Assembly (NCBI GenBank): GCA_030747595.1
Contig: JASLKK010000005.1
Coordinates: 1-64,000 of the forward strand
From: Acidimicrobiales bacterium
GTDB lineage: Bacteria > Actinomycetota > Acidimicrobiia > Acidimicrobiales > MedAcidi-G1
Direction of reading: 5' to 3'
DNA: 64,000 nucleotides
Numbering within the stretch: position 1 is the first letter of the stretch; each line of letters opens with the position of its first letter. The position numbers were made by a program, and so were the translations under genes. Below the pieces are notes generated by a model. That model was not told the origin of the DNA. It made no database searches and worked only from the letters and a program-made list of their open reading frames with translations. Shown here piece after piece: positions 1 through 64,000 of the stretch.

Positions 1-250
1 AGCATCACCACCAGGAGCATCACCACCAGGAGCATCACCACCGGCACCGCCACCAGGAGCATCACCACCAGGAGCATCACCACCAGGAGCATCACCACCG
101 GCACCGCCACCAGGAGCAGCGTCAGAAGGAGGAGCAACCTCAGAAGGAGGAGCAGGAGCAGCGTCAGGAGGAGGGCCAGCGTCAGGAGGAGGGCCAGCGT
201 CAGGAGCAGGGCCAGGAGCAGGACCAGGAGCAGGGCCAGGAGCAGGGCCA
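1..250 (-). repeat. Tandem coding repeats (15-bp GGDAP units and PAPG units)
   Basis: On the plus strand the unit AGCATCACCACCAGG recurs, interrupted by GGCACCGCCACC variants. Towards 250 it gives way to AGGAGCAGGGCC-type units. All keep the minus-strand reading frame (Gly-Gly-Asp-Ala-Pro and Pro-Ala-Pro-Gly). Such arrays commonly change copy number by slippage. The array reaches the window edge, so its full length is unknown. Confidence 0.85.
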
Positions 251-354
251 GGAGGAGGTTGGAAATCTTGAGCTGCAACAGTGGTCGGGATCATGACCGT
301 CACCAGAATTGCAAGGAGGACCACTCGGATTGTCCGTCGTCCTACTGATCGCAT
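1..354 (-). CDS. Secreted Gly/Pro/Ala/Asp-rich repeat protein (C-terminus outside window)
   Basis: Reading leftwards from the ATG at 354, the frame stays open to the window edge, so the gene is cut at its 3' end. A GAGGAGGGG ribosome site sits just before the start. The first 29 residues form a Sec signal peptide: MRSVGRR, a hydrophobic VVLLAILVTVMI core, then TVAAQ as the likely cleavage region. The mature part is low complexity: first PAPG repeats, then DAGPPP, then GGDAP pentapeptides encoded by near-identical 15-bp units. No enzymatic domain is visible. It is probably an exported linker, wall-associated or coat-like protein, or the stalk of a larger protein continuing to the left. Function unknown; coding status rests on the signal peptide, ribosome site and in-frame repeats. 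Confidence 0.7.
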   Translation of the reverse strand, partial: MRSVGRRTIRVVLLAILVTVMIPTTVAAQDFQPPPGPAPGPAPGPAPGPAPDAGPPPDAGPPPDAAPAPPSEVAPPSDAAPGGGAGGDAPGGDAPGGDAPGGGAGGDAPGGDAPGGDA

Positions 355-483
355 AACTGCCCCTCCTCATCATCCTCGTACGGGATGCCCGCTCGAGGAC
401 CCTTTAGCTTCTTCTGGCCCGGCTAGGCAACGTTGACATACTGGCCTGACCGCGTCCAACCAAACGCGTTCTTCCAGGTGTGG

Positions 484-816
484 TCAGAGCACCTCGCGCG
501 TGTAGCGGACCACCGCCTCGAGTTCCTCGGGGTCGTACCGGCCGCTGAAACCTGGCATGGAACCCTGTCCATCGGTCACCACTGTGAGCTGGTCGGCCAA
601 CACTGGGAACCGAATCTCCACCGAGACCAGCGACGGCCCCCTTCCCCCGGAACCGTCGGAACCGTGGCAGGACGCACACGCCTTCCCCCAGATCTCCCGA
701 CCCCTTACCAGAGCGGGATCTGCCGACCCGTCGTCGGCCCCGGGAACCTGTGGGGGGCTGGCACAGGACGCCCCGAGAACGGCCAATACCAGGAACAGAG
801 CGCAGTGGAGTCGCAT
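484..816 (-). CDS. Lipoprotein c-type cytochrome
   Basis: A 110-residue protein. The N-terminus MRLHCALFLVLAVLGASC has a lipobox (LGAS before Cys18), so it is probably lipid-anchored outside the membrane. The haem c site CASCH lies at about residues 47-51 after GREIWGKA, and a distal methionine is available in GSMPGFSG, the usual sixth ligand region of class I cytochromes. It is probably an extracytoplasmic electron carrier; the partner oxidase is not in view. No strong ribosome site is seen. It is divergent from the tiny plus-strand gene at 840, and the shared 23-bp gap contains a -10-like sequence in each direction. Confidence 0.85.
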   Translation of the reverse strand: MRLHCALFLVLAVLGASCASPPQVPGADDGSADPALVRGREIWGKACASCHGSDGSGGRGPSLVSVEIRFPVLADQLTVVTDGQGSMPGFSGRYDPEELEAVVRYTREVL

Positions 817-839
817 CGAACGTCGACGATACTGACGGC

Positions 840-950
840 ATGGGATTTGACCCGCGACGCCCCCACCACCGGCGCCCCAGCGATGTCCTCTACGTGGGTG
901 CTGCCGTCGTCGTGGCTGTACTCCTTATCGCCTGGACGCTCTTCCTGTGA
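840..950 (+). CDS. Small single-pass membrane protein, 36 aa
   Basis: ATG at 840 and stop at 948-950 give 36 residues: a basic N-terminus (MGFDPRRPHHRRPSD) and one transmembrane helix (about residues 17-36, VLYVGAAVVVAVLLIAWTLF), predicted with the N-terminus inside. No homologue is recognised. Support comes from the clean positive-inside topology, from a GATACT sequence six bases before the ATG that could be a -10 box of a leaderless promoter, and from its position ahead of the next small gene on the same strand. It could still be a chance frame. Confidence 0.5.
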   Translation: MGFDPRRPHHRRPSDVLYVGAAVVVAVLLIAWTLFL

Positions 951-995
951 CCTGCCAACCACCAACCGGCCACCCACGCGGGACGACCTCCTGAG

Positions 996-1217
996 ATGGA
1001 CAACCCCGAGATCCTGGGCGAACTGGAAGAGCGTTTCATCCATCCCTACCAGGCCACCAAGACCTACCTATGCCCGGGCTGCAACCGGGAGATCCCGCCG
1101 GGACTCGGACACTTAGTCATCGTCCCTGTCGACGTGCCTGACATGCGTCGCCATTGGCACCGAGGCTGCTGGACCAGACGCCGACCCGCCGAATCGCCAC
1201 CATGGCAGCGACCATAG
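996..1217 (+). CDS. Small zinc-ribbon-like protein
   Basis: A 73-residue basic protein with CPGC near residue 26 and a second cluster HWHRGC about 30 residues later, which together could bind one zinc. It resembles a widespread short actinobacterial family often labelled ATP/GTP-binding protein, for which no function is established; that match is from memory of the family pattern (CPGCxxEI ... RRHWHxxCW). The end is Arg/Pro-rich. It converges on rplS with a 46-bp gap containing no obvious terminator. Confidence 0.7.
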   Translation: MDNPEILGELEERFIHPYQATKTYLCPGCNREIPPGLGHLVIVPVDVPDMRRHWHRGCWTRRRPAESPPWQRP

Positions 1218-1263
1218 GGAACAGGATGTGGCGGCGACCCTCAGCAGGAACGCCGCAGCGGGA

Positions 1264-1611
1264 TCAGAACTCCCGCTTCTCCTTGACCTTGGCACGCTTA
1301 CCGATACGGTCGCGGAGGTAGTAGAGCTTGGCCCGACGGACGTCACCGCGGGCCCCGACCTCGATGCGGTCGATAATCGGTGAATGGACCGGGAAGGTCC
1401 GTTCCACGCCGACGCCGAAGCTCAGCTTGCGTACGGTGAACGTCTCACGGACCCCGCTGCCCTGACGGCGGATGACCACGCCTTCGAAGAGCTGCACCCG
1501 CTTCCGGTTGCCCTCAACAACGCGGACGTGCACCTTCAGGGCATCGCCGGCGTTGAAGTCGGGAACGTCGTCCCGGAGGTTCTGGTGATCGACGAGATCG
1601 GTGGGCTGCAT
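1264..1611 (-). CDS. rplS: 50S ribosomal protein L19
   Basis: The product is 115 residues, the usual size for L19, at the 30S-50S interface. Family hallmarks are visible: an N-terminal [19 protein letters not shown], the [23 protein letters not shown] core, and the basic [19 protein letters not shown] end. The start is the ATG at 1611, preceded by GAGGA; upstream in-frame starts would add residues foreign to the family. It is the last gene of the rpsP-khpA-rimM-trmD-rplS cluster, separated from trmD by a 147-bp leader with two hairpins, so it may have its own control. Confidence 0.97.
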
Positions 1612-1633
1612 GGCTCGTCCTCGAGAGGCTCGT

Positions 1634-1679
1634 GGCCCGTCAGACAGATCGGGCCGTTCGTGGTTCCGTCCCCGGACGG
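1634..1679 (-). promoter_or_regulatory. Two hairpins in the rplS leader
   Basis: Two adjacent inverted repeats lie between trmD and rplS: GGCCCG/CGGGCC (1634-1639 with 1650-1655, 10-nt loop) and CCGTCC/GGACGG (1666-1671 with 1674-1679). They would fold in the mRNA just ahead of the L19 start. L19 leaders that bind their own product are known in other bacteria, but similarity to those RNAs cannot be judged by eye, and GC-rich DNA gives many chance hairpins. Confidence 0.35.
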
Positions 1680-1758
1680 GAGGAGACCGATCGGCAAGCA
1701 TACGGCCATCGACCGTGGACGACACCGGGACGACCGACCGCCCGTTGTGCCGTCTGGC

Positions 1759-2499
1759 TCAATCGTTCGGGTCAGGTGTCCCGAACTCGTCGAGAAGGTC
1801 CTGGTCGGCCTCGGTGAGGCCGCCACGCTGTTCGATCAGGTCCGGTCGTCGCTCGATCGTGCGAGCTAGTGCTGCGGCCCGGCGCCACCGGGCGACCCTC
1901 GCGTGATCGCCCGACAGGAGCACATCGGGAACGGACAAGGCACGGAACTCGGCCGGGCGGGTCCAGTGCGGGTACTCAAGAAGACCGTCGGTGAACGACT
2001 CGTCCTCCGGCGAAGCGCTGTTTCCCAGCACCCCGGGTCGAAGCCGCGCCACAGCCTCGATGACCGCCAGGGCAGCTAGTTCGCCGCCGGCCAACACGTA
2101 GTCGCCGAGCGAGAGCTCGTCGTCACACAGCTCGGTTCGGATCCTCTCGTCTACCCCCTCGTAACGGCCGCAGAGCAGCGAGAAGCCATCGAGCGCGGCG
2201 AGTTCCACGGCTACCGACTGGTCGAAGCGTCGGCCGGCCGGGCTGAGCAGGATCAGCGGTCGCGGGGGTTCGACGAGTTCAACGGCGGCGAAGACCGGTT
2301 CGGGCATCATCACCATGCCCGCTCCCCCGCCGAACGGACTGTCGTCGACCGTGCGATGGGCATCGGTGGCGGCCATCCGCAAGTCGTGTGCCCGGACATC
2401 GAGGTGGCCTGCGTCGGAGGCCCGGCCCAGGATGCTCTCACCTGTGTAGGCCCCGATGAGGCCCGGGAAGAGAGTGAAGACGTCGACACGGAGCGTCAT
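1759..2499 (-). CDS. trmD: tRNA (guanine-N1)-methyltransferase TrmD
   Basis: A 246-residue SPOUT-class methyltransferase that makes m1G37 in tRNAs, preventing +1 frameshifting. Signature segments are present: VDVFTLFP at the start, DDSPFGGGAGM (residues 52-62), GRYEGVDERI (111-120) and SLGDYVLAGGE (130-140), the last two forming the S-adenosylmethionine trefoil knot. The C-terminal tRNA-binding part follows. Its start overlaps the rimM stop by four bases (ATGA), indicating translational coupling. Confidence 0.97.
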   Translation of the reverse strand: MTLRVDVFTLFPGLIGAYTGESILGRASDAGHLDVRAHDLRMAATDAHRTVDDSPFGGGAGMVMMPEPVFAAVELVEPPRPLILLSPAGRRFDQSVAVELAALDGFSLLCGRYEGVDERIRTELCDDELSLGDYVLAGGELAALAVIEAVARLRPGVLGNSASPEDESFTDGLLEYPHWTRPAEFRALSVPDVLLSGDHARVARWRRAAALARTIERRPDLIEQRGGLTEADQDLLDEFGTPDPND

Positions 2500-3044
2500 G
2501 GCGTCTGGTCCGGATCAGCGTCCGAGGCAACCTCGGGATCAACGTCGTCGCCGTCGAGGAGGCCGACGGGCACGTCCACGTCGATACGAACACCCGGCTC
2601 GAAGGCCGTCAGGAAGACCAGCGGGACCAGTCGGCCATCATCCAACTCGAGAAGGTCGCTGGCCGGGTTTTCGAGGACCCCCGTCACGACACCGTGCTCG
2701 ACCCCGTGCTGGTCCACCACCACGGATCCCATCAACTGGTGGATCCAAAGCGTGTCGTCGTCCGGGTCGTCGATCGGCGGCGCACTCAGCACCACCCCGC
2801 GCCACGCGTCGGCAGCCTCACGGTCGGGAATCCGGTCAAACCGGACCAGGTACCGATGCTGGTGGGGTCGACTCGACTCCACCGTGATCGCACCACGGTC
2901 GGTCTGGAGTTCGGCTCCGGGCGCGAGGCGCTCGGTGCGGTGGGTTATCAGACTGACGACGACCTCCCCGCGCACTCCATGGGGCTTGTCGATTCGGCCA
3001 ACCTCGAGCAGGGCTGGCCCATCGGGATCCGGCCCACCGTCCAT
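2496..3044 (-). CDS. rimM: 16S rRNA processing protein RimM
   Basis: This 182-residue factor binds S19 and helps mature the 30S head. The N-terminal RimM barrel is marked by LLEVGRIDKPHGVRGEVVV and the C-terminal PRC barrel by DTLWIHQLMGSVVVDQHGVEHGVV-like sequence, ending with LVPLVFL and a short acidic tail. The ATG at 3044 is chosen because upstream in-frame codons lie inside khpA and encode non-family sequence; it sits 7 bp after the khpA stop. No strong ribosome site is visible, so reinitiation after khpA is likely. Confidence 0.95.
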   Translation of the reverse strand: MDGGPDPDGPALLEVGRIDKPHGVRGEVVVSLITHRTERLAPGAELQTDRGAITVESSRPHQHRYLVRFDRIPDREAADAWRGVVLSAPPIDDPDDDTLWIHQLMGSVVVDQHGVEHGVVTGVLENPASDLLELDDGRLVPLVFLTAFEPGVRIDVDVPVGLLDGDDVDPEVASDADPDQTP

Positions 3045-3051
3045 CGGACGG

Positions 3052-3300
3052 TCAGTCGACGAAGTCGACGTCGATCTCGGTCTCGTCGTTGACCGCGGCA
3101 GCCCGGACAATGGTCCGGATGGCGTTGGCCACCCGGCCGCGACGGCCGATGACGCGACCCATGTCGCCGTCGGCGACGGTCACCGAGAACGTGCACCGCT
3201 CGTCGCCCGAAGCCTGGATGCGGACCTCGTCAGGCTGCTCGACGATGGTCTTGATCAGGTACTCGAGGACGCTCTCAGCAGTCGGGGCTTCAGCGCTCAT
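3052..3300 (-). CDS. khpA: KH-domain RNA-binding protein KhpA
   Basis: An 82-residue single KH domain. The GxxG loop region reads DMGRVIGRRGRVANAIRTI (residues 46-64), with GRRG as the nucleic-acid-contacting loop. The N-terminal helix carries VLEYLIKTIVEQPDEV. KhpA proteins bind RNA, often as a heterodimer with KhpB, and sit between rpsP and rimM in many Gram-positive genomes, as here. Its ATG overlaps the rpsP stop (ATGA), so translation is coupled to S16. Confidence 0.95.
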   Translation of the reverse strand: MSAEAPTAESVLEYLIKTIVEQPDEVRIQASGDERCTFSVTVADGDMGRVIGRRGRVANAIRTIVRAAAVNDETEIDVDFVD

Positions 3301-3875
3301 GATTCCTCCTCGACGGTCTCTTCAGCGGCCGCCTCTTCCACGGGGGCCTCCTCGACGGAAGCTTCCTCAGCAGGCGCCTCCTCAACGGCCTCTTCAACGG
3401 CCGCCTCCTCCACGGAAGCCTCCTCGACAGGCGCCTCCTCAACGGCCTCTTCAACGGCCGCCTCCTCCACGGAAGCATCCTCGACAGGCGCCTCCTCAAC
3501 GGCCTCTTCAACGGCCGCCTCCTCAACGGAAGCCTCCTCGACAGGGGCCTCCTCGACAGGGGTCGCCACTACTTCGGGCTTCGGCTCGGGCGCCGCAGTC
3601 ACGCTGGTGCCGGCAGGCTGACCCTTGAACTCGTCCCAGGCTCCGGTGATCTTCAAGAGCTTCTCGACACGCTCGGTCGGCTGGGCGCCGTTGCGCAACC
3701 AGCCCACCGCCTTCTCGTTGTCGATCTCGATCACGGACGGATCACGGCGGGGGTCGTAGAAGCCGACTGCCTCGATGATGCGGCCGTTTCGCGCCTTGCG
3801 CGAGTCGGCGGCAACCACCCGGTAGGTCGGCTGCTTCTTCTTTCCCATCCGCATGAGGCGGAGCTTCACGGCCAC
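3297..3875 (-). CDS. rpsP: 30S ribosomal protein S16 with a long acidic repeat tail
   Basis: Residues 1-85 are a normal S16: MAVKLRLMRMGKKKQPTYRVV, RNGRIIEAVGFYDPR, then NEKAVGWLRNGAQPTERVEKLL. The start is GTG at 3875. The family is normally 75-110 residues, but this protein has 192: residues 86-192 are a Glu/Ala/Val tail built of a 19-residue unit (EEAPVEEASVEEAAVEEAV) in three near-perfect copies and a decayed fourth. Acidic Ala-rich tails on S16 occur in some Actinobacteria; this one is long. It probably lies on the outside of the 30S body. First gene of the khpA-rimM-trmD-rplS cluster. Confidence 0.96.
   Translation of the reverse strand: MAVKLRLMRMGKKKQPTYRVVAADSRKARNGRIIEAVGFYDPRRDPSVIEIDNEKAVGWLRNGAQPTERVEKLLKITGAWDEFKGQPAGTSVTAAPEPKPEVVATPVEEAPVEEASVEEAAVEEAVEEAPVEDASVEEAAVEEAVEEAPVEEASVEEAAVEEAVEEAPAEEASVEEAPVEEAAAEETVEEES
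3384..3554 (-). repeat. 57-bp coding tandem repeats in rpsP
   Basis: Three consecutive 57-bp units encode the 19-residue acidic repeat at S16 residues 108-164. On the plus strand the shared word CTCAACGGCC recurs at 3381, 3438 and 3495, exactly 57 bp apart. Units differ by only a few bases (for example the Glu-to-Asp change in the second), which suggests recent duplication or ongoing homogenisation. Confidence 0.9.
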
Positions 3876-3915
3876 GTCGGTACCACTTTCTTGTCAGTCA
3901 GGATGATTCATCTGG

Positions 3916-3937
3916 CCCCCGCACGGTCTGGCGGGGG
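3916..3937 (-). promoter_or_regulatory. GC-rich hairpin in the rpsP leader
   Basis: CCCCCGC (3916-3922) pairs with GCGGGGG (3931-3937) around an 8-nt loop, about 40 bp before the S16 start in the 227-bp ffh-rpsP gap. No U-tract follows, so it is either a weak terminator/attenuator between ffh and the ribosomal cluster or a leader structure. The rest of the gap shows nothing else convincing. Confidence 0.4.
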
Positions 3938-4102
3938 ACCCTGGACACGGTGGAGTTGCGCCCATTCGGTCGTCCAGTCTGCCGGGATCCACGTCGTTTT
4001 CCAGCCTCCATGACCGGATCAGCCCCGTGACGCCCGACATGCCGTTCGACATCTTCCAGAGAAACCCGGCGGCACCCTCGAGAGGAGCCCGACCCGAGGG
4101 CC

Positions 4103-5590
4103 CTACGGCCTCCCCGGGGAACCCTCGCCGGGGAGACCGAGACCACCTGGGACACCGCCTGGCGTCTCGCCCAGCCCGGGCAGCGAAAGGCCCTTCTTCT
4201 TGTCGATCGGCGCCGGCCCAAGTGCCGTCGTCCGACCACCTCCGCCCCTTCGACCCTTGCCCCGGCCCTTACCAGCAGAAGGCCTGCCACCAGAGCGCCG
4301 ACCCTTGCCGCCCATTTGCTTCATCATCTTTCGCATTTCACGGAACTGGCGGACCAACTGGTTGATCTCGTTGGGCTGGGTGCCACTGCCCGCAGCGATC
4401 CGTGCCCGACGGGAACCGTCGATGACGTCCGGGGCGGCCCGCTCACCGGGAGTCATCGAGTGGATGATCCCCTCGATCCGGTCGATCCGGCGTTCATCCA
4501 CTTCGGCATCCACACCCTTCAGCTGTTGGGCCATCCCGGGGACCATTCCCATGATGTTGCTGAGCGGCCCCATCTTCCGAAGGGCCTTGAGCTGCTCGAG
4601 AAAGTCGTCGAGGGTGAAGGTCCCGTCCATGAGGCGGGCGGCGGCAGCCTCAGCCTCGGCCTGTTCGAACGATTCTTCGGCCTTCTCTATGAGCGTTTCG
4701 ACGTCGCCCATACCCAGGATCCGACTGGCCAGGCGGTCCGGGTGGAACAGGTCAAAGTCCTCTAGGGCCTCCCCAGTCGACGCGAAGGCGATGGGACGAC
4801 CCACCACCTCCTTGACGCTCAGCGCTGCACCGCCCCGGGCGTCGCCGTCCAACTTGGTGAGCACAACCGCGTCCAGTGAGAGCCGGGCATGGAAAGCCTC
4901 AGCTGTGTTGACGGCGTCCTGGCCGATCATGGCGTCGACAACCAGGAGGGTGTGGTCCGGGTCGAGTACCGCCGCCATTTCGGCCACCTCGGCCATCAGG
5001 TCATCGTCAACGGCCAGGCGCCCCGCCGTGTCACAGATGACGACGTCACGTCCCAGGCTGCGGGCCTGCGCCAGACCGGCACGAGCCACGGAGACCGGGT
5101 CGGTGGCCTCGCTGAACACCGGTACGTCGATGCGGGCAGCCAACGTCCGTAACTGCTCGACGGCCGCCGGGCGTTGGAGATCAGCCCCGATCAGCATCGG
5201 GTTTCGTCCTTGGGCCTTGAACCAGCGGGCCAACTTCGCTGCCGTGGTCGTCTTGCCTGATCCCTGGAGGCCGGCGAGCAGCACCACCGTCGGAGGCTTA
5301 GATGCGTAGGTCAGCCGATGGGTCTCGCCTCCGAGCACCCCGGTGAGCTCCTCGAGCACGATCTTGACGACCTGCTGTCCGGGATTGAGGGCTCCGCTGA
5401 CCTCGACGCCGACGGCCCGCTCGCGGATCCGATCCTGGAAGGTCCGAACCACCGACAGGTGAACGTCGGCCTCCAACAGGGCTACCCGAAGCTCGCCGAG
5501 GAACTCTTCGACGTCTTCGGGACCGAGCCGACCTTTGCCCCGGATCCGTTTTAGGACCCCCTCGAATCGACTACTCAGACTCTCGAACAC
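4103..5590 (-). CDS. ffh: Signal recognition particle protein Ffh (SRP54)
   Basis: The 495-residue SRP GTPase binds signal peptides of membrane proteins and 4.5S RNA. The N domain spans residues 1-95. The G domain follows with P-loop GLQGSGKTT (107-115), the DTAGR switch region and TKLDGDARGG. The methionine-rich M domain runs to about 435, with MGPLSNIMGMVPGM. The last 60 residues are an unusual tail: a basic GGKGRRSGGRPSAGKGRGKGRR stretch, in two parts, then a Gly/Pro/Leu-rich end. Next to ftsY, its receptor. Confidence 0.97.
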   Translation of the reverse strand: MFESLSSRFEGVLKRIRGKGRLGPEDVEEFLGELRVALLEADVHLSVVRTFQDRIRERAVGVEVSGALNPGQQVVKIVLEELTGVLGGETHRLTYASKPPTVVLLAGLQGSGKTTTAAKLARWFKAQGRNPMLIGADLQRPAAVEQLRTLAARIDVPVFSEATDPVSVARAGLAQARSLGRDVVICDTAGRLAVDDDLMAEVAEMAAVLDPDHTLLVVDAMIGQDAVNTAEAFHARLSLDAVVLTKLDGDARGGAALSVKEVVGRPIAFASTGEALEDFDLFHPDRLASRILGMGDVETLIEKAEESFEQAEAEAAAARLMDGTFTLDDFLEQLKALRKMGPLSNIMGMVPGMAQQLKGVDAEVDERRIDRIEGIIHSMTPGERAAPDVIDGSRRARIAAGSGTQPNEINQLVRQFREMRKMMKQMGGKGRRSGGRPSAGKGRGKGRRGGGGRTTALGPAPIDKKKGLSLPGLGETPGGVPGGLGLPGEGSPGRP

Positions 5591-5603
5591 GGTCGGCTTC
5601 TCC

Positions 5604-6509
5604 TCAGGCCGTCACATCAACGGCGAAGAGTGCGTCCACGAAGTCCACCGGGTCGAACTCGACGAGGTCGTCGGCGCCCTCACCCACCCCGACCAGCTTC
5701 ACCGGAATACCCAGGTCCTCCTGCACGGCGACCACGATGCCGCCCCGGGCCGAACCGTCCAACTTGGTCAGCACGATGCCGGTCACGGCAGCCACCTCAG
5801 CGAACTGCCGGGCCTGGATCAATCCGTTCTGCCCAGTGGTGGCATCTATAACCAACAGCGTCTCGGTCACCGTGCCTGAGCCCTTCTCCGCCACCCGCCG
5901 CACCTTGGCCAGCTCGTCCATCAGGTTGGACTTCGTGTGGACACGACCGGCCGTGTCGGCCAGGACGAGGTCGGCACCTCGGGCCGCCGCGTGTTCAACG
6001 GCGTCGAAGACCACAGAGCTGGGATCGGCGCCCTCCGCGCCCCGCACTACCGGCGCACCGGCGCGATCGGCCCACATAGCCAACTGGTCGGCCGCCGCGG
6101 CCCGGAAGGTATCGCCAGCAGCAAACACCACATGACGGCCCGCGTCAGCCTCACGGCCACCCAACTTCCCGATGGTCGTCGTCTTGCCCACCCCGTTCAC
6201 ACCGACGAACAGCCACACCGACGGACTTCCGCCAAGGGCCAGCGAGCGATCGGCGCCACCCAGACGATCCACGAGAACCGACTTGAGGATTCCCAGCACC
6301 CCGTCGACGTCGTCCACGCCCTCACGCCCAACCCGCTGGCGGACCTCGTCCAACAACTCGTCAGCTGTCGCCACGCCGACGTCGGCCAAGATCAGGGCGT
6401 CACCCAGTTCCTGCCAGATGCGATCGTCGACCACCTCGGATGCACGGATCGTGGCGAGGTGCGAAGACCATGCGTCGCGGGCACGACCGAGACGGGAGCG
6501 GAGACCCAT
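5604..6509 (-). CDS. ftsY: SRP receptor GTPase FtsY
   Basis: A membrane-associated GTPase that pairs with Ffh to deliver ribosomes to SecYEG. With the ATG at 6509 it has 301 residues: N domain 1-95, P-loop GVNGVGKT (103-110), DTAGRVHT, and TKLDGSARGG. The acidic A domain of enterobacterial FtsY is absent, as in many Gram-positives. The start is chosen because the protein then begins MGLRSRLGRARDAW, an amphipathic basic helix suited to lipid binding, and because a TAGCCT box lies 8 bases upstream. A longer frame reaching 6629 would overlap the htrA end. Confidence 0.95.
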   Translation of the reverse strand: MGLRSRLGRARDAWSSHLATIRASEVVDDRIWQELGDALILADVGVATADELLDEVRQRVGREGVDDVDGVLGILKSVLVDRLGGADRSLALGGSPSVWLFVGVNGVGKTTTIGKLGGREADAGRHVVFAAGDTFRAAAADQLAMWADRAGAPVVRGAEGADPSSVVFDAVEHAAARGADLVLADTAGRVHTKSNLMDELAKVRRVAEKGSGTVTETLLVIDATTGQNGLIQARQFAEVAAVTGIVLTKLDGSARGGIVVAVQEDLGIPVKLVGVGEGADDLVEFDPVDFVDALFAVDVTA

Positions 6510-6517
6510 GGCCCGAA

Positions 6518-6523
6518 AGGCTA
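6518..6523 (-). promoter_or_regulatory. Putative -10 box, leaderless ftsY
   Basis: TAGCCT on the minus strand ends 8 bases before the ftsY ATG, with no ribosome site between. This fits a TANNNT -10 with transcription starting at or next to the A of the start codon. Confidence 0.5.
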
Positions 6524-6573
6524 CCGGTGGGGTTCCGATCCGAACCCGGGCCGGAACCGGGCTGAACGTTGGG

Positions 6574-8169
6574 TCAGTCGTCCGCGTCCCCGCCGGTAGA
6601 CGGTTCGGTGAACTGGTCGTCGAGAGCACCCAGATCGACCTCGATCAGGAGGATCTCTCCATCTCGGTCCACCTCCAGGTCGACCGACGTTCCCGGCAAA
6701 CGAATCTGGATGTCGGCCCGCAACGCCGGCATGTCCCGGATGAGCCGACCATCGGAGCGGAAGATCCGGTCGCCCTCCAGCAGACCCGCACCGCTGGCCG
6801 GAGATCCCTCGATGACCTCCACGATGACCGCCCCGAAGTTGCCGTCGGTCGGGGACTCGCCTCGGATCCCCAACCACGCGGTCCCAACCGGCTCGCCGGT
6901 GATCAGACGGCGGGCCACCAGGACCACGGTGTCACTGGGCAGGGCAAACCCCAACCCGATATTTCCTCCGGTAAAGGCTCCACCAATTTGAATCGAGGTG
7001 TTCATCCCGATGATCCGGCCGTCACGGTCAGCTAGCGGGCCACCCGAGTTGCCCGGATTGATCGGGGCATCAGTCTGGATCATGGCCACGCCGGCACAGT
7101 CGGCGCCCGCCCCCGACTCGCAGCCGTAGGAATCGATGACCCGACCAAGGGCACTCACAATGCCCGCGGTCACCGTCCGATCCAGGTCGAACGGACTGCC
7201 GACGGCCACCGCCAACTGTCCAACCTCCAGGTCCTCGCTAAAGGCGAACACGGCGGGCACCAGGCCATCTGCCGGCTCGACCAACTCGAGCACGGCGACG
7301 TCGCGTCGCACGTCGACGCCGACCACCGTGGCGGCGATCTCCCGGCCGCTGGGAAGCGTCACGAGAATCTCGTCGGCGCCGTCCACCACATGGGCGTTGG
7401 TGACGATCCGCGACTCGTCGAACACGATGCCCGAGCCGTGACCCTTGTCGATCGCTGTAACGAGCACAACAGTGTCCCGCAGGGCCTCGGCCACCGCCAC
7501 CACCGGTTCCTCGCCCGAATCGTCAACGGGTGCCTCCGCGAAGAGTCGGGCCACCAATGCCTCGACTTCTATTGCCGTCAGGCCCGCCGACTCTTCCACG
7601 AGGCGACTGACCACAGCCTCCACCTCGCTCTGGTCGAGGCCTGCTGCCTCTTCGACCACCGTCGACACGATGGAGGACACCTCGGCGGAACTGAGCCCCT
7701 CGGTCTCGGCCCCGCGATCGGCCAAGCGGTCAGCCACGATGGCTTCCACGTCGGCTGTGGAGAGGGTGTCGGAGGACTCGACCCCAGCGGACTCACGGGC
7801 GAGGATCTCCCGGACCTCGTCAGCGGTCAGACCCGACGATTCGCCCACACGCACCCGCTCGACCAGGTCGGCCACCACGTCGGCAGAGAACGCCAGGTCG
7901 TCATCGTCGCCCCGGAGCATCCAGCCGGCAACCGCACCGGCCACCAGGGCGGCCACCAGCACGGCGATGGCGAACACGCCGGCCAATACCCGGCCGGTGA
8001 GGCGTAGCGGCGCCTCGATCGGCGGCACGGGAGCCGGGAGCAGTCCCGGAAAAGACGGCTCGTCGGGACGAGGCGGCGTAACCGAACCGGCCCGGCGGCC
8101 GACCTCGATACTCCGTCGCTCAACGGATCGTGGAATCGGCTGTTCCTCGGGGCTCGATTCTTCAGGCAT
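6574..8169 (-). CDS. Membrane-anchored HtrA/PepD-type serine protease with PDZ domain
   Basis: 531 residues. A cytoplasmic Pro-rich tail (1-58) is followed by one transmembrane helix (about 61-84). Then comes a long helical linker (95-213) made of five repeats of the type GLxxxEVexiV. The trypsin-like domain follows with catalytic His260 (TNAHVV), Asp290 (RRDVAVL) and Ser375 (GNSGGPL). A C-terminal PDZ domain starts near 430. It acts in the periplasm-equivalent space on misfolded envelope proteins. It lies downstream of a response regulator and kinase, matching the mprA-mprB-pepD order of mycobacteria, so envelope-stress control is likely. A TACCTT box 7 bases before the ATG suggests its own leaderless promoter. 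Confidence 0.93.
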   Translation of the reverse strand: MPEESSPEEQPIPRSVERRSIEVGRRAGSVTPPRPDEPSFPGLLPAPVPPIEAPLRLTGRVLAGVFAIAVLVAALVAGAVAGWMLRGDDDDLAFSADVVADLVERVRVGESSGLTADEVREILARESAGVESSDTLSTADVEAIVADRLADRGAETEGLSSAEVSSIVSTVVEEAAGLDQSEVEAVVSRLVEESAGLTAIEVEALVARLFAEAPVDDSGEEPVVAVAEALRDTVVLVTAIDKGHGSGIVFDESRIVTNAHVVDGADEILVTLPSGREIAATVVGVDVRRDVAVLELVEPADGLVPAVFAFSEDLEVGQLAVAVGSPFDLDRTVTAGIVSALGRVIDSYGCESGAGADCAGVAMIQTDAPINPGNSGGPLADRDGRIIGMNTSIQIGGAFTGGNIGLGFALPSDTVVLVARRLITGEPVGTAWLGIRGESPTDGNFGAVIVEVIEGSPASGAGLLEGDRIFRSDGRLIRDMPALRADIQIRLPGTSVDLEVDRDGEILLIEVDLGALDDQFTEPSTGGDADD

Positions 8170-8176
8170 GGAGGAG

Positions 8177-8182
8177 AAGGTA
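8177..8182 (-). promoter_or_regulatory. Putative -10 box, leaderless htrA
   Basis: TACCTT on the minus strand lies 7 bases before the ATG at 8169. The intervening CTCCTCC is anti-Shine-Dalgarno in sense, so a normal ribosome site is absent. Confidence 0.5.
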
Positions 8183-8252
8183 GACGGAACAGGGCGCGTT
8201 ACCGACGCAGCGCGCCTATGACCGCCCCGGCGACCGCGCTGACGGTCTCGCC

Positions 8253-9524
8253 TCAGATGCGGTCCCTACGGGACACGATCCGGTCCACGTACCGGGGTAA
8301 CCACACGGCGAAGGTCGCACCTTCGCCCGGGACGGACCGGACGGTGGCTCGTCCCCCATGACCCTCGGCGATCTGTCGGACGATGGCCAGACCCAGCCCT
8401 GACCGTCCTACCTCCCGAGCTGATGCCCGGTCGCCCCGCCAGAATCGCTGGAAAACATGTTCGAGGTGCTCGACGGCGATTCCTGGCCCGTCGTCGACCA
8501 CCGATACCCACACCATGTCGTCATCGCGGCCGGTGGCCACCCGAACCACCCCGCCACCGTCCGACACCCGAATGGCGTTGCTCAACAAGTTGGCCACCGC
8601 CCGCCGGAGGGCAGCCGCGTCGGCCAATACGTCAAGGCCCGATCGTTGCTCGAGCTCCAGCACTACGCCCGCCCGTCCGGCCGCCGCTCCGAAGTCCTCA
8701 ACTGTCTCGCCCACCACCACTGCCAGGTCCAGTGGTTCTCGGGTCGCATCGGGTCGCTCGTGGTGGGCATATAACAGGAGGTCGTCGACCAGAACCGACA
8801 TCCGCTCAGCCGCCCGCAGGGCAACCGACCCGGCGGCCCGAAAGTCCTCAGGCGAGGCATCCGGATCGGCCATGACGACATCGAGGTTGGTCCGCAGCAC
8901 GGCTAGCGGGTTTCGGAGCTCGTGGGAGGCTTCGGCCACGAACCGGCGCTGACCCTCGAAGGACTCGTCGAGTCGGCCCAGCATCTCGTCGAACGTGTCA
9001 GCTAGGTCACGAAGTTCGTCCGACGGTCCACCCAGGTCAATGCGACGCGACAGGTCGGTGGCGGTGATCTCACGGGCCACCGCCGAGATCCGGCCAATAG
9101 GACGGAGCACCAGGCCGGCCACGTACCACCCGACCACCAGGCTCCCGAGGAACAAGCCAGCCAACGCGGTGAACGAGTAGGCCCGCAGCCGTTCAAGGGC
9201 TCGCCGGTTGACCTCTTCCTCGAAGATCACCAGCCACGGCCGGGCCGGCCGGTCGTCGGGGGTCAGCGAAGCGGGCTGCTCGGCGGCCCCGTCCGTCGTG
9301 CCAGCAGTGGCACCTTCAGCAGCGCCGTCGGCCAACTGCTCGAAACGAGCCAGACGCGACATGGGTTCATCCGACAACGCCCGAGACAGGCCCAGGTAGA
9401 TGGCCCCGATCATCACGGCAGCTAGAGCGAACAGGACGATCGAGTACAGCAGGGCCAGACGGGTCCGCAGGCTGCCGAACCGGTCAGGCATCCGGTCGGC
9501 CATCCCGACCACGGACGCCTTCAC
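8253..9524 (-). CDS. Sensor histidine kinase (HAMP, HisKA, HATPase)
   Basis: 423 residues. Transmembrane helices lie at about 23-45 and 118-140 and enclose a 70-residue extracytoplasmic sensor rich in Ala/Gly/Thr. A HAMP linker follows (141-192). The phosphoacceptor is His201 in EASHELRNPLAVL. The ATPase part has an N-box NLLSNAIRVS, VDDGPGI and SGLGLAIV. The GTG start at 9524 overlaps the response regulator stop (GTGA), so the two are coupled. Together with the downstream HtrA the set resembles MprB of MprAB-PepD; orthology is inferred from gene order only. Confidence 0.95.
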   Translation of the reverse strand: MKASVVGMADRMPDRFGSLRTRLALLYSIVLFALAAVMIGAIYLGLSRALSDEPMSRLARFEQLADGAAEGATAGTTDGAAEQPASLTPDDRPARPWLVIFEEEVNRRALERLRAYSFTALAGLFLGSLVVGWYVAGLVLRPIGRISAVAREITATDLSRRIDLGGPSDELRDLADTFDEMLGRLDESFEGQRRFVAEASHELRNPLAVLRTNLDVVMADPDASPEDFRAAGSVALRAAERMSVLVDDLLLYAHHERPDATREPLDLAVVVGETVEDFGAAAGRAGVVLELEQRSGLDVLADAAALRRAVANLLSNAIRVSDGGGVVRVATGRDDDMVWVSVVDDGPGIAVEHLEHVFQRFWRGDRASAREVGRSGLGLAIVRQIAEGHGGRATVRSVPGEGATFAVWLPRYVDRIVSRRDRI

Positions 9525-10225
9525 CCGTCGGTCCCGTCTTTGACTCCCGGATCAAAAAGCCGGTAACCGGATCCGACCACCGTCTCGAGTGCTGGATCCT
9601 CATCGCCCACCGTCAACTTGCGACGCAAAGTGCCGACGGTGACCCGCACCGTGTTGGTGAACGGATCGGCGTGTTCGTCCCACACGTGGTCCAGCAACTG
9701 CTCCTGGGAGATGACCTCACCCGGCCGGGTCATGAAATACCGCAGCACAGCGAACTCCTTGGCCGTGAGCGCCAGGTCCCGGCCACCACGACGAGCGTGA
9801 TGGCGGGCCGTGTCAACGACCACGTCCCCCACCTCCAGCACGGCACCCGATCGACCGGGATCACGCCGAAGCAGTGACCGGATACGCGCCGAGAGCTCGT
9901 CGAAGGCGAAGGGCTTAACCAGGTAGTCGTCGGCCCCCACGTCGAGACCACGAATGCGGTCCTCCAGAGTGTCGCGGGCCGTCAACATCAGTATCCGAGG
10001 CACCACCTCGTCAGGCGGATCGGCCCGTAGGCGTTCGCAGACCTCGAGCCCATCAATGCCGGGCATGGTCAGGTCCAGGCAGATCAGGTCGTACGGCGTC
10101 CACGAGGCCTTGGCCAGCGCCTCCTCACCGTTGTCGGCCGTGTCCACCGCGTAGCCCTCGCGGCGGAGACCACGGGACAGAGCGTCGAGCAGATCGGCCT
10201 CGTCATCGACCACGAGGATGCGCAC
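9521..10225 (-). CDS. OmpR/PhoB-family response regulator
   Basis: 234 residues. The receiver domain has the acidic pair DDE (7-9), phosphoacceptor Asp51 (LICLDLTMPG), the switch Thr in MLTARD and the conserved Lys in DYLVKPF. The C-terminal winged helix ends with the typical VVGSGYRL. It would be phosphorylated by the kinase encoded immediately downstream. The GTG start at 10225 has no ribosome site but has TACCGT 7 bases upstream. Likely targets include its own operon and htrA; binding sites were not identified. Confidence 0.95.
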   Translation of the reverse strand: MRILVVDDEADLLDALSRGLRREGYAVDTADNGEEALAKASWTPYDLICLDLTMPGIDGLEVCERLRADPPDEVVPRILMLTARDTLEDRIRGLDVGADDYLVKPFAFDELSARIRSLLRRDPGRSGAVLEVGDVVVDTARHHARRGGRDLALTAKEFAVLRYFMTRPGEVISQEQLLDHVWDEHADPFTNTVRVTVGTLRRKLTVGDEDPALETVVGSGYRLFDPGVKDGTDG

Positions 10226-10232
10226 GTCAACG

Positions 10233-10238
10233 ACGGTA
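10233..10238 (-). promoter_or_regulatory. Putative -10 box, leaderless response regulator gene
   Basis: TACCGT on the minus strand sits 7 bases before the GTG at 10225, in the 89-bp gap after smc. Confidence 0.5.
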
Positions 10239-10314
10239 CTCCGAGACCCACCGGTGCCGGGCCGCGGGTGTCTCGCTCGGGCGCCGGGCCCGGGAGCAGG
10301 CCACCGTGGGTCGG

Positions 10315-13300
10315 TCAGCCGTTGGTGAGGACGCCGAGGCGTTCGGCTACGCGGGCCGCCTCGACCCGTTCGCTGACCACCTTCGAGGAGCCACCGGGAG
10401 CCATGGATACCCCGTACAGGCAGTCCGCGGCCTCCATTGTGCGCTTCTGGTGGCTCACGATCACCAACTGCGCGTCGTTACGGAACTGGTCGACCAGTCC
10501 GAGGAAGCGGTGGAGGTTGACGTCGTCGAGCGCCGCCTCGACCTCGTCCATCACGTAGAAGGGCGACGGACGACTACGGAACACGGCGAACAGGAAGGCC
10601 AGCGCGGTCAGCGACCGTTCACCACCCGACAGCAGCGAGAGCTTCTTGACGTTCTTGCCCGACGGACGTGCCTCGACCTCCAGCCCGGTCTCCAGAAGGT
10701 CATCGGGATCAGTGAGGCGAAGGCGACCCTGTCCGCCCGGGAACAACGACTCGAATAGATCGGTGAAATGGCCGGACACCTCCGCATAGGCCGCGGCGAA
10801 TACCGAGACGATCTCCTCGTCCACCGAGCGGATGACCTTGCGGAGTTCCTTGCGGGTGGACCGGATGTCGTCCAGCTGCTCCTGGAGGAACTCGTGTCGC
10901 TCCTTCAGGGAATCAAACTCGGTCAGGGCCAATGGGTTGATGGGTCCCATGAGCTTGAGTTCCCGCTCCAGCTCGGCGATCCGGGCCGCGGCCAGGATTC
11001 CGTCGGGCAGCACCGGGCATGGTGCCTCGATGGCCGCCTCGGGCTCCCGATCGAACTCGACACGAATGGTGGCCGTAACGTTCTCGATCCGCATCCGGGT
11101 CTCGGCCCGCTCGATCTCGAGCCGGGACTGACGTTCCCTGATCTCTCGGAGAGCGGTCTCGGCCTCGGTTCGCTCTCGACGGAGACCGTCCAGTCGGGCG
11201 GCCACGGCCCGGACCCGCTCGGACTGTTGGCGACGATGCTCCCGTAGCACCTGGAGTCGGGCGTCGACCAGGGCCATTCGGACGTCAATGGCCTCGACCA
11301 GTTGACGGGTGGCCGATTCACGGCCGACCAGGTCGTCCCTCTGGGCCGCGGCGGCAACCCTTTCATCGGAGAGCTGTTCGAGGCGGGCCCGCAGCTCCAC
11401 AACCCGGGCTCCCACCACGGTGCGTCGACCCATCACCTCTGCGACCCGGACGTCGTGTCCGGTCCGCGATGCGCCAATGGTGGCCGATCGCTCCTCAAGC
11501 GATGCCCGGGCGGCGTTCATCCGCCGGCCGGCTTCCACCGAGGCCACCTCGTCGGCCTCCAGAGCGGGCAGGCGGTCATCCAACTCAGCCACCCGGCGGC
11601 CATCGTCGGCCAGACGCTGGTCCAGTTCACCGACGCGGGACCGCAGTCCCTCGGACTCGGTGGCGAGGTCCCGCCGCTCCACTTGGAGCCGCTGCAATGA
11701 CTCGGCCGCCGCGGTGAATCGACCGTCGTGCTCATCGAGGGACCGGTTGTGACGGGCGACCTCGTCCTCAGCCAATGTGGTGCCCTGCTCGGCATCGTCG
11801 AAAGCCGCTGACGCGTTCACCTGTTCTGATCCGGCCGCGGCCAGCCGGGACTCGGCCTCGGCGAGTGCGGCGCCGGTGGCACCCCGACCATCGCCTCCGA
11901 CCCGCCAGCCCGACGGGCCGAACCGGTCGCCCGAGGCGGTCACCAGCACGGCTTCAGGGTGACGCAGCGCCAGGTCCACGACCTCGGTCAACGGTGCGTC
12001 GACCAACGCCGCGTGACCCAGCAGTCGATCGAGTAGCCCATCGACACCGGTGGCTGCGTCAGCAACATCCAATCGAGCCCGGACGTGGGGGCGAACCGGG
12101 GAGCCGACCATCGGAGCTGACCGCCCGGTGGCACCGGCCCCTAGGGCCAGCACGGCAGCCGACAGGCGGCCCTCCTCCAGCGCAGTCAACGCCTCACGAG
12201 CGTGATCGGGGCCACGAACCACTACCGCATCCAGCGCCGAGCCGGCCGCCGCCTCGAAGGCAGCCTCGAATCCCTCGTCGACCTCGACCAAGTCCAGCAG
12301 GGTGCCCAACACCCCGTCGATTCCCGCCAGGTGTTCGGTACCGGCTCGTGATCGGGCCTCGTCGAGGGCCAGGGCTAGGGCATCCACGCTCGCTGATGCG
12401 GTACGTACCTCGGCCTCGGCGGCCACCACCCGTTCCCACGCGGCGTTCCGCCGCACCGATGCCTGATGTGACCGGGCCTCCGCAGCGGTCGCCTCGGCGA
12501 CCAGCGGCTCCTCGGCGGTCTCGCCCACCGACAGGTCGGCTCGCAGGCGGTCGGCCTCACCGTCGAGTCGTTCCGACGCTTCGTCGAGCGCCGCCAGTCG
12601 GTCGGCCAGCCGATTCCGTTCGATGCCCGCCTGATCCACCGAGGCCCGTAGGACCCCCAGCTCGCCTCGGGCCTCGGCCGCATGTCCACCGAGTGCCGGA
12701 ATCCCCTCAGACCAGTCCATCTCAAAGGCGGCCCGGTCGGCCACCAGCTCGGTCTCGGCCAAGGCCAGGCGCTCTGCTTCGGGCGCCAGCTCCTCGGCTT
12801 CGGCATCGAGACGGCCCATTTCGGCCTCTGAGCGGTCCAGTTCGGCTTCGAGACCCACCACGACCTGCTGGGAGATCAGCGCCGAGCGATCCCGTTCCAG
12901 TCCCCGGAGCCGTTCGACCAGCACTCCCCGGATGCCCCGGCCCCGCTCACGCAATGCCTCGAATCGGACTAGACGATCGCCGAGATCGTCGCCACCGCGA
13001 ACCGCCAACTCGGCCTCGGCGGCCACCACCTCAGCATCGAAGCGGGCCAACGACGTGGTGTGTGTGGACTCGGTGGCGGCCAACGTCGAACGGTTCTCGG
13101 CCTCGTCACGTGCCCGGGTACGGAGGCTGGCTAGCTCGCGGCCTGCTCGATGGAGGCGTAGGGCCGTGAGTTCGTCGAGTAGGTCGCCATGTCGGCGGGC
13201 CGCATCGGCCTGTCGTTCGAGGGGTCGCAATTGGCGCCGGACCTCGCGGAGCAGGTCCGACAGCCGGTCCAGGTTGGCTTCGGTGGATCGCAGCCGACGC

Positions 13301-13833
13301 TGGGCCTTCTCCTTGCGGCGCCGGTACTTCAGGATTCCAGCAGCGTCCTCGATGATGCTGCGCCGGTCCTCGGGACGGGCGTTGAGCACGGCGTCGATCT
13401 GGCCCTGGGAGATGATGACGTGCTGCTGGCGGCCCACGCCGACGTCGGACAGCAGTTCTTGAATATCGAGCAGCCGGCACGGCGCTCCGTTCATCGAGTA
13501 CTCGCTGTCACCACTGCGAAACAGCGTGCGGGTGATCGTGATCTCATTGAACTCCACCGGAAGTTGACCGGACGAGTTGTCGATGGTCAGCGAGACCTCG
13601 GCCCGCCCGAGGGCGGCCCGCGTCGAGGTGCCGGCGAAGATCACGTCGTCCATCTTCTGGGAACGCACGGCGCTCGGCGCCTGGGCACCGAGCACCCACG
13701 CGATGGCATCCACCACGTTGGACTTGCCGCTCCCGTTGGGGCCGACCACGACGGTCACCCCGGGTTCCATCTCGAGGGCTGCCGAGTCGGCGAACGACTT
13801 GAATCCCTTGATGGTCAGACGCTTCAGGAACAC
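10315..13833 (-). CDS. smc: Chromosome segregation ATPase SMC
   Basis: 1172 residues, full length for SMC, the condensin core that loops and resolves chromosomes with ScpA/ScpB. The N-terminal head has Walker A GPNGSGKSNV (31-40) and GRQQHVIISQGQID. Two long coiled coils flank a hinge at roughly 500-640 that contains the Gly-rich residues. The C-terminal head carries the signature LLSGGERSLTALAF and Walker B YVMDEVEAALDD. The GTG start at 13833 gives the family N-terminus MFLKRLTIKGFKSF. It lies downstream of the mutM-position gene and rnc, a classical order. Confidence 0.97.
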   Translation of the reverse strand: MFLKRLTIKGFKSFADSAALEMEPGVTVVVGPNGSGKSNVVDAIAWVLGAQAPSAVRSQKMDDVIFAGTSTRAALGRAEVSLTIDNSSGQLPVEFNEITITRTLFRSGDSEYSMNGAPCRLLDIQELLSDVGVGRQQHVIISQGQIDAVLNARPEDRRSIIEDAAGILKYRRRKEKAQRRLRSTEANLDRLSDLLREVRRQLRPLERQADAARRHGDLLDELTALRLHRAGRELASLRTRARDEAENRSTLAATESTHTTSLARFDAEVVAAEAELAVRGGDDLGDRLVRFEALRERGRGIRGVLVERLRGLERDRSALISQQVVVGLEAELDRSEAEMGRLDAEAEELAPEAERLALAETELVADRAAFEMDWSEGIPALGGHAAEARGELGVLRASVDQAGIERNRLADRLAALDEASERLDGEADRLRADLSVGETAEEPLVAEATAAEARSHQASVRRNAAWERVVAAEAEVRTASASVDALALALDEARSRAGTEHLAGIDGVLGTLLDLVEVDEGFEAAFEAAAGSALDAVVVRGPDHAREALTALEEGRLSAAVLALGAGATGRSAPMVGSPVRPHVRARLDVADAATGVDGLLDRLLGHAALVDAPLTEVVDLALRHPEAVLVTASGDRFGPSGWRVGGDGRGATGAALAEAESRLAAAGSEQVNASAAFDDAEQGTTLAEDEVARHNRSLDEHDGRFTAAAESLQRLQVERRDLATESEGLRSRVGELDQRLADDGRRVAELDDRLPALEADEVASVEAGRRMNAARASLEERSATIGASRTGHDVRVAEVMGRRTVVGARVVELRARLEQLSDERVAAAAQRDDLVGRESATRQLVEAIDVRMALVDARLQVLREHRRQQSERVRAVAARLDGLRRERTEAETALREIRERQSRLEIERAETRMRIENVTATIRVEFDREPEAAIEAPCPVLPDGILAAARIAELERELKLMGPINPLALTEFDSLKERHEFLQEQLDDIRSTRKELRKVIRSVDEEIVSVFAAAYAEVSGHFTDLFESLFPGGQGRLRLTDPDDLLETGLEVEARPSGKNVKKLSLLSGGERSLTALAFLFAVFRSRPSPFYVMDEVEAALDDVNLHRFLGLVDQFRNDAQLVIVSHQKRTMEAADCLYGVSMAPGGSSKVVSERVEAARVAERLGVLTNG

Positions 13834-14001
13834 GCGCTGCCGCCGATCGGGATCATTAGGGACGATCGAACACGTCCCTTTACGCCGGGAATCACACCTG
13901 TGTCATTCGCCATGGCGCCACCCTAGGCGCGCGTTAGGCCGCGCGGTCGCGCAGTCCTCCTCTCCCCATCCGGGAGGGTCGCAGGGTGTCCGGTAAGCGG
14001 C

Positions 14002-14844
14002 TCAGACCTGGGTTTCGCAGTAGTAGGTCCAGCCGCCCTTGTACTTGATCCGCTGGATCGGAGTCCGGTTCCGATCGCTGAGAGCGCCGGCCCGGGCGTA
14101 GACCGCCAGGTGGTCGCCGTAGACGCCCGGTTCGCCGTACACGTCACGAAAGGGACGTTCCTCTATGTCGGTGCCCCGGTACTTGATGGCGTCGTTGACC
14201 ACCTGAATCAACGCACCATGGAGCCGACGGACCTCCTGGTGGGAGAGGCTGTCCGACATCCGGTCGTGCCTCAGGCCAGCGTGGAACAGGATCTCATCGG
14301 AATAGACGTCACCCACGCCGACCACGATCGAGGAATCACAGAGGAGGTCCTTGAGATGCATCTGTCGAGCCAGCACCTGGCTGCCGAATGAGGTCCACGG
14401 GATCATCTCCCCGGCCGGATCCATGCCTCCGGCTGCCACTTCAGGGAACTCAGCCACCAACTCATCACCACCGATCACGCACACCTGCGAGCCACCCTCG
14501 GGGTCGACCAGGCGCACGTGTCCACCCACGGTGAAAGTACCGGTGATCTCGGTGCCTGGCTCTACAGCGTCGCGGGCCGTATTGCGTCGCATCTGCGCCC
14601 CGGGACCGAGCTTGATGACCAGCAACTGGCCGTCGTCGAGCTCGGAGACCAGCAGGAGGCCCATGCGCCGGACCGGGCCGAGCTTGCGACCTTCTAGGCG
14701 ACTGGTGAACTGCTTGCGGTTGCGGTAGCGACCGAGGGTGGCCATGGACGCTGCCTCCACGGTCTTCAGCTTGCGTCCCGAGATCTCTCGATCGAGGGCG
14801 TAGCGGATGGTCTCCACCTCGGGTAGTTCGGTTTCAATGCTCAC
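14002..14844 (-). CDS. Fpg/Nei-family DNA glycosylase homologue with altered active site
   Basis: 280 residues in the usual mutM position between rnc and smc. The Fpg fold is recognisable: ELPEVETIRYAL at the N-terminus, VGVGDVYSDEILFHAGLRHDR in the helix-two-turn-helix region, and GDHLAVYARAG near the end. Key catalytic parts are changed. Fpg starts PELPEVE with Pro as the nucleophile; here the protein starts MSIETELPEVE, with Thr in that place. The active-site Lys of RR(G/A)KY is replaced (VRRMGLLL). The C-terminal zinc finger keeps only one cysteine (YYCETQV). The GTG start is firm: AGGAG lies 5 nt upstream and it overlaps the rnc stop (GTGA). It may bind DNA without classical glycosylase activity. 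Confidence 0.85.
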   Translation of the reverse strand: MSIETELPEVETIRYALDREISGRKLKTVEAASMATLGRYRNRKQFTSRLEGRKLGPVRRMGLLLVSELDDGQLLVIKLGPGAQMRRNTARDAVEPGTEITGTFTVGGHVRLVDPEGGSQVCVIGGDELVAEFPEVAAGGMDPAGEMIPWTSFGSQVLARQMHLKDLLCDSSIVVGVGDVYSDEILFHAGLRHDRMSDSLSHQEVRRLHGALIQVVNDAIKYRGTDIEERPFRDVYGEPGVYGDHLAVYARAGALSDRNRTPIQRIKYKGGWTYYCETQV

Positions 14845-15644
14845 GGGGACTCCTGGGAGATCACGGGACGAGACGGGGGCGCAGGGGGTGCACCCACGGG
14901 AACGAGGGCGGGACTGGATGACTCGAGGGACTCGATGGCAATGCAGGCCAGCAGGGCGGCAGCCTGTTCGGCACGCTTCTTGGAGGTTCCGATGGCCGGA
15001 CCATGACGCTTCCCGGCCGCCACAACCGCTGCGTGGAAACGCTTCTCGTGGTCAGGGCCGTCGTCGGTCACCTCGTAACGCGGCGCCGGTTCGGATCGAC
15101 GGGCGACGAGTTCCTGGAGACGAGTCTTGTGGTCGTGGCCGCCGGGCTCCTCGGCCGATCGATCGAGCAGGTCGGCGAAGAGGCGATCGATGAGCGTCCG
15201 GGCGGCGTCCAGACCAGCGTCCAGGTGAACGGCTCCAATCACGGCCTCGAGGGCGTCGGCCAGGATCGACTCCTTGTCGGCGCCGCCGCTGGTCAGCTCG
15301 CCCCGGCCCAGACGCAGGGCGCCACCGAGGCTGATGCCGCGGGCCGTCTCGGCCAGTGCCGGAGCGCTCACTACCGAAGCTCGGATCTTGGCCAGTTGAC
15401 CCTCGGGAAGTTCCGGTTGGTCACCGAAGGTGCGTTCGGCGATCACCAGACCGAGGACCGCGTCGCCGAGGAATTCCAGACGTTCGTTGGACACCCCGTC
15501 ATGCTCCGCGCACCATGACCGATGGGTCAGGGCGTCGACCAGTAGCCCGGGATCGGTGAACTCGTGTCCGATGGCCACGACCAGAGCGGACGAGTCGGGC
15601 TGCTGTGGGACCGGGGAGGGGTCAGCCGAGGCGGGAAACGACAT
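14841..15644 (-). CDS. rnc: Ribonuclease III
   Basis: A double-strand RNA endonuclease that processes rRNA precursors. The signature NERLEFLGDAVLG (residues 53-65) and second acidic cluster DALEAVIGAVHLD provide the catalytic Glu/Asp residues. The C-terminal double-stranded RNA-binding domain (about 165-240) ends KRAEQAAALLA. The ATG at 15644 gives 267 residues and overlaps the end of acpP by 23 bp. A GTG further in (MAIGHEFTD) is a possible alternative start. The acpP-rnc-mutM order is typical of actinobacteria. Confidence 0.95.
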   Translation of the reverse strand: MSFPASADPSPVPQQPDSSALVVAIGHEFTDPGLLVDALTHRSWCAEHDGVSNERLEFLGDAVLGLVIAERTFGDQPELPEGQLAKIRASVVSAPALAETARGISLGGALRLGRGELTSGGADKESILADALEAVIGAVHLDAGLDAARTLIDRLFADLLDRSAEEPGGHDHKTRLQELVARRSEPAPRYEVTDDGPDHEKRFHAAVVAAGKRHGPAIGTSKKRAEQAAALLACIAIESLESSSPALVPVGAPPAPPSRPVISQESP

Positions 15645-15912
15645 AGTCGACGGCATCGCGGACCGTACGAAGGTCCTCGAGGTCGTCGTCCTCGATCCGA
15701 AAGCCGACTGAGCGCTCGCTGAACTCCTCTTCGATGGCCTCCACGAGTTCGATGAGGGCGAGCGAATCGGCATCCAGGTCGTCGGCGAACGACGCACCCT
15801 CGGCGATCTCGGTCGGCTCGATTTCCAGGATGTCAGCCAGACGATCCCGAACCAGTTCGAGAACCTCGTCGCGCCCGACCGGGGCGCCCTCCACATGGGT
15901 TTCTGCAGGCAC
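15622..15912 (-). CDS. acpP: Acyl carrier protein
   Basis: 96 residues. The phosphopantetheine site is the Ser in DDLDADSLALIELVEAIEEEF, the standard DSL motif. The remainder is acidic and helical, as expected of ACP. The GTG at 15912 is selected because AGGAG lies 5 bases before it; the reading frame extends further but without a ribosome site. It carries acyl chains for fatty-acid synthesis, and PlsX, which uses acyl-ACP to make acyl-phosphate, is encoded just upstream. A 198-bp gap before it holds a spaced direct repeat that could be an operator. Confidence 0.95.
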   Translation of the reverse strand: MPAETHVEGAPVGRDEVLELVRDRLADILEIEPTEIAEGASFADDLDADSLALIELVEAIEEEFSERSVGFRIEDDDLEDLRTVRDAVDYVVSRLG

Positions 15913-15975
15913 GTCGACTCCTGTCGATATTGGCCGGTTCCGGGTCTCCGGAGTTGTTCGCCGGGCCGTCAAACG

Positions 15976-16005
15976 GCCTACCGGACGGTGAACAAGCCTA
16001 CCGGA
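15976..16005 (-). promoter_or_regulatory. 10-bp direct repeat upstream of acpP, 20-bp period
   Basis: GCCTACCGGA occurs at 15976-15985 and again at 15996-16005, exactly 20 bp (two helical turns) apart, 64-93 bp before the acpP start. Identical faces of the helix would be presented to a dimeric or tandemly binding regulator. It may be an operator for fatty-acid gene control. No regulator is identified in the window. Confidence 0.45.
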
Positions 16006-16110
16006 ATCAACATCCTGTTCGGGAGTACCCGTTAGTGGCTAAAAGGTATCTAAAGCGCAATATCAGGGCGTTTGGCCGGGTTCTGTCGGATGGGTCGCAA
16101 CCCCAGGGCC

Positions 16111-17085
16111 TCAAGATGCGACTGCGGTAGTGATGTGGCCGACCACGTCGGCTCGCACCATCTCCGATGCCACGCCGATGGCATTTCGCATGGCCACGGC
16201 ATTGGTTGAGCCGTGGCTGATGATGCACACGCCCTTCACCCCTAGGAGCATGGCGCCGCCGTAGGTGTCGGGGTGGAACTCCCGGTACAGGTCATCTAGC
16301 TCGGGGGCCAGCACGTCGGCGGCTTCGAGGGCCTCTGGTCGACCGGCCATGGCCGTGAAAAGAGCCGTCAAGAGGGCCTTCAACGCGCCCTCCGCAGTCT
16401 TCAATGCCACGTTCCCGGTGAACCCGTCGGTCACGATCACGTCGACCGCGTCGGTCATGAGGTCACGGCCCTCGACATTGCCGATGAACTCGGCGCCCCG
16501 AAGCGTGGCGGCCTCAAGGGCGGCGTACGCCTCCTTGACGAACGGGCTGCCCTTTCCGGGCTCCTCTCCGATGGAGAGCAGCGCCACCCGGGGTTCAGCG
16601 ATACCCAACCGGTGATGGGCAAACACCGCGCCCATCTGGCCGAACTGGACCAACCATTCGGGTTGGCATTCGGCGTTGGCGCCCGAGTCGAGCATGACGG
16701 TCGGCGTGAAGCCGGGAGTGGGGATCAACGTGGCGATGGCCGGCCGGGCCACGCCCTTGATGCGACCCATCCGAAGCAGGGCGCTGGCCATCGTGGCGCC
16801 CGTGTTCCCGGCACTCACCATGGCCGAGGCCCGCCCGTCGCGTACCGCCTCGGCGGCACGGACCAGCGACGAGTCCTTCATCCGTCGAACGCTGGACCCG
16901 GGCTCGGCGTCCATGGCGATGACCTCGGAGGCCTCGATCACCTCCAGGTCCCCAGTGTCACCCAGTTCTCCGGGTCGTCCCACAAGGACAATGGGAATGC
17001 CGTCGTCTGCGGCAGTGCGCGCGCCGGCCACAATCTCTGACGGGGCGTGATCGCCCCCCATGGCGTCAACGGCGATGGGAAGCAT
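16111..17085 (-). CDS. plsX: Phosphate acyltransferase PlsX
   Basis: 324 residues. It makes acyl-phosphate from acyl-ACP for phospholipid synthesis. The start MLPIAVDAMGGDHAP is diagnostic and fixes the ATG at 17085; a longer frame to 17358 only reads through rpmF antisense to its real frame. Other family blocks are SAGNTGA, SMVSAGN-like sequence, DSGANAECQPEWLVQFGQMG, and the C-terminal YGGAMLLGVKGVCIISHGSTN. It follows rpmF, the widespread yceD-rpmF-plsX arrangement, linking ribosome and membrane synthesis. Confidence 0.97.
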   Translation of the reverse strand: MLPIAVDAMGGDHAPSEIVAGARTAADDGIPIVLVGRPGELGDTGDLEVIEASEVIAMDAEPGSSVRRMKDSSLVRAAEAVRDGRASAMVSAGNTGATMASALLRMGRIKGVARPAIATLIPTPGFTPTVMLDSGANAECQPEWLVQFGQMGAVFAHHRLGIAEPRVALLSIGEEPGKGSPFVKEAYAALEAATLRGAEFIGNVEGRDLMTDAVDVIVTDGFTGNVALKTAEGALKALLTALFTAMAGRPEALEAADVLAPELDDLYREFHPDTYGGAMLLGVKGVCIISHGSTNAVAMRNAIGVASEMVRADVVGHITTAVAS

Positions 17086-17137
17086 GACTGGGGTTGCGAC
17101 TCGGCGGCTCAGTCGGGACGAGTCACTGGAACGTCGA

Positions 17138-17317
17138 TCAGTCGACGTCGACGGCTTGGCGGCCGGCGTACCAACCGCAGTTCCCGCAGATGCGGTGCGG
17201 ACGCTTGATGGCGCTGCAACGCGGGCAGGAACTCCGTGAGGAGCGGCCCAGAGTCCAGGCAGCCGCCTTGCGGCTCCGGCCCTTGGCCTTGGAAGTCTTC
17301 TTCTTGGGGACGGCCAT
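17138..17317 (-). CDS. rpmF: 50S ribosomal protein L32
   Basis: A 59-residue gene. It starts MAVPKKKTSKAKGRSRKAA, the near-invariant L32 N-terminus, followed by WTLGRSSRSSCPRC (Cys31, Cys34) and RICGNCGWY (Cys44, Cys47). The four cysteines form a zinc ribbon, so this is the zinc-binding (C+) form. The product ends GRQAVDVD before TGA at 17138-17140. It lies between yceD and plsX as in most bacteria. Confidence 0.96.
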   Translation of the reverse strand: MAVPKKKTSKAKGRSRKAAAWTLGRSSRSSCPRCSAIKRPHRICGNCGWYAGRQAVDVD

Positions 17318-17486
17318 CGTCGGTTCCTCAGAGGCGTCAAACGTCGGGGGCGGTGCACCCGACTGCGGTCGATCGGCCGGAGGCGGTGACCCGCCCCGGG
17401 CGACCCGATGAGGTTAGCGGGACCGTTGCCGAACCGGAACGGCGACCTGACCGTCAGGGGATGACCCGTGACTCAGTGTTCGGGCG

Positions 17487-18062
17487 TCAGGAGTCGGCAT
17501 CCCCCGGAGCCCGGAGGGCATCGAGGGCCGCCCACCGGGGATCGGCGACTGGCGCCGCGTCAAGGTCGTCGCCCTCAGCCTCACCACTCCCGAGGGTCGC
17601 AGCCGGAAATCGTTCGGGATCCGGACCGGCACAGTCCTCCGAACACAACGGTGACAACGGTATGGCCAATAGAACGGCATCCCGAACGATCGGCTCAACG
17701 TCGGCCTCGTCGCCGCCCAGAGGGTAGGCGTCACCCGAGTCCCCCACGGACCCCTCGTCTCCGCTGCCGGTGGACGACGGGGAGCCGGAACCGGCCGACA
17801 GGACCTCGTGTACCCGCAGGTCGAGACGGCCACCCACCTCGTCGAGGCAACGTCGACATTCGCCGACCCACGCGGCACCCACAGAACCGGTAACCACCAC
17901 ATCCGGGCCCCGCGCCTCGGCTTCGAGATCGACGTCGACCCGGCCGTCTACCACCCGCACTTCGCCGACGCCCAGATCATCGAGTTCGACCGTCCGTCGG
18001 ACCAGCCGGGGGTCGACCCGGCGGCGCAGGACGGCCAGCGGGATCCGCAGGCCGTCGTCCAC
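17487..18062 (-). CDS. yceD: YceD/DUF177 family protein
   Basis: 191 residues from the GTG at 18062, which is preceded by GAGGG and begins directly after the sepIVA-like stop. Conserved landmarks are VGAAWVGECRRCLDEV in the middle and PLCSEDCAGPDP near the end, typical of DUF177. Members are linked to 23S rRNA accumulation and are almost always encoded before rpmF, as here. An acidic Ser/Gly/Asp-rich insert separates the two halves. Mechanism unknown. Confidence 0.92.
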   Translation of the reverse strand: MDDGLRIPLAVLRRRVDPRLVRRTVELDDLGVGEVRVVDGRVDVDLEAEARGPDVVVTGSVGAAWVGECRRCLDEVGGRLDLRVHEVLSAGSGSPSSTGSGDEGSVGDSGDAYPLGGDEADVEPIVRDAVLLAIPLSPLCSEDCAGPDPERFPAATLGSGEAEGDDLDAAPVADPRWAALDALRAPGDADS

Positions 18063-18063
18063 C

Positions 18064-18750
18064 TCAGGTGCCCTCGGCGTCCTGATCGAAGAAGTCGGCG
18101 CCCGGACGTACGGGGGCAGTGCCCGACGCATGCGCCTCGTCAACCGCCCGTACCGCCTCTGCGGCTTCGGTGGCCCGTCGCTCCCGGTCCCGGTCCAGCA
18201 CCGTCTCCTGTAGACGACGCCGGCCCTGGGAGATCGTGTCGCGGGTGCTTCCCAGCAGCGTCTCGAAGCTGGCCAGTTTCTGGTCGCAGTAGTCCTCGGT
18301 CTCACGACGCATCCGACGGGTTTCCTCACGGGCCGTCTCGACTAGTTGGCGAGCCCGTTGCTCAGCGGTGCGGACCACTTCGGTGCGCTGGACGAGACGC
18401 TCAGCCCGGGTGCGCGCCAATTCCAGGATCTCGTCGCCCTCACGCCGTACCTTGCCCAGAAACTCCTCGCGCTCCTTGAGTAGCCACCTGGCCGCACGCA
18501 ACTCCTCCGGAAGTCGTGCCGCCGCCTCGTCGAGGAGTGCGAGGAGTTCGTCTTTGTTGACCATCGACGACGCCGACAACGGCATGGGCCGGGCGTTGGC
18601 CACCACCTCACGCAACTGGCGCAGGATGGCTTCGATCTGTGGCGGCCGATACGGGTCAGGAGTCGCGGCCGCCGGCTCGGCGGCCAGCGGAACCGGATCC
18701 GGGCCGCTGTCCATGGGGCCGGACAGGGGATCAACCATCGGGTCGCTCAC
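18064..18750 (-). CDS. SepIVA-like DivIVA-domain coiled-coil protein
   Basis: 228 residues, mostly coiled coil from about 75 to 205 (EEFLGKVRREGDEILELA, in a long Arg/Glu/Ala-rich helix), with a disordered Pro-rich N-terminus and an acidic end. Mycobacterial SepIVA, a septation factor, is encoded in the same place between coaD-region genes and yceD; the assignment rests on this context plus the similar helical composition. It likely acts at the division site or in polar wall growth. The GTG start overlaps the coaD stop (GTGA). Confidence 0.75.
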   Translation of the reverse strand: MSDPMVDPLSGPMDSGPDPVPLAAEPAAATPDPYRPPQIEAILRQLREVVANARPMPLSASSMVNKDELLALLDEAAARLPEELRAARWLLKEREEFLGKVRREGDEILELARTRAERLVQRTEVVRTAEQRARQLVETAREETRRMRRETEDYCDQKLASFETLLGSTRDTISQGRRRLQETVLDRDRERRATEAAEAVRAVDEAHASGTAPVRPGADFFDQDAEGT

Positions 18751-19226
18751 CTGTCGAGCCGGCTCTCGAGCCGGAGCCGGACCGGGTCCGGCACCATGTC
18801 ACTCACGTCACCGCCGAGACGGGCCACCTCGCGAATGAGGCGTGAAGCCAGAAACGAACGACGGGATGCGGTGGGCAGGAAGAGCGTCTGCACCCCGGAG
18901 ATCTCGGCATTCATCTGGGCCATCTGGAGTTCACTCTCAAAGTCCGATACGGCACGCAATCCCTTGATGATGAAGTGGGCCCCCACCTCGGTGGCAAGGT
19001 TCACCACCAAACCGTCGAACATCGTTGTCCGGACGTTGGTCAGGTGCTCGAAGCACTCGTCGAGCAGCGCCATCCGCTCCTCGAGGTCGAACAGGCCTCC
19101 ACCTTTGGACGGGTTGGTGAGGGTGGCCACCACCACCTCGTCGAACAGCCCGGCAGCTGTCTCGACCATCTCAACATGCCCGTTGTGGACGGGGTCAAAC
19201 GAACCGGGATACAGCACTCGGGTCAC
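18747..19226 (-). CDS. coaD: Phosphopantetheine adenylyltransferase CoaD
   Basis: 159 residues, the normal size. It adenylates phosphopantetheine in coenzyme A synthesis. The nucleotidyl-transferase HxGH motif is in YPGSFDPVHNGHVEM, and the family segment SRRSFLASRLIREVARLGGDVSDMVP lies near the end. The GTG at 19226 (MTRVLYPGSFD) is preferred over a TTG at 19247; GAGAGG lies at ribosome-site distance before it. It follows rsmD closely, a common pairing. Confidence 0.96.
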   Translation of the reverse strand: MTRVLYPGSFDPVHNGHVEMVETAAGLFDEVVVATLTNPSKGGGLFDLEERMALLDECFEHLTNVRTTMFDGLVVNLATEVGAHFIIKGLRAVSDFESELQMAQMNAEISGVQTLFLPTASRRSFLASRLIREVARLGGDVSDMVPDPVRLRLESRLDR

Positions 19227-19275
19227 GAGTTGGCCACCTCTCCCCAATCTTGGAAATCGTTCCGTCGACCGTGAC

Positions 19276-19860
19276 TCAAGCCGGATCCGACTCCGGCCGG
19301 AGCAGCATCACCACGGTACCCGCGGTACGGCGGTGCGAATCGACATTCCAACGGGGACCGGCATCGATCTCACGATCCGATTCCACGGCGACCACTCCGT
19401 CTGCAGCCACCAGTTCGATCAGGGACTCCAGGAGGTCAGTCCAACCGTCGAAGTCGTACGGCGGGTCGAGCAGCACGAGGTCCCATGGTCCGGCTGCGCC
19501 GCCGAGGCCCGTGGCCAGCCACCCGAGGCCATCGGCACGGACCACGGTGGCCCGGGTGGACAGATCGCAGGTGTCGAGGTTGACCTCCACGAGTTCCACC
19601 GCATCCCATGCCTGCTCTACGAACGTGGCGTGCGCAGCGCCACGAGACAGGGCCTCGATTCCCAGCGCTCCGGTTCCAGCGAACAGGTCGAGGACCCGTG
19701 CGTCGACCACGGCGCCGCGGCTGTGCAGTGCGTTGAACATGGACTCGCGGACCCGGTCGGTCGTGGGGCGCACCGTCGAGCCGCCACGCCGGCCGTCCGA
19801 GGCTCCGCCATCCGGGGCGACCAACCGGCGGCCACGGGCAGTTCCGGCAACGACGCGCAC
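19276..19860 (-). CDS. rsmD: 16S rRNA (guanine966-N2)-methyltransferase RsmD
   Basis: 194 residues. The Rossmann methyltransferase has MRVVAGTARGRRL at the start, RPTTDRVRESMFN, the SAM-binding LDLFAGTGALGIEALSRG and the catalytic LLDPPYD (the N/D-PPY motif of N2-guanine methylases). It is encoded directly before coaD, 49 bp away, as in very many bacteria. The start is GTG at 19860. Confidence 0.96.
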   Translation of the reverse strand: MRVVAGTARGRRLVAPDGGASDGRRGGSTVRPTTDRVRESMFNALHSRGAVVDARVLDLFAGTGALGIEALSRGAAHATFVEQAWDAVELVEVNLDTCDLSTRATVVRADGLGWLATGLGGAAGPWDLVLLDPPYDFDGWTDLLESLIELVAADGVVAVESDREIDAGPRWNVDSHRRTAGTVVMLLRPESDPA

Positions 19861-19939
19861 GCGTTCATCTTGTCAGGCCCGCCGTACCAGAGTCCGTCGC
19901 GGCAAGCCCCATGACGGCAGACCCAAATCCCCCAAACGC

Positions 19940-19945
19940 TAGGTT
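19940..19945 (+). promoter_or_regulatory. Putative -10 box, leaderless small zinc protein
   Basis: TAGGTT ends 6 bases before the GTG at 19952, with no ribosome site between them. Confidence 0.5.
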
Positions 19946-19951
19946 CGGCCC

Positions 19952-20140
19952 GTGCGGGCACCCACGACCATCATCTGCGTCGACTGTGGGGGGACCTGTC
20001 ATCTCCTCCCCCACCCGGAGACCGAGTTCGAGCCGGGCGACCCGGTTGCCTACCGATGTGCCGACTGTATGGACCGTTGGGACCTGGTGACACCGGATGA
20101 CGGCGACGAGGGCCGAGGCGACGAACCGCCAACCATCTGA
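19952..20140 (+). CDS. Small two-CxxC zinc-ribbon protein, 62 aa
   Basis: MRAPTTIICVDCGGTCHLL opens with CVDC and another Cys; the second half has CADC followed by WDLVTPDD and an acidic end. Two CxxC pairs 25 residues apart make a classical zinc ribbon. No function is recognised; similar short proteins appear in related actinobacteria by memory of the pattern. Expression is supported by a TAGGTT box 6 bases before the GTG. It lies divergently from rsmD. Confidence 0.65.
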   Translation: MRAPTTIICVDCGGTCHLLPHPETEFEPGDPVAYRCADCMDRWDLVTPDDGDEGRGDEPPTI

Positions 20141-20207
20141 CCGATTCCTTCGGTGGGCCACACGCCGGCCCTCACGTCATGCCACCCGCCGAACAGTTCC
20201 GGGGTGT

Positions 20208-20849
20208 TCAGTGCAGTGGATCCCTCCACATGAGCGGGACGGTGGGGCCGCCGGCGATGACCGCCTCACCGGTCACCACGAATCCGTGGTGCCTATACAG
20301 GGGCACGTTGGCCGGATTGGACGACTCGAGGTAGGCGCCCACCCCGTCGGCATCGCAGCGCCGGGTGACCGCCGAGATCAGCGCTGAGGCCAGGCCACGC
20401 CCACGTGACGCCGCTCGGGTGCCCACGAAGGCCAGATACCAGTGAGGCGTAGCCGGCGAGGCGCCCAGCATCGGCATCATGGCCTCCAGACGCCGGGCCA
20501 TCTCCTCCTCGCCCAGAGCCATCTGGTTCACCATGCCGACCGCCGAATAGTCGGGCCCCGGGTCGTCGGGGCCGCGGGGCGGCACCCACACGGCGGCCGC
20601 CTCCCGTGCGTCGGCCGGATCGCCGGGTACCACGATCTCGTCGACTCCCCGGCCGCCTAGCAGTCGGTTGGCGAACAGCGCGGTGACCAGCGCCATGTGT
20701 CGACCCGGTTCGTGGTCCGGCCCCTCGTCGAGAAGGAACGACAGCACCGGGTCAGAAGCAAAGGCCTCGGCCAGGGTGGCCACCACCACGGGGACGTCGT
20801 CGTCTCCCCCGACTCGTGTAGCGATGGGCGGTCGGCGACCTTCAGGCAT
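20208..20849 (-). CDS. GNAT-family N-acetyltransferase
   Basis: 213 residues. The acetyl-CoA-binding pyrophosphate loop is GTRAASRGRGLASALI (motif A, R-x-x-G-x-G/A), preceded by HWYLAFVGV-type beta strand 4 and followed by GAYLESSNPANVPLYRHHGF, the beta-5 region typical of the family. The substrate is unknown. GGGGCAGGA lies before the ATG. It is 31 bp downstream of recG on the same strand and may be co-transcribed. Confidence 0.88.
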   Translation of the reverse strand: MPEGRRPPIATRVGGDDDVPVVVATLAEAFASDPVLSFLLDEGPDHEPGRHMALVTALFANRLLGGRGVDEIVVPGDPADAREAAAVWVPPRGPDDPGPDYSAVGMVNQMALGEEEMARRLEAMMPMLGASPATPHWYLAFVGTRAASRGRGLASALISAVTRRCDADGVGAYLESSNPANVPLYRHHGFVVTGEAVIAGGPTVPLMWRDPLH

Positions 20850-20879
20850 GTCCGATCCTGCCCCACCAGCGACCCCAGG

Positions 20880-23036
20880 TCATGACTTCAGGAGGAATGC
20901 CGACTCGTCGGCCCCGAGGAATAGGTCGACCTCGTCGGCCAGTTCGGGGTGGGCCTCCGGCCCCGAGCCGTCGGCCACCAGGGAAAGCGCCACCTCGCGG
21001 GCCGCTTCCACCCACTCGCGGTCCCGCCGGAGCGAGGCCAAGCGAAGGTCGTTGCGGCCCTTCTGACGCTCCCCCATGATCGTGCCCTCGCCCCGGAGAT
21101 CCAGGTCGACTTCGGCCAGCTCGAACCCGTCGGTGGTGCGGACAATGGCCTTCAGCCGCTCCTCGGCGTCCGGCGTGGGTGCTTCGCCAACCAGGAAGCA
21201 ACGGCTGATATGTGCGCCTCGACCTACCCGACCTCGGAGTTGGTGGAGTTGGGCAATGCCGAATCGGGCCGCGTCGAGCACCACCATGACCGTGGCGTTG
21301 GGAACGTCGACACCCACCTCGATGACCGTGGTGGCCACCAGCACGTCGAGTTCCCCAAACCGGAAGAGACGCATCGTCTCCTCCTTGTCGGCTCGGGTCA
21401 CCCGCCCATGGAGCAACCCGATCCGCAGGTCGGACAGGACCTCGGTCGACAGCTCGGCGAACGCCTCCTCGGCCGACCGCACCTGGAGGGCATCGGACTC
21501 GTCGATGAGCGGACACACGACGTAGGCCTGACGGCCGGCGGCCACCTCGTCGCGGACGGCCTGCCAGACCTCCTCCTCCTCGACCACCCACGCGGTGTCG
21601 ATCGGGGTCCGTCCCGGCGGCATCTCATCGAGTACCGAGACGTCGAGATCTCCGTAGACGGTCATGGCCGCGGTGCGCGGAATGGGGGTAGCCGTCATCA
21701 CCAGGACGTCGGGAGCCGTGCCGTCTCGGTTCTTCTCCCGGAGGGCCGCCCGCTGCTCCACACCGAACCGGTGCTGCTCGTCGATCACCACCACGCCGAG
21801 CGAGCCGAACTCCACCCCCTCCTGGATCAGGGCGTGGGTGCCGATCAGGACGTCAACACCACCTGCCACCAACTGGGAGGCGATCCGGCGCCGTTCGGCG
21901 GCGGTGGTCCGATTGGTGAGGAGGTCGACCTTCAACGGTCGGTGTCCCAACAAGGTCGCCGGATCGGGAACGGTCATGCCGTCCAGCAGTTCGGCCACCC
22001 CAAGGTGGTGCTGCTCGGCCAGCACCTCAGTGGGTGCCATGAACGCGCCCTGGCGGCCACCTCGCACCGCGGTCAACAGGGCGGTCACCGCCACCACTGT
22101 CTTGCCTGACCCCACGTCACCCTGCAGGAGACGATGCATGGGCACCGGGCGGGATAGGTCGCCGGCGATCTCATCGATCGTGCGGTGCTGCGCCCCGGTC
22201 AGTTCGAAGCCCAGGCGGTCATGAAACTCGGCCACCACGTCGGTGCCACCATCCACTGGGCCGGCGGGGTGGGCAATACCCACCGACGTCCGCTCCAGCT
22301 CCAGCTTGCGGCGGACCAGGGCCATCTGGATTCGCAGCAGCTCGTCGAACACCAGACGGCGGCGGGCCTCGGCCATCTCCGCCATCGACTCGGGGCGATG
22401 AATGGCCCGGTAGGCATCGGACCGGTCCATGAATCGGAAGCTGTCACGCACCCTTCGGGGAACCGGGTCCGACAAGCCGCGGACGGCCATGGTCCGACGC
22501 AGAGCCTCGCCTACGAAGGAGTCGACGTCCCAACTGTGGAGGCCGGCGGTCTCGGACTGCGGGTAGACGGCGACGATCCGGCCCGTCCGGTCACCGATCA
22601 GGTCGACGACCGGGCCCACCATCTGCAGGGTGCCCTGGTAGTCGTCGGCCTTGCCGAACACCACGGCCTGCATCCCCTCCTGCAGCTGGCGTTCCCGCCA
22701 GGGCTGGTTGAAGAAGGTCAGCCGGAGACGACCCGTCTCGTCCGACGCCCGTACTTCGACGAGGGACCGACCCTTCCGGGTCCGCCGTGCGACGACCCGG
22801 TCGATACGAACCAGCACCATGCCTTCGGACCCCGGCTCGAGTTGGGCCACGGTCGCCTCGCGGCTGCGGTCCAGGTACCGACGTGGATAGAAGCCGAGCA
22901 GGTCGAGGATCGATCCGACCCCGACGTCCGCCAGGGCCTTCGCCTTCACCTCACCTACACCGTTCAGGTCGGTGACCGACCGGTTGGCCAGTTCCCGGAG
23001 GGTGATGCCCCCGTCCATGGGAGTTGGGTCGGCCAC
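20880..23036 (-). CDS. recG: ATP-dependent DNA helicase RecG
   Basis: 718 residues. It remodels stalled forks and Holliday junctions. The wedge/OB domain occupies the first 180 residues (LLGFYPRRYLDRS). Helicase motifs: Walker A LQGDVGSGKTVVA, DEQH box VVIDEQHRFG, TATPIPRT, and motif VI QLRGRVGRG. The C-terminal EGTIMGERQKGRNDLRLA is RecG-specific. It starts at GTG 23036 after GGGGGA; an internal ATG (MDGGITLREL) is an alternative. It follows yloV by 11 bp. Confidence 0.97.
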   Translation of the reverse strand: MADPTPMDGGITLRELANRSVTDLNGVGEVKAKALADVGVGSILDLLGFYPRRYLDRSREATVAQLEPGSEGMVLVRIDRVVARRTRKGRSLVEVRASDETGRLRLTFFNQPWRERQLQEGMQAVVFGKADDYQGTLQMVGPVVDLIGDRTGRIVAVYPQSETAGLHSWDVDSFVGEALRRTMAVRGLSDPVPRRVRDSFRFMDRSDAYRAIHRPESMAEMAEARRRLVFDELLRIQMALVRRKLELERTSVGIAHPAGPVDGGTDVVAEFHDRLGFELTGAQHRTIDEIAGDLSRPVPMHRLLQGDVGSGKTVVAVTALLTAVRGGRQGAFMAPTEVLAEQHHLGVAELLDGMTVPDPATLLGHRPLKVDLLTNRTTAAERRRIASQLVAGGVDVLIGTHALIQEGVEFGSLGVVVIDEQHRFGVEQRAALREKNRDGTAPDVLVMTATPIPRTAAMTVYGDLDVSVLDEMPPGRTPIDTAWVVEEEEVWQAVRDEVAAGRQAYVVCPLIDESDALQVRSAEEAFAELSTEVLSDLRIGLLHGRVTRADKEETMRLFRFGELDVLVATTVIEVGVDVPNATVMVVLDAARFGIAQLHQLRGRVGRGAHISRCFLVGEAPTPDAEERLKAIVRTTDGFELAEVDLDLRGEGTIMGERQKGRNDLRLASLRRDREWVEAAREVALSLVADGSGPEAHPELADEVDLFLGADESAFLLKS

Positions 23037-23047
23037 GGTCCCCCGGG

Positions 23048-24727
23048 CTACTCGACGCCCAGGTAGTACGGGTACAGCGGCTGGCCGCCGTCATGTACCT
23101 CGACGTCAACGTCGGGATGCTCGTCACTCAGCCAGGCGACCACGGCCGCCGTCGTGGCTTCGTCGGCATCCTCACCGGCGATGATTGTCACGATCTCGTG
23201 CTCGTCGGAGATCATCGCCTCGAGCAGGCCGGTGGTGACGCCGAACGACGTATCGGCGACCACTCGGACCTTCCCGTCGGTCAATCCGAGGTGGTCGCCC
23301 TCAGCGATGTCGCCCACGTCGCTGCCCGAGTCACGCACCGCCACGGTCACCTCGCCGGCCACCACGGCGTCGGCCGCCGCGGCCATCGAAGTCAGATTGT
23401 CGTCCGCCGTCCCCTGCGGGTCGTACTCCAGCAACGAGGCGAAGCCCTCGGTGATCCCCCGGGTCGGCACCACGCGGACCGACTTGTCGGTCTGGGCGTC
23501 GACCTGGGCGGCCACCGCGATGATGTTTCCGTTATTGGGGAGCAGTACCACCGCGTCGGCTGGCACGGCCTCCACAGCGGCCAGCAGGTCGGCGGTAGAC
23601 GGGTTCATGGACTGTCCGCCGAGGACCACCCGACGCACCCCGAGAGACCGGAAGATGTCGCGGATGCCCGGGCCGTTGGCCACCGCGACTACGGCGCAGG
23701 GAACAGGTTCGCCGACGTCTCCGCTGTCAGCGGCCATCGAGTCCCGCACCCAGGCCTGCTCTTCAACCTGTTCGCGGACCTCGTCGAACAGGTCGGTGAC
23801 TCGGATGCGGTAAGGGCGGCCGGCGGCGATACCCGCCTCGATCGCCCCACCGATGTCGTCGGTGTGGACGTGGCAGTTCCAGACGCCGTCGCCACCCACC
23901 ACGACAATGGAGTCGCCGAGCGCGGCCCACGCCGCCTTGAAACCGTCCACTGAGTCGTCCGGTGCATCCAGGAAGTACATGACCTCGTACTGCGTTCCGA
24001 GATCGGCGCCGGCCCCGCTCTGGTGGGCATCGGGACGGTCGCCAGCCAGCAACGGCGCCTTGACCTCAGCCGGTTCCGGCAGCGGTCGTCCGTCAATGGT
24101 CGTAAGCGCTGCATCCAGCAGGAGCAGGAACCCGCTTCCCCCGGCGTCGACCACGCCCGCTTCGGCCAGCACCGGAAGTAGTTCAGGCGTCCGGGCCAGG
24201 CTCTCGCCCCCAGCGACACGAGCCGCTTCGGCAGTACCCAGGAGGTCCGCTCCGGCATCGGCGGCGACCAGGGCCGCTTCGGAAGACTCACGAACCACCG
24301 TCAGGATCGTTCCCTCGACCGGTGTCATGACTGCCCTGTAAGCCGCGGCCGACGCGGCGGCCAGGCCGTCGGCCAACAGGCGTCCATCGATGGCCCCGGA
24401 CTGGGGATCTTGAGCCCCTGCCGGCGAGAAGACCGCCGACAGTCCACGGAGCACCTGGGAAAGGATCACACCGGAGTTTCCGCGGGCCCCCATTAACGAG
24501 CCGTGGGCAATGGCGGAGGCCACCGCGTCCATGTCGGCGTCGCCGTCGAGGGCGTCGAGGTCGGCGCACACTGAATCGACGGTCATCGTCATGTTCGAAC
24601 CCGTGTCGCCGTCCGGCACCGGATAGACGTTCAGGAGGTTGAGGGTCGCCCGGTGGCCGACCAGGGCATCACGAAAGGTGCCCATGAGGGCGCGCAAGCC
24701 GGCGGCGTCCAACGAGGAGACGGTCAC
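23048..24727 (-). CDS. DAK-domain fatty-acid-kinase-like protein (YloV/FakA type)
   Basis: 559 residues. The N-terminal DhaL/Dak2 ATP-binding domain has NVYPVPDGDTGSNM, the Mg-ATP Asp cluster, and GARGNSGVILSQVLRG. A DegV-interacting middle and C-terminal part follow. In Firmicutes FakA phosphorylates fatty acids carried by FakB; an actinobacterial homologue next to recG is common. No FakB is in this window. The GTG at 24727 (MTVSSLDAAGLRALM) is chosen from the family N-terminus and from TACGCT 8 bases upstream. It is divergent from rpmB. Confidence 0.92.
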   Translation of the reverse strand: MTVSSLDAAGLRALMGTFRDALVGHRATLNLLNVYPVPDGDTGSNMTMTVDSVCADLDALDGDADMDAVASAIAHGSLMGARGNSGVILSQVLRGLSAVFSPAGAQDPQSGAIDGRLLADGLAAASAAAYRAVMTPVEGTILTVVRESSEAALVAADAGADLLGTAEAARVAGGESLARTPELLPVLAEAGVVDAGGSGFLLLLDAALTTIDGRPLPEPAEVKAPLLAGDRPDAHQSGAGADLGTQYEVMYFLDAPDDSVDGFKAAWAALGDSIVVVGGDGVWNCHVHTDDIGGAIEAGIAAGRPYRIRVTDLFDEVREQVEEQAWVRDSMAADSGDVGEPVPCAVVAVANGPGIRDIFRSLGVRRVVLGGQSMNPSTADLLAAVEAVPADAVVLLPNNGNIIAVAAQVDAQTDKSVRVVPTRGITEGFASLLEYDPQGTADDNLTSMAAAADAVVAGEVTVAVRDSGSDVGDIAEGDHLGLTDGKVRVVADTSFGVTTGLLEAMISDEHEIVTIIAGEDADEATTAAVVAWLSDEHPDVDVEVHDGGQPLYPYYLGVE

Positions 24728-24735
24728 GGTGGACG

Positions 24736-24741
24736 AGCGTA
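24736..24741 (-). promoter_or_regulatory. Putative -10 box, leaderless yloV
   Basis: TACGCT on the minus strand ends 8 bases before the GTG at 24727. It lies in the 208-bp divergent gap with rpmB, where no further signal was convincing. Confidence 0.45.
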
Positions 24742-24935
24742 GCCATCGCCGACCCACTGCCCCCGGAACGGGACTCGGCGAGCCGACAAGCCAGGTACGC
24801 CGGCGTGACCGACAACGCAGCGCCTCGGGTGGATCTCGGTCACCCGCGGTTGGAGACCCCCCATGGGCCGCCCTAGCCTTGTGACGTTGTCGAGATCGGT
24901 CCAAAACCGACCGGTTCCCCTATCGAGGTGTTGTG

Positions 24936-25130
24936 ATGGCGTCCGTCTGTGAAATCTGCGGCAAGAAGCCCTGGTTCGGCAAGTCCCTGAGCCACTCCCA
25001 CCGGCGGACCAATCGTCGCTGGAACCCGAACATCCAGCGTGTGCGGGCTGTGGTGGGCAAATCCACCAAGCGCATGAACGTCTGTACCAGTTGCATCAAG
25101 GCCGGCAAGGTCGTCAAGGCCGGTAGCTGA
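24936..25130 (+). CDS. rpmB: 50S ribosomal protein L28
   Basis: 64 residues: [29 protein letters not shown], in two conserved blocks, then CTSCIKAGK. The CEIC and CTSC pairs make this the zinc-binding (C+) form. The ATG at 24936 is used, not the GTG three bases earlier, since the family begins MA-x-x-C and GAGG lies at suitable distance. The divergent neighbour is yloV, a pairing seen in many actinobacteria. Confidence 0.96.
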
Positions 25131-25157
25131 GCCGGTCGACGAGCGCCGAGATCTGAC

Positions 25158-25382
25158 ATGCAGGGTGTGGTCAAGTCGTACGACCCGGGAACGGGCGACG
25201 GTGTCGTGATCCGCGAGACCGACCTGGCCGAGTTCGATCTGGCTGACGGTGCACTCGACGGCTCGGTGTTTCGCATGCTCCGACAGGGGCAACGCGTCCT
25301 GTTCGTCCTCGACGGCGACAAGCGGGCTACCTCGCTCTCGCTCGGTTCCGAGGTCGACATGGGCACCCCCGACATCGGCTGA
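25158..25382 (+). CDS. Cold-shock-fold small protein lacking RNP motifs
   Basis: 74 residues. The pattern GVVKSYDPGTGDGVVI ... GALDGSVFRMLRQGQRVLFVLD ... ATSLSLGSEVD follows the five-strand cold-shock domain. The nucleic-acid motifs are altered: RNP1 (KGFGFI) is TGDGVV and RNP2 (VFVH) is EFDL. RNA binding in the usual way is therefore doubtful. It lies 27 bp after rpmB and may share its transcript. Function unknown. Confidence 0.75.
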   Translation: MQGVVKSYDPGTGDGVVIRETDLAEFDLADGALDGSVFRMLRQGQRVLFVLDGDKRATSLSLGSEVDMGTPDIG

Positions 25383-25398
25383 CTTCCGACCAGTCCGC

Positions 25399-25424
25399 GG
25401 AACCGGTGACCGGTGACCGGTTCC
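25399..25424 (+). promoter_or_regulatory. 9-bp inverted repeat with internal GACCGGT repeats
   Basis: GGAACCGGT (25399-25407) pairs with ACCGGTTCC (25416-25424) around GACCGGTG. It lies 17 bp after the cold-shock-fold gene and 86 bp before pckG. No T-run follows, so it is either a weak terminator or a symmetrical operator for pckG. Confidence 0.4.
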
Positions 25425-25509
25425 ATAGACCGGAGTCACACCCTCTAGAGCGCGGATCTCACCCCTCCCGTGTGGCATCGTCATGGCACGCCCACAAGTA
25501 AGGGAACAG

Positions 25510-27321
25510 ATGGCGACAGCAGACGAGCCCCCCACCAGAAACCGTGCCCTCATTGCATGGGTCGAGGACTGGGTCCAGCTGCTGGCTCCCGACGCCGTCC
25601 ACTGGTGTGACGGTTCGACCGACGAAGCCGACCGTCTCTGTGGCGAGCTCGTCGAGACAGGCACCTTCCGTCGACTGAACGACGACCTCCGCCCGAACTC
25701 CTACCTGGCGCTTTCCGATCCCGGCGATGTGGCCCGGGTCGAGGACCGCACCTACATCTCGACAGTCAACCCGGTCGACGCCGGACCGACCAACAACTGG
25801 CGGGACCCGTCGACGCTCAAGACCGAGATGAGCGAGCTCTACCGGGGATGCATGCGGGGGCGGACCCTCTACGTCATCCCGTTCTCGATGGGTCCGCTGG
25901 GATCGCCCATCGCCCACATCGGGGTGCAGCTCACCGACTCGCCCTACGTAGTGGTCAGCATGCGAACCATGACCCGCATGGGATCAGCCGTCCTCGACGT
26001 GCTGGGCGACGACGACTTCGTTCCCTGCGTGCACTCGGTGGGCGCCCCGCTCGAGGCCGGACAAGCCGACGTGCCGTGGCCGTGCAATGCCGACAACAAG
26101 TACATCTCACACTTCCCCGAGACCCGGGAGATCTGGTCCTACGGGTCCGGCTACGGCGGTAACGCCCTGCTGGGCAAGAAGTGCTTCGCCCTTCGGATTG
26201 CCTCGACCATGGCCCGCAACGACGGCTGGCTGGCCGAGCACATGCTGATCCTGGGCCTGACGTCGCCCGCTGGCGAGAAGACCTACGTGGCCGCAGCGTT
26301 CCCTTCAGCGTGCGGCAAGACCAACATGGCCATGCTGGTTCCTACGCAGCCCGGCTGGACCGTCGAGACCATCGGCGACGACATCGCGTGGATGAAGTTC
26401 GGCGACGATGGACGCCTGTACGCCATCAACCCGGAGGCCGGCTTCTTCGGCGTGGCCCCCGGCACCTCAGATGCCACCAACGCCAACGCCATGGCCACCC
26501 TGTGGGGCAACTCGGTGTTCACCAACGTGGCCCTCACGCCTGACGGCGACGTCTGGTGGGAGAAGATGACCGACGAGGTGCCGGGCCAGTTGACCGATTG
26601 GCAGGGCCAGCCCTGGACGCCCGAGTCAGATGGGCCGGCCGCCCACCCGAATGCCCGGTTCACCACCCCCGCCTCGCAGTGCCCGTCGATCGCCCCCGAG
26701 TGGGAGGACCCGGCCGGCGTGCCCATCTCGGCCATCCTGTTCGGTGGACGGCGGGCCACCAACGTGCCGTTGGTGACCGAGGCTCGCGACTGGGACCACG
26801 GCGTCTTCCTCGGCTCGATCATGAGTTCGGAGAAGACCGCTGCGGCTGCCGGCACCATCGGTCAGGTCCGGTTCGACCCCTTCGCCATGCTCCCGTTCAT
26901 CGGCTACAACGTCGGCGACTACTTCGCCCACTGGCTGTCGGTCGGTGATCAGGCCGAACCGTCGCTCCTCCCGAAGATGTTCTGGGTGAACTGGTTCCGC
27001 AAAGACGCCGACGGTCGCTTCCTGTGGCCCGGCTTTGGTGAGAACAGTCGGGTGCTCGAGTGGATCGTCGACCGGGTGTCGGGCCGAGCCGAAGCCGTCG
27101 AGACCCCCATCGGTCTGGTGCCCACGGTTGACGCCATCGACCGAACCGGCCTAGATCTGGACGACGAAACGATGGCCGGTCTGCTGACCGTGAATCCGTC
27201 GTCATGGAGCCACGAGGTGGCCCTCATCGACGAGCACTACTCGATGATCGGCGACCGGCTCCCCAAGCGTCTCGAGGCTGAACTGGACGACCTCCGTAGC
27301 CGCCTCGACGCCGCCCGCTAG
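25510..27321 (+). CDS. pckG: Phosphoenolpyruvate carboxykinase (GTP)
   Basis: 603 residues, full length. It converts oxaloacetate and GTP to phosphoenolpyruvate, the gluconeogenic entry from the TCA cycle. The P-loop with the active-site Cys is [13 protein letters not shown]; other blocks are [19 protein letters not shown], the metal/substrate region and FFGVAPGTS. The ATG at 25510 follows AAGGGA at ribosome-site spacing; an in-frame ATG at 25483 has none. Confidence 0.97.
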
Positions 27322-27340
27322 TGACGGGTTCGATCTGCCG

Positions 27341-27724
27341 TCAGGCGGCAACCAGCATGGCGCGGATGCCCAGCCCCATGAGAAACAGGCCGGCAAACCC
27401 GTAGAGCAGGTGCCGGTGCGGCCGCATGCTCTGGCGGTAGCTGTAGACGATGCCCACGACGATGAGGGCCACGAATCCGTAGAAGAGGTGGAACTGTGGC
27501 GGGTCGATGTCCTGACCGGCCACCAATCCCACCCCGATGGTCACCTGCACGGCAATGGCCACCTGCACCAGCGCGGTGAACCACCAGAGCGATCGGCCTC
27601 GTAGTGCCTCTACCCGGTGGGCCGACAGCGCCCACGCTCCAGCCAGGCCGTTGCCGATCACCATCACCCAGGCGAATCCCTCGTGGAGGTCTCGCAGGGA
27701 ACCCAGCACCGTGATCGTGTTCAT
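27341..27724 (-). CDS. Four-helix membrane protein of unknown function
   Basis: 127 residues with four predicted transmembrane segments at about 15-35, 45-66, 77-95 and 103-124. Conserved-looking features are LHEGFAWVMVIGNG in helix 1, FHLFYGFVALI in helix 3 and RHLLYGFAGLFLMGLG in helix 4; the paired His residues could be haem ligands, but that is a guess. It is convergent with pckG across 19 bp. Confidence 0.75.
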   Translation of the reverse strand: MNTITVLGSLRDLHEGFAWVMVIGNGLAGAWALSAHRVEALRGRSLWWFTALVQVAIAVQVTIGVGLVAGQDIDPPQFHLFYGFVALIVVGIVYSYRQSMRPHRHLLYGFAGLFLMGLGIRAMLVAA

Positions 27725-27746
27725 CGGCTAATCATGCCAGCAGCCG

Positions 27747-28595
27747 TCATTTGAGCAACAGGTCATCGCTCTGCGAACCGCCATCACGAGGGCGGCCCGG
27801 ATCGACGTACCACTCGGCTCCGAAGCTCATGGCAAACGCCTCGTCGGGCATGGCCAAGAAGAACGAGTCGTCGGCGATCTGACTGGCGTGGGCCCGCATG
27901 GCGGCACGCTTGCGATCCAGAACCGAGGTGACGTCGACGCCGTGGGTGATCTCGGCATCGGGCATACCGAAGGTGTCGGACTCGGCCCGCTCGCGACGGA
28001 GTTCCAGCATTGCCTCGTCGGACCAGATCTCCTCGCCGGCTGCCTCTGCGGTTGCAGCCGCCGCTACCGCGGCGTCGATCGACGACCGGATGACGTCCCG
28101 GTTCATGGTCACCCAGCGGAGTCGTACTGTTCGACCGCCGGTGCCCTCCCGCTCGACCCAGCGGGTTCCCACCCTGTGGACCTGGATGTGGTCGGGGTGG
28201 CCGTACCCGCCCTGGGAGTCGTAGACGACCAAGACGTCGACCTCTTCGTCGGCAAGCACCTCTTCGAGCCGATCTACAGCCGACTCGGTGTCGGCCTGCC
28301 AGAAGCACTCGGGGTGGTCGTTGGCTGGATGGTCGGCCATACCGCTGTCCCGGTAGTCGAGGAAGGAGACCCGGGCCACGCCCAGAATCGACGCCGCCTC
28401 GTGGACCTCCGATGTTCGGCGATCCCCCAGCGCCTCGCCTTCGGCCAGCACACCGGGCACCGGCTCGCCCTCTTCGCCACGGGTGGCCACCACGAGGACC
28501 ACTCGGTGGCCCTCGTCGGCCATACGGGCCATGGTCCCGCCCGAGGCCAACGCCTCGTCGTCAGGATGGGCATGGAAGAAGACGACGGTCGACAT
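27747..28595 (-). CDS. PIG-L/LmbE-family zinc deacetylase
   Basis: 282 residues. Zinc-site motifs are AHPDDEA near the N-terminus and GYGHPDHIQVH in the middle. The family includes mycothiol pathway enzymes MshB and Mca and antibiotic deacetylases. Sequence around the second half (RAHASQIADDSFFL) resembles Mca/MshB. It could act on N-acetylglucosaminyl-inositol or on mycothiol conjugates; a clearer Mca homologue is at 44068-44994. It starts with ATG at 28595. Confidence 0.88.
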   Translation of the reverse strand: MSTVVFFHAHPDDEALASGGTMARMADEGHRVVLVVATRGEEGEPVPGVLAEGEALGDRRTSEVHEAASILGVARVSFLDYRDSGMADHPANDHPECFWQADTESAVDRLEEVLADEEVDVLVVYDSQGGYGHPDHIQVHRVGTRWVEREGTGGRTVRLRWVTMNRDVIRSSIDAAVAAAATAEAAGEEIWSDEAMLELRRERAESDTFGMPDAEITHGVDVTSVLDRKRAAMRAHASQIADDSFFLAMPDEAFAMSFGAEWYVDPGRPRDGGSQSDDLLLK

Positions 28596-28614
28596 GATTC
28601 AGAATCCCTTCCGT

Positions 28615-29757
28615 TCAGGCAATGGCGCCCGCGGCCCGCAGGGCGGCCACCTCGTCGGCACCTAAGCCAAGCTCGACCAGGAGTTCCTCGGTGTGCTGGC
28701 CCTCGTGGGGCGGTGGGCGCCGGATCGAACCGGGGGTGCCGCTGAGGCGCGGGGCGGGGCCGGGCTGCATGAGCCCACCCGACTCCACGAAGGTTCCCCG
28801 GGCCAGGTGGTGGGGATGACCAATGGCTTCGGACACCGTCAGCACCGGGGCGTAGCAGACGTCGCTGCCCTCCAGCACGGCGTCCCACTCGTCACGGGTG
28901 CGGGTGGCCACCACGGCGGCCACCTTGGCCTTTAGCTCCGGCCACCGCGACCGGTCGTGCTGGTTGGCGAAGTCCTCGGCGTCAAGGCCCAGCTTGTCGA
29001 TCAGTTCGGCATAGAACTGCGGTTCGATCGAGCCGACGGAGATGTACTCCCCGTCGGCGCACTCGTACACGTCGTAGAAGTGGGCCCCGGTGTCGAGCAT
29101 GTTCTCGCCCCGGTTTTCGGTGGCAAAGCCGGTGTGGAGCATCCCGTAGAAGAAACCCATGAGGCTGGCTACCCCATCGACCATGGCGGCGTCGACAACC
29201 TGCCCCTCGCCGGTGGACCGGGCCGAAAGGAGGGCGCACACGATGCCGAAGGCCAGGTACATGCCGCCACCGCCGAAGTCGCCGACCAGGTTGAGCGGTG
29301 GCACCGGCCCTGAATCGTCACGGCCCATGTGGGCCAGCGCTCCAGCCAGGGCGATGTAGTTGATGTCGTGCCCGGCGGTCTGGGCGTACGGGCCGTCCTG
29401 GCCCCAGCCGGTCATTCGCCCGTAGACGATGGCCGGGTTGCGGGTCAGACAGTCGTCGGGACCCAGGCCCAGGCGTTCGGCCACCCCGGGGCGAAAGCCC
29501 TCGAACACCACGTCGGCGTCGGCCACCATCCGCAACACCAACTCGCGGCCCTCATCGGACTTGAGGTCGACACCGATACTCCGGCGACCGCGGGCGTTGA
29601 CGTTGGCCGGCGGCTTCGCCGGATCGCCGCCACGGACCGAACCGGCCCGGTCGATGCGGACGACGTCGGCTCCCATGTCGGCCAACATCATTCCGCAGAA
29701 CGGTCCGGGCCCGATGCCGGCCAGTTCGATGACCCGGACTCCGTCCAGTGCGCCCAT
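28615..29757 (-). CDS. Class III CoA-transferase (CaiB/BaiF, racemase-like)
   Basis: 380 residues. The N-terminal Rossmann part has GVRVIELAGIGPGPFCGMMLADMGADVVRIDR, in two family blocks, and the catalytic Asp is expected in the region NYIALAG/AHMGRD. The closest pattern is alpha-methylacyl-CoA racemase (GPFCGMMLADMGADV). Possible roles are racemising branched acyl-CoAs or swapping CoA between acids. GGGAG precedes the ATG. It lies between the PIG-L gene and a hydrolase on the same strand, possibly one transcript. Confidence 0.9.
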   Translation of the reverse strand: MGALDGVRVIELAGIGPGPFCGMMLADMGADVVRIDRAGSVRGGDPAKPPANVNARGRRSIGVDLKSDEGRELVLRMVADADVVFEGFRPGVAERLGLGPDDCLTRNPAIVYGRMTGWGQDGPYAQTAGHDINYIALAGALAHMGRDDSGPVPPLNLVGDFGGGGMYLAFGIVCALLSARSTGEGQVVDAAMVDGVASLMGFFYGMLHTGFATENRGENMLDTGAHFYDVYECADGEYISVGSIEPQFYAELIDKLGLDAEDFANQHDRSRWPELKAKVAAVVATRTRDEWDAVLEGSDVCYAPVLTVSEAIGHPHHLARGTFVESGGLMQPGPAPRLSGTPGSIRRPPPHEGQHTEELLVELGLGADEVAALRAAGAIA

Positions 29758-29840
29758 GTCGTACTCCCGTTTCTGGTTCGATTGTCTGATTCGAGTTGCT
29801 GGTTCGTCGCTGCGGTTCAGATCCTGTGCGCGGCAGTGGC

Positions 29841-30689
29841 TCAGGTCCGGTCCACGACGTGGCAGTGGTCGGCAATGGCCGTGACGATGATCGGCCAGGC
29901 ACCGGGCGCCATGTCATGTCCCCAACCTTCGAGCAGCACGAACGCCGCACCGGGGATGACCTCGGCGGTGCGCTCACCGGCTGCAGCGGGGATGAGGGTG
30001 TCGGCCGACCCGTGGACCACCCGGGTGGGCACGGTAATTCCAGCCAACTGCCGCTCCCGGTCACCCGAGAGCATCGCAGCGCCGCGCTGTCGGTCATGGG
30101 CGTGCTGCGGTTGGGGCGAGCGCTGCTGGTAGTCGGCGAACACCGACCGGGCGTGGTCATCGTCGTGCCACACGCTGGCCCACAGTCGACGGTCGGCCAA
30201 CTGCTTTTCAATCGCTTCAGCTGGATCGGCCGGCGACGGCACGAGCATGGCAGCCAGCGTGGCTTCGGCGGGGCGTCCGAACTCCCGATTGCCGGTGGAC
30301 GAGCCCATGGAGATGAGGCTCCGGCACCGGTCGGGATGCTCGGCGGCCACGGTCTGGGCAACCATTCCGCCTAGCGAAAACCCGACCATGTGGGCGTCGG
30401 CCAGGCCCAGGTGATCGAGCAGGCCCACCGCGTCGTCCGCCATGTCGCCCAGGTCATACGGCTTGCCGCAGGGAGGACCGTCGGCGCCGAAGATGGTCGA
30501 CAGACCACTATCTCGGTGGTCGTAGCGGACAACGTGCAACCCGGTATCGGCCAGGAGACGGCAGAGGCCCTCCTCCCAGACCAGCAGCTGGCTGCCCAGG
30601 CCATGCATGAGCAGCACGGTCGGAGCGGCGGGGTCACCGAACGACTCGTGGCAGATGTCGATTCCGGTAGGGAGGGCGGCGACGGGCAC
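29841..30689 (-). CDS. Alpha/beta hydrolase
   Basis: 282 residues. The oxyanion-side HGLG motif is VLLMHGLGSQLLVWE, the nucleophile elbow is MVGFSLGGMVAQ (Ser in GFSLGG) and the terminal His is in EGWGHDMAP. It resembles esterases/haloperoxidase-like hydrolases such as those acting on lactones or esters. The GTG at 30689 (MPVAALPTGIDI) is preferred; the longer frame would run into the divergent ElaA gene's upstream region. Confidence 0.88.
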   Translation of the reverse strand: MPVAALPTGIDICHESFGDPAAPTVLLMHGLGSQLLVWEEGLCRLLADTGLHVVRYDHRDSGLSTIFGADGPPCGKPYDLGDMADDAVGLLDHLGLADAHMVGFSLGGMVAQTVAAEHPDRCRSLISMGSSTGNREFGRPAEATLAAMLVPSPADPAEAIEKQLADRRLWASVWHDDDHARSVFADYQQRSPQPQHAHDRQRGAAMLSGDRERQLAGITVPTRVVHGSADTLIPAAAGERTAEVIPGAAFVLLEGWGHDMAPGAWPIIVTAIADHCHVVDRT

Positions 30690-30740
30690 GGGCCCATTGT
30701 CCGATCCCCGAGGCCGCCGGTCCAACCCGGGTGCCGGCAC

Positions 30741-30746
30741 TACCGT
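30741..30746 (+). promoter_or_regulatory. Putative -10 box, leaderless elaA-like gene
   Basis: TACCGT ends 7 bases before the GTG at 30754; there is no ribosome site between. Confidence 0.5.
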
Positions 30747-30753
30747 CACCCCG

Positions 30754-31206
30754 GTGAACAAACCCGACCGCCCATCCATAAACGATCGTCGATTTTCAGA
30801 GTTGGACGTCGGGACCCTTCACGACCTTCTGCAGCTCCGGGTCGACGTGTTCGTGGTCGAGCAGGACTGCGCCTACCCCGAGTTGGACGGACGGGATCCG
30901 GAGCCCGATACCCGCCACGTCTGGCTGGACGGACCAGATGGTCGGCCGGCCGCCATGGCCCGGGTGCTGGTTGAACCCGACGGAACCCACCGGGTGGGCC
31001 GGGTCACCACCCGAGCCGATGCCCGGGGCTCCGGCTTGGCCGGCGTGCTACTGACCCACGTGCACGACACCACGCCCGGACGGATCGTGCTCGACGCTCA
31101 GACACACCTGGTCCCTTGGTACACCTCGTTGGGCTACGAATCCACCGGCGACGAATTCCTGGAGGACGGCATCGCCCACGTTCCCATGGCCCGGCGCGGA
31201 CCCTAA
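30754..31206 (+). CDS. ElaA-type GNAT acetyltransferase
   Basis: 150 residues, the size of ElaA. The hallmark LLQLRVDVFVVEQDCAYPELDGRD lies near residues 19-42, shown here as LLQLRVDVFVVEQDC followed by AYPELDG. The acetyl-CoA loop is RADARGSGLAGVLL. The end LDAQTHLVPWYTSLGYE is family-typical. The substrate is unknown. The start GTG at 30754 is supported by the TACCGT box. Confidence 0.9.
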   Translation: MNKPDRPSINDRRFSELDVGTLHDLLQLRVDVFVVEQDCAYPELDGRDPEPDTRHVWLDGPDGRPAAMARVLVEPDGTHRVGRVTTRADARGSGLAGVLLTHVHDTTPGRIVLDAQTHLVPWYTSLGYESTGDEFLEDGIAHVPMARRGP

Positions 31207-31209
31207 ATC

Positions 31210-31584
31210 TCAAGCGAAGTCGGTCCCGTCCAGAAACTCGTCATCGATCCCGAAGTGGTGGGCCACCTCGTGGATGACGGTGACCGTGACTTCGCGGCGA
31301 AGCTCGTCGACGTCGGTGGCTAGGTCGCACAGGGCCAGGCGATAGAGGTGGATCCGATCGGGCATCACCAGCCCTCCCCCGTCCGGACCACCACCCCAGA
31401 CCCCCCCGTAGTCGTCACGTTCCGTGAGGGGAATACCGTCATACAGGCCGAGGAGATCCGGAGGGTCACCCCGGTTAGCGGTGAGGACCACCACGTTGTC
31501 CATGAGGTGGGCCAAGTCATCCGGTAGGCCGTCGAGGGCCTCAGCGACGAGACGGTCGAAGGCCTCGGGTTCGATGGGCTCCAC
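31210..31584 (-). CDS. Zincin-like metallopeptidase family protein
   Basis: 124 residues. The HExxH motif sits near the C-terminus in VIHEVAHHFGIDD, with the third ligand likely the Asp/Glu that follows. The family is a short minimal zincin (formerly DUF1025 type) common in actinobacteria; its substrates are unknown. The GTG at 31584 (MEPIEPEAFDRLV) is chosen because TACCCT lies 6 bases upstream; an in-frame GTG at 31602 is possible. It is divergent from the helicase gene. Confidence 0.88.
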   Translation of the reverse strand: MEPIEPEAFDRLVAEALDGLPDDLAHLMDNVVVLTANRGDPPDLLGLYDGIPLTERDDYGGVWGGGPDGGGLVMPDRIHLYRLALCDLATDVDELRREVTVTVIHEVAHHFGIDDEFLDGTDFA

Positions 31585-31590
31585 GACACG

Positions 31591-31596
31591 AGGGTA
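31591..31596 (-). promoter_or_regulatory. Putative -10 box, leaderless metallopeptidase gene
   Basis: TACCCT on the minus strand is 6 bases before the GTG at 31584, back to back with the helicase promoter at 31633. Confidence 0.45.
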
Positions 31597-31632
31597 CGAC
31601 ACGGCTCTCTAGGGCTGTCACGACCCCCTCGC

Positions 31633-31638
31633 TAGGGT
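31633..31638 (+). promoter_or_regulatory. Putative -10 box, leaderless uvrD2-like gene
   Basis: TAGGGT ends 7 bases before the ATG at 31646, with no ribosome site between. Confidence 0.5.
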
Positions 31639-31645
31639 TCGGTCG

Positions 31646-34039
31646 ATGAACACGGTGGACGGCTTCCCGGGCTTTGACCCAGCCCCCGACGGCCTGCAGG
31701 GCGACGCCTACGGCGACGCCGACGCCGAGGCACTGCTCGGCGGGTTGAACGACGAACAACGGGCAGCGGTGACCACCGACGCCCTACCCCTGGCCATTCA
31801 CGCGGGTGCCGGCTCGGGCAAGACCCGGGTGTTGACCCACCGGATCGCCTGGCGCGCCCTTACCGGCCGGGACGACCCCAGGCGGGTGCTGGCCTTGACC
31901 TTCACCAGGAAGGCCGCCTCAGAACTCCGCAGCAGGCTCCGGTTGCTGGGGATGCGCGACCAGGTGGCCGCCGGAACCTTCCACTCGGTGGCCCTCGCCC
32001 AGCTTCGAACCTGGTGGCGCGAGAACGACCGCCGCGAGCCCGAGTTGCTCGACCGCAAAATGGGAATGATCCGGGCGCTCCTTCCGCGCGACCACCGGGC
32101 CACCGCTGCCCTTGACGTGGTGGCTGAGATCGAATGGGCCAAGGCCCGTCGCATCCGGCCCGAGGCCTACACCACTTCGGCTGAGGCGGCCGGACGGACG
32201 CCACCTCTGCCTGCCCCCACCGTGTCCCGGATCTACGGCGAGTACGAACAGCAAAAGACCGATCGTCATCTGGTCGACTTCGACGACCTGCTGGACCAGT
32301 GCCGTCACGCCCTGACCACTGATCGTCGATTTGCCGATGCCCAGCGGTGGCGCTTCCGACACCTCTACGTCGACGAGTTCCAGGATGTGAACCCTCTCCA
32401 GTTCGACTTGCTGGCCGCATGGTTGGGTGGCCGGACTGACCTGTGCGCGGTGGGAGACCCCGATCAGGCCATCTACGGTTGGAACGGTGCCGATGCCGAC
32501 CACCTGAATCGATTCGACGCCCACTTTCCGGGAGCCACGGTGCTTGAGCTGCGCCAGAACTACCGGAGCACACCGCAGGTTCTGCGGGTGGCAGCCCGGG
32601 CGCTGGTAGGTCGGGAACCGATGGCCGCCAACAAGGACAGCGGGCCGGATCCGACCATTGCCGGTTACGCCGACGAGCGTTCCGAGGCGACGGCCATCGC
32701 CCAAAACATCCGCGATCGACGCGGCCCTGACGGTCGGTGGCGTGACCAGGCGGTGCTGGTCCGCACCAATGCCCAGACCGAGCCGGTGGTCAAAGCCCTG
32801 CACGATGCCGGGATTCCCGTTCGCACCCGGAGCGGGAGCGGCCTTCTGGACCGGGCCGACGTGAAGGCCCAGATGAACACCCTCGGTCGTGTTAACGGAC
32901 CACTCACAGACCATCTGGGCGACCTCCGGGCAGCGATGGCCGTACCGCTGGAGTTCGACGAGTCCTTTGACGCAGGTGACGACGTGGCCACCGACGAAAC
33001 GACCGTCGGCAGTGGCGACGAGACCGGACGGGCTGCGGCCTTTGCGGAGTTGGGACGCATGGCCGACGAGTTCCTGGCCTTGGAACCGACCGGTACCGGT
33101 CGGGGGTTCGTCGCCTCAGTCAAGTCCCAGGCCATGGCGGCAGCCGACGAGTCGACCGACGCCGTCGAGGTGGCCACCTTCCACTCGGCCAAGGGTCTGG
33201 AGTGGCCGTCGGTCCACCTGGCCGGGCTGGAGCACGGCCTCGTTCCGATCAGCCACGCTCGTGAGGCCGCGGCCGTTGCCGAGGAGCGTCGACTCCTTTA
33301 CGTCGCGCTCAGCCGAGCCGAGGAACACCTCTCGATGACCTGGGCCGAGCAACGGACCTTTGGCACACGCTCCGCCAAGCGACGTCCATCACCGTGGCTG
33401 GCCGACCTCGAGGCCGCCATCGCAGGCCTGGATCATCCGGTGGGTCGATCCGAGGGAGCGCGCCGAGTTGCTGAACTGGGCGCCCGGACTCGCCGCCCCT
33501 CGCTCCCCGACCACCCCGTGGTGGCCGCCCTGCGGGACTACCGGTCCACCGCCGCCCGGGCCGCATCGGTACCGCCCTACGTCGTGTTCAACGACGCCAC
33601 GGTGGCTGACCTGATCGCCTCATGGCCCACCACCCCCAACGAGCTCCTGGCGGTGCACGGGATCGGTCCGACCAAGGCCGAACGGCACGGCGTTGCCATC
33701 CTCGCCGTGCTGGCCAAACACGATCGCCCCGAGGGGCTGGAGCCACCGACTTCACCGGCCTCGGCCGCCGTGCCCTCCTCCACACCGGCCGCTCAAACCC
33801 CCGGCCGCCCGGTGGTCCCCAGCTCAGGGTTGCTGCGCGACCAGCTCTGCGACTGGCGAAGGGAGACGGCCGCCGAACGTGATGTACCGCTCTACCGGGT
33901 GCTGACCAATGCGGCCATTGACGCTCTGGTCGATCTCCGACCCATCGACGTCGACGGCCTGTTGGCCGTCCCCGGTATCGGCCCCAAGACCCTCGAGGCC
34001 TACGGCCCGGCCCTGCTGGCCATGATCAACGCCGACTGA
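31646..34039 (+). CDS. UvrD2-like superfamily 1 helicase with two HRDC domains
   Basis: 797 residues. Helicase motifs in order: I HAGAGSGKTRVLTHR, II VDEFQDVNP, III GDPDQAIYGWNGAD, IV LRQNYRSTPQ, V VATFHSAKGLEWPSV, VI RRLLYVALSRAEEHL. Two HRDC modules follow at about 622-691 (ending ELLAVHGIGPTKAERHG) and 728-797 (ending GLLAVPGIGPKTLEAYG). Mycobacterial UvrD2 has one HRDC domain and a tetracysteine motif, which is not seen here. It is probably a 3'-5' DNA helicase in repair. Confidence 0.93.
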   Translation: MNTVDGFPGFDPAPDGLQGDAYGDADAEALLGGLNDEQRAAVTTDALPLAIHAGAGSGKTRVLTHRIAWRALTGRDDPRRVLALTFTRKAASELRSRLRLLGMRDQVAAGTFHSVALAQLRTWWRENDRREPELLDRKMGMIRALLPRDHRATAALDVVAEIEWAKARRIRPEAYTTSAEAAGRTPPLPAPTVSRIYGEYEQQKTDRHLVDFDDLLDQCRHALTTDRRFADAQRWRFRHLYVDEFQDVNPLQFDLLAAWLGGRTDLCAVGDPDQAIYGWNGADADHLNRFDAHFPGATVLELRQNYRSTPQVLRVAARALVGREPMAANKDSGPDPTIAGYADERSEATAIAQNIRDRRGPDGRWRDQAVLVRTNAQTEPVVKALHDAGIPVRTRSGSGLLDRADVKAQMNTLGRVNGPLTDHLGDLRAAMAVPLEFDESFDAGDDVATDETTVGSGDETGRAAAFAELGRMADEFLALEPTGTGRGFVASVKSQAMAAADESTDAVEVATFHSAKGLEWPSVHLAGLEHGLVPISHAREAAAVAEERRLLYVALSRAEEHLSMTWAEQRTFGTRSAKRRPSPWLADLEAAIAGLDHPVGRSEGARRVAELGARTRRPSLPDHPVVAALRDYRSTAARAASVPPYVVFNDATVADLIASWPTTPNELLAVHGIGPTKAERHGVAILAVLAKHDRPEGLEPPTSPASAAVPSSTPAAQTPGRPVVPSSGLLRDQLCDWRRETAAERDVPLYRVLTNAAIDALVDLRPIDVDGLLAVPGIGPKTLEAYGPALLAMINAD

Positions 34040-34090
34040 ACCGCTCCCTCGGCACCGGACCACCCCTTCGGGCCCGGCGGTCGTCCGGGG

Positions 34091-34873
34091 TCAGATGAGA
34101 GAGAAGTCGGCCACCACCGGTGCGTGATCACTGGGCTTCTCACCCTTGCGTTCGTTGCGGTCCACCACCACGAAGTCGAGCGCCGAGGCGGCCACCGGCG
34201 AGGCGTATACGAGGTCGATCCGCATACCCATTCGCTTGTAGAACGCGCCGCCCCGGTAGTCCCACCACGAATGCAGGCCCGCTTCGTCGAACTGCTCCCG
34301 GAAGACGTCGGTGAAGCCGAGCGACTCGAGTCGCTGGAGGGCCTCGCGCTCGGGCTTCGTCACGTGGGTCATCCCCTCGAAGGCTGCCGGCTTCCAGACG
34401 TCGCGGTCGTCGGGGGCCACGTTGAAGTCCCCGACCACCACCACGGGGTCGGTCGCCGGGTCGGTGTTGGCCGTCAGGTCGTCGTGCAGGCGACCCAGCC
34501 AGTCCAGCTTGTAGCGGTAGTGGTCGTGGTCGACCTCGCGGCCGTTGGGCACATAGCACGAGGCCACCCTCACCCCGGCGCACGTGGCCCACAGGATCCG
34601 GGCGTCGGGATCCGGGTCGTCACGGCCGTCGGCGAACCCCGGACGAACGTCGTCGAGGCCCACCCGGGAGATGACGGCCACCCCGTTCCACCGACCCTCT
34701 CCGTGGTGGGCGGACTGGTAGCCGAGCGCTGTGAAGCGGTCGTGGGGAAACGCCTCGTCGGTCATCTTCGTCTCCTGGAGACAAAGAACGTCAGGGGCCA
34801 CCGCGGTGATCCACGCCTCAACCCGCTCGATCCGGGCCTTCAGGGAGTTGACGTTCCAGGTGACGATCCGCAT
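34091..34873 (-). CDS. xthA: Exodeoxyribonuclease III
   Basis: 260 residues. An AP endonuclease/3' exonuclease of the EEP fold: TWNVNSLKARIERVEAW at the start, LQETKM with the metal Glu, GRWNGVAVISR, VVVGDFNVAPDDRDV and the terminal KPSDHAPVVADF with the catalytic Asp-His. It cleaves abasic sites in base-excision repair. TAGGGT lies 7 bases before the ATG and overlaps the HAD gene's stop codon. Confidence 0.96.
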   Translation of the reverse strand: MRIVTWNVNSLKARIERVEAWITAVAPDVLCLQETKMTDEAFPHDRFTALGYQSAHHGEGRWNGVAVISRVGLDDVRPGFADGRDDPDPDARILWATCAGVRVASCYVPNGREVDHDHYRYKLDWLGRLHDDLTANTDPATDPVVVVGDFNVAPDDRDVWKPAAFEGMTHVTKPEREALQRLESLGFTDVFREQFDEAGLHSWWDYRGGAFYKRMGMRIDLVYASPVAASALDFVVVDRNERKGEKPSDHAPVVADFSLI

Positions 34874-34880
34874 GGGCCCG

Positions 34881-34886
34881 ACCCTA
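34881..34886 (-). promoter_or_regulatory. Putative -10 box, leaderless xthA
   Basis: TAGGGT on the minus strand is 7 bases before the ATG at 34873. Its first three bases are also the TAG stop of the upstream HAD gene. Confidence 0.45.
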
Positions 34887-35528
34887 GGAGAGCGGGATGC
34901 CGAGCACGGATTCGAGGTCGGCGATGGCCTCGTCCGGGTGCACCACCTTGATCGTGGTCATCCCCATGGCCCGGGCTGGCTTGAGGTTTATACCGAGGTC
35001 GTCAAGGAAGACGCATGCGGCGGGTTCCACTCCCAGCCGTTCGCAGGCGATCTCGTAGATCCGCGGCTCGGGTTTGCGACAGCCTTCGACGCTCGACTCG
35101 ATGAGCTCGTCGAACAGGCCTACAACCTCCAAGACGTCGCCGGAAACCGGTTGAGAGCTGATCGGGGTGATGTTGTTGGTCAGCATCCCGGTTCTGAACT
35201 GGTTGGAGCAACGCCGGAGGGCCTCCACCATGGTCGGACGCAACGCCCCGTGGAGCCCTTCCATGATTCGGGCGGCGTCCACGGTGTAACCCTGCGCTGC
35301 GGCCTCGGCCTCAAACAGTCGGCCGAACTCGGCGGCGTCGACCTGGCGGCGCTCGAATCGGGCCCAGGCATTGTCGTCCGGGTTGGTCGAGTTGATGCGT
35401 CGTACGGTCCCCGGTGGGAGATCCACTTCAGCCTCGTAGGCGGCGAACGCGTCGAATGGACTGGTGAGGATGACACCACCGAAGTCAAATAGCACGACCT
35501 CGATGCCGGTCGACAGGGATGGGGGCAT
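34884..35528 (-). CDS. HAD-superfamily hydrolase
   Basis: 214 residues. Motif I is VVLFDFGGVILT, with Gly where the second Asp usually lies, as in the epoxide-hydrolase N-terminal/ACAD10-like HAD group. Motif II is around MLTNNI, motif III the Lys in CRKPEPRIYE and motif IV FLDDLGINLKPARAMGM. The ATG at 35528 begins MPPSLSTGIEVVLFDF. It lies just upstream of xthA and is divergent from ettA across 64 bp. Confidence 0.88.
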   Translation of the reverse strand: MPPSLSTGIEVVLFDFGGVILTSPFDAFAAYEAEVDLPPGTVRRINSTNPDDNAWARFERRQVDAAEFGRLFEAEAAAQGYTVDAARIMEGLHGALRPTMVEALRRCSNQFRTGMLTNNITPISSQPVSGDVLEVVGLFDELIESSVEGCRKPEPRIYEIACERLGVEPAACVFLDDLGINLKPARAMGMTTIKVVHPDEAIADLESVLGIPLS

Positions 35529-35578
35529 CGAGCGAGCGTAGGGACCGACTGGCCACGGGGCCATGCCGGGACCACAGA

Positions 35579-35584
35579 TAGCCT
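35579..35584 (+). promoter_or_regulatory. Putative -10 box, leaderless ettA
   Basis: TAGCCT ends 8 bases before the ATG at 35593, with no ribosome site between. Confidence 0.45.
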
Positions 35585-35592
35585 CGGCGCCC

Positions 35593-37290
<1,698 letters not shown>

Positions 37291-37300
37291 GGCCGAGCCA

Positions 37301-37648
37301 GTGAGCAGGGCCGATGCCCGCACCCGGTTGCTCGCCCCGGACACGGTCCGCGCCGCAGCCCTGGTGCTGTGCGTCATCGGTATCGCCGGGATGATCGTGA
37401 CGTCCATTGCCGACAGGATCGACGCCGCCCTGACCTTCGGATTCGTGGGCGCAGTCGGAGCCCTAACCCTCCTACTGGTCGGCGTGCTGGTCCCCGTCGT
37501 GGAAGCGGCGACCTCGCTGGACGAACAGCGGGCCGCCGAGGTGGAAGCCTCAGTGCAACGCCTAATGGCCGCCGGTGCAGACGAGGGCGACCTGCGAGCC
37601 ACCGTGCGAGCCGCCGTGGAGTTGGGCCGACGATCGGCGGGCGACTGA
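37301..37648 (+). CDS. Two-helix membrane protein of unknown function
   Basis: 115 residues. Two transmembrane segments at about 17-37 and 42-64 are followed by a cytoplasmic helical tail with VEASVQRLMAAGADEGDLRA. The GTG start is 11 bp after ettA with GAGGCCGAG before it, and the next gene starts 4 bp after its stop, so it is probably part of an ettA-cysQ transcript. No homologue is recognised. Confidence 0.7.
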   Translation: MSRADARTRLLAPDTVRAAALVLCVIGIAGMIVTSIADRIDAALTFGFVGAVGALTLLLVGVLVPVVEAATSLDEQRAAEVEASVQRLMAAGADEGDLRATVRAAVELGRRSAGD

Positions 37649-37651
37649 CCC

Positions 37652-38434
37652 ATGGTCACGCCCGAGGATCACCAACTGGCAGCTGACCTGGCCACCCGGG
37701 CCGGAGAGGTGCTGCTCGACATCCGGGCCCGAATGGTTGCCGACGGCGCGCCGGCAGCCGTCCTGAAGCACGAGGGCGACCAGCGGTCCCACGAGTTCCT
37801 GATGGAGGCGCTGGCCGAGGTCCGTCCCGACGATGCCGTGCTGTCCGAGGAGGGCACGGCGCACGACTGCCACCCCAGACGGGGGACGACGTCTCGGACC
37901 TGGATCATCGATCCGGTCGACGGCACCCGCGAGTACTCCGAACCGCCACGCACCGACTGGGCCGTGCACGTCGCACTGGCCGTCGACGGACAGCCCGTGG
38001 TCGGGGCGGTGGCTCTCCCCGCCTTGGGATGCACCCTGGCCACGGGCCAGCCGCCGGCGGCCACCGACCTCCCCCCGATTTCCGCACGGCCCCGGATGGT
38101 GGTGAGCCGCTCCCGGCCGCCCGACGAGGCGCTCGCCGTGTGTAACGCGCTGGGTGGCGTCCTGGTGGAGATGGGCTCGGCGGGCGCCAAGGCCATGGCC
38201 GTGGTGCGGGGCGAGGTCGACTGCTACGTCCACGCCGGCGGACAGTTCGAATGGGACAACTGCGCGCCGACCGCGGTGGCACTGGCCGCTGGCCTACATG
38301 CCTCACGAATTGACGGATCGCCACTCACCTACGACCATCCCGACCCTTACCTACCGGATCTGGTGATCTGCCGGACCGAACTAGCCGACGCCGTGCTGGC
38401 CGCGCTGGCCACCCCGCCGGCACCAGAAGCCTGA
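37652..38434 (+). CDS. 3'(2'),5'-bisphosphate nucleotidase CysQ-like (inositol monophosphatase family)
   Basis: 260 residues. Metal-binding motifs are SEEG (65-68) and [10 protein letters not shown] (86-95), with a C-terminal [18 protein letters not shown] matching the W-D-x-x-A/P motif. Family members hydrolyse PAP/PAPS or inositol phosphates; the DPVDGT-REY pattern favours CysQ. In actinobacteria CysQ recycles PAP from sulfate activation. The gene sits between a membrane gene and nucS on the same strand. Confidence 0.85.
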
Positions 38435-38444
38435 GTCCCAGTCC

Positions 38445-39152
38445 GTGCACGTCGTCATCGCCCGCTGCACCGTCGACTACGACGGTCGCCTCACCGCCCA
38501 CCTTCCCGAGGCAGTCCGGCTCCTCATGGTCAAGGCCGACGGCTGCGTAGCCGTCCATGCTGACGGCGGGGCCTACAAGCCCTTGAACTGGATGAATGCC
38601 CCGAACACGCTCACCATCGACGAAGCGGGCGGCAAGGCCGGTAACGCGGCGGCCGATCAGCACGCGACCGCACAGATCTGGCATGTCCGAAGCCCCAAAG
38701 GCGAGCACCTGACAATCACCGTCCACGAGGTGCTGGCCGAAATGGACCACGAGATGGGTATCGACCCGGGCCTAGTGAAGGACGGCGTGGAGGCCCACCT
38801 CCAGGAGCTGCTCGCTGCCGACCCCACGTCGATTTACAAAGGACTACGCCTCGTCCGCCGAGAGTTCCCCACCGATATCGGACCGGTCGACCTGCTGTGC
38901 CGGGACACCGATGGTGGGGCGGTGGCCATCGAGGTCAAACGGCGGGGCGACATCGACGGGGTGGAACAACTCACCCGCTATCTCGACTTCTTGAATCGCG
39001 ATCCGATGCTGCGCCCGGTCCGAGGCGTGTTCGTAGCCCAGGAGATCAAGCCTCAGGCCCGGGTGCTGTCAACCGACCGGGGCATTGGTTGCGTGGTTGT
39101 CGACTACGACGAACTCCGGGGCATTGAATCCGACGAGATGAAGCTGTTCTGA
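38445..39152 (+). CDS. nucS: Mismatch-specific endonuclease NucS (EndoMS)
   Basis: 235 residues. The N-terminal half-barrel (1-110) starts [16 protein letters not shown]; the RecB-like nuclease core has Asp149 ([10 protein letters not shown]), Glu163 and Lys165 (VAIEVKRRG) and QLTRYLDFL. NucS replaces MutS/MutL in most actinobacteria by cutting both strands at mismatches. The protein ends DEMKLF, which resembles a sliding-clamp-binding tail. GTG start at 38445, 10 bp after cysQ. Confidence 0.94.
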
Positions 39153-39162
39153 GGACGCGCCA

Positions 39163-40413
39163 GTGGAACTGATGACGGACGCTCCGACCCGGACGGTCGA
39201 CGTGCTGGTGGTGGGCGGCGGACCGGCCGGGAGCGCGGCAGCCATCACGGCGGCCCGGGCCGGCCAGATGGTGCTGCTGGTCGACAAGGCGTCCTTCCCT
39301 AGGGACAAGTGCTGCGGCGACGGCCTGACCACGCTGGCCCTGCGTCTCGGCGAGCAGCTCGGCCTGGATCCCAACCCGATCGGTGGCTGGCAGCCGGTGG
39401 ATGACGCTGTGATCCACTCGCCGTCGGGCCGTTCGGTCCGCTTCCCGCTGCCTCGGGACGACGGACGGTACGCAGCGGTCGTCCCCCGCCGGGAGTACGA
39501 CGCGGCGCTCCTGGACCTGGCAAGGACAGCGGGCACCGAGGTGCTCGAAGGACATGCGGTCACCGGCCTCAGCCTGGACGCCGGGAACGGCCTGGGGAAC
39601 CGGACCGGAGCGACGGTGCACGTCGACGGTCTGGGGTCGGTACGGGCTACCACGGTGGTGGCCGCCGACGGCATGTGGTCGCCCATCCGCCGATTCCTCG
39701 GGTTGTCCACCGGCGACGACCGTGGCCAGTGGCATGCCTTCCGCCAGTACGTGTCCGACGTGGGCCCAGCGGCCGCCGATCTGCACGTGTGGTTCGAGTC
39801 TGATCTGTTGCCCGGGTACGCGTGGTCCTTCCCCCTGCCAGGTGGTCGGGCCAACGTGGGCTTCGGCATCCTCCGTGGCGGTCCGGTGGCCGTGGGAGAC
39901 ACCGGACAGATCTGGGGCGGTCTCATGGACCGGCCACCGATCCGGGCTGTGCTGGGCGACCATGCCCAGCCCGAGGGCCGCCGCACGGCTTGGCCGATTC
40001 CGGCCCGGGTGGACCGGGCCGTGCTCGTCCACGGACCAGTGCTGTTCGTAGGCGATGCAGCGGCAGCCACTGACGCCCTAACCGGCGAGGGCATCGGTCA
40101 AGCCCTGCTCACCGGCATCCTGGCCGCTGAGGCCTCCTCAGCCGGCGGATCGACCATGGAAGTGGCCGCCACGTACCGCCGGGCCGTACGCCGCAATCTG
40201 GTAGCCGACCATCGGATGTCGATGGCCCTGCAACGGGTGCTGGCCCATCGGGTCGGCGCGAGGACCGCCGTCCGTCTAGCCGACCTGACACCGTGGACCC
40301 GACGGAACTTCTCCCGCTGGATGTTCGAGGACTACCCGCGGGCCCTGTTGGCCACGCCCCGGCGATGGGGTCGTGGTGTCCTGTCCACGTCAGGGGCCTA
40401 CGCAGGCCACTGA
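39163..40413 (+). CDS. Geranylgeranyl-reductase-family FAD oxidoreductase
   Basis: 416 residues. The FAD dinucleotide fold is VDVLVVGGGPAGSAAAI, followed by DKASFPRDKCCGDGLT, a marker of the geranylgeranyl reductase group. The second FAD site is LFVGDAAAATDALTGEGIGQAL. It probably reduces isoprenoid chains of quinones or lipids, or an aromatic cofactor. GAGGA lies 8 nt before the GTG at 39163. It lies 10 bp after nucS, so co-transcription is likely. Confidence 0.9.
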   Translation: MELMTDAPTRTVDVLVVGGGPAGSAAAITAARAGQMVLLVDKASFPRDKCCGDGLTTLALRLGEQLGLDPNPIGGWQPVDDAVIHSPSGRSVRFPLPRDDGRYAAVVPRREYDAALLDLARTAGTEVLEGHAVTGLSLDAGNGLGNRTGATVHVDGLGSVRATTVVAADGMWSPIRRFLGLSTGDDRGQWHAFRQYVSDVGPAAADLHVWFESDLLPGYAWSFPLPGGRANVGFGILRGGPVAVGDTGQIWGGLMDRPPIRAVLGDHAQPEGRRTAWPIPARVDRAVLVHGPVLFVGDAAAATDALTGEGIGQALLTGILAAEASSAGGSTMEVAATYRRAVRRNLVADHRMSMALQRVLAHRVGARTAVRLADLTPWTRRNFSRWMFEDYPRALLATPRRWGRGVLSTSGAYAGH

Positions 40414-40444
40414 GTCGGCGAGCCCTTCCCCGAAACAACCCCCG

Positions 40445-40450
40445 TAGGCT
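40445..40450 (+). promoter_or_regulatory. Putative -10 box, leaderless PAP2 gene
   Basis: TAGGCT ends 7 bases before the GTG at 40458; no ribosome site is present. Confidence 0.5.
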
Positions 40451-40457
40451 TGACTCC

Positions 40458-41072
40458 GTGGAACCCGCCGACGTCGGGTCCGTCGACGAACTCGATGGCC
40501 TGACCGACGACCTGACCGACAACCCGTCGGAACCCGCCGACCAGCACCCGCTCGGGCCGCTCGGCGCGTCCCTCGACCACGCAGTCGACAAGGCCTGGAA
40601 TCGCCTTCGCGGCAACCCCACGTTGGACCGGGTCTTCTACACGGCTAGCGAACTGGGCGACTTCAGCCTCATCTGGCACCTCCTGGGCACGGCCCGGGGA
40701 GTGACAAGCCGCCGGGGCAGCCGCGAGGCCACCCGACTGGCCCTAGCTCTGGGCGCCGAGTCGGCGCTGGTCAACGGGGCCATCAAGTCAGCCTTTCGGC
40801 GGGAACGCCCGGCCCACGACGGCGAACGCCCCCATGGACTCCGGCAGCCGATCACCAGCAGCTTTCCGTCGGGTCACGCATCGGCTGCCTTCATGGCCGC
40901 CACCCTCCTCTCGGAACGGTCCCGAGTGAAGCCTGCCTGGTACGGACTGGCCGCCATCGTGGCCGCCTCGCGGATCCACGTACGCATCCACCATGCGAGC
41001 GACGTGGTGGTCGGCGCCGGCATCGGGCTGGGTCTGGGGCGCGTGATCCAGAAAGTCTTTCCGCTGCGTTGA
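40458..41072 (+). CDS. PAP2-family lipid phosphatase
   Basis: 204 residues. All three motifs are present: KSAFRRERP, SFPSGHASAA and SRIHVRIHHASDVVVGAGIG. Only two or three short hydrophobic segments are seen, and the N-terminus is acidic (SVDELDGLTDDLTDNP), so it may be partly soluble. Likely a phosphatidic-acid or polyprenyl-phosphate phosphatase. The GTG at 40458 is chosen over a longer frame overlapping the preceding reductase. Confidence 0.9.
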   Translation: MEPADVGSVDELDGLTDDLTDNPSEPADQHPLGPLGASLDHAVDKAWNRLRGNPTLDRVFYTASELGDFSLIWHLLGTARGVTSRRGSREATRLALALGAESALVNGAIKSAFRRERPAHDGERPHGLRQPITSSFPSGHASAAFMAATLLSERSRVKPAWYGLAAIVAASRIHVRIHHASDVVVGAGIGLGLGRVIQKVFPLR

Positions 41073-41086
41073 ACCGTGGAGGCGGA

Positions 41087-41102
41087 CCGGCGTCAACGCC
41101 GG
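41087..41102. terminator. Hairpin between convergent genes
   Basis: CCGGCG-TCAA-CGCCGG, a perfect 6-bp stem with a 4-nt loop, lies midway between the ends of the PAP2 gene and the small minus-strand gene. It could terminate both. No T-run is present. Confidence 0.4.
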
Positions 41103-41111
41103 ACCGACGGA

Positions 41112-41297
41112 TCAGTTGGTGGGCGCTGCCTCGAGTTCTGCGTCGCTCGTGGCGAGCAGCAGGCGAAGATCCAACAGGAGATCAGCAACCTCAGAAGCGG
41201 CCATCAACTCACGGCTCTGGGTGGTTCCCAGGCCCCGATCAATGATGGCGCGGATCTCGTCGATCGTCGTGTTGTCGAGCGTCTCGGTCACGGCCAC
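41112..41297 (-). CDS. Small acidic helical protein, 61 aa
   Basis: MAVTETLDNTTIDEIRAII continues as a predicted helical, acidic protein ending LLLATSDAELEAAPTN. The start may be the GTG at 41297 or the in-frame GTG at 41291; GAGAGGA suits the second better. No family is recognised. It is bounded by a hairpin on one side and an open gap on the other, which supports an independent transcript. Confidence 0.55.
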   Translation of the reverse strand: MAVTETLDNTTIDEIRAIIDRGLGTTQSRELMAASEVADLLLDLRLLLATSDAELEAAPTN

Positions 41298-41354
41298 ATC
41301 CTCTCGTCGTTCGCTGATGATCCCAACCCTAGACGCGAGTCGGCGTGTATCCCG

Positions 41355-42347
41355 TCACCGGTTTCGACCGGGCGCCAGATCTCTGATCGCGTCGTCCACG
41401 TCGACCCCGGCAAGTGGCACGATGCTCAATACCGGCGTGGTGATGCCCGCGGCTACGTAGCGGTCGATGTGTGTCCGACATTGATCAGGGCTTCCGTGCA
41501 CCAACAGGTCATCGACCACTGAGTCGGGCATCGCGTCCAGCGACGCGGAACGATCACCGGCATCCCACCGCTCCCAGTGCTCGCCTAGCACGTCGCTCCG
41601 GCCCATCCACTCGTGGAACGCCCGGTAGACGGGCACGTTCACGTAGGCGGCGATCAACCGCTTGGCCTGGACCACTACGGCGTCTCGATCGGGCGACGGG
41701 CAAACGAACAACCGGGCTGCTACCTCGGGCTCGGGGCGGCCGGCCGCTGCCGCGGCGTCGCGGACAATGGTGGTCACCGTGGTCGTATCGTCGACTGACA
41801 GCCAGTTCACCACGGCCCCGTCGGCCTCCCGACCCGCCAGTCTGAGCATCCCCTCGCGCAGAGCGGCCACCACGATGGGTGGCGCCTCGTCCGGAACGTT
41901 GCCCAGCCGAAATCCGGCAATGTCAAAACTCTCATAGGACTCCGTGACCTTCTCGCCGGTAAAGGCCGCTCGTAGGAACCGAACCGTGTCTCGTACCCGG
42001 GCGTACGGCGCCTCGAATCCGATGCCGTTCCAACGTTCAACGATCACGTTGGAGGAGGTGCCCAGACCGAGGACGAAGCGACCGGGCGCCGCGGACGCCA
42101 TCGACGCCGCGCTCTGGGCTAGCAGTGCCGGCCCCCTGGTGAACGCGGGGAGGATCGCCGTTCCAAGCCGCAACTCGGGCGCCCAGATGGAAGCGAGGGC
42201 CAGCGGGGCCAGTCCGTCGTGGCCGTCGGCTTCGGCCGTCCAGGCATCGGTGTAGCCCTGTTCGACCAGTGCCCGGAACCGGTCGGCCTGGCCGGCCAGG
42301 GGACCGGCGAACGGCACCGTCATTCCGTATCGGGATCCACCGGTCAT
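41355..42347 (-). CDS. F420-type LLM-class oxidoreductase
   Basis: 330 residues of the luciferase-like TIM barrel. Family blocks include YTDAWTAEADGHDGLAPLALAS, LRLGTAILPAFTRGPALLAQSAAS in two parts, GRFVLGLGTSSNVIVERWNG and PIVVAALREGMLRLAGREADG. In actinobacteria most such enzymes use F420. The substrate is unknown. The ATG at 42347 overlaps the stop of the thioesterase (ATGA), so the two are translated together, which hints at acyl-CoA-related chemistry. Confidence 0.9.
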   Translation of the reverse strand: MTGGSRYGMTVPFAGPLAGQADRFRALVEQGYTDAWTAEADGHDGLAPLALASIWAPELRLGTAILPAFTRGPALLAQSAASMASAAPGRFVLGLGTSSNVIVERWNGIGFEAPYARVRDTVRFLRAAFTGEKVTESYESFDIAGFRLGNVPDEAPPIVVAALREGMLRLAGREADGAVVNWLSVDDTTTVTTIVRDAAAAAGRPEPEVAARLFVCPSPDRDAVVVQAKRLIAAYVNVPVYRAFHEWMGRSDVLGEHWERWDAGDRSASLDAMPDSVVDDLLVHGSPDQCRTHIDRYVAAGITTPVLSIVPLAGVDVDDAIRDLAPGRNR

Positions 42348-43159
42348 GACTTCTCCCTCGAGGATCGAGGATTCCGGAACTGGCAGGTCTGGCTGGCAGT
42401 GGCCAGCAGATGGCCGTCCTCGGACCAAAGGTGGACGGTCCCATGGGCATAGCCGTGCACGAGGCTGCTGATCCGTACGTCGACGAGGATCCAGTCGGTG
42501 TCGACCGGGTCCACGACCCGGAGGGTGTTGTCCAGGCTCTGACCGCCCCCGAGGCCGCCGCCTACCGCGTCCCGGCCGCCCCACGGCACGTAGTCCCCGA
42601 GTACGGCGAGGAACGCCGGGTCGACCACCAGGTGGTCGGGCACCCGCACCCACATGGCTACCTGGCCGTCATCCATTGCCGGTTCGTTGGCCTCGGTCCG
42701 ACCGCGGACGAGGCGACGTTCAAGGTTGGCCGACACCGACCGGGTGGCACTCCGACTGGGAAACGCCGGACAGTCCATGGGAGGTAGCGCATCTGGCGGT
42801 ACGACCCACACGCCAGAACGTTCGACGTCACGCCGCCCGAGGGTGGCCACCACGGCGATTACCTCACGGCCGTCGACGTGCCCACGGGCCCTGGCCTGTG
42901 TGGTGGCCCGCCCCTCGGCCAGCATCTCGACCTCGAAGGTGAGTAGCTCACCGGGTAGGGCGTGGGAGATGAACTGACCGGTGGCCCACACCAGCGGTCG
43001 ACCGGCGTCCAGTTCGAGGGCTCGGACGGCCGCACCGAGGCCGGTCCCGCCGAACAGGCGCCCCGCACTGGAGCACTCGTCTTCGGTCAACGGCAGGACC
43101 CAGGTGCCCGGACGGTCGCCGCGGACCAGTTCCTCGCTGAGATACGACCTCGGTGACAT
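42344..43159 (-). CDS. Acyl-CoA thioesterase (TesB-like double hot-dog)
   Basis: 271 residues. Features of the double hot-dog fold: AGRLFGGTGLGAAVRA in the first half with GQFISHALPGELLTFEVEML, and WILVDVRISSLVHGYAHGTVHLWSEDG in the second. The catalytic Asp/Thr/Gln set is plausible (GGQSLDNTLR region) but not fully verified. Hydrolyses acyl-CoA; the partner oxidoreductase is coupled downstream. The ATG at 43159 begins MSPRSYLSEELVRG. Confidence 0.85.
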   Translation of the reverse strand: MSPRSYLSEELVRGDRPGTWVLPLTEDECSSAGRLFGGTGLGAAVRALELDAGRPLVWATGQFISHALPGELLTFEVEMLAEGRATTQARARGHVDGREVIAVVATLGRRDVERSGVWVVPPDALPPMDCPAFPSRSATRSVSANLERRLVRGRTEANEPAMDDGQVAMWVRVPDHLVVDPAFLAVLGDYVPWGGRDAVGGGLGGGQSLDNTLRVVDPVDTDWILVDVRISSLVHGYAHGTVHLWSEDGHLLATASQTCQFRNPRSSREKS

Positions 43160-43265
43160 GCACGGATGATGCCGTCGTTGGGCCACAACCCGCACACCCG
43201 GCGTGAAACCACAGGTCAGAGCCATTTCTGAAATCGCTGTCACACCCCATCTACATGATGGAGTC

Positions 43266-43517
43266 ATGACAAAGCAGCTCCGATTCCCCGCTGGTTCCAC
43301 TGACGCCCGATCCCGGTCCGTCCTACGACACCTCGACGAACACACCCGCCAGATCGGCAGGGCCGGGGTGGCTAGCGCGCGGGCCGTCCTCGCCTCATGT
43401 GCGCCGACGATCCTCGAAGGGGGTGCCGGCGTCTCGGGTCGAACCCGCCCGCCGCTCGCTCTTCCACTGGAGGAGCTCGCCGACAACGCGGAGAGTGAGT
43501 TGCCGGCGGCAGCCTGA
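43266..43517 (+). CDS. Small hypothetical protein, 83 aa
   Basis: It starts MTKQLRFPAGSTDARSRSVL after a GATGGAG ribosome site, then RHLDEHTRQIGRAGVASARA and an Ala/Pro-rich end. No family, signal or membrane segment is recognised. A longer frame begins at 43203 without a ribosome site. The following 155 bp to the SCP2-like gene hold only a weak 40-codon frame. Confidence 0.45.
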   Translation: MTKQLRFPAGSTDARSRSVLRHLDEHTRQIGRAGVASARAVLASCAPTILEGGAGVSGRTRPPLALPLEELADNAESELPAAA

Positions 43518-43672
43518 CCCACCATGTGGACCAGCTTGCTCTTCGGCTCCCTAGCGTGCGGCAACAGCGAGTTGCGGGCTGACCTGGATCGGGGCCACGC
43601 AGCGCTCATCAGCTGGCCGGACCTACGCGACGCTCCGCGGGCGTAGAAGCAGATCCCCGTGCGGGCCCCGAC

Positions 43673-44068
43673 TCAGAACTCGGTCCGTCTAGCCAGATCG
43701 GACAACAGACCGTTCCACTCGAGCGAACCGAAGACCGGACGCAGGTCGAACACGTACCGGGCGTAGGCGTTCTCGACCTTGCAACGGCCGGTCATGAACG
43801 CCACATCAGCATCCAGATCGCCGGAGAACTGGGCCACTGCGTCGGCGTACTTCCAGGTGACCATGGCCTCGGCCTCGCCCTCACGACCCACCAGTACCTC
43901 CGAGATCCGGCCGTCGGCCACCACCAGGCGGAACTGCACCTTTCCGTGGGGGGTGCTGGTCATCACGAACCGCACCACACCGTCCACGCCGGGCTGCTCG
44001 GGTAGCGCGGCGCCACCCTCGGCCAGCGCGGCGATCCACTCCTCGGACAGGAACGAGAGCTCAGCCAT
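43673..44068 (-). CDS. SCP2-like sterol/lipid-binding domain protein
   Basis: 131 residues. The pattern matches a single SCP2 domain: FVMTSTPHGKVQFRLVVADG, then VTWKYADAVAQFSGDLDADVAFMTGRCKVEN (in two pieces), the sequence where lipid ligands sit. Such proteins bind fatty acyl or sterol-like lipids. The ATG shares its A with the stop of mca (TGATG), so they are co-translated. The TTG just before it is not used. Confidence 0.82.
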   Translation of the reverse strand: MAELSFLSEEWIAALAEGGAALPEQPGVDGVVRFVMTSTPHGKVQFRLVVADGRISEVLVGREGEAEAMVTWKYADAVAQFSGDLDADVAFMTGRCKVENAYARYVFDLRPVFGSLEWNGLLSDLARRTEF

Positions 44069-44994
44069 CAAGCATCCACCTCGGCCCGGACCCCGGCAAA
44101 TAGGTCGTCTTCGATCGGCCCATCGGTCAGAAACTCGGCGGGCTCCACGGGCTGGCCGTCCACGCAGCAGGCCTCTAGGCGGTAGTCGTCGAATGGATGG
44201 ACGGTGCGGGCCGCCTCGTCGGGCAGGCCAAACCAGAACTTCGAGGTCGGGTCGATCTGGGTGGCGTGGGCACGCAGGGCTTCACCACGTACGTCCCAGT
44301 GGTCGGAGATGGGCACCTGTGTGGTGATGAGGTGGTCGCTAGACGGACGTTCGAACCACCCGTCGTCGTAGGGCGACTCGATCCCCAGTTCCAGAAACTT
44401 CGCGTGTAGGCCGGCGATCCGTGCCCGGGACCACATCGTGTAATAGAGCTTCGACGGCTGCCAGGCCGGGCCGGCTTCCGGGTAGCGCTCGGGGTCGCCC
44501 GCCGCGTGGAACGCCGGCACGGAGATGTCATGCACCTGGACATGGTCGGGGTGGTCGTACTCCCCACGGGCATCCGGATAGGTGACGATGACCTGGGGTC
44601 GGACCCGACGGATGATGGCCACCAGACGACCTACCGCCTCGTCGTGGTCGGCGTTGGCGAAGGCCTCGGGGCGGGCGTTGTGATCCGAGTCCTTCATGCC
44701 CGAATCCCGGTAGCCCAGCATGATCACCTCGTCGTAGCCGATGATCTCGGCGGCCCGAGCCAACTCGGCGTCGCGTACCGCAGGGAGGTCGGCATGAACC
44801 TCGGGCACATCCATGGCCGGGTTCAAGACGTCGCCCGCCTCTCCACCGGTGCAGCACACCAGGACGCAGTGCACTCCCCCGGCGTGCAAGGCGGCAACCG
44901 TCGCGGCCCCCTTCGATGCCTCGTCGTCGGGATGGGCGTGGACGGTCAATAGACGCAACGGCGCGTCGGCGGGGACTGAAACGAAGGTGGGCAC
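44068..44994 (-). CDS. mca: Mycothiol S-conjugate amidase (Mca) homologue
   Basis: 308 residues. Diagnostic Mca segments: LLTVHAHPDDEASKGAATVA, CTGGEAGDVLNPAMDVPEVHAD, YDHPDHVQVHD, AGPAWQPSKLYYTMW and LRAHATQIDPTSKFWF. Mca cleaves mycothiol-toxin conjugates to mercapturic acids; the pattern implies mycothiol use by this organism. The GTG at 44994 is chosen because TACCGT lies 8 bases upstream; a TTG start at 45075 is unlikely. Confidence 0.9.
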   Translation of the reverse strand: MPTFVSVPADAPLRLLTVHAHPDDEASKGAATVAALHAGGVHCVLVCCTGGEAGDVLNPAMDVPEVHADLPAVRDAELARAAEIIGYDEVIMLGYRDSGMKDSDHNARPEAFANADHDEAVGRLVAIIRRVRPQVIVTYPDARGEYDHPDHVQVHDISVPAFHAAGDPERYPEAGPAWQPSKLYYTMWSRARIAGLHAKFLELGIESPYDDGWFERPSSDHLITTQVPISDHWDVRGEALRAHATQIDPTSKFWFGLPDEAARTVHPFDDYRLEACCVDGQPVEPAEFLTDGPIEDDLFAGVRAEVDA

Positions 44995-45002
44995 GGCGCA
45001 TG

Positions 45003-45008
45003 ACGGTA
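45003..45008 (-). promoter_or_regulatory. Putative -10 box, leaderless mca
   Basis: TACCGT on the minus strand is 8 bases before the GTG at 44994; no ribosome site is present. Confidence 0.45.
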
Positions 45009-45114
45009 GCGCCCGCTTCCCAACCCCCGGCGATACTTCGCCGGATCCGGTATCGAGGTCCGGTACGTTGGTCAACGAACCACGATCCCCACGAAGAGTG
45101 ACAGGAGCGACCCG

Positions 45115-45564
45115 ATGGATCCTGAGGTCTGGCGCTGGATCTGGCTTGGCGCCGCCGCGCTATTCGTCATGGGCGAGATCGCCATGACCGGTGCATTCTT
45201 CCTCCTCCCGTTCGGCGTGGGGGCCACAGCGGCCACCATCGTGGCCTTCGCTGGCGCCAGCGAACCCTGGTCGTGGCTGTCCTTCGTCTCCGTCTCGGCG
45301 GCCAGCTTCGCCGGACTCCGCCCCATGGCCCGACGCATGGCCCAGGGCGGCAACCCGGTGGGAGTGGGTGCCGGCCGACTGGTGGGCGAGACCGGCATGG
45401 TGACCAGCGAACCCGACGAGGCTGGGACCCGTCTGGGCACGGTACGAATCGGCCGTGAAGACTGGCACGTAGAGTCCGACGACGGTACGCCGTTACCTAC
45501 CGGCACCGCCATCGAAGTCGTCCGCATCGAAGGCACCCGAGCCGTGGTGCGACCCATCAGCTGA
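45115..45564 (+). CDS. NfeD-like membrane protein
   Basis: 149 residues. Hydrophobic segments at about 8-27, 30-48 and 52-70, then an OB-fold domain (VGETGMVTSEPDEAGTRLGTVRIG, read as two stretches, and WHVESDDGTPLPTGTAIEVV). It is followed 28 bp later by an SPFH protein, the standard NfeD-slipin pair thought to organise membrane microdomains or protease targets. AGGAG precedes the ATG. Confidence 0.9.
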   Translation: MDPEVWRWIWLGAAALFVMGEIAMTGAFFLLPFGVGATAATIVAFAGASEPWSWLSFVSVSAASFAGLRPMARRMAQGGNPVGVGAGRLVGETGMVTSEPDEAGTRLGTVRIGREDWHVESDDGTPLPTGTAIEVVRIEGTRAVVRPIS

Positions 45565-45592
45565 CCAAACCCGACAATCGAAAGGATCCCCC

Positions 45593-46606
45593 ATGGCTAT
45601 ATCCGTCGTCGTGCTCGCCGTCGTCGCCGTGGTGCTGTTTGCCTTCGCCGCGGCTGGCATCAAGGTCGTCCGCCCGTATCAGAAGGGCATTGTCGAACAG
45701 TTGGGTCGCTACAAGGCCACCGTGGACCCAGGTCTCAAGCTCATCATCCCGGTCATCCAGTCGCTTGTCCGAGTTGACATGCGCGAGCAGGTCATCGACG
45801 TACCCCCGCAGGAGGTCATCACCAAGGACAACGTGACGGTCACTGTGGACGCCGTCATCTACTACGAGCCCACCGATGCCCAGCGCCTCATCTACAACGT
45901 GGCCAACTTCATGCTGGCCGTCACCAAGTTGGCCCAGACCAACCTGCGGAACGTGATCGGCGACATGTCGTTGGACAACGCGTTGACGTCACGCGACAAC
46001 GTCAACGTGGCGCTTCGCGAGGTGCTCGACGACGCCACCGACAAATGGGGCGTGAAGGTCGTGCGCGTCGAGATCCAACGGATCGACCCGCCGACCGACG
46101 TCATGAACGCGATGCACGAGCAGATGAAGGCCGAACGCAACCGCCGAGCCGTGGTACTTGAGGCCGACGGCACCCGCGAGGCGGCCATTACCCGGGCCGA
46201 GGGCGACAAGCAGTCGGTGATCCTGGCCGCCGAGGGCGACCGTCAGCAGGCCATTCTCCAAGCCGAGGGTGAGGCCAACGCCATCCGGGCGGTGGCCGAC
46301 GCCGAGCGCTACCGGGAGCTCACGGTGGCCGAGGGTGAGGCTGAGGCGGTCCGCAGCGTCTACCAAGCCATCCACGACGGTGGCCCGACACCGGATCTTC
46401 TGGCCATCAAGTACCTCGAGGCCCTCGGGGTGATCGCCGACGGTCGGGCCACCAAGATCTTCCTGCCCACCGATCTCGGAGCGACGCTCGGGTCGATCGG
46501 AGCGATCGCCGAGTTGTTCAACGGCGACGGCGACGGGATGGCGCCAGGAGCTGTATCTGTTCCCGAAGCGCCTGTAGAGGACACCGGCGAGGAATCCGCT
46601 GACTGA
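45593..46606 (+). CDS. SPFH/band-7 stomatin-like membrane protein
   Basis: 337 residues. An N-terminal membrane anchor (2-22) is followed by a band-7 domain (VRPYQKGIVEQLGRYKATVD, VDMREQVIDVPPQEVITKDN). A coiled-coil Glu/Ala region has ITRAEGDKQSVILAAEGDRQ-type repeats, and the C-terminus is acidic. Stomatin-like proteins form large rings in the membrane and act with NfeD, encoded just upstream. Start at ATG 45593, preceded by GAAAGGA. Confidence 0.92.
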   Translation: MAISVVVLAVVAVVLFAFAAAGIKVVRPYQKGIVEQLGRYKATVDPGLKLIIPVIQSLVRVDMREQVIDVPPQEVITKDNVTVTVDAVIYYEPTDAQRLIYNVANFMLAVTKLAQTNLRNVIGDMSLDNALTSRDNVNVALREVLDDATDKWGVKVVRVEIQRIDPPTDVMNAMHEQMKAERNRRAVVLEADGTREAAITRAEGDKQSVILAAEGDRQQAILQAEGEANAIRAVADAERYRELTVAEGEAEAVRSVYQAIHDGGPTPDLLAIKYLEALGVIADGRATKIFLPTDLGATLGSIGAIAELFNGDGDGMAPGAVSVPEAPVEDTGEESAD

Positions 46607-46610
46607 CCTT

Positions 46611-46637
46611 TTCGGCCCGGCCGACCCGCAGGCCGAA
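46611..46637. terminator. Hairpin between convergent SPFH and PhoU/TrkA_C genes
   Basis: TTCGGCC (46611-46617) pairs with GGCCGAA (46631-46637) around a 13-nt loop in the 42-bp gap. It could terminate both convergent genes. Confidence 0.35.
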
Positions 46638-46648
46638 CTGGATCCCGA

Positions 46649-47869
46649 TCAGCCGACGGGCAACAACTCGTCTTCGCCCTCGTCATCCTCGACAAGCTGC
46701 CAGCCGCACATGGCAGCCAGGAGGGCCTGACCTTCGTCGGGGCCACTGGCGATGATCTCGTCGCCCGCTGACAGGCGAACCTGACCTCGGGGCCGGTAGA
46801 CGTAACCACCGCCTCGACGGACGGCCAACACGGTGAAGCCGGGTTCGATGTTGAGTTGCAGGACCTTGAGGGTGGCCCCGTCCACGGCGCTGTCGGTAGC
46901 CACCGGGAATCGAACCACCACCTCGTCGGCCTCGCCCAAGGCGATCCCCAGGATCGGGGGCAGTTCCTCACCCTCCTCGACTAGCCAGACCATGGCTCGG
47001 GCCTGATCGCCTAGGTCCTCGGCGGCCTCGGCTAGGTGTAGGAGACCGCGTAGCGACGACGGGTTCAGCCCCTCGGCAGCCGCACCTAGTACCCACAATT
47101 CGAGGTGGTCCTTCATCTCGTCAAGCCGTTCCTCGAGGTGGCCCACCTCGGCGGCCAGCCCACGGTCGCCGAGCACCAGCGCGCTGTAGGCCAGTCCGAC
47201 GGCTGCTTCGGAAAGGTTCTTCATCTCGACCAGCACGTCAACGGCACGATCCAGATCGGTCAGGGCCTCGCCGTCCTCGGGGCGTAACGGTTCCCAGACC
47301 GGCGCGGCGGCTAGTTCGCGTAGACGGGTGATCCCATCGCTCGAGCCATGGAGGAACAACGCGTCGCCGGGAACCAACACGGTGTCGCCGTCCACGTCGG
47401 TGATCCACTGGCGACCCCGGCGAACCGCCATAACCCTCATTCCGGCCTGCACGGTCAACTCGAGGGCCGACAGGGGCCGGTAGGCCATGTGCGAGCCGTC
47501 GCTGACCAGTACCCGGTGGGATACCTCCTCGGCGTCGGATAGATCGGCCACCAGTTGGTGGGGAATGCCCAGACGGTGGGTGACGATCCGGGCGATGTCG
47601 ACCGCGTCGTTGGCCATCCGCTCGATAGCCGAGACCACCTGGAGCACCGATGACATCCCCTCGGCGTCACGGGGGCTGCGGCCGGCCAGTACGCACACCG
47701 CGCGCATGTCGTGTACCAGCTCGCTCATCTGCTCTTCGAGCTCGTCGACCTCTTCGGCCATGTCAGGGTCGCCGAAGTAGACCGCGGCATAGGCCAGGTC
47801 GACCATCAACTCCGACATGTCCTTGGCCTCGGCCAACATGGCCCGCAGGGTTCGTGGTCTGTCGTCCAT
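46649..47869 (-). CDS. Double PhoU-TrkA_C protein, probable cation-transport regulator
   Basis: 406 residues with an internal duplication: each half has a PhoU-like four-helix part (1-95 and about 205-305) and a TrkA_C (RCK-C) domain (VRRGRQWITDVDGDTVLVPGDAL and VRRGGGYVYRPRGQVRLSAGDEI, each read in pieces). RCK-C domains bind ligands that gate cation channels or transporters. It lies 70 bp upstream of an MgtE-type transporter gene on the same strand, so it is the likely regulator of that transporter. GAGGAA precedes the ATG. Confidence 0.85.
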   Translation of the reverse strand: MDDRPRTLRAMLAEAKDMSELMVDLAYAAVYFGDPDMAEEVDELEEQMSELVHDMRAVCVLAGRSPRDAEGMSSVLQVVSAIERMANDAVDIARIVTHRLGIPHQLVADLSDAEEVSHRVLVSDGSHMAYRPLSALELTVQAGMRVMAVRRGRQWITDVDGDTVLVPGDALFLHGSSDGITRLRELAAAPVWEPLRPEDGEALTDLDRAVDVLVEMKNLSEAAVGLAYSALVLGDRGLAAEVGHLEERLDEMKDHLELWVLGAAAEGLNPSSLRGLLHLAEAAEDLGDQARAMVWLVEEGEELPPILGIALGEADEVVVRFPVATDSAVDGATLKVLQLNIEPGFTVLAVRRGGGYVYRPRGQVRLSAGDEIIASGPDEGQALLAAMCGWQLVEDDEGEDELLPVG

Positions 47870-47939
47870 CAGTTCCTCACTCGATGTCCGGGGTCATTGT
47901 AATTTCGTTTCCTTCTGGGCCGGGAGAGATCATGTCGAT

Positions 47940-49154
47940 TCATGCCACCCCCACGGCGAGCATTGCCAGGACGAGGGTGAACGCACCGATCAGGTCGAGC
48001 ACCGAGAGCACCATCGGGATGCCGTAGGTGTCGGGGTCTAGGCCGAACCGGAAGGCGGCCATTGTCGTGTAGTAGGCCACGAGGACGACCAGCACGGTGG
48101 CCACCGCTCCGGCCATAAGCACGACCAGCAGCAGGTTGCCGAGCCCCGGTGTGGTTTGTCCGGTGATCACTGACGCCCCCTGGGCGAGAGCAGCACAGAG
48201 TACGAAGACCGGCACGGCGATTAGGCCGACCGAGCGAGCCTCACGGAGGCTGGATCGGCTGGGAAGCGGCTTGGCGTCGTCGAGGCCCAGGTGGAAGTGG
48301 GTGGACAGACGGCTGGACAGGATCCCGCCGAGGGCCCCGGCCGTCCCTAGGAATGCTGGAAGCAGCACGAGAAGCGCCTCGGCGGCCAACAGGTCATCGA
48401 GACGCTTCTCGACGGTCACTCCGGCCGCCAGGTCCAGCATGCCGGCCACGGCCAACACGGGGACCGACTGGCGGACGATCCGACGAACCTCGTCGAGCGG
48501 TGTTCGCCACGCCACGACCAGCACCGCCAGCGCTGCGGCAAGCACACCCAGTCCGACGGTGTCGGTAAGGCCGGCCCGGTCGGCCAACATGGCGGCCACC
48601 ACGAGGGCGGGCACGGTGGCCAGGTCACCCAACGTGGACACCAGCGGCGCCATCACGTTGTCGAGGTCCCACCCGAAGCGGACCGAACCGGCAGCCAGTC
48701 CGACGGTGACCACTCCGACCGCTACCGAGGCCAGCAGTCCTCCGAGGGTCGAGACGACCACAAAATCGGCCAGCGTCATGGTGGGTGCGATGCCGAATAC
48801 CACAGCTGTGCCCCGGGCCAGAACCCCGAGCGCCGCGCTGAGCACCAGCGAAAGGGCCGCCGCACCCAGCATGTTCTGGCCCACCACTCCGTCGGCCCGG
48901 GCCGACAGGCGGAAGGTTCCAGTGTGCACCGCGGTGCCCAGCCGGCTGCCCACGGCGCCGAAGACGTTGCCCCGCAGAGCGATGGCGCCCGGGACGAGTA
49001 GGAGCAGGCCGGGGAGGTCGGTCAGCATCCCCTCGGCGGACGCCAGCACCAGGCCACCGGCCGAGGCGGCCACCACGCCGATGACGAGCGCGACCAACCG
49101 TTGGCGGGTGTCGGCCGTCCGGACAGCCAGTGGAGCGCGGGTCGCGTAACGCAT
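47940..49154 (-). CDS. MgtE-type divalent cation transporter with two membrane domains
   Basis: 404 residues, nearly all hydrophobic, about ten transmembrane helices in two similar halves. Each half carries the MgtE-like segment (GAIALRGNVFGAVGSRLGTAVHTG and LGTAGALGGILSSRLSTHFHLG, in pieces). This two-domain form lacks the cytosolic CBS sensors of classical MgtE and is seen in archaea and actinobacteria with PhoU/TrkA_C partners. The ion is likely Mg2+ or a similar metal. ATG at 49154. Confidence 0.85.
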   Translation of the reverse strand: MRYATRAPLAVRTADTRQRLVALVIGVVAASAGGLVLASAEGMLTDLPGLLLLVPGAIALRGNVFGAVGSRLGTAVHTGTFRLSARADGVVGQNMLGAAALSLVLSAALGVLARGTAVVFGIAPTMTLADFVVVSTLGGLLASVAVGVVTVGLAAGSVRFGWDLDNVMAPLVSTLGDLATVPALVVAAMLADRAGLTDTVGLGVLAAALAVLVVAWRTPLDEVRRIVRQSVPVLAVAGMLDLAAGVTVEKRLDDLLAAEALLVLLPAFLGTAGALGGILSSRLSTHFHLGLDDAKPLPSRSSLREARSVGLIAVPVFVLCAALAQGASVITGQTTPGLGNLLLVVLMAGAVATVLVVLVAYYTTMAAFRFGLDPDTYGIPMVLSVLDLIGAFTLVLAMLAVGVA

Positions 49155-49286
49155 GCCTACCAGTGTGCTGGATTCCCAACGGCCGGCCGGGCTCTTTCCC
49201 TGGGGGCGTGCAGAACTAAACCAATAAATCCGAACCATCGGTCTGGCTGCTGCCCAAGTTCTTCCACACCTTGAGCGGGGGTGGGA

Positions 49287-49314
49287 GCGACATCCGAGCC
49301 CCTCGGTGTGGATG
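49287..49314 (+). repeat. Short intergenic repeat, copy A
   Basis: 28 bp beginning GCGACATCCGAGCCCC in the 209-bp gap between the transporter and serine hydrolase. 23 of 28 positions match the copy at 55056-55083, in the same orientation, and both are preceded by GGTGGGA and a TTGA word. The gap also holds AT-rich sequence (49216-49230) unusual for the window. Confidence 0.45.
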
Positions 49315-49363
49315 AGCGGGAGCGGGTTTGTGGTCCGAAGCTTCCCCGGTCAGGCTTGCCGGC

Positions 49364-50497
49364 ATGGCAGACATCCATGGGACCTGTCATGAGACTTTCG
49401 AGATGGTCCGTGCGGCGTTCGAGAAAAACTTTACCGTGGGCGATCTCGGGGCATCTTGTGCCGTAACGGTTGATGGTGAGACGGTCGTCGACCTGTGGGG
49501 TGGGACCTCTGATGTGGCAGGCGAACATCCGTGGGAGAGAGACACCATCGTCAATGTCTGGTCGACGACAAAGACCATGGCTGCCCTCTGTGTTCTCATG
49601 CTCCAAGACCGAAATGCCCTCGACGTCGACCAGCCGGTGGCCAACTACTGGCCTGAGTTCGCGGCCAACGGCAAGGAAGCAGTTTTGGTTCGTCACCTGC
49701 TATCCCACTCGGCCGGGCTTCCCGGGTTCGACGCTCCGATCAGCGAAGATCAACTCTTCGATTGGGAGTACGTGTGTGAGCGGTTGGCCTCCCAGGCTCC
49801 GTGGTGGGAGCCCGGGACAATGTCTGGCTATCACTCAATAACCCAAGGTTGGCTGCTCGGCGAGGTTCTCCGCAGGGTCGACGGCCGCACGCTTGGGACG
49901 TTCTTTGCCGAGGAGGTGGCCGGTCCGACTGGCACCGACTTCCATATCGGCCTCGCAGACGAGCACTTCGGTCGAGTGGCCGAGCTCGACGTCAGTGGGG
50001 TCGGAGCTCCCAGGTTAGACCGGCAGGGCCAGTCGGAGATTCTTGACCGGGTCGATAAGCACGGCCGGATGGGCGCCGCTGTCGGAAACACAGATCGTTG
50101 GCGTCGTGCCGAGTTCGCGGCCGCTAACGGTCACGGGAACGCCCGCTCAGTGGCTGAGATCCACAGTGTTATTGCCTGCGACGGCACGGCCCAAGGGGTG
50201 ACCTTGCTCTCGCCGGCGACAGTAGAAAAGATTTTCGAAGTTCAAACTGATGGTTATGACCCGATCCTCGGCGGGCCGATCCGGTACGGCCTCGGCTTCG
50301 GACTACGAAATGACACCACACCGATCAGTCCGAACGACCGGGCCTGCTTCTGGGGTGGGTGGGGCGGATCGTTGGCCGTCATCGACGTGGAGGCCCGCAT
50401 GTCAGTGGCCTATGCGATGAACCAAATGTCACCCAATACGCTCGGCGACGGTCGGGCTGGCCGGATCCTGATGGCTGCCCACGCGGCCCTCCTGTAA
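49364..50497 (+). CDS. Beta-lactamase-family serine hydrolase (EstB-like)
   Basis: 377 residues. The nucleophile motif SxxK is Ser67-Thr-Thr-Lys70 in NVWSTTKTMAAL; the second motif is the Tyr in MSGYHSITQGWLLG, with YHS in place of YxN; the third position is likely WGGWGGS. Class-C-like esterases and peptidases share this layout. No signal peptide, so cytoplasmic. The gene uses more AT-rich codons than its neighbours. CAGGCT lies 7 bases before the ATG and could be a weak -10. Confidence 0.9.
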   Translation: MADIHGTCHETFEMVRAAFEKNFTVGDLGASCAVTVDGETVVDLWGGTSDVAGEHPWERDTIVNVWSTTKTMAALCVLMLQDRNALDVDQPVANYWPEFAANGKEAVLVRHLLSHSAGLPGFDAPISEDQLFDWEYVCERLASQAPWWEPGTMSGYHSITQGWLLGEVLRRVDGRTLGTFFAEEVAGPTGTDFHIGLADEHFGRVAELDVSGVGAPRLDRQGQSEILDRVDKHGRMGAAVGNTDRWRRAEFAAANGHGNARSVAEIHSVIACDGTAQGVTLLSPATVEKIFEVQTDGYDPILGGPIRYGLGFGLRNDTTPISPNDRACFWGGWGGSLAVIDVEARMSVAYAMNQMSPNTLGDGRAGRILMAAHAALL

Positions 50498-50575
50498 CTC
50501 CCCAGCTGAACCATCGGCGCCCCAACACTTGGGCCGTTTGCCGCAATGATTGGTTGAGATCCAGGAGGAAAGCAG

Positions 50576-51685
50576 ATGTCCGAGACACGTGCTGCATGGG
50601 CTGAGTTGCTCGAGGTGTTGGCCGAGGCCGGTGAACGGTTTGCCGGCAAGGAGTGGATGGTGGTCGACGACCGCGATGTCGCCGAGGGCCACCGCACTAT
50701 CGCCCACATTCTCCAGTCGGGACTGGTAAGCCACGCCGAGTTCGATCCGGAACGACCGGTGTGGCGCCGTATCGTGACGCCGACCCGCAAGTTCAGTGGC
50801 GACAATGCCGATGCCATCTACTTTGAGGCCCCGATCCGGGGCGACTGCACCTACCGGATCACTGGCAACTTGACCCAAGCGGTGTACACGGCGTTCACAG
50901 TGGAGGCCGGCGCCAACGACGGCTCGTACCCGGACCGCACCGACGGGATGCTCAACGACACACAGTTTGACGTTGCCGCCGACGGCTCCTACGAAATCAC
51001 CCTCGGAGGTGAGCCCCAAGACCGGAATTGGTTGAGGCTGTCGGCCGATGCCGGCCGCCTCACCAGCCGCCACTACTTCGAGTGGGAGTCCTCGGCCGCC
51101 GGCGCCGATCTCCACCTACCGCTGACTATCGCAAACCTCAACCCACCCGACGAACCGCCGCCACCCTGGGACGACGACCTAGTGGCTGCTGCCATCAGAC
51201 GGGTAGCCAACCATGTAAGAAGTAAGACCATCGACGGTCCCCAGCGGGCCGGACGAGCCGCGCCACCCGACTGGGTGGGCCAAATCCCCAATGAATTTCC
51301 GGTGCCTCAGGAACCCGGCGATGTCGCTCTATCGGCCGCTGACGCGCACTACTCGCTTAGTCGCTGGCTCCTTGGGCCAGATGAAGCGCTGGTTATCACC
51401 GGCCGGTGGCCCGTGTGTCGTTATGCCAGCGTCTGCGCCTGGAACCGGTTCCAACAGACCCTTGACTACGTGAATCGGCCGGTGAGTAGGAACAGGGCCA
51501 CTACTGCCCTCGAAGCCGACGGCTCGTTCCGTATGGTCGTGGCCCACGCCGACCCCGGCATCCCCAACTGGATCGACACCGAGGGTCGGGCTTCTGGGAC
51601 CCTGTTCTTCCGCTTCTTTCTGGCAGAGGGCGACATCGACCCCCTGGGCGCCGAAGTGGTCCCGTTCGCCGAGATAGGGACTTGA
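50576..51685 (+). CDS. DUF1214-domain protein
   Basis: 369 residues. It has a preceding AGGAGG ribosome site. The C-terminal third (GRWPVCRYASVCAWNRFQQT, DYVNRPVSRN and WIDTEGRASGTLFFRF) is the DUF1214 pattern; the middle PTRKFSGDNADAIYF and YRITGN fit the companion DUF1254-like fold. Function unknown; relatives occur in catabolic clusters. It probably follows the serine hydrolase in one transcript (78-bp gap). Confidence 0.82.
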   Translation: MSETRAAWAELLEVLAEAGERFAGKEWMVVDDRDVAEGHRTIAHILQSGLVSHAEFDPERPVWRRIVTPTRKFSGDNADAIYFEAPIRGDCTYRITGNLTQAVYTAFTVEAGANDGSYPDRTDGMLNDTQFDVAADGSYEITLGGEPQDRNWLRLSADAGRLTSRHYFEWESSAAGADLHLPLTIANLNPPDEPPPPWDDDLVAAAIRRVANHVRSKTIDGPQRAGRAAPPDWVGQIPNEFPVPQEPGDVALSAADAHYSLSRWLLGPDEALVITGRWPVCRYASVCAWNRFQQTLDYVNRPVSRNRATTALEADGSFRMVVAHADPGIPNWIDTEGRASGTLFFRFFLAEGDIDPLGAEVVPFAEIGT

Positions 51686-51706
51686 CTCTGTCATCCCTCC
51701 CCTGAG

Positions 51707-51729
51707 GGGGCGGGCGTCACCAGCGCCCC
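51707..51729 (+). terminator. GC stem with T-rich tail after DUF1214 gene
   Basis: GGGGCG (51707-51712) pairs with CGCCCC (51724-51729) and is followed by AAGGTTTCTCT, a weak T-rich stretch. It ends the plus-strand pair before the convergent carotenoid oxygenase gene. Confidence 0.35.
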
Positions 51730-51767
51730 AAGGTTTCTCTCAGTGATGGTTGACGCAGCCTTGGCAC

Positions 51768-53120
51768 TCACGGTGGTGGCACTGAGGAGTCGGGTATCCA
51801 TGAACCATGGAATCCGTCCGGGACCCTGCGGGGGAGGTGTACCCGGGCCACCGGCGGACTTGCTAGATCACCTCCGTCGAGGACCACTAGTTCTGCGGGG
51901 CCACCGGCCCGGTCGTTGACGCATACCAGCACCCAGACGTCGTCCTCGGTGGTCGAGCCATCCTTGGGGATGACCACTGGTTCGGCTCCGTAACGTCCCT
52001 TGCCGTGATCGTGAATGACCGAAGTGCCGGTCTCCACGTCGATCCGGGTGGTCGGTCCCAGCGTCAGGCCGTCCGCTGTGTACGCATACCGGTAGGGCCT
52101 GGTGACGACCCGTGGGTCGTGGGCTGGAAACTCGTGGTGGCCGTCAACGAGAGGCTTCTCGGTTACCCGCCGGGTCGTCGAATCCACCGTCCACCGAGCC
52201 AGTGTCGGGGCGCTGTCACCTATCGGGCCTCGTCGATCCTGATCAAACATCGAGTCGTACCGGCATACGTCGACCACCACGCCACCATCTCCGGTGTCGT
52301 AAGCGTTGACAGGGTGGAATACATAAGCCTGTGGGGCTTCGCACCACACCACCTCGTCGGCCGTACCAGCACGAGGCAGGACGCCGACCCGAGCCGGGTG
52401 ATTTGGGTTCCAGGAGAACGGGAAGGGTGAACCACCGACGGCCATATCAAGGTCGAGGCATACCGGAAGGTCGTAGATGAGGACGTTTGTCTCGGTCAGC
52501 GACATGTCGTGGACCATGGGCATTCCGTCGACGGGAACGTCGGTCACCGAGGACACCGTTCCTTCTGGACCGACGACCACATGCTGTACCCGGTCTGGAA
52601 GGTCGGGGTACGCGTAGCAGACGCCGTGTAACTCACCGGTCGTCGGGTCGAACTTCGGGTGGGCGGTGAAGCCGGCAGGGAGTGAGCCTTCGAAGTCGTC
52701 GTAGTCGATGGTGTCCAGTTCGTAGGTAAGGGTCATCGGTGTTGTTCCTGCCTCGACCATGGCCCACGTCTTGCCGGCAAACCCGCCCACGGAAGTGTTA
52801 GGCCCGAAGTCTCGATCGCCGAAGGAGGTCCCGGCGGGGCGGGGCTCCCCTAGCGCCTCAGCCACCCTCGGGCCACGGACCCAACGGTTGCGGTACCACT
52901 CGGCTCGGCCGCCGCACAACCTCACACCGTGAACCATCCCGTCACCTAAGAACCAATGGTGGGTGGCCGGATCAGTTGGCCCCAGGGGATTCGGACCGTT
53001 ACGGAGCCACCGGCCCTCCAACTCCTCGGGCAAAGTCCCGGTCACTGGTAGGTCCAGCGCTAGGACCTCGTCGAGCACCGGTGCCAGGGCGCCCTCCAGA
53101 TAGGGGTTATCACCGACCAT
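51768..53120 (-). CDS. Carotenoid-oxygenase-family non-haem iron dioxygenase
   Basis: 450 residues. Four iron-ligand His regions are visible: TAHPKFDPTTGELHG, MPMVHDMSLTETN, YVFHPVNAYDTG and DGFHGSWIPD near the end. The N-terminus has LEGRWLRNGPNPLGPTDP and HWFLGDGMVHGV. Members cleave carotenoids, apocarotenoids or stilbenes at a double bond. There is no carotenoid synthesis gene nearby, so a catabolic substrate is possible. ATG at 53120. Confidence 0.93.
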   Translation of the reverse strand: MVGDNPYLEGALAPVLDEVLALDLPVTGTLPEELEGRWLRNGPNPLGPTDPATHHWFLGDGMVHGVRLCGGRAEWYRNRWVRGPRVAEALGEPRPAGTSFGDRDFGPNTSVGGFAGKTWAMVEAGTTPMTLTYELDTIDYDDFEGSLPAGFTAHPKFDPTTGELHGVCYAYPDLPDRVQHVVVGPEGTVSSVTDVPVDGMPMVHDMSLTETNVLIYDLPVCLDLDMAVGGSPFPFSWNPNHPARVGVLPRAGTADEVVWCEAPQAYVFHPVNAYDTGDGGVVVDVCRYDSMFDQDRRGPIGDSAPTLARWTVDSTTRRVTEKPLVDGHHEFPAHDPRVVTRPYRYAYTADGLTLGPTTRIDVETGTSVIHDHGKGRYGAEPVVIPKDGSTTEDDVWVLVCVNDRAGGPAELVVLDGGDLASPPVARVHLPRRVPDGFHGSWIPDSSVPPP

Positions 53121-53310
53121 GGACAGAGCATCCCACAGGCCCCCGGACTACGACCCTGCGGACGAAATCGAACCCGACTTCGACGACCTGAACGACTAGA
53201 CCTTTGCCTCCAGCACGACGCGTTCGTCCGACGGGCTTGGCCACCAGGCTCACGGCTACTGTCGGCGGACGCCCCTGACGTCTGGGCGCCGCTCACCGGA
53301 AAGGCAGGCA

Positions 53311-55002
53311 ATGGCATACGACCTCATCATCCGCGGTGGGACCGTGGTGGACGGCACGGGCACCCCGCCGGTCACCGCGGACGTAGCCGTCGACGGTGAT
53401 CGCATCGCCGAGGTAGGTCGGGTGGAAGGTCGAGCCCGTCGTGAGATCGATGCCGACGGGTTGGTGGTCACCCCAGGATTCGTGGACATCCACACCCACC
53501 TTGACGCCCAGATGGCTTGGGATCCGCTGGGCACCTCGGCCTCGTGGCACGGGGTCACCTCGGTCGTACTCGGCAACTGCGGGGTGACGTTCGCCCCCGT
53601 GGCCCCCGGTGGCAAAGAGATGCTGGCCGAGATGATGGAGTCAGTCGAGGACATCCCGGCCTCAAGCATCCTGGAGGGGTTGTCCTGGAACTGGGAAACG
53701 TACGGCGATTACCTCGACGAGTTGGACCGTCTCCCCAAGGGCCTGAACGTCGGGGGGATGGTCGGCCACTGTGCGGTTCGGCTAGCGGCCATGGGAGAGC
53801 GAGCCATGGACGAGACGCCAGCGGCCGCCGAGGACATCGAGGTCATGGCCACCATGGTCGACCAGGCGCTGGCTTCCGGTGCCCTGGGGTTTTCTACCTC
53901 GCGGACCCTGTTACATACGGTGCCCGACGGGCGATACGTCCCGGGTACCAAGGCCTCGGCCGACGAGTTGATGGCCTTTGCCGACGTGCTGCGTCACCGG
54001 GGTGGGATCTTTGAGGTAGCTCCCGCCTACGTGGACATTGGCAACGGGTCGGAGGACCCGGTACAGGACGAGGTCGGGCTGTATGCCGACATCAGCCGAG
54101 CGGGAGACTGCGACGTCTCAATGGCCCTGACCCAAGTTGATGCCGCCCCAGACCTCCACCGGAATGTCCTGGCCGCCGTAGACCGCGAGAACGCCGCTGG
54201 AGCCCGCCTCCGACCCCAGACCACGTCTCGCCAGATAGGGATCCTGTTCGGGTTGGATGGCCGAACCCCGTTCGACCGTTGGGGTTCCTGGCAGAGCCTG
54301 GCCGACCTCCCCTTAGGGGAGCGGGTGGCTCGCCTGCGCGACCCAGTTTCCCGGGCCACCCTGCTGGCCGATGCTGAGCGGTCGGTGTCCGACAACCGAA
54401 TCGACTGGAACCGCATCTACCCGCTGAGCGACCGGCCGGTCCGTCACGTCTTCACCCCCGAGGACAGCGTCGCAGCCATCGCCTCTCAACGCCAGATGTC
54501 GGTGGCCGAAGCGATCCTGGATCTTCTCGTCGAGATGGACGGACGACGGGTCCTCACATGGCCGATCCTGAATCAGGACCTCGACGAGGTGCTGGACATG
54601 CTGTCCCATCCCCATGTGACCCTCGGTTTGGCCGATGCGGGCGCCCACGCCACCCTCATCATGGATGCCAGCCAGCCCACCTTCTTCCTCACCCACTGGA
54701 TGCGCGACGAGGGACGCTTCACCCTGGAGGATGCTGTCCGGCGCCTGACCTCCGAACCAGCCGACCTATTCGGCGTCTCCGATCGGGGCCGGCTTGTCGC
54801 CGGAGGTTTTGCCGACATCAACGTGATCGACCTCGAAGGCCTGGCCCTCGGCTACCCAGAGATGGCCCACGACTTCCCAGGCGGTGCTCCCCGTTGGATC
54901 CAAGGCGCCAACGGCTACCGACAGACGCTGGTCAACGGCGAGGTCTTCCTGCAGAGCGGCCAGCACACCGGCGTTCTGGCTGGTCGGACGGTCCGCCTCT
55001 GA
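53311..55002 (+). CDS. N-acyl-D-amino-acid deacylase-type amidohydrolase
   Basis: 563 residues. Metal site HTHLDAQMAWDP (typical HxH) after VVTPGFVDI, NCGVTFAP, and a C-terminal HATLIMDASQPTFFLTHW with the catalytic Asp region. It starts YDLIIRGGTVVDGTG, the usual amidohydrolase N-strand. Related enzymes hydrolyse N-acyl-D-amino acids, cyclic imides or aromatic amides. AAAGGCAGG precedes the ATG. Encoded divergently from the carotenoid oxygenase across 190 bp. Confidence 0.9.
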   Translation: MAYDLIIRGGTVVDGTGTPPVTADVAVDGDRIAEVGRVEGRARREIDADGLVVTPGFVDIHTHLDAQMAWDPLGTSASWHGVTSVVLGNCGVTFAPVAPGGKEMLAEMMESVEDIPASSILEGLSWNWETYGDYLDELDRLPKGLNVGGMVGHCAVRLAAMGERAMDETPAAAEDIEVMATMVDQALASGALGFSTSRTLLHTVPDGRYVPGTKASADELMAFADVLRHRGGIFEVAPAYVDIGNGSEDPVQDEVGLYADISRAGDCDVSMALTQVDAAPDLHRNVLAAVDRENAAGARLRPQTTSRQIGILFGLDGRTPFDRWGSWQSLADLPLGERVARLRDPVSRATLLADAERSVSDNRIDWNRIYPLSDRPVRHVFTPEDSVAAIASQRQMSVAEAILDLLVEMDGRRVLTWPILNQDLDEVLDMLSHPHVTLGLADAGAHATLIMDASQPTFFLTHWMRDEGRFTLEDAVRRLTSEPADLFGVSDRGRLVAGGFADINVIDLEGLALGYPEMAHDFPGGAPRWIQGANGYRQTLVNGEVFLQSGQHTGVLAGRTVRL

Positions 55003-55055
55003 AGCGGGGCACGCTAGACCCCCTCAAGGATTGAACCCCCGAGGGTGGGATGAGG

Positions 55056-55083
55056 GCGACATCAGAACCCCAAGGTGTAGATG
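55056..55083 (+). repeat. Short intergenic repeat, copy B
   Basis: 28 bp beginning GCGACATCAGAACCCC, matching copy A at 49287-49314 at 23 of 28 positions in the same orientation. It sits in the 126-bp gap between the convergent amidohydrolase and dnaE2 genes, close to a hairpin-forming CCCCCTC/GAGGG stretch. Confidence 0.45.
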
Positions 55084-55128
55084 CGCACAACCGTCTGTTT
55101 CCTTTATATGACCTGCTCCAGAGAGCGG

Positions 55129-58100
55129 TCAGCGGAAGTCACGGGACCGGGCCGGGAGTCGCACCCCTAGGGTCTCGATCCGCTCAGCTACCACGTTGAC
55201 CACCCCTTCGACGGCCTCCACCCTCCCCCGGACGACGAGTGCCGAGGCGGTCACCACGTCGCGGTACCGCACCCAGCAGCCTGGCGAGACGATCACGTTG
55301 ATCAGACCGGTTTCGTCCTCCAGGTTCACGAAGGTCACCCCACCAGCTGTGTGGGGGCGTTGCCGATGGGTCACCACCCCAGCCACCCGGACCCGGGCCC
55401 CGTCGGCCACAGCCCGGAGGTCCACCGCGGTGATCACCCCATCGGCCGACAACTCATCGCGCATAAAGCGCGTGGGATGCCCGTCCGGTGAGACCCCGGT
55501 CGCCCACAGGTCGGCCCGGGCCTGTTCCGGCTCGGCCATAGCGGGGAGAGGTGGAGGCACGGTGCCGGTGACCACCCCGGCCAGGCGGTCCGGCCCTGTG
55601 GCCGCCAGGGCGCCTGCCGTCCACAGAGCCTCTCGTCGTCCCGCATCGAAACAGGCGAAAGCACCGGCGGTGGCCAGTGCCTCCATAGCCGGTCGCCCTG
55701 GGTCGATCCGCCGCTGGAGATCCTCGATCGAGTCATAGGGCTGACCCGCGGCGATGGCCTCGGCCAGGTCCCTTCCGATAGCACGAACCGACCCGAACCC
55801 CATCCGCAGCGCCGGACCCCCGGCCTCCTCCGACCCGGAGCCCTCCAACGATGCCCCTTCCAGTAGGGCACGTGCTCCGGACCGGTTTAGGTCGGGGGTC
55901 CGGACCTGGACCCCGTGGCGGCGGGCGTCCTGGACCAGGGAGTGCGGCGAGTAGAAGCCCATGGGCTGGGCGTTCAGGAGCCCGGCGCAGAAAGCCGCCG
56001 GGTGGTGGTACTTCAACCAGCAACTGGCATAGACCAGGTGGGCGAACGACACGGCGTGACTCTCTGGGAACCCGTAGTCGGCGAAGGCAGCCAACTTCTG
56101 CCAGACCTGTTCGGCCACGTCGGCCACCACCCCCCGGCCACCCGCCCCGGCCAGGAACCGATGGTGGAGGGCCTCCATCCGATCGTGGCTTCGCTTGGAT
56201 CCCATGGCCTGGCGGAGGCGGTCAGCCTCGGTAGCCGTGAAGCCGGCCACGTCGATGGCCAGCTGCATGAGCTGCTCTTGGAACAGCGGGATGCCCAGGG
56301 TCTTGGAGAGGGCGTTCTCGCACAGGGGATGCAGGTAGGTGACCGGCTCACGGCCATTCCGTCGCCGGATGTAGGGGTGCACCGACCCTCCCTGGATCGG
56401 GCCCGGCCGAATCAGGGCGATCTCCACCACCAGGTCGTAGAAGTGACGGGGACGCAACCGGGGCAGGGTGGCCATCTGGGCCCGGCTCTCGATCTGGAAC
56501 ACGCCAATGGTGTCCGCGGCACAGATCATGTCGTAGACATCGCCGTCCTGAGGCAGGCGGGCCAGGTCGACCTCGATCCCCTGGTGGGCGGCCACCAGGT
56601 CCACCGTGTGGTGCAGGGCGCTGAGCATCCCCAGCCCCAGGAGGTCGAACTTGACAAGACCAACCGCCGCACAGTCGTCCTTGTCCCACTGGAGCACGCT
56701 GCGGTCCACCATGCGCCCCCACTCCACCGGGCACACCTCGGCCATGGGGCGGTCGCAGACCACCATGCCCCCCGAATGGATACCGAGGTGGCGGGGGACG
56801 TCGCTTAGTTCATCGGCCAGGATGGCCACGTCGTCCGGCAGGCCCGTCTCCCCGGAATCCGTCTCCTTTCCGGGGGTGGGTTGGATCCGGGCCCGACGAT
56901 CCAGACCCTTGGCGAAGGCATCCTGCTGGCCGGGGTCGTAGCCCAGCGCCCGGGCTACGTCACGCACCGCTGATCGGGGCCGGTAGGTAATGACGTTGGC
57001 CACTTGGGCGGCGTGCTGCCGGCCGTAGCGGTCGTAGACGTACTGGATGACTTCCTCGCGTCGACCGCTCTCGATGTCCAGGTCTATGTCCGGCGGGCCC
57101 TCGCGTTCCGGAGAGAGAAAGCGTTCGAACAGCAGGCCTAGACCCACGGCATCGGCGTTGGTGATACCCAGCGCATAACAGACAGCGGAGTTGGCCGCCG
57201 ATCCCCGGCCCTGGCAGTAGATGTCGGACCGGTGACAGAAGGACACGATGTCGTGCACGACGAGGAAGTAGCCCGGGAAACCCAACTCGCCGATGATGCC
57301 CAACTCCCGGTCAACCTGGGTCCACGCCCCGACCACCCGTTCGGCGTCGCGGGGCCCGTATCGGTCAGTGGCTCCGGCGGTGGCCAGCCGTCGGAGGAGG
57401 CCCATCTCGTCGAGCCCGTCGGGACACGGATACGGCGGCAGACCGGGAGCCACCAGCCCGAGGTCGAAGGCGCAGCGGCGCCCTAACTCGTCGGCGGCGG
57501 CCACCACGCCCGGCCATCGGGCGAAGCGGTGGGCCTGCTCGGCCCCCGAACGAAGGTGGGCCGTGCCGGCCGCCGGAAGCCACCCATCTAGTTCTTCCAG
57601 CGGCTGTCGGGCCCGTATAGCGGCCATCGTGGTAGCCAGTCGGCGGCGGGCCGGCCGGTGGTAGTGGACGTTGTTGGTGGCCACCAGACCCACTCCAGCA
57701 GCGGTGGCTAGATCGGCCAGGGCATCATTGCGCTCGACGTCCAGTGGGTGCCCGTGGTCCCAGAGTTCGACCACCACCTGATCACGGCCGAACCGGTCCA
57801 CCAGGTCGTCCAGTGCCCGACGGGCCGCCGCCGGACCGTCGGCCTCCAACGCTGCGGGAACAGCTCCCTTGCGGCAACCAGTGAGCACTGTCCAGTGGGG
57901 ATCAGCGCCGGCCAGTTCGGCCAGACGGTCCGACGAGAGTCGGGGTCGACCCTTCTCCCCGGCCAGTTGGGACTCGGCAATGGCCGTTCCCAGCCGGGCG
58001 TAGCCGATTGGATTGGCAGCCAGGACGACAAGATGGGTGGCCGCCGGGTCAGGCGTCCCGGTCCGAGCCGACCGCGTGGCCGACCCGTTGGTGGAGGGCA

Positions 58101-58479
58101 CGTCGAGGGAAAGCTCACTGCCGAAGACAGTGGGCAGGCCATGGGTCCGGGCGGCCTCGGCGAACCGCACTACCCCATAGAAGCCGTCGTGGTCGGTGAG
58201 CGCCAGGGCACTTAGCCCGAGGCGTACCGCCTCGGCTACCAACTCGTCGGGTGACGAGGCCCCATCGAGGAAGCTGAAGTGGGAGTGGCAGTGAAGTTCC
58301 GCGTAGGGAGGGCCCGTTTCGCCCTTCGGAGTCTGGTCGACAGAAGAGGAGGGGCCGACGGGAGACCGTGGTCCGGTAGGCGCCGGTGGGGGCGTCCAAC
58401 GAGGGGCCGGAGCGAAGGGGCGATCCGATAGGCAACCTTCCAACTCTCGCCACGGCATCCCGGAGTTGGACCAGTCCAT
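55129..58479 (-). CDS. dnaE2: Error-prone DNA polymerase DnaE2 (ImuC)
   Basis: 1116 residues. The start MDWSNSGMPWRELE is typical. The PHP domain has AELHCHSHFSFLDGASSPDE; the polymerase palm has GPPDIDLDIESGRREE with catalytic Asp residues and AQVANVITYRPRSAVRDVARA; a C-terminal OB fold (VRVAGVVTHRQRPHTAGGV) follows. It bypasses DNA lesions and raises mutation rates under SOS. ImuA'/ImuB partners are not in the window. A LexA box and a -10 box lie directly before the ATG, with no ribosome site. Confidence 0.95.
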   Translation of the reverse strand: MDWSNSGMPWRELEGCLSDRPFAPAPRWTPPPAPTGPRSPVGPSSSVDQTPKGETGPPYAELHCHSHFSFLDGASSPDELVAEAVRLGLSALALTDHDGFYGVVRFAEAARTHGLPTVFGSELSLDVPSTNGSATRSARTGTPDPAATHLVVLAANPIGYARLGTAIAESQLAGEKGRPRLSSDRLAELAGADPHWTVLTGCRKGAVPAALEADGPAAARRALDDLVDRFGRDQVVVELWDHGHPLDVERNDALADLATAAGVGLVATNNVHYHRPARRRLATTMAAIRARQPLEELDGWLPAAGTAHLRSGAEQAHRFARWPGVVAAADELGRRCAFDLGLVAPGLPPYPCPDGLDEMGLLRRLATAGATDRYGPRDAERVVGAWTQVDRELGIIGELGFPGYFLVVHDIVSFCHRSDIYCQGRGSAANSAVCYALGITNADAVGLGLLFERFLSPEREGPPDIDLDIESGRREEVIQYVYDRYGRQHAAQVANVITYRPRSAVRDVARALGYDPGQQDAFAKGLDRRARIQPTPGKETDSGETGLPDDVAILADELSDVPRHLGIHSGGMVVCDRPMAEVCPVEWGRMVDRSVLQWDKDDCAAVGLVKFDLLGLGMLSALHHTVDLVAAHQGIEVDLARLPQDGDVYDMICAADTIGVFQIESRAQMATLPRLRPRHFYDLVVEIALIRPGPIQGGSVHPYIRRRNGREPVTYLHPLCENALSKTLGIPLFQEQLMQLAIDVAGFTATEADRLRQAMGSKRSHDRMEALHHRFLAGAGGRGVVADVAEQVWQKLAAFADYGFPESHAVSFAHLVYASCWLKYHHPAAFCAGLLNAQPMGFYSPHSLVQDARRHGVQVRTPDLNRSGARALLEGASLEGSGSEEAGGPALRMGFGSVRAIGRDLAEAIAAGQPYDSIEDLQRRIDPGRPAMEALATAGAFACFDAGRREALWTAGALAATGPDRLAGVVTGTVPPPLPAMAEPEQARADLWATGVSPDGHPTRFMRDELSADGVITAVDLRAVADGARVRVAGVVTHRQRPHTAGGVTFVNLEDETGLINVIVSPGCWVRYRDVVTASALVVRGRVEAVEGVVNVVAERIETLGVRLPARSRDFR

Positions 58480-58485
58480 GTTCGA

Positions 58486-58491
58486 ACAGTA
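58486..58491 (-). promoter_or_regulatory. Putative -10 box, leaderless dnaE2
   Basis: TACTGT on the minus strand is 6 bases before the ATG at 58479. The LexA box starts at the next base upstream. Confidence 0.55.
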
Positions 58492-58507
58492 TCGAACACT
58501 TGTTCGA
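58492..58507 (-). promoter_or_regulatory. LexA operator (SOS box) of dnaE2
   Basis: TCGAACACTTGTTCGA (58492-58507), a perfect palindromic match to the Gram-positive/actinobacterial consensus CGAAC-N4-GTTCG. It lies just upstream of the -10 box, covering the -10/-35 spacer, so LexA would block polymerase binding. A further half-site TTCGAAC lies at 58481-58487. Confidence 0.92.
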
Positions 58508-58549
58508 TACTCAACTGACTGATGGGGCCGTCCTCGGAGGACAGTGGAT

Positions 58550-59272
58550 CTACTCGACGAGCCCCTTGACTAGGGCATCGACCTCCGGGCCACAGTCACT
58601 CAGGTCACCGTCGGCGATGCACGGCTGGCCCAGAAGTTGGGCCACCAGATTGGCACCTAGGCCACCAAACATCCCCGCAGTGGTGCTGGGCGGCGGCACC
58701 GTGGTGGTGGGAGCCGCCGTAGTCGTCGGCCCTGCTGTGGTGGTGGGAGCCGCCGTAGTCGTCGGCGCTGCCGTGGTCGTGGTGGTGGTCGTGGTGGTGG
58801 TCGTGGTCGTGGTGGTGGTGGTGGGTGGCGCCGGGACGGCATCGACGGACAAGCCCCGGACCGCATTCTCGGCCAGGTGGGCCTCCCGCGTCCCCGGTCC
58901 GTACCAGCCGTCGGCCTCGACGCCCAACACTGTCTGGAGCAGCACGGCTTCCGTGCTGCGACCCCAGACATAGGAGGCGGTAAGCACCGCCTCCTCGTCC
59001 ACCGGCGCCGCGGTGGTCGTGGTCGTCGTCGCGGGCGGAACCGTGGTAGTCGCTGCAGCAACCGGCGAAACGGTGGTGGTCCCCGGTGCGGCGGTAGTGG
59101 TGGGCACAACGGTGGTCGCCGGAATCGTCGGGGTCGGCAGCGCAGGCGACGGCGATGCGGACGGCGGGTAGAGCACCGGTCGCATCGAGGGCTCGGCAAC
59201 GCGCGCGGCGACCACCACGCCCGCCCCCACGAGGGCGAGCGCGAGCACCAGATCAAGCACTCGACGAGTCAC
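58550..59272 (-). CDS. Membrane-anchored Thr/Pro-rich protein with a peptidoglycan-binding-like module
   Basis: 240 residues from the GTG at 59272, which gives MTRRVLDLVLALALVGAG, an N-terminal signal anchor. Two Thr/Pro/Ala-rich linkers (about 40-95 and 146-210, the second with an 18-Thr run) flank AVLLQTVLGVEADGWYGPGT, whose LQ..LGV.ADG.YGPGT pattern resembles peptidoglycan-binding domain 1. The C-terminal 40 residues have two Cys (QPCIADGDLSDCGPE), likely a disulphide. Probably exported and wall-associated; role unknown. Confidence 0.78.
   Translation of the reverse strand: MTRRVLDLVLALALVGAGVVVAARVAEPSMRPVLYPPSASPSPALPTPTIPATTVVPTTTAAPGTTTVSPVAAATTTVPPATTTTTTAAPVDEEAVLTASYVWGRSTEAVLLQTVLGVEADGWYGPGTREAHLAENAVRGLSVDAVPAPPTTTTTTTTTTTTTTTTTAAPTTTAAPTTTAGPTTTAAPTTTVPPPSTTAGMFGGLGANLVAQLLGQPCIADGDLSDCGPEVDALVKGLVE
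58773..58826 (-). repeat. Thr-codon run (GTGGTCGTGG-type) in the wall-associated protein
   Basis: On the plus strand GTGGTCGTGG-type triplets repeat for about 54 bp, encoding eighteen successive Thr residues on the minus strand. Slippage-prone; length may vary between strains. Confidence 0.8.
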
Positions 59273-59361
59273 CCCCCCAGCCTCGCATCGCGTCGCCTCC
59301 GAACCGTGGCACCCCGACCAATCCGTGACGCGACATCCGTCACTCCCGGCCAGCCTCGATG

Positions 59362-59376
59362 TTGACATTTTGTCAA
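59362..59376 (+). promoter_or_regulatory. TTGACA-TTT-TGTCAA palindrome
   Basis: A 6-bp inverted repeat separated by 3 bp, 33 bp before the first PLP gene's start and about 20 bp before its -10 box. It could be an operator for a dimeric repressor, since it contains a -35-like TTGACA on each strand. Confidence 0.45.
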
Positions 59377-59396
59377 TCTCACTGACCCAGAATGGC

Positions 59397-59402
59397 TAAC
59401 CT
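59397..59402 (+). promoter_or_regulatory. Putative -10 box, leaderless PLP-enzyme gene
   Basis: TAACCT ends 6 bases before the ATG at 59409, with no ribosome site. Confidence 0.5.
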
Positions 59403-59408
59403 GCGTCC

Positions 59409-60992
59409 ATGAGCAGTTCTTCCAACGCCATCTCCAGTGACAACTCGAGCGTAGGTATCGGCTCGTTTGACGCCGTCGAGTTCGACCCCGCTACCTTCGA
59501 TCCGGCCCGGTTCGGCCTGGCCACCGGCATTGTCGACGAGGTCGGCTACCAGCGGAGCGTCGAACGCTTCCGCACCCAGGGCATCGCGCTTCCCACGTTT
59601 GCCCAGATGGGGGATCCGTCGACCATCCCCGACGCCATCCGAGCCTCCTTGGCCGGCGTGGATCGCAATGCGGCCGATGCCCGCAACCTCTACCGGGTCC
59701 ATTGGTACAACGACCTGTACGGCGGCCTGGTCGACGTCCCCGAACACGTCGTCCTGACGCCCGAGATGACCGGCGTCCCGTCGCCCATCATCGTGGCCTT
59801 CGGCAACCGCTTCCCGATGATCGGCGCTCACAAGGTGCTGGCGGCCTACGCCTGTCTGGTGCCCCGGATCGTCACCGGCGAGTACGACCCGACTCTCCAC
59901 CGAGCCATCTGGCCGTCCACGGGCAACTACGCCCGGGGCGGCGTGGCCATCTCTCGTCTCATGGGCTGTCGCGGCGTGGCCGTGCTGCCCGAGAACATGA
60001 GTCGTGAACGATTTGAGTGGCTGGAGGAGTGGATTGCCGATCCGGGCGACGTGATCCGAACCACCGGCTCAGAGAGCAACGTCAAGGAGATCTACGACGC
60101 CTGCGACGAGCTGGCGAAAGATCCCGGCAACTTCATCCTCAACCAGTTCACCGAGTTCGCCAACCACGTCGGCCATCACGAGGTGACCGGCCGGGCCCTC
60201 GAGCACCTCTACCTCCATCACGCCGCCCAGCACCCCGGGCTCCGACTGGCCGGCTACGTGGCCGCCTCGGGTTCGTCGGGCACTCTGGCCGCCGGCGAGA
60301 GACTCAAGGCCGACCACGGTGCCCGTATCGCGGCGGTCGAAGCCGTCGAATGCCCGACCATGCTCTACAACGGCTATGGAGAGCACAACATTCAGGGCAT
60401 CGGCGACAAGCACATCCCGTTCATCCACAACGTCACCAACACCGACGTGGTCGTGGGTGTCTCGGACCGGGCGTGCGACGAGTTGGGGGTGGCCTTCGCC
60501 AGCCCCGAGGGGCGTGCCCACCTGTCGGCCGCCGGCGTGGACGACGCGGTGCTCAACACTCTGGGCCACTTCGGCCTGTCCAGCCTCTGCAACGTCATAG
60601 CGTCCATCAAGGTGTCCCGTGAGTTGGACCTGGGCCCCGACGACGCCCTGGTCACCGTGGCCACCGACGGCGGCGAAATGTACGGCAGCGAGCGCGAGTC
60701 GATGATGGCCGGCCGATACGCCGCCGGATTCAGCGGCGCAGAAGCCGGGACGGCCATCGACACTCACCTCCTCGGGGCCGACACCGACCACGTCGAGGTC
60801 CTGACCGAGACGGGTCGCAACCGGATCTTCAACCTCGCCTATTACACGTGGGTCGAACAGCACGGCGTCGACTTCGCCGACTTCGAGGTGCGACGCAACC
60901 AGGACTTCTGGCGACACATCCAAACCTTCGCTCCATCGTGGGACACCATGATCGACGAGTTCAACGGCCGCACCGGGGTGCTGGCCGACTGA
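59409..60992 (+). CDS. PLP-dependent fold-type II enzyme (cysteine synthase/CBS superfamily)
   Basis: 527 residues, longer than typical cysteine synthases (about 310). The PLP lysine is Lys142 in MIGAHKVLAAYA; the substrate loop is WPSTGNYARGG; the phosphate loop is AASGSSGTLAAGE. A 90-residue N-terminal extension and a C-terminal extension have no recognised domain. The substrate is unknown; a beta-replacement or elimination on an amino acid is likely. It is followed 14 bp later by a second PLP enzyme, so the two probably work in one pathway. Confidence 0.85.
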   Translation: MSSSSNAISSDNSSVGIGSFDAVEFDPATFDPARFGLATGIVDEVGYQRSVERFRTQGIALPTFAQMGDPSTIPDAIRASLAGVDRNAADARNLYRVHWYNDLYGGLVDVPEHVVLTPEMTGVPSPIIVAFGNRFPMIGAHKVLAAYACLVPRIVTGEYDPTLHRAIWPSTGNYARGGVAISRLMGCRGVAVLPENMSRERFEWLEEWIADPGDVIRTTGSESNVKEIYDACDELAKDPGNFILNQFTEFANHVGHHEVTGRALEHLYLHHAAQHPGLRLAGYVAASGSSGTLAAGERLKADHGARIAAVEAVECPTMLYNGYGEHNIQGIGDKHIPFIHNVTNTDVVVGVSDRACDELGVAFASPEGRAHLSAAGVDDAVLNTLGHFGLSSLCNVIASIKVSRELDLGPDDALVTVATDGGEMYGSERESMMAGRYAAGFSGAEAGTAIDTHLLGADTDHVEVLTETGRNRIFNLAYYTWVEQHGVDFADFEVRRNQDFWRHIQTFAPSWDTMIDEFNGRTGVLAD

Positions 60993-61006
60993 TCGGGGAC
61001 GATCCC

Positions 61007-62275
61007 TTGAGTCCCGTCCCTGTCGGCCGGCCTCCTGGCTGGCTCGGGGCACCTCCCAGCGCCACCTGGCCCGAGTTGGGCGCCCTCCCGACTGGCCGTC
61101 TGACCGACGACACCAACCCGTTCGTCGCGTTCCGGACACTGCTCTGGTCACACCACCGGGCCATCGCCGCGGGCTGGTCCGATACCCGATACGTGGACAC
61201 CGTCCGTCGCTTCGACGACGCGGTGGCCGCCGTCGACGGCCACGGCTTCCGGACCACCCCGCTGGTTCGACAGATCGCGCTGGCCGATGCCATCGGCCAG
61301 ACGGGCGGCATCTGGGCCAAGGACGAGACGGGCAACGTGTCAGGCAGCCACAAGGCCCGCCACCTGTTCGGACTGGCCCTCCACCTACTTGTCGACGAGG
61401 TTCCCACCGATACAACCCTGGCCATCTCCTCGTGCGGGAATGCTGCGCTGGCCGCCGCCATCGTGGCCCGGGCCGCCGGTCGCCCGCTGGCCGTCCACGT
61501 ACCGACGTGGGCCGACATCACGGTTCTGGATCGCCTCGACGACCTCGGGGCCGACGTCCGGGTCTGCCAGCGTCGCGACGGCGAGGCCGGCGATCCGTGC
61601 ATCCTGCGGTTCCGGGAGTTGGTGGCCACCGGTGCCGTGCCGTTCACCTGCCAGGGCATCGAGGCCCCGTGGACCATCGATGGTGGTCGCACCTTGGGAT
61701 TCGAGTTGGTTACCGGCCTCACGGCCCACGACCGCTCCCCCACCCGACTCCTCGTCCAGGTAGGTGGCGCCGCCTTGGCTAGCAGCATCGTCCAGGCCCT
61801 GACCGATGCCGTGGATCTCGGTGGGTCCGACGTCCTCCCGGGCGGCCGGCCGCCGTTGGTCGCCGTCCAGACCGAAGGCTGTGCGCCGCTGGCTCGAGCC
61901 TTTAACCGGGTCGCCGACGCCGACGACCCCGTGGCCGCCTTGGCTGAGCATGATGGACCCCATATGTGGCCATGGGACGATCCAGGTTCGGCCGCCACCG
62001 GAATCCTCGATGACGTCGCCTACGACTGGCGGCCCGTGGTGCACGACATGTTGCTCGGGCCGGTGCCCGGCGGTCCCGTCGTAGCCCTCGAGACCGACGT
62101 GGTCGAGGCCCACCGACTGGTCAGAACCCACACCTCGGTGCCTGCCGATCCCACCGGCACAGCGGGTCTCGCCGGGCTGCTTGCCGCACGACGCGACGGC
62201 TGCATCGAGGCCGACGAGGAGGTCGTGATCCTGCTCACCGGGGTCGAACGGGCCCTGACAGGGCCCCGCTCCTGA
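61007..62275 (+). CDS. Threonine-synthase-like PLP enzyme
   Basis: 422 residues from a TTG at 61007, with GGGGA five nt upstream. The PLP lysine is Lys116 in NVSGSHKARHLFG and the SSCGNAALAAAIVARAAG segment is the substrate/phosphate loop, with IVQALTDAVDLGG beyond. The pattern fits threonine synthase, threonine/serine deaminase or related fold-type II enzymes. Co-transcribed with the upstream PLP enzyme. Product unknown. Confidence 0.85.
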   Translation: MSPVPVGRPPGWLGAPPSATWPELGALPTGRLTDDTNPFVAFRTLLWSHHRAIAAGWSDTRYVDTVRRFDDAVAAVDGHGFRTTPLVRQIALADAIGQTGGIWAKDETGNVSGSHKARHLFGLALHLLVDEVPTDTTLAISSCGNAALAAAIVARAAGRPLAVHVPTWADITVLDRLDDLGADVRVCQRRDGEAGDPCILRFRELVATGAVPFTCQGIEAPWTIDGGRTLGFELVTGLTAHDRSPTRLLVQVGGAALASSIVQALTDAVDLGGSDVLPGGRPPLVAVQTEGCAPLARAFNRVADADDPVAALAEHDGPHMWPWDDPGSAATGILDDVAYDWRPVVHDMLLGPVPGGPVVALETDVVEAHRLVRTHTSVPADPTGTAGLAGLLAARRDGCIEADEEVVILLTGVERALTGPRS

Positions 62276-62305
62276 CGGCGCCCCAGAAGTCGGGGGGGGA
62301 GGGCT

Positions 62306-63238
62306 TCAGCGCTCCTCGCGGCGGTAGGCGATGCCTAGTGCCGCCGGTGCGGGAGAGGGCCGATTTCGCGACCGGATCGAGATGGCCACCAGGACGCTGA
62401 TGGTCAGCAGGTAGGGAAGCATCGACAGAAGGATCGGCGAAAAGTCCACGCCGAAGGTCTGCAACCGGGTCTTAAGCGCCAGCGTCAGCCCGAACAGGAG
62501 CGCCCCGACCGCAACTCGGCCCGGACGCCACGCTCCAAAGATGACCAGCGCGACGGCGATCCAGCCCCGTCCGGCCACGATGCCGTCAGCCCACTGGGGG
62601 GTAAGCGAGAGCGTCAGGTAGGCGCCCGACGCTCCGGCTAGTCCACCGCCCGTGGCGACCGCCGCCAGGCGGATACCAACTACCGAATGGCCAGCGGCAT
62701 CCGCGGTGGATGCCGACTCGCCGGCGGCTCGGATGGCCAGGCCGAGGCGGGTGCGCCACAGAACGAACCAGGTCACGAAGCCCGTGATGACCGCCAGGTA
62801 GACGAACGGCGACTGGGCGAACAGGATCGGCCCAGCCCACGGGATATCCGACAACGGGCCCCAGTCCACGGAAACCATCTCGGCCCCCGCCGGTTCGCCG
62901 ACCGAACCACGCCCCACAAAGGCAGCCAGGCCGAGGCCGAGGATGGTTAGCGAGAGCCCGGAGACCACCTGTTCGGCACCCAGCACCACGGTGAAAAACC
63001 CGTGGAGCAGGCCGATCATCGCTCCGGCGGCCACCGCTGCCACCAGGGCCACCCACGGGTTGCCGGTCTGGAGGGCGACGACGAAGCCCGTGACCGCGCC
63101 CATGGCCATCATCCCTTCCACTCCGAGGTTCAGGATCCCCGCCTTCTCGGCAATCATCTCGCCCAGGGCGGCTAGGTAGAGCAGAGCACCGAATGACACC
63201 GTGGCCTCGAACAACCCGATCAGCGAGGCCTCGTTCAC
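62306..63238 (-). CDS. ABC transporter permease, nucleoside/BMP type (second subunit)
   Basis: 310 residues, about eight to ten transmembrane helices. Family marks: IAEKAGILNLGVEGMMAMGA near residues 29-48, GAEQVVSGLSLTILGLGL and ATGGGLAGASGAYLTLSL. This belongs to the YufQ/NupQ branch that works with a BMP lipoprotein and an ATPase in nucleoside import. Its GTG start overlaps the upstream permease stop (GTGA). The lipoprotein and ATPase are expected to the right of the window. Confidence 0.92.
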   Translation of the reverse strand: MNEASLIGLFEATVSFGALLYLAALGEMIAEKAGILNLGVEGMMAMGAVTGFVVALQTGNPWVALVAAVAAGAMIGLLHGFFTVVLGAEQVVSGLSLTILGLGLAAFVGRGSVGEPAGAEMVSVDWGPLSDIPWAGPILFAQSPFVYLAVITGFVTWFVLWRTRLGLAIRAAGESASTADAAGHSVVGIRLAAVATGGGLAGASGAYLTLSLTPQWADGIVAGRGWIAVALVIFGAWRPGRVAVGALLFGLTLALKTRLQTFGVDFSPILLSMLPYLLTISVLVAISIRSRNRPSPAPAALGIAYRREER

Positions 63239-64000
63239 GACGTCACCTCCGTCGTGTCGCCGGCCACCATCTCGACCCGGTATCGGCTCAACACCCCGGC
63301 AGCGATAGCGCCGAACAAGATCAAGGCCTGAAGGATCGTCGACACCGATGACGAGACGCCCATGGTCTGGATGCTTTGTCCGCCGATCTGCACGGCCCCG
63401 AACAACACGGCCACCGCTGCGACGCCCGACGGTCTCATCAGTGCCAGCGCGGCCACGATGATGCCGGCGAACCCGAAGCCGTTGGACAGGCTTTCGGTGA
63501 TCCGATCAGAGGTGCCACTTAGCTCGATGCCTCCAGCGAATCCGGCTACACCACCGGAAAGGACGAGAACCGTCAGAATCTTGCGTTCCAGCGAGATCCC
63601 GGCATAGCGGGCCGTAGCCCCCGAGGATCCGGCGACTCGTAACTCGTAGCCCCACGCTGTGCGGCTGGACGCCACACCAAACAGAAGGATCACGATGGCA
63701 GCCAGCACCACCCCGACGTGGGCCCGTTCGAACAGGCCGGGCAGCCGGGCGTTGTCGGGCAGCATCGGGGCCAGGGGAAAGTTGTGGGAATCGGGGTCCT
63801 TCCACCGACCGTGGACCAGCCACTGGACGAGACGGATGGCCACCTCGTTAAGCATGAGGGTGGTGATGATCTCGTTGACGCCAATCCGGGCCCGGGCAAT
63901 GGCCGGACCGAGGGCCAGCAGGCCGCCACCGAGGATGGCGGCGGCGAGCATGGCCGCGATGAGGAGGGGTGACGGCCACTCCCCGCCAATCCGAGCCACC
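63235..64000 (-). CDS. ABC transporter permease, nucleoside/BMP type (first subunit, 5' end outside window)
   Basis: At least 254 residues of a longer protein (family about 350); the 5' end lies beyond the window. Conserved marks are GVNEIITTLMLNEVA, GATARYAGISLERKILTVLVLSGG (in two parts) and VSTILQALILFGAIA. This is the YufP/NupP partner of the downstream permease. The frame runs to the edge with no start codon required. Confidence 0.9.
   Translation of the reverse strand, partial: VARIGGEWPSPLLIAAMLAAAILGGGLLALGPAIARARIGVNEIITTLMLNEVAIRLVQWLVHGRWKDPDSHNFPLAPMLPDNARLPGLFERAHVGVVLAAIVILLFGVASSRTAWGYELRVAGSSGATARYAGISLERKILTVLVLSGGVAGFAGGIELSGTSDRITESLSNGFGFAGIIVAALALMRPSGVAAVAVLFGAVQIGGQSIQTMGVSSSVSTILQALILFGAIAAGVLSRYRVEMVAGDTTEVTS

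Follow-up and report, generated by a model that had tools for sequence, protein, structure and literature searches.

The rnc–FpgL–smc locus

The window analysed here, i.e., the whole stretch of 64,000 nucleotides at positions 1 to 64,000 of contig JASLKK010000005.1 (assembly GCA_030747595.1, an Acidimicrobiales bacterium), carries on its minus strand, between the genes of RNase III and SMC, an open reading frame (14002..14844) encoding a degenerate MutM-like protein of 280 amino acids, here named FpgL, whose characterization relies on the Pfam domains Fapy_DNA_glyco and H2TH, on an AlphaFold model and on dN/dS. Upstream lies rnc (14841..15896) and downstream smc (10315..13833), both identified by Pfam (the latter by SMC_N and hinge) and both on the same strand as FpgL. 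The GTG start codon of FpgL (14842..14844, minus strand) overlaps the TGA stop of rnc (14841-14843) in a GTGA, and an AGGAG (14850..14854, minus strand) represents, by motif and spacing, the putative ribosome-binding site. An offset of −8 is shared here by nearly all family members examined that have a readable rnc. The initial annotation had regarded this start codon as real because of the overlap and the AGGAG, an assignment strengthened by the conservation of the N-terminal arrangement among the relatives, which rules out a misannotated start. An assembly error is likewise ruled out by a further public assembly from this species (DPMC01000235.1), 100% identical, and by a congener 98–99% identical. 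Beyond smc, the window (4103-10225) contains a response regulator and a histidine kinase, an HtrA-like protease with PDZ domain and ffh.

Residues lost and retained

Comparison of FpgL with E. coli Fpg, with the canonical MutM encoded elsewhere in its genome and with many orthologs bears out the premise from which this analysis started, namely that the protein in the mutM position has lost its catalytic residues and its zinc finger. The site of the catalytic N-terminal Pro, the nucleophile of MutM/Fpg, is occupied in both the sequence and the structural alignment by Thr5 (ACC, 14830..14832, minus strand, as are all the following positions); the Thr had been correctly placed at the outset, but the extra residues preceding it are three and not four, Thr being residue 5 and Pro residue 2. 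The catalytic, phosphate-binding Lys56 of the RRGKY loop is replaced by Leu63 (14656..14658). In the segment Lys78-Leu-Gly-Pro81 (14602..14613) both His70 and the intercalating Met73 are lost (to Lys78 and Pro81, respectively), and in Glu116-Gly-Gly118 (14491..14499) the intercalating Arg108 and Phe110 are lost (to Glu116 and Gly118), the void-filling Met/Arg/Phe triad being thereby absent. Asn168 of the H2TH motif has become Asp179 (14308..14310) and Arg258 has become Gly271. What is left of the four-Cys zinc finger is a hairpin (14005..14106) in which Cys1 is replaced by Ser and Cys2 by Asn, Cys4 is deleted and Cys3 is kept as Cys276 (codon 14017-14019), this being the single finger Cys already recognized in the initial annotation. 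On the other hand, Glu2, which adjoins the Pro in MutM/Fpg and corresponds to Glu6 of FpgL, as well as Glu5, Lys154, Tyr170 and Glu173, are retained.

Both Pfam models score FpgL above their cut-offs (Fapy_DNA_glyco 47.7 bits, cut-off 25.5; H2TH 57.8 bits, cut-off 34.7), and the NCBIfam fpg equivalogs match it below theirs (151.3 vs 212 and 142.7 vs 203.3). The AlphaFold model, built with 74 aligned locus sequences, has a mean pLDDT of 94.3 and a pTM of 0.90, and aligns with MutM bound to 8-oxoG DNA (1r2y) with Z 33.2 and an rmsd of 2.4 Å over 272 residues, Thr5 superposing on the catalytic Pro2. FpgL is thus predicted to retain a complete Fpg/MutM fold with its H2TH motif; with this and the place between rnc and smc, the earlier statement that fold and locus are kept stands.

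The N-terminus and the overlap with rnc

In many canonical copies from Acidimicrobiia the gene begins with ATG CCT GAG and the TGA stop of rnc lies within the Pro and Glu codons. The overlap persists in many degenerate copies, where the codon in place of the Pro opens with a different pair of letters (TTT GAG, CTT GAG, GCT GAG, CGT GAA), these NNT-GAR codons placing Phe, Leu, Ala or Arg in the position of the Pro; others have an ATGA overlap, followed by Ile, or an equivalent GTGA, followed by Asn. In the family to which the window belongs the GTGA or ATGA is located three codons further upstream, yielding a Met-Ser/Thr-x-x extension. In the window and among loci L072–L131 the residue replacing the Pro follows the type of overlap (NNT-GAR, ATGA or GTGA). 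From these patterns we infer that the N-terminal end would now be shaped by the coupling to rnc instead of by catalysis.

Distribution and phylogeny

None of the 17 genomes of the genus lacks the gene, which is present in 48/48 genomes of the family, and the N-terminal Pro start is missing in every family copy with a readable N-terminus. A degenerate locus copy occurs in about 20 families and, within the order, adjoins rnc and smc wherever the contig permits a check; the presence of degenerate orthologs across family and order rules out a peculiarity of this one genome. The degenerate loci L193, L205 and L209, which belong to other orders of the class, adjoin rnc as well, and in two of these three smc was found downstream within the stretch retrieved. 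Degenerate locus copies are characteristic of a large group of mostly uncultured actinobacteria comprising the Acidimicrobiales and some relatives, and canonical copies occupy the same rnc–smc locus in further families, both within the order and elsewhere in the class. In a family of the class with genomes of ~1 Mb (f65), the match to FpgL is absent or very weak.

A tree of 128 sequences unites the degenerate copies in a single clade (98 SH-aLRT), with the mildly altered L108 as the sole exception. They group again (97 SH-aLRT) in a second tree, calculated with a mixture model after removal of the catalytic columns, the exceptions being L108 and L205, and a topology that keeps the 53 degenerate rows other than L108 in one group is not rejected (AU p 0.72). 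Many independent losses were therefore discarded in favour of a single clade, which fits the trees, with L205 as a possible exception. This locus (genome G302, another order of the same class) is degenerate, keeps Pro and zinc finger, belongs to a family with canonical relatives and is accompanied by a canonical MutM elsewhere in the genome; it possibly represents a second origin of the degenerate copy. Two partly degenerate locus copies, L108 (G052) and L126 (G104), are found in genomes having no second canonical MutM and are possible intermediates.

In several lineages that branch off early, Lys, His, Met, Arg/Phe and Asn are gone but Met-Pro-Glu is retained, frequently together with the zinc finger; the crown of the degenerate clade is additionally devoid of Pro and finger. 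This branch order suggests a sequence of losses in which the recognition, intercalation and Lys residues would have gone first, followed later, in the crown, by the Pro and the zinc finger.

Within the 55 crown members on which the residue counts are based, a Pro is found at the nucleophile position in one, where it is not N-terminal, and the Lys56 position is occupied by Leu in 45 and by Lys in one. Acidic residues stand at the Arg108 position (Glu/Asp) in 27/55 and at the Asn168 position (Asp/Glu) in 41/55. The crown positions of Pro, His, Met, Arg, Phe and Arg258, invariant in the canonical locus copies, fall between the 86th and the 91st percentile of variability. Glu2 is kept in 47/55, Lys154 of the H2TH in 55/55 and Cys276 in 55/55, the other finger Cys being lost, and invariant residues are spread over the whole length of the degenerate copies. 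His245, Trp272 and Tyr274 are conserved and crown-specific.

The second, canonical MutM

Three Fpg/Nei genes are present in the genome of the window, namely FpgL, a Nei-like protein and, on contig C7, a canonical MutM having all the residues and an fpg equivalog score of 253 bits. The search for a canonical mutM that had been proposed as a check is thereby answered, and the possibility that the genome has no MutM is ruled out. Across the order, the canonical second copies group in a clade of their own (99, 128-sequence tree). When 96 chosen genomes were scored with the fpg equivalog, a second match above the cut-off was found in 63 of the 74 with a degenerate locus and in 0 of the 22 with a canonical one, an association reflecting a few evolutionary events and not 96 independent tests. 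Repair appears to be carried out by the second MutM, elsewhere in the genome.

All 8 genomes of genus g4 (G027–G034), which belongs to the family of the window, are among the 11 exceptions: by fpg equivalog scoring no canonical MutM was detected in 8/8, and the degenerate copy and a Nei-like protein are present. This absence rests on metagenome-assembled genomes 72–96% complete, all eight of which agree. In G064, too, the degenerate protein is kept and a canonical MutM was not detected. As far as these genome sequences tell, 8-oxoG repair in the small g4 genomes must rest on something other than MutM.

Selection and charge

The pairwise dN/dS of the degenerate protein ranges from 0.024 to 0.176 (21 pairs); in the 11 pairs with readable neighbours it is 0.035–0.126 for FpgL, 0.045–0.156 for smc and 0.049–0.274 for rnc. 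These ratios indicate strong purifying selection on the degenerate protein, comparable to that on its essential neighbour smc, and rule out a recent pseudogene.

The 36 genomes possessing both proteins allow the locus copy to be compared with the MutM of the same genome: its net charge is lower in 34/36 pairs and higher in 0 (Wilcoxon p 4e-7, a value too small, the genomes being related), and the median pI is 6.0 vs 9.1. The net charge of the degenerate copies falls in the N-lobe and in the H2TH, and basic residues contacting the lesion (63, 116, 35, 38, 271 in part) are lost, some being replaced by acids. The basic sites invariant in canonical copies are kept in 19/28 cases, including most of the finger hairpin, where nearly all such residues (R258, R260, R265, K267) are retained; of the acidic sites 11/23 are kept. 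The charge pattern points away from lesion binding and would still be compatible with binding of undamaged DNA.

What could be the function of FpgL?

Since the Pro, the Lys and the intercalation triad are all gone, neither base excision nor extrusion of a lesion is to be expected of FpgL, and the combination of lost chemistry with persisting selection argues for a non-enzymatic role. FpgL is probably a catalytically dead, lesion-blind MutM homologue that has been kept for such a role. Catalysis lost and protein kept by long-lasting selection are the hallmarks of a pseudoenzyme, here proposed for the Fpg family; the second is found in the dN/dS, in the one clade spanning about 20 families and in the presence of the gene in 48/48 genomes of the family, and the first would follow from the residues missing.

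That FpgL is instead a decaying relic, a mere spacer ensuring the translational coupling of rnc and smc, is hardly credible in spite of the widespread start–stop overlap with rnc, given a dN/dS (0.03–0.13) as low as that of smc, the lack of internal stops in every listed copy and the distribution of the invariant residues. An active enzyme with altered chemistry, such as a monofunctional glycosylase using Glu2 or an activity on RNA or nucleotides, is improbable. Some chemistry would be compatible with the retention of Glu2 in most of the crown, with the invariant Cys276 and with the conserved His245, and the P2A mutant of M. smegmatis Nei2 retains 5-hydroxyuracil glycosylase activity (PMC11323726). 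However, Nei2 K51A loses both glycosylase and lyase (PMC11323726) and the aligned Lys is lost in FpgL; furthermore, no new conserved residue has appeared at the Pro, His, Met, Arg and Phe sites, which vary widely. Such free drift of the former active-site positions also disfavours the “enzyme with new chemistry” contemplated in the initial annotation. Were FpgL to regulate the canonical second MutM or act as its partner, this would account for their co-occurrence in 63/74 genomes and for the absence of a second MutM where the locus copy is canonical, but such a role seems very improbable, because g4 (8/8) and G064 keep FpgL without a detectable canonical MutM, so that FpgL is probably not merely a MutM accessory, and because the co-occurrence is explained by redundancy having allowed the loss of catalysis. 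Of the “structural partner” suggested initially, a partner of MutM itself is thus unlikely, and other partners may still be envisaged.

A role on DNA, as an architectural or damage-sensing protein acting through the H2TH and finger half without base excision, is unlikely, albeit with more to recommend it: Lys154 is present in the whole crown, the finger hairpin has lost hardly any of its basic residues, the 19/28 basic sites retained would also suit real DNA binding, and the Nei2 P2A mutant, although devoid of AP-lyase activity, remains functional in the repair of psoralen crosslinks in vivo (PMC11323726), which indicates that a role on DNA can persist in a lyase-dead member of the family. Against it stand the loss of the residues that probe and hold the lesion, several of which have become acids (notably at Arg108 and Asn168), and the fall of net charge in the N-lobe and H2TH. 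With the lesion-probing triad gone, the “DNA-damage sensor” also proposed at the outset is disfavoured, at least in the Fpg sense.

By elimination, and with modest confidence, we favour an adaptor role. FpgL probably descends from the ancestral MutM of the rnc–mutM–smc operon. Sequence analysis shows that a lineage of Acidimicrobiia carries a second canonical MutM and that its locus copy has lost, apparently in this order, the recognition, intercalation and Lys residues and then, in the crown, Pro and finger, and has stayed in place under strong purifying selection. The resulting protein presumably has no glycosylase or AP-lyase activity. Less certainly, it could serve as an adaptor or structural component produced alongside RNase III and SMC; its conserved core and the basic residues of the H2TH/finger half, most of them conserved, would contact a protein partner (SMC, RNase III or another), and perhaps undamaged DNA. 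Tentatively, a single conversion in a large bacterial lineage might have made an ex-repair enzyme a conserved, non-enzymatic member of the rnc–smc operon, e.g., a chromosome-organization (SMC) or RNA-processing factor, the second MutM taking over repair. As the sequences reveal the order of the losses, the intermediates and the takeover by a second MutM, the fate of such an ex-repair enzyme is testable. In practical terms, best-hit annotation would name FpgL MutM and could mis-assign 8-oxoG repair to it, above all in g4, which has no other detectable MutM.

Comparison with known systems

Among kinases and proteases, pseudoenzymes are a familiar phenomenon. In the open-licence literature we found no description of a bacterial Fpg/Nei pseudoenzyme, nor any report of the FpgL clade, be it as an Acidimicrobiia Fpg, as an Fpg pseudoenzyme or as an inactive MutM paralogue.

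With bacterial MutM/Fpg (BaFpg1 clade) FpgL shares the Fpg fold, the H2TH motif, the rnc–smc locus, Glu2, Glu5, Lys154, Tyr170 and Glu173, but it differs in having no Pro, Lys56, His70, Met73/Arg108/Phe110, Asn168 or Arg258, in the loss of the finger and in its acidic pI. Human NEIL1 and the plant and fungal Fpg are active enzymes with an N-terminal Pro and a catalytic Lys; unlike them, the FpgL clade has lost the chemistry as well. Their likeness to FpgL consists in the loss of the finger Cys with retention of the hairpin (zinc-less finger: PMC3188539). Like FpgL, the mycobacterial Fpg2 (Rv0944) is an actinobacterial Fpg paralogue; in M. tuberculosis it is truncated and devoid of the catalytic N-terminus, whereas M. 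smegmatis and M. avium have a full-length protein, and, as it is not described as the rnc–smc copy, its locus would differ from that of FpgL (PMC2734929). The BaFpg2 clade of a published classification keeps four Cys (PMC3188539), whereas FpgL has Cys276 only. Finally, NEIL3, for which a scaffold role has been suggested, and Nei2 P2A (PMC11323726) resemble FpgL in having a non-Pro N-terminus or in functioning in vivo without lyase activity; yet NEIL3 uses Val2 after removal of the Met, whereas in FpgL the corresponding position is expected to be blocked by the extension or by a retained Met, and the Lys is lost too.
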